Shown: positions 1 through 5,433 of the stretch, one piece after another
Layout: every line of letters begins with the position of its first letter
How positions within the stretch are numbered: position 1 is the stretch's first letter
NCBI GenBank assembly: GCA_947653505.1
Contig: CANTHI010000281.1
Span: 1-5,433, forward strand
Length of the DNA: 5,433 nucleotides
Source of the DNA: an uncultured Eubacterium sp.
GTDB lineage: Bacteria > Bacillota_A > Clostridia > Lachnospirales > Lachnospiraceae
Reading direction: 5' to 3'
Notes under the pieces: generated by a model
What the model saw: only the letters and a program-made list of their open reading frames with translations
Database searches by the model: none
What the model was told of the DNA's origin: nothing
Program-made: the position numbers and the translations under genes

Positions 1-72
1 TATTGAAACCTTTAAATCTTTATAAGACTTTTCCATCCAGGATTCCTGATACTGTCTATCCCAAATTTTCAT
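1..72 (-). CDS. Possible 5' end of an unrecognised protein, truncated by the window edge
   Basis: A leftward frame is open from base 129 to the window edge. Its first ATG is at 72 and gives 24 residues beginning MKIWDRQYQESW. The mix of W, D, E, Q and R is richer than expected from AT-rich noncoding DNA, which would mostly yield K, N, I and F. Against it, no convincing Shine-Dalgarno sequence precedes the ATG. A TTG at 123 in the same frame is an alternative start and also lacks one. The frame lies downstream of the predicted leftward promoter and small RNA, so it could be expressed by read-through. I do not recognise the family and 24 residues are too few to assign a function. It could equally be a decayed fragment. 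Confidence 0.3.
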   Translation of the reverse strand, partial: MKIWDRQYQESWMEKSYKDLKVSI

Positions 73-149
73 TTTGTAAAAAATATCTAATTCTTGATTT
101 CGTTTTTTGTTAATAATACACAAACCAAATCATTTTTTCTGAAATGGAA

Positions 150-248
150 ATGCAAAACCCGCCGATCCAAAAGAATCAACGGGTTTTACACCAATAAACT
201 ACTTTACAATTTGAGAAGATTTTGAACAACAAGTGCCCTCGCTGTTCG
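150..248 (-). ncRNA. Predicted ~100-nt structured small RNA with 3' terminator hairpin
   Basis: Read leftward from a start near 248, the transcript folds into two hairpins. The 5' hairpin pairs 247-238 with 233-224: ten contiguous pairs closing a GGCA loop. The 3' hairpin pairs 187-173 with 168-154: fifteen contiguous pairs closing a UUUU loop, ending in CGGGUUUU. Two pairs in the first stem and three in the second are G-U. Those positions become A-C mismatches in the opposite strand, so the structure belongs to leftward RNA. The linker (223-188) looks unpaired and includes a UCUUCUC stretch at 219-213 that could serve as a pairing seed. No ATG occurs in the transcript. The tail after the last stem is only UUUU, then GCAUUUCC, so termination may be partial. 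It could instead be a leader of the leftward reading frame. I do not recognise a known RNA family. Confidence 0.5.
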
Positions 249-254
249 ATATTT

Positions 255-283
255 ATTATAGCAATACTTTTGTATTTTGTAAA
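255..283 (-). promoter_or_regulatory. Leftward sigma-A-type promoter for the small RNA, with an operator-like repeat in the spacer
   Basis: On the minus strand, TTTACA (283-278) and TATAAT (260-255) are separated by exactly 17 bases, giving 5 of 6 and 6 of 6 matches to consensus. The expected start lies near 248, just before the first hairpin of the predicted RNA. The spacer contains the inverted repeat AATAC-TTTT-GTATT (263-276), in a position where a bound protein would block polymerase. Confidence 0.6.
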
Positions 284-323
284 GATACTTTTTGAAATTT
301 TTTATAAATTTTTTCCTGCTATG

Positions 324-359
324 GTTACTATTCATGGCCCAGGGGCCGCTCATAGTAAC
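324..359. repeat. Imperfect inverted repeat (hairpin) in the intergenic region
   Basis: GTTACTAT (324-331) is complementary to ATAGTAAC (352-359). Inside this is a GGCC/GGCC stem (336-339 with 344-347) closing a CAGG loop, separated from the outer stem by a short mismatched section. The hairpin has no following T-run on either strand, so it is not a conventional terminator. It lies upstream of both the leftward promoter and the xre promoter and directly precedes the repeat-like segment at 375. Confidence 0.6.
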
Positions 360-374
360 GATTGGGTGTTTATA

Positions 375-466
375 TATTGGGGAACCTGACGCCAGTACCT
401 TTCATCCGGCATCCGCATAGCCAGACACCGCATACAAATTCATACATAAATGTTTCTGTTATCAGA
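375..466 (+). repeat. Repeat-like segment, copy A (related to 5315-5402)
   Basis: The segment opens with TATTGGGGAACC (375-386), carries CATAG at 416 and ends with TACATAAATGTT (443-454). The same blocks occur in the same order and at nearly the same distances in copy B near the right end of the window (offsets 41 and 68 versus 37 and 71). The intervening sequence is diverged. No coding potential is seen. Confidence 0.35.
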
Positions 467-487
467 TGTAACACTGCTCTTTACCAA

Positions 488-521
488 AGTATTTTGATAC
501 TATTTTTACAAAATTTAAAGT
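488..521 (+). promoter_or_regulatory. Candidate xre promoter with overlapping inverted repeat
   Basis: The inverted repeat AGTAT-TTTG-ATACT (488-501) overlaps a TTGATA element (494-499) that matches a -35 box at 5 of 6 positions. A weak TAAAGT (516-521) follows after 16 bases. This would give a very short leader of about 14 bases. The pairing is tentative because the -10 box is poor. The repeat shares the 8-mer GTATTTTG followed by ATACT with the region of the leftward promoter (272-289), which suggests a common regulator, perhaps the XRE protein. Confidence 0.3.
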
Positions 522-541
522 AAAAAAGAAAGGAGTCGATC

Positions 542-862
542 ATGCTTGGCGAACGAATCAAAGAGCTGCGAATCGCGCACAATCTGAACCAGATCCAGCT
601 GGCAAATGCCCTCGGCGTCACCAAACAAAGTGTCAGCAATTGGGAAAATGACAATATTCTGCCCTCGGTAGATTTATTAAAACGAATTGCCCAGTATTTC
701 TGCTGTACTACGGATTATCTTCTGGAACTGGAAGAGGAAGGTGAACGGATCTATTTCGAAGTCAATGATCTGACCATCCAGCAGGCTGCTCATATCCAGC
801 GGCTCATTCATGATTTTCAGATTGTGAACCGCAGACTAAAGGAACCCCCGGAAAATAAATAG
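542..862 (+). CDS. Small XRE (Cro/CI) family transcriptional regulator
   Basis: This is a 106-residue DNA-binding protein. Residues about 5-60 form a typical HTH_3 domain: an RIKELR opening helix, then QIQLANALGVTKQSVSNWE, where the recognition helix and the SNWE ending are characteristic, then a closing helix ending in DYLLEL. The C-terminal 40 residues are charged, contain a short predicted helix (LTIQQAAHIQRLIHDF), and have no recognisable ligand or peptidase domain. The ATG start is fixed by AAAGGAG (529-535) six bases upstream. The gene is monocistronic, with its own terminator ten bases after the stop. Small regulators of this type usually act as dimers and often repress their own promoter. 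Related GTAT/ATAC repeats at 263-289 and 488-501 are plausible operators, but that link is an inference. The regulon is unknown, and nothing ties it directly to iron uptake. Confidence 0.9.
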   Translation: MLGERIKELRIAHNLNQIQLANALGVTKQSVSNWENDNILPSVDLLKRIAQYFCCTTDYLLELEEEGERIYFEVNDLTIQQAAHIQRLIHDFQIVNRRLKEPPENK

Positions 863-871
863 CGTACATAC

Positions 872-904
872 AAAAACCCGCAGGAATGTGTACTGCGGGT
901 TTTT
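872..904 (+). terminator. Intrinsic terminator of xre
   Basis: AAAAACCCGCAG (872-883) pairs perfectly with CTGCGGGTTTTT (893-904) over twelve bases, with a nine-base loop. The stem ends in a T-run. It starts ten bases after the xre stop and insulates xre from feoAB. The A-run on the left side would allow some function in the reverse direction too. Confidence 0.9.
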
Positions 905-917
905 CTGTACGGGATTC

Positions 918-946
918 TTGCGCATCCAGATAGAAGGAGTTATAAT
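918..946 (+). promoter_or_regulatory. feoAB promoter
   Basis: A perfect TATAAT (941-946) lies 17 bases downstream of TTGCGC (918-923), a -35 element matching only in its first three bases. The expected start is near 953, giving a leader of about 22 bases that includes the feoA ribosome binding site AGGAGGTG (960-967). A weak -35 with a strong -10 fits a regulated promoter. I see no recognisable Fur or DtxR/IdeR box around it. Confidence 0.6.
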
Positions 947-974
947 AAGAGTCAGGAACAGGAGGTGTCCAGAC

Positions 975-1199
975 ATGCTATTAAAAGATATCCAGACAGG
1001 CCAGAGCTGCATGGTAGAGCATATGAATCTGCCTTTCCAGATGGAGCGGCGGCTGGAAGCGCTTGGTATGACAAAAGAGTCTGTAATATCCGTGTTAAAC
1101 CGCAAAGGCAAAGGTATCATGATCATTAAGCTGCGAGGCACACGGTTTGCGCTTGGTTACAATATGACGAAAAATATTACAGTACGAAGACTGGGGTGA
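975..1199 (+). CDS. feoA: FeoA, ferrous iron transport accessory protein
   Basis: This 74-residue protein matches the usual FeoA length. It is a small SH3-like beta-barrel that acts in the cytoplasm with FeoB in Fe(II) import, probably by contacting or modulating the FeoB transporter. Family marks are the RRLEALGM segment (residues about 29-36, equivalent to the usual R-R-L-x-x-L-G-M/F) and the closing strands IIKLRGTRFALG and ITVRRLG. The ATG at 975 is chosen because AGGAGGTG ends seven bases before it. A longer in-frame extension back to 888 is rejected because it would run through the xre terminator and the promoter. The stop overlaps the feoB GTG start (GTGA), so the two genes are probably translationally coupled. 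Only one feoA is present; some clostridia carry two tandem copies. Confidence 0.93.
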   Translation: MLLKDIQTGQSCMVEHMNLPFQMERRLEALGMTKESVISVLNRKGKGIMIIKLRGTRFALGYNMTKNITVRRLG

Positions 1200-3244
1200 A
1201 TAACTTGAAAGAAAATTTAACAATTGGATTTATCGGCAACCCTAATTGCGGCAAAACGACTTTGTTTAACGCCTACACGGGCGCCAATTTAAAAGTCGCT
1301 AACTGGCCCGGCGTTACGGTGGAAAAAGTAGAGAGCGCCATCCGCGATCACGACCTGAATATCCGGCTCGTGGACCTGCCGGGCACCTATAGCCTGACTT
1401 CCTATACAATGGAAGAGACGGTATCCAGACAGTTTATTTTAAGCGATGAAGTGGATGTAATCATCAATGTGGCAGACGCTTCCTCTCTGGAACGGAACCT
1501 GTATCTGACACTGCAGATTCTGGAGCTTGGAAAGCCTGTAGTACTGGCGTTGAATATGATGGATATCGTACAAAAGCGCGGTATGGAAATCGATCTGCAC
1601 CGTCTGCCGGAGATGCTTGGCATCCCTGTGATTCCGGTCTCAGCCCGAAAGCGTACCGGACTGGATTCCCTGCTGCACGCGGCTGCCCACCATAAAGGGC
1701 AGGCAGATCCGGACAGTCTGATCCATCACCATAAAATATCCGCGCATCATGCACATGATCATCATGCCGAATTTGCAATGGTCTATTCAGACCAGATCGA
1801 AGATAAAATTGACCAGATTATTTCTGAACTGCAAAAAAAATATCCGGATATCAGCAATTACCGCTGGCATGCGATCAAATTGCTGGAGCACGATACGGAG
1901 GTTTCCCAGAAATATCCTGTGGATCTTCCGGATGTGCTGGATAAAAATTATGAATCACAGATTATCAATGAAAAATATGATTTTATCGGAGAAATTATCG
2001 ATGAAGTGCTGCTGCACAAAAAAAGGCAGGATCAGTTTACCGAACGGGTCGATCAGGCACTGACACACCGCATTTTCGGGATTCCCATTTTCCTTGGCAT
2101 TATGGCAGTCGTATTTTTTCTGACCTTTGCCGTCGGAGACTGGATCAAGGGTTATTTTGAAACTGCGATAGACTGGATTTCTTCCATGACGATACAGGGG
2201 CTCCGGGCCATGCATACAAGCGCTGTGCTGGAATCTCTCGTTGTGGAAGGCATTATTGCGGGTGTTGGCACGATCATTACCTTCCTGCCCAATATTTTTA
2301 TTTTGTTTCTGGCGCTTGCCTTTCTGGAAGACAGCGGATATATGGCACGTGTCGCCTATATTATGGAAGGACTCATGAGCCGTCTCGGATTATCCGGCAA
2401 AGCATTTATTCCGATGCTGCTCGGATTTGGCTGCACCGTTCCTGCCATTATGGCTTCCCGCGCGCTGGAAAGCAAAAGGGACCGTTACAAGGTCATGCTC
2501 GTAACTCCTTTTATGAGCTGCAACGCACGCCTGACGATTTATATTTTGTTTGCAGAAATGTTTTTCGGTAAATACGCGATGCCTGCCGCTTACTCGATGT
2601 ATCTGATCGGCATTGCTGTCGCGATTCTCGTATCATTCGTGCTGCACCTGATGGATCGTGAAAAAAGCGCAAATTATCTGCTGATTGAACTGCCGGAATA
2701 CAAAATGCCGGATGCGCGCACCGTCAGTATTTATGTATGGGATAAAGTCAAAGACTATCTGGGCAAAGCCGGTACAACAATCTTTCTTGCCACCCTTCTG
2801 ATCTGGATCCTGCTCAATTTCGGTCCGCACGGATACGCTCCGGATATGTCCGAAGGATTTGGCGCCATGCTCGGAAAGCTGCTCGTCCCTGTCTTTGCAC
2901 CAGTCGGACTCGGATTCTGGCAGATTGCTGTCGCACTAATCGCTGGTATCTCCGCAAAGGAAGTCGTCGTATCCAGCTGCGCCGTACTGTTTGGAATCGT
3001 AAATGCCAACTCCGCATCAGGAATGGCGGCCTTTTCCAATGTACTGCAAAGCATCGGATTTGGCCCGCTCAACGCCTTCTGCCTGATGGTATTCTGCCTG
3101 CTTTACGTCCCTTGCGCCGCCACGCTGGCTACGATACATAAAGAATCCGACAGCTGGGGCTGGACCGCTTTTGTAACTGTATTTCAGCTTGTCGTGGCAT
3201 GGGTCATTACTTTTATCGTCTACCGGATCGGCATGCTGCTCTAA
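1196..3244 (+). CDS. feoB: FeoB, GTP-dependent ferrous iron permease
   Basis: This 682-residue inner-membrane Fe(II) transporter has an N-terminal cytosolic G domain. All G motifs are intact: G1 GNPNCGKTT (14-22), G2 T41 in NWPGVT, G3 DLPG (60-63), G4 NMMD (120-123) and G5 SA (149-150). A histidine-rich insert (eight His in 177-190) follows, then a charged helical GDI-like region (about 195-285) and the membrane domain from about 295. Gate-type motifs include GCTVPA with C413, SCNAR with C442, GISAKE (584-589) and VPCAAT with C640. The length is somewhat below the 773 residues of E. coli FeoB. The GTG at 1196 overlaps the feoA stop. A TTG at 1205 is a serious alternative, since GGGGTGA (1193-1199) sits five bases before it and the protein would lose only three residues. 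No feoC or small Cys-rich Feo protein follows; a terminator comes at once. Confidence 0.97.
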   Translation: MNNLKENLTIGFIGNPNCGKTTLFNAYTGANLKVANWPGVTVEKVESAIRDHDLNIRLVDLPGTYSLTSYTMEETVSRQFILSDEVDVIINVADASSLERNLYLTLQILELGKPVVLALNMMDIVQKRGMEIDLHRLPEMLGIPVIPVSARKRTGLDSLLHAAAHHKGQADPDSLIHHHKISAHHAHDHHAEFAMVYSDQIEDKIDQIISELQKKYPDISNYRWHAIKLLEHDTEVSQKYPVDLPDVLDKNYESQIINEKYDFIGEIIDEVLLHKKRQDQFTERVDQALTHRIFGIPIFLGIMAVVFFLTFAVGDWIKGYFETAIDWISSMTIQGLRAMHTSAVLESLVVEGIIAGVGTIITFLPNIFILFLALAFLEDSGYMARVAYIMEGLMSRLGLSGKAFIPMLLGFGCTVPAIMASRALESKRDRYKVMLVTPFMSCNARLTIYILFAEMFFGKYAMPAAYSMYLIGIAVAILVSFVLHLMDREKSANYLLIELPEYKMPDARTVSIYVWDKVKDYLGKAGTTIFLATLLIWILLNFGPHGYAPDMSEGFGAMLGKLLVPVFAPVGLGFWQIAVALIAGISAKEVVVSSCAVLFGIVNANSASGMAAFSNVLQSIGFGPLNAFCLMVFCLLYVPCAATLATIHKESDSWGWTAFVTVFQLVVAWVITFIVYRIGMLL

Positions 3245-3278
3245 AAAATAGCCGTCACAAAACGTGGCGGCTATTTTT
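3244..3278. terminator. Bidirectional terminator between feoB and the ABC permease gene
   Basis: Bases 3244-3258 pair with 3264-3278 over fifteen positions, with one G-T pair and a five-base loop. A-rich and T-rich arms make it a terminator in both directions. It starts at the last base of the feoB stop and lies 16 bases beyond the stop of the leftward permease gene, so it serves both converging operons. Confidence 0.92.
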
Positions 3279-3293
3279 ACGTCAAACCAGATG

Positions 3294-3938
3294 TCAGAAC
3301 TGTCTTCTTTTGAGCACAGCTACAGAGACCGCATAAGAAATTCCAAGCATCCCTGCAGCCAGTGCAATGATTATAGCAGCCACTTCCATCTCATCTGCCT
3401 GCCGAAACGGCCCTGCTACTGTCAGAAAATCAATATTTGTAACCTGCTGCAGCGTATAGCCCGCAACTCCTATGCAGATGATCGTAACCGCCATCGCAAT
3501 CCTGCCCTTCTCCGCACCAAACTTCATCTGAAACGGCAGGGCAAGTGACAAAATGATCGAAACTATTATCAGGGAACTCAAAGCCATTGTATAGCATTCC
3601 TGAAATGTATAGACTACAGACGTTACAGCTGACGTAACGATCATGATCACACTGGCGGCAATGCCTGCGACTGCCAGTAACAGCATACCCAGTAAATATT
3701 TTTCCAGTACATAAGCTTTCCGGCTGACTGGAAAAGTAAACAGAAAGCTCAGCCCATTACCGCTATCGTCAAAATTTACTGTGGTTACTACGAGCATAGG
3801 TAATATAATCCCCGCATAGGTCATCGCGAACTGTCCGCTTCCCTTTAACAGCAGATAACCGCAGACTATCGTAATCAGCACCAGAAATGTTTTTTGCGTC
3901 TTAATCAGTTTCAAATCCTTGATCAGTAATCCTTTCAT
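3294..3938 (-). CDS. ABC-2 type transporter, membrane (permease) subunit
   Basis: This is a 214-residue integral membrane protein of the ABC-2 family (ABC2_membrane_5 type by its architecture). It begins with the short cytosolic MKGLLIKDLKL helix and has about six hydrophobic segments (roughly 17-32, 40-54, 82-105, 119-137, 147-164 and 186-207). Between the second and third lies FPVSRKAYVLEKYL (69-82), the family's characteristic cytosolic loop, which probably contacts the ATPase. The C terminus is basic (LKRRQF). Its ATG overlaps the ATPase stop (ATGA), with a GGGGTGA ribosome binding site about seven bases upstream, so the two subunits should be made in balance. With the ATPase it should form an exporter, probably as a dimer of each. 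Relatives in GntR-linked operons are associated with peptide or envelope stress; the actual substrate cannot be inferred here. Confidence 0.9.
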   Translation of the reverse strand: MKGLLIKDLKLIKTQKTFLVLITIVCGYLLLKGSGQFAMTYAGIILPMLVVTTVNFDDSGNGLSFLFTFPVSRKAYVLEKYLLGMLLLAVAGIAASVIMIVTSAVTSVVYTFQECYTMALSSLIIVSIILSLALPFQMKFGAEKGRIAMAVTIICIGVAGYTLQQVTNIDFLTVAGPFRQADEMEVAAIIIALAAGMLGISYAVSVAVLKRRQF

Positions 3939-4783
3939 TTTTCTTCACCCCGCACCATCATCATAATCAGTTCATCAATATTTCCTTTTTCCACCGCAAT
4001 CTGCGGATAATTTTCCAAATAAAACTGTTTCTGATTTGTCAGACAGCTCACACCAAAAGACTCTTTTTTTATCCGCAGCACATACCTTTTATCCAGATTC
4101 TCATACTGCTGTCCTGTCATTTTCAGCAGCGCATACTCTCCCAGCAGCACATCCGTCTCTTCATGCAGGATAATCTTTCCCTCGTCAATCATATAAAGAT
4201 CATCACAAAAGCCTTCCAGATCACCGGATATATGCGAGCTGATCAGAATGGAGCGCTCCTCCTGCTCCATATACTCCCGCAGCAGTCCGAGCATCTCATC
4301 CCTGGCAATAACATCCAGCCCCGCCGTCGGTTCATCCAGTATCAACAGATCCGCTTCGTAGGAAATCGCTGTCAGAAGCTGCAGCTTGCGCCGCATTCCG
4401 GTCGAAAATTCCCTGATCTGTTTGTTGACAGGCAACTGAAACCGTTCACACTTTTTCAGAAAATCTTCCCTGTTAAATTTGCAGTAAGTCGCTGCAAGTA
4501 TCGGGATAATATCCTTTATCATCAGATACCCGCTGAATCCGGAATCTGCCAGAACAACCCCCATTTTTTCTTTTTCCTGCCTGCCCAGCTTCTGCACAGG
4601 TCTGCCCATAACCTGAATCGTACCAGCATCCGGATCTGTCAGTCCCAGAATCAGCTTGAAGGTGGTACTTTTCCCAGCGCCATTTTTCCCAATCAGACCT
4701 GTAACAGCTCCTTTCTGTACTTCCAGCGAGCATTCCAGCTTAAAATCTTTATAATGTTTCTGCACTTTATCTAATCTCAGCAT
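3935..4783 (-). CDS. ABC transporter ATP-binding protein (YtrB-like)
   Basis: This 282-residue ATPase subunit powers the adjacent ABC-2 permease at the cytoplasmic face. Visible motifs are Walker A GKNGAGKST (32-40), a signature region reading FSTGMRRK (126-133) in place of LSGGQ, Walker B LLILDE (146-151) followed by PTAGLD (152-157) with the D-loop, and the switch histidine H184 in SSH. The segment that should hold the Q-loop glutamine reads VVLADSGF (76-83), with no Gln. The relaxed signature and Q-loop are, as far as I recall, usual in this GntR-linked subfamily. About 75 C-terminal residues follow the nucleotide-binding core and have no clear motif. The ATG at 4783 is preceded by GGAGGA (4796-4791) seven bases upstream. 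The gap to the GntR stop is three bases, showing a tight operon. Confidence 0.95.
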   Translation of the reverse strand: MLRLDKVQKHYKDFKLECSLEVQKGAVTGLIGKNGAGKSTTFKLILGLTDPDAGTIQVMGRPVQKLGRQEKEKMGVVLADSGFSGYLMIKDIIPILAATYCKFNREDFLKKCERFQLPVNKQIREFSTGMRRKLQLLTAISYEADLLILDEPTAGLDVIARDEMLGLLREYMEQEERSILISSHISGDLEGFCDDLYMIDEGKIILHEETDVLLGEYALLKMTGQQYENLDKRYVLRIKKESFGVSCLTNQKQFYLENYPQIAVEKGNIDELIMMMVRGEEK

Positions 4784-4786
4784 TTT

Positions 4787-5158
4787 CTAATCCTCCAGCA
4801 CAATCTGAAACAGCTCTGTGAGGTCCTGATTACTCATCCCACAGCTTCTGCCTTTCCGGATGGCCATTTCCATATCGGCTTCGACCTCTTTCTTTTTTTC
4901 CTCCAGCATAAGCGCCTGATTCGCGAGTGTGATAAAACTGCCTTTTCCATGCACTGTAACCACAAATCCTTCCTCTTCCAGAGCGTCATATGCTTTTTTT
5001 ACAGTCAGCGCGCTGACTTTTATTTCCTTAGCTAAAGCACGAACAGACGGGAGCATGGATTCTGCCTTTAATTCTCCATTCATAATCTGTGCCTTAATCT
5101 GTAGCACAATCTGCTCATAGATGGGCTGCATCGAAGAATTATTGATAATAATATTCAT
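4787..5158 (-). CDS. GntR family (YtrA subfamily) transcriptional repressor
   Basis: This 123-residue regulator is the first gene of the exporter operon. Residues about 10-76 form the GntR winged helix: QPIYEQIVLQIKAQI, then LPSVRALAKEIKVSALTVKKAY with the recognition helix, then LEEEGFV and the wing ending GKGSFI. Only about 45 residues follow. This is the short helical dimerisation tail of the YtrA subfamily, not a FCD or UTRA ligand domain. The ATG at 5158 is chosen because GGGGAGG (5171-5165) lies six bases upstream. A TTG at 5182 would add eight residues but lies upstream of the expected transcript start and is rejected. Proteins of this type repress their own operon and are released under envelope or antimicrobial stress. 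The phased half-sites at 5182-5228 fit that role. The inducing signal is unknown. Confidence 0.95.
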   Translation of the reverse strand: MNIIINNSSMQPIYEQIVLQIKAQIMNGELKAESMLPSVRALAKEIKVSALTVKKAYDALEEEGFVVTVHGKGSFITLANQALMLEEKKKEVEADMEMAIRKGRSCGMSNQDLTELFQIVLED

Positions 5159-5181
5159 CTGCTTCCTCCCCTTTCGTTGCA

Positions 5182-5228
5182 AACAGTATATAACAGTATA
5201 GAACTGTTGTCAACTGTTTTATACTGTT
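5182..5228. promoter_or_regulatory. Five-half-site operator array, probably bound by the GntR repressor
   Basis: Two AACAGT half-sites (starting at 5182 and 5192) are followed by three ACTGTT half-sites (starting at 5203, 5213 and 5223). Within each group the spacing is exactly ten bases, about one helical turn. AACAGTATA at 5182-5190 is the exact reverse complement of TATACTGTT at 5220-5228. The outer and the next pairs share one symmetry axis at 5205; the middle half-site is off axis. The array covers both promoter boxes of the operon. Confidence 0.75.
5185..5213 (-). promoter_or_regulatory. Promoter of the gntR-ABC operon
   Basis: On the minus strand a perfect TTGACA (5213-5208) lies 17 bases before TATACT (5190-5185), which matches the -10 consensus at 5 of 6 positions. 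The start is expected near 5178, giving a leader of about 20 bases. The boxes lie inside the phased half-site array, so this strong promoter should be silent when the repressor is bound. Confidence 0.85.
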
Positions 5229-5249
5229 TATTCGAAATTTTTTCATTTG

Positions 5250-5263
5250 TGTGAATATTCACA
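5250..5263. repeat. 14-bp perfect palindrome
   Basis: TGTGAATATTCACA is perfectly self-complementary. It lies upstream of the gntR promoter and outside the GntR-type half-sites, so it may be an operator for another factor or for an unseen rightward gene. No protein can be assigned. Confidence 0.5.
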
Positions 5264-5314
5264 TGCCCTGTCATCTCTTGTAACATTTTTTAATTATTCA
5301 GATAAGATGCTGCG

Positions 5315-5402
5315 TATTGGGGAACCGGGCACTGGGAGAGGGGAGCTGCACCATAGGCGCGGACTTAAGAGCAAATGCAACAATTTACATAAAAATGTTA
5401 TC
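5315..5402 (+). repeat. Repeat-like segment, copy B, with G-quadruplex motif
   Basis: This segment shares TATTGGGGAACC (5315-5326), CATAG (5352) and TACATAAAAATGTT (5386-5399), in order, with copy A at 375-466. Unlike copy A it has four G-runs (5319-5322, 5327-5329, 5334-5336, 5340-5343) separated by loops of four, four and three bases, a canonical G-quadruplex pattern on the plus strand. CTGGGAGAGG occurs at 5332 and again at 5420, and GCGCGGAC at 5357 and again at 5411, so another partial unit may begin at the window edge. No gene is seen in 5229-5433. Confidence 0.4.
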
Positions 5403-5433
5403 TTTTGGCTGCGCGGACGCTGGGAGAGGAAAT

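Follow-up and report, generated by a model that had tools for sequence, protein, structure and literature searches.

The window, that is, the whole 5,433-nucleotide stretch of DNA analysed here, carries a leftward promoter which, as read from its bases, is an operator-promoter, a point missed by the preliminary description. An ATAC-N4-GTAT palindrome lies in its spacer beside a divergent gene for a small XRE-family repressor, the arrangement that marks a Lachnospiraceae-type operator-promoter module, and very probably it is this adjacent repressor that controls the promoter. The RNA read from it, plausibly a small RNA, is predicted to fold as two hairpins joined by an open linker, and there would be an even chance that the XRE-repressed promoter yields a short, terminated RNA as a free product. 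The features concerned are as follows, with (-) for leftward and (+) for rightward.

1..123 (-): left-open ORF past the hairpin, 41 codons from TTG, with an ATG at 69; possibly a gene
149..192 (-): hairpin resembling a terminator, with a core of 15 bp (154-187) that lengthens to 19-20 bp, UUUU loop, modest U-tract
193..223 (-): linker of about 31 nt containing UCUUCUC, unpaired in both the MFE and centroid structures
224..247 (-): 10-bp hairpin at the 5′ end of the RNA, with a GGCA loop; transcription would start near 248
283..255 (-): promoter of the leftward RNA, -35 TTTACA (283-278), -10 TATAAT (260-255), 17-bp spacer
263..276: putative XRE operator 1, AATACTTTTGTATT, ATAC-N4-GTAT, within the promoter spacer
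488..501: operator-like palindrome 2, AGTATTTTGATACT, GTAT-N4-ATAC (half-sites reversed in order), putatively bound by XRE
542..862 (+): gene for a small repressor of the XRE family (106 aa; Pfam HTH_3, 1.1e-14), running divergently from the leftward RNA
975-1199 (+): feoA
1196-3244 (+): feoB
after feoB, leftward: ABC permease, ABC ATPase and GntR regulator

Promoter, palindromes and repressor

The consensus-promoter scan found the leftward promoter as first described, with five of six bases matching at the -35, all six at the -10 and 17-bp spacing, and in addition a TG preceding the -10. Its score of 11/12 is the window's best, tied with one other site. The window holds 11 promoter-like sites against 10.2 ± 3.5 in shuffles, so that the pattern alone is not unusual; that the promoter is real is better supported because the same operator-promoter adjoins XRE relatives in other genomes. 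Two palindromes of either half-site order are present in bases 1-541, with 0.03 expected in single-base shuffles, and the one at 488-501 overlaps a site that weakly resembles a promoter for the XRE gene (TTGATA-16-TAAAGT, 494-521 +).

In the proposed working of the locus, the repressor would bind AATAC-N4-GTATT between the -35 and -10 and keep the leftward promoter off, and would also bind the palindrome at 488-501, limiting its own synthesis. With the repressor inactivated or scarce, a transcript would start near base 248, form the stable 5′ hairpin and mostly end at the terminator hairpin near 149, the product being an RNA of about 95-100 nt with its linker of about 31 nt exposed.

The XRE protein has 881 homologues at E ≤ 0.001 in the protein collection, the closest being 76-86% identical (P0002, P0003, P0005, P0007); its own cluster there represents 12 contigs, of which the longest has 11,178 bases. 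One relative was found in the viral contigs (L150, 49% over residues 1-60) and none in the PDB at E ≤ 1e-6. By eye, the small XRE family carries a DLTxxQxAHIQ tail.

The nearest described arrangement known to us may be that of DicA with dicBF/DicF in the E. coli Qin prophage, where a transcript that includes a small RNA is silenced by a short CI-like repressor, and where RNase E and RNase III release DicF from a polycistronic mRNA (PMC10448788). The two would be alike in having a short repressor which adjoins the promoter that it represses and a small RNA within the repressed transcript, but DicF is processed from mRNA whereas the RNA of the window would have a start site and a terminator to itself. 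The likeness would be one of layout and not of membership: the window repressor, which the NCBIfam DicA model matches weakly (E 3.4e-9, 36.6 bits where the cut-off is 101), is not DicA. None of the six window proteins scanned (XRE, FeoA and FeoB, the ABC transporter and GntR) resembles phage structural or lysis proteins.

The operator of PBSX Xre consists of ATAC...GTAT palindromes. Phage repressors of the RstR and PBSX-Xre types resemble the system in the window in combining a small XRE repressor, a divergent promoter and such palindromes. However, the XRE protein falls below the cut-off of the NCBIfam RstR model (56.7 of 80 bits), and in other genomes the window-type promoter has cellular genes among its targets, some of them surface-type. 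Among open-licence papers, matched by keyword only, nothing was found on an XRE, sRNA, Lachnospiraceae or PBSX link.

Recurrence of the operator-promoter in other genomes

When bases 100-1200 were compared by BLAST with 397 genomes from a single family, feoA and the XRE gene were matched; there were also short promoter-region matches, which in some genomes adjoin a relative of the XRE gene. Other matches to about 250-315 (e.g. L084, L087) were set aside as AT-rich promoter-like sequence. XRE matches at E ≤ 1e-3 came from 28 sources, these being 27 of 92 loci and the window. With limits of E ≤ 1e-8 and a start within residue 8, and with identical start sequences merged, 18 distinct loci including the window were counted; L113 (38%, 4.5e-7) was left out by these limits, and L132/L133 and L082/L098 are near-copies.

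ATAC-N4-GTAT lies at most 560 bp upstream of the repressor start in 11 of the 17 distinct loci other than the window, with the sequence of the site in one of these (L068) unlike the rest. L145 has the site with one change and was counted apart, and five loci lack it (L080, L063, L078, L082, L098). Since four of the 11 (L128/L070, L130/L071, L134/L079, L146) were recruited by the promoter match itself, the fair count is that among loci recruited via an XRE coding-sequence match, of which 7 of 13 have the site. The distance from operator to XRE start is 278 bases in the window and 45-141 in the 11 other site-bearing loci. Insertion may have spread the two apart in the window, as a partial copy of a dispersed repeat (320-366) lies within the additional DNA.

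A 29-base pattern of the operator-promoter, allowing at most three mismatches, was searched for in 25 genomes chosen for their earlier matches. It gave 16 matches in eight of these and none in the other 17, while the reversed-pattern control gave none in all 25. Two of the matches (in G640 and at G197:C7, three mismatches each) look like chance. There were up to four matches per genome, one of the four in G197 being chance-like.

Aligned over 14 other places in 10 genomes, the promoters approximate to TTTACAAAATACnAAAGTATTGyTATAATgGAC. An XRE relative is present in the same locus in 10 of the 14 and absent from the L135, L136, L139 and L142 loci as examined; in L129 the XRE gene comes first and the promoter follows it, facing the same way. 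At all 14 an ORF of at least 60 aa starts within 250 bases, and 13 of these ORFs, starting 56-226 bases from the first base of the promoter, have a Shine-Dalgarno-like motif, the exception being the sortase ORF of L139. The downstream genes to which a likeness could be assigned, by Pfam unless stated, are:

L128: DnaJ/MORN protein
L132 and its near-copy L133: glycosyltransferase
L139: sortase
L131: BspA-type LRR protein
L077: WYL regulator
L142: HAD-like match under the cut-off
L134: zinc-ribbon-like, by eye
L135: NeuB-like start, by eye

The downstream genes of L129 and L130 have no Pfam match. The small XRE family seems, on these sequences, to head a small regulon including surface-type genes (L128-L142; G302, G312, G264, G254, G734, G278, G197). 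This points to a small XRE regulon with an operator-promoter recognisable in sequence, which elsewhere fronts several surface-polysaccharide and surface-protein genes.

Folding of the leftward RNA and how it may end

As the preliminary description had it, the 5′ part of the leftward RNA forms a 10-bp hairpin with a GGCA loop and the 3′ part a 15-bp hairpin with a UUUU loop, the stem of the latter reaching 19-20 bp on folding. Over bases 150-250 the folding energy is -41.9 kcal/mol, compared with -19.6 ± 3.1 in shuffles (z -7.28; none of 200 as stable). Both hairpins fold well only in the leftward RNA, so that the strand specificity proposed earlier also stands: the energies are -42.5 leftward against -18.7 kcal/mol rightward over 146-249, -26.8 against -11.3 kcal/mol for the terminator hairpin (150-190) and -8.7 against -1.5 kcal/mol for the 5′ hairpin (222-245 as cut). 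The five G-U pairs reported earlier were likewise read from the sequence, two of them belonging to the 5′ hairpin and three to the 15-bp core.

When its stem is cut at CCCG/CGGG, the hairpin at 149..192 is left with the tail UUUUGCAU, a modest U-tract, and satisfies a terminator rule which allows such a cut. It is absent from the list of the window-wide terminator scan, probably because that scan took the whole stem and counted the Us as paired. The overall layout, in which an open linker separates the 5′ hairpin from a terminator-like one, counts in favour of a free RNA, while the modest U-tract and the absence from the scan count against it. By the one rule applied to the first 250 bases, the leader of the window contains a terminator and those of the 14 other places contain none, and the terminated unit would therefore be specific to the lineage of the window.

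The chief rival to a free RNA is that the XRE-controlled promoter serves a protein gene lying left of base 1, with the hairpin acting as attenuator within the 5′ leader of that gene, a reading which is possible though somewhat doubtful. It takes this place because the promoter serves protein genes elsewhere, by which a leader is favoured, and because the window ends 148 bases beyond the hairpin. The ORFs which follow all 14 other operator-promoters are in keeping with a leader, as is the left-open ORF (1..123 -), which begins 26 bases beyond the hairpin and is the only one visible downstream of the promoter. This ORF, however, has by eye no clear ribosome site and has no convincing homologue: it was without match in Pfam, NCBIfam and the phage and plasmid collections, and a weak match with an inner stop, in one of 280 genomes (E 0.005), was rejected. 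Folds of shortened leaders gave no alternative antiterminator pairing that stood out, and the lack of a terminator in the 14 other leaders also speaks against attenuation. Attenuation could be coupled to translation by a possible leader peptide of 17-18 codons, seen by eye, with a TTG at 232 or 229 behind GAGGG and a stop at 178-176 within the 5′ arm of the terminator; against this, the start is a TTG and the ribosome site sits inside the 5′ hairpin.

It is improbable that the hairpin at 149-192 is instead a bidirectional terminator ending a rightward gene left of the window, with the leftward RNA a functionless by-product and its 5′ hairpin incidental. The outline AAAACCCG...CGGGTTTT does resemble that of the hairpin following the XRE gene (868-910), the rightward strand still folds at the -11.3 kcal/mol given above, and the body of the RNA was not found in the other genomes searched. 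On the other side, the stem is 15 kcal/mol more stable in the leftward strand, strand specificity extends to the 5′ hairpin, and the promoter is the recurrent XRE-type one.

The remaining reading, a type I toxin-antitoxin pair in which the RNA is antisense to a small hydrophobic peptide read rightward (222-389, TTG behind GAGAAGA), is highly improbable and was rejected, for although the frame is open and hydrophobic near its start, that stretch is encoded by the AT-rich operator-promoter which elsewhere precedes protein genes, the start is a TTG, the scan shows no rightward promoter-like site before 222, and UCUUCUC complements GAGAAGA for no other reason than that the two are opposite strands of one set of base pairs.

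Relatives, targets and neighbouring elements of the window

No homologue of the body of the RNA was found by DNA searches of 397, 392 and again 397 genomes (both sets of 397 being one family draw), of 195 relatives of G219 or of three small genera (20, 4 and 5 genomes), all of these lying outside the window's own genus. Weak homologues could be missed by the large searches, as these score two candidates per genome. Several promoter matches extend into the first ten bases of the RNA, and a 75% match in G455 (87-156) touches only the far edge of its body. The preliminary description had named unconserved stems in related genomes as a ground against the RNA; the relatives that keep the promoter lack the stems, but they are distant, with XRE proteins 50-58% identical.

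A covariance model was built from the single window sequence (A1, the same stretch entered twice), so that it carries no covariation information and its E-values are rough. Among 38 sources it matched the window alone; two weak matches to the plus strand of that same sequence (E 0.04 and 0.1) were disregarded. In the genomes, 13 of 250 were matched at E ≤ 0.1 (best 1.8e-4). These loci were rejected as generic terminators because none of the 13 has ATAC-N4-GTAT or an XRE relative and because the terminator stem carries the match, the 5′ hairpin being shortened, missing or outside in the six alignments shown. Shorter matches were also discarded, namely an exact 20-mer at four loci in genome contigs with no wider likeness around them, a 17-mer at 53 loci in viral contigs, judged chance, and 20 alignments at E ≤ 0.01 from a BLAST of 101-320 against L001-L057, all of 18-27 bases and put down to chance.

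In the comparison with Rfam that had been proposed, the leftward RNA matched no family, with none near the site at E ≤ 1, and it would appear to belong to no known one; the sole match in the whole window at that threshold is sub-threshold and lies elsewhere (812-905). Trans-acting small RNAs of the Firmicutes such as FsrA and RsaE/RoxS consist of a 5′ hairpin, an open linker and a terminator. The RNA of the window shares this overall layout, and the promoter of its own that is expected of such RNAs is predicted in the form of a consensus, recurrent operator-promoter. It differs from them in having no Rfam match, no C-rich seed in its linker, as judged by eye, and no supported target in the window. 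It had been suggested that UCUUCUC pairs with ribosome binding sites; when the linker was compared with seven start regions of six window genes, the best pairing, with gntR, was equalled by 1.4% of single-base shuffles, which is unremarkable for seven trials, and the suggestion is without support within the window. The chances are about even that the leftward RNA persists as a free, stable molecule, which would then act by base pairing through its linker.

It is rather unlikely, but worth mentioning, that the XRE family of gut Lachnospiraceae controls surface genes (elsewhere the glycosyltransferase, sortase, NeuB-like and LRR genes) and that its divergent promoter has here been captured by a new trans-acting small RNA, by which the surface switch would gain a post-transcriptional arm in trans. 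If real, the RNA would be a small-RNA candidate whose regulator can be tested, from a gut family that has received little study; taken alone, with neither relatives nor targets, it is one of many such candidates.

As for the window itself, its feoB has best matches of 71-72% identity among 26 picked genomes belonging to the same family or order as G002 (Lachnospiraceae bacterium UBA5902, from which L004 comes), and on these matches the window looks Lachnospiraceae-type. A tRNA scan of the window found none, a near-match search of the plasmid collection with the whole window matched nothing, and neither did a distant-match search of the phage collection with bases 100-900.

The dispersed repeat of which 320-366, between the operator and the XRE gene, is a partial copy (GTTACTATTCACGGCCC-AGGGGCCGCTCATAGTAACGATTCGGGG...) is also found in L062, L064, L066, L067, L069, L075, L081, L083 and L086, and several of the genomes carry more than one copy. 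Judged by eye, the inverted start (like CCGTGAA..GTAAC) seems to close some of the copies, which would suit a MITE-like element. Both outer intergenic stretches contain ATTGGGGAACC (376-386 and 5316-5326), each time followed by G+C-rich sequence, and this is perhaps another dispersed element. An inverted repeat, AACAGTATAGAACTGTTG / CAACTGTTTTATACTGTT (5192-5228, 89% complementary), overlies a strong promoter-like site of the GntR-type gene (TTGACA-17-TATACT, 5213..5185) and is possibly that gene's own operator.
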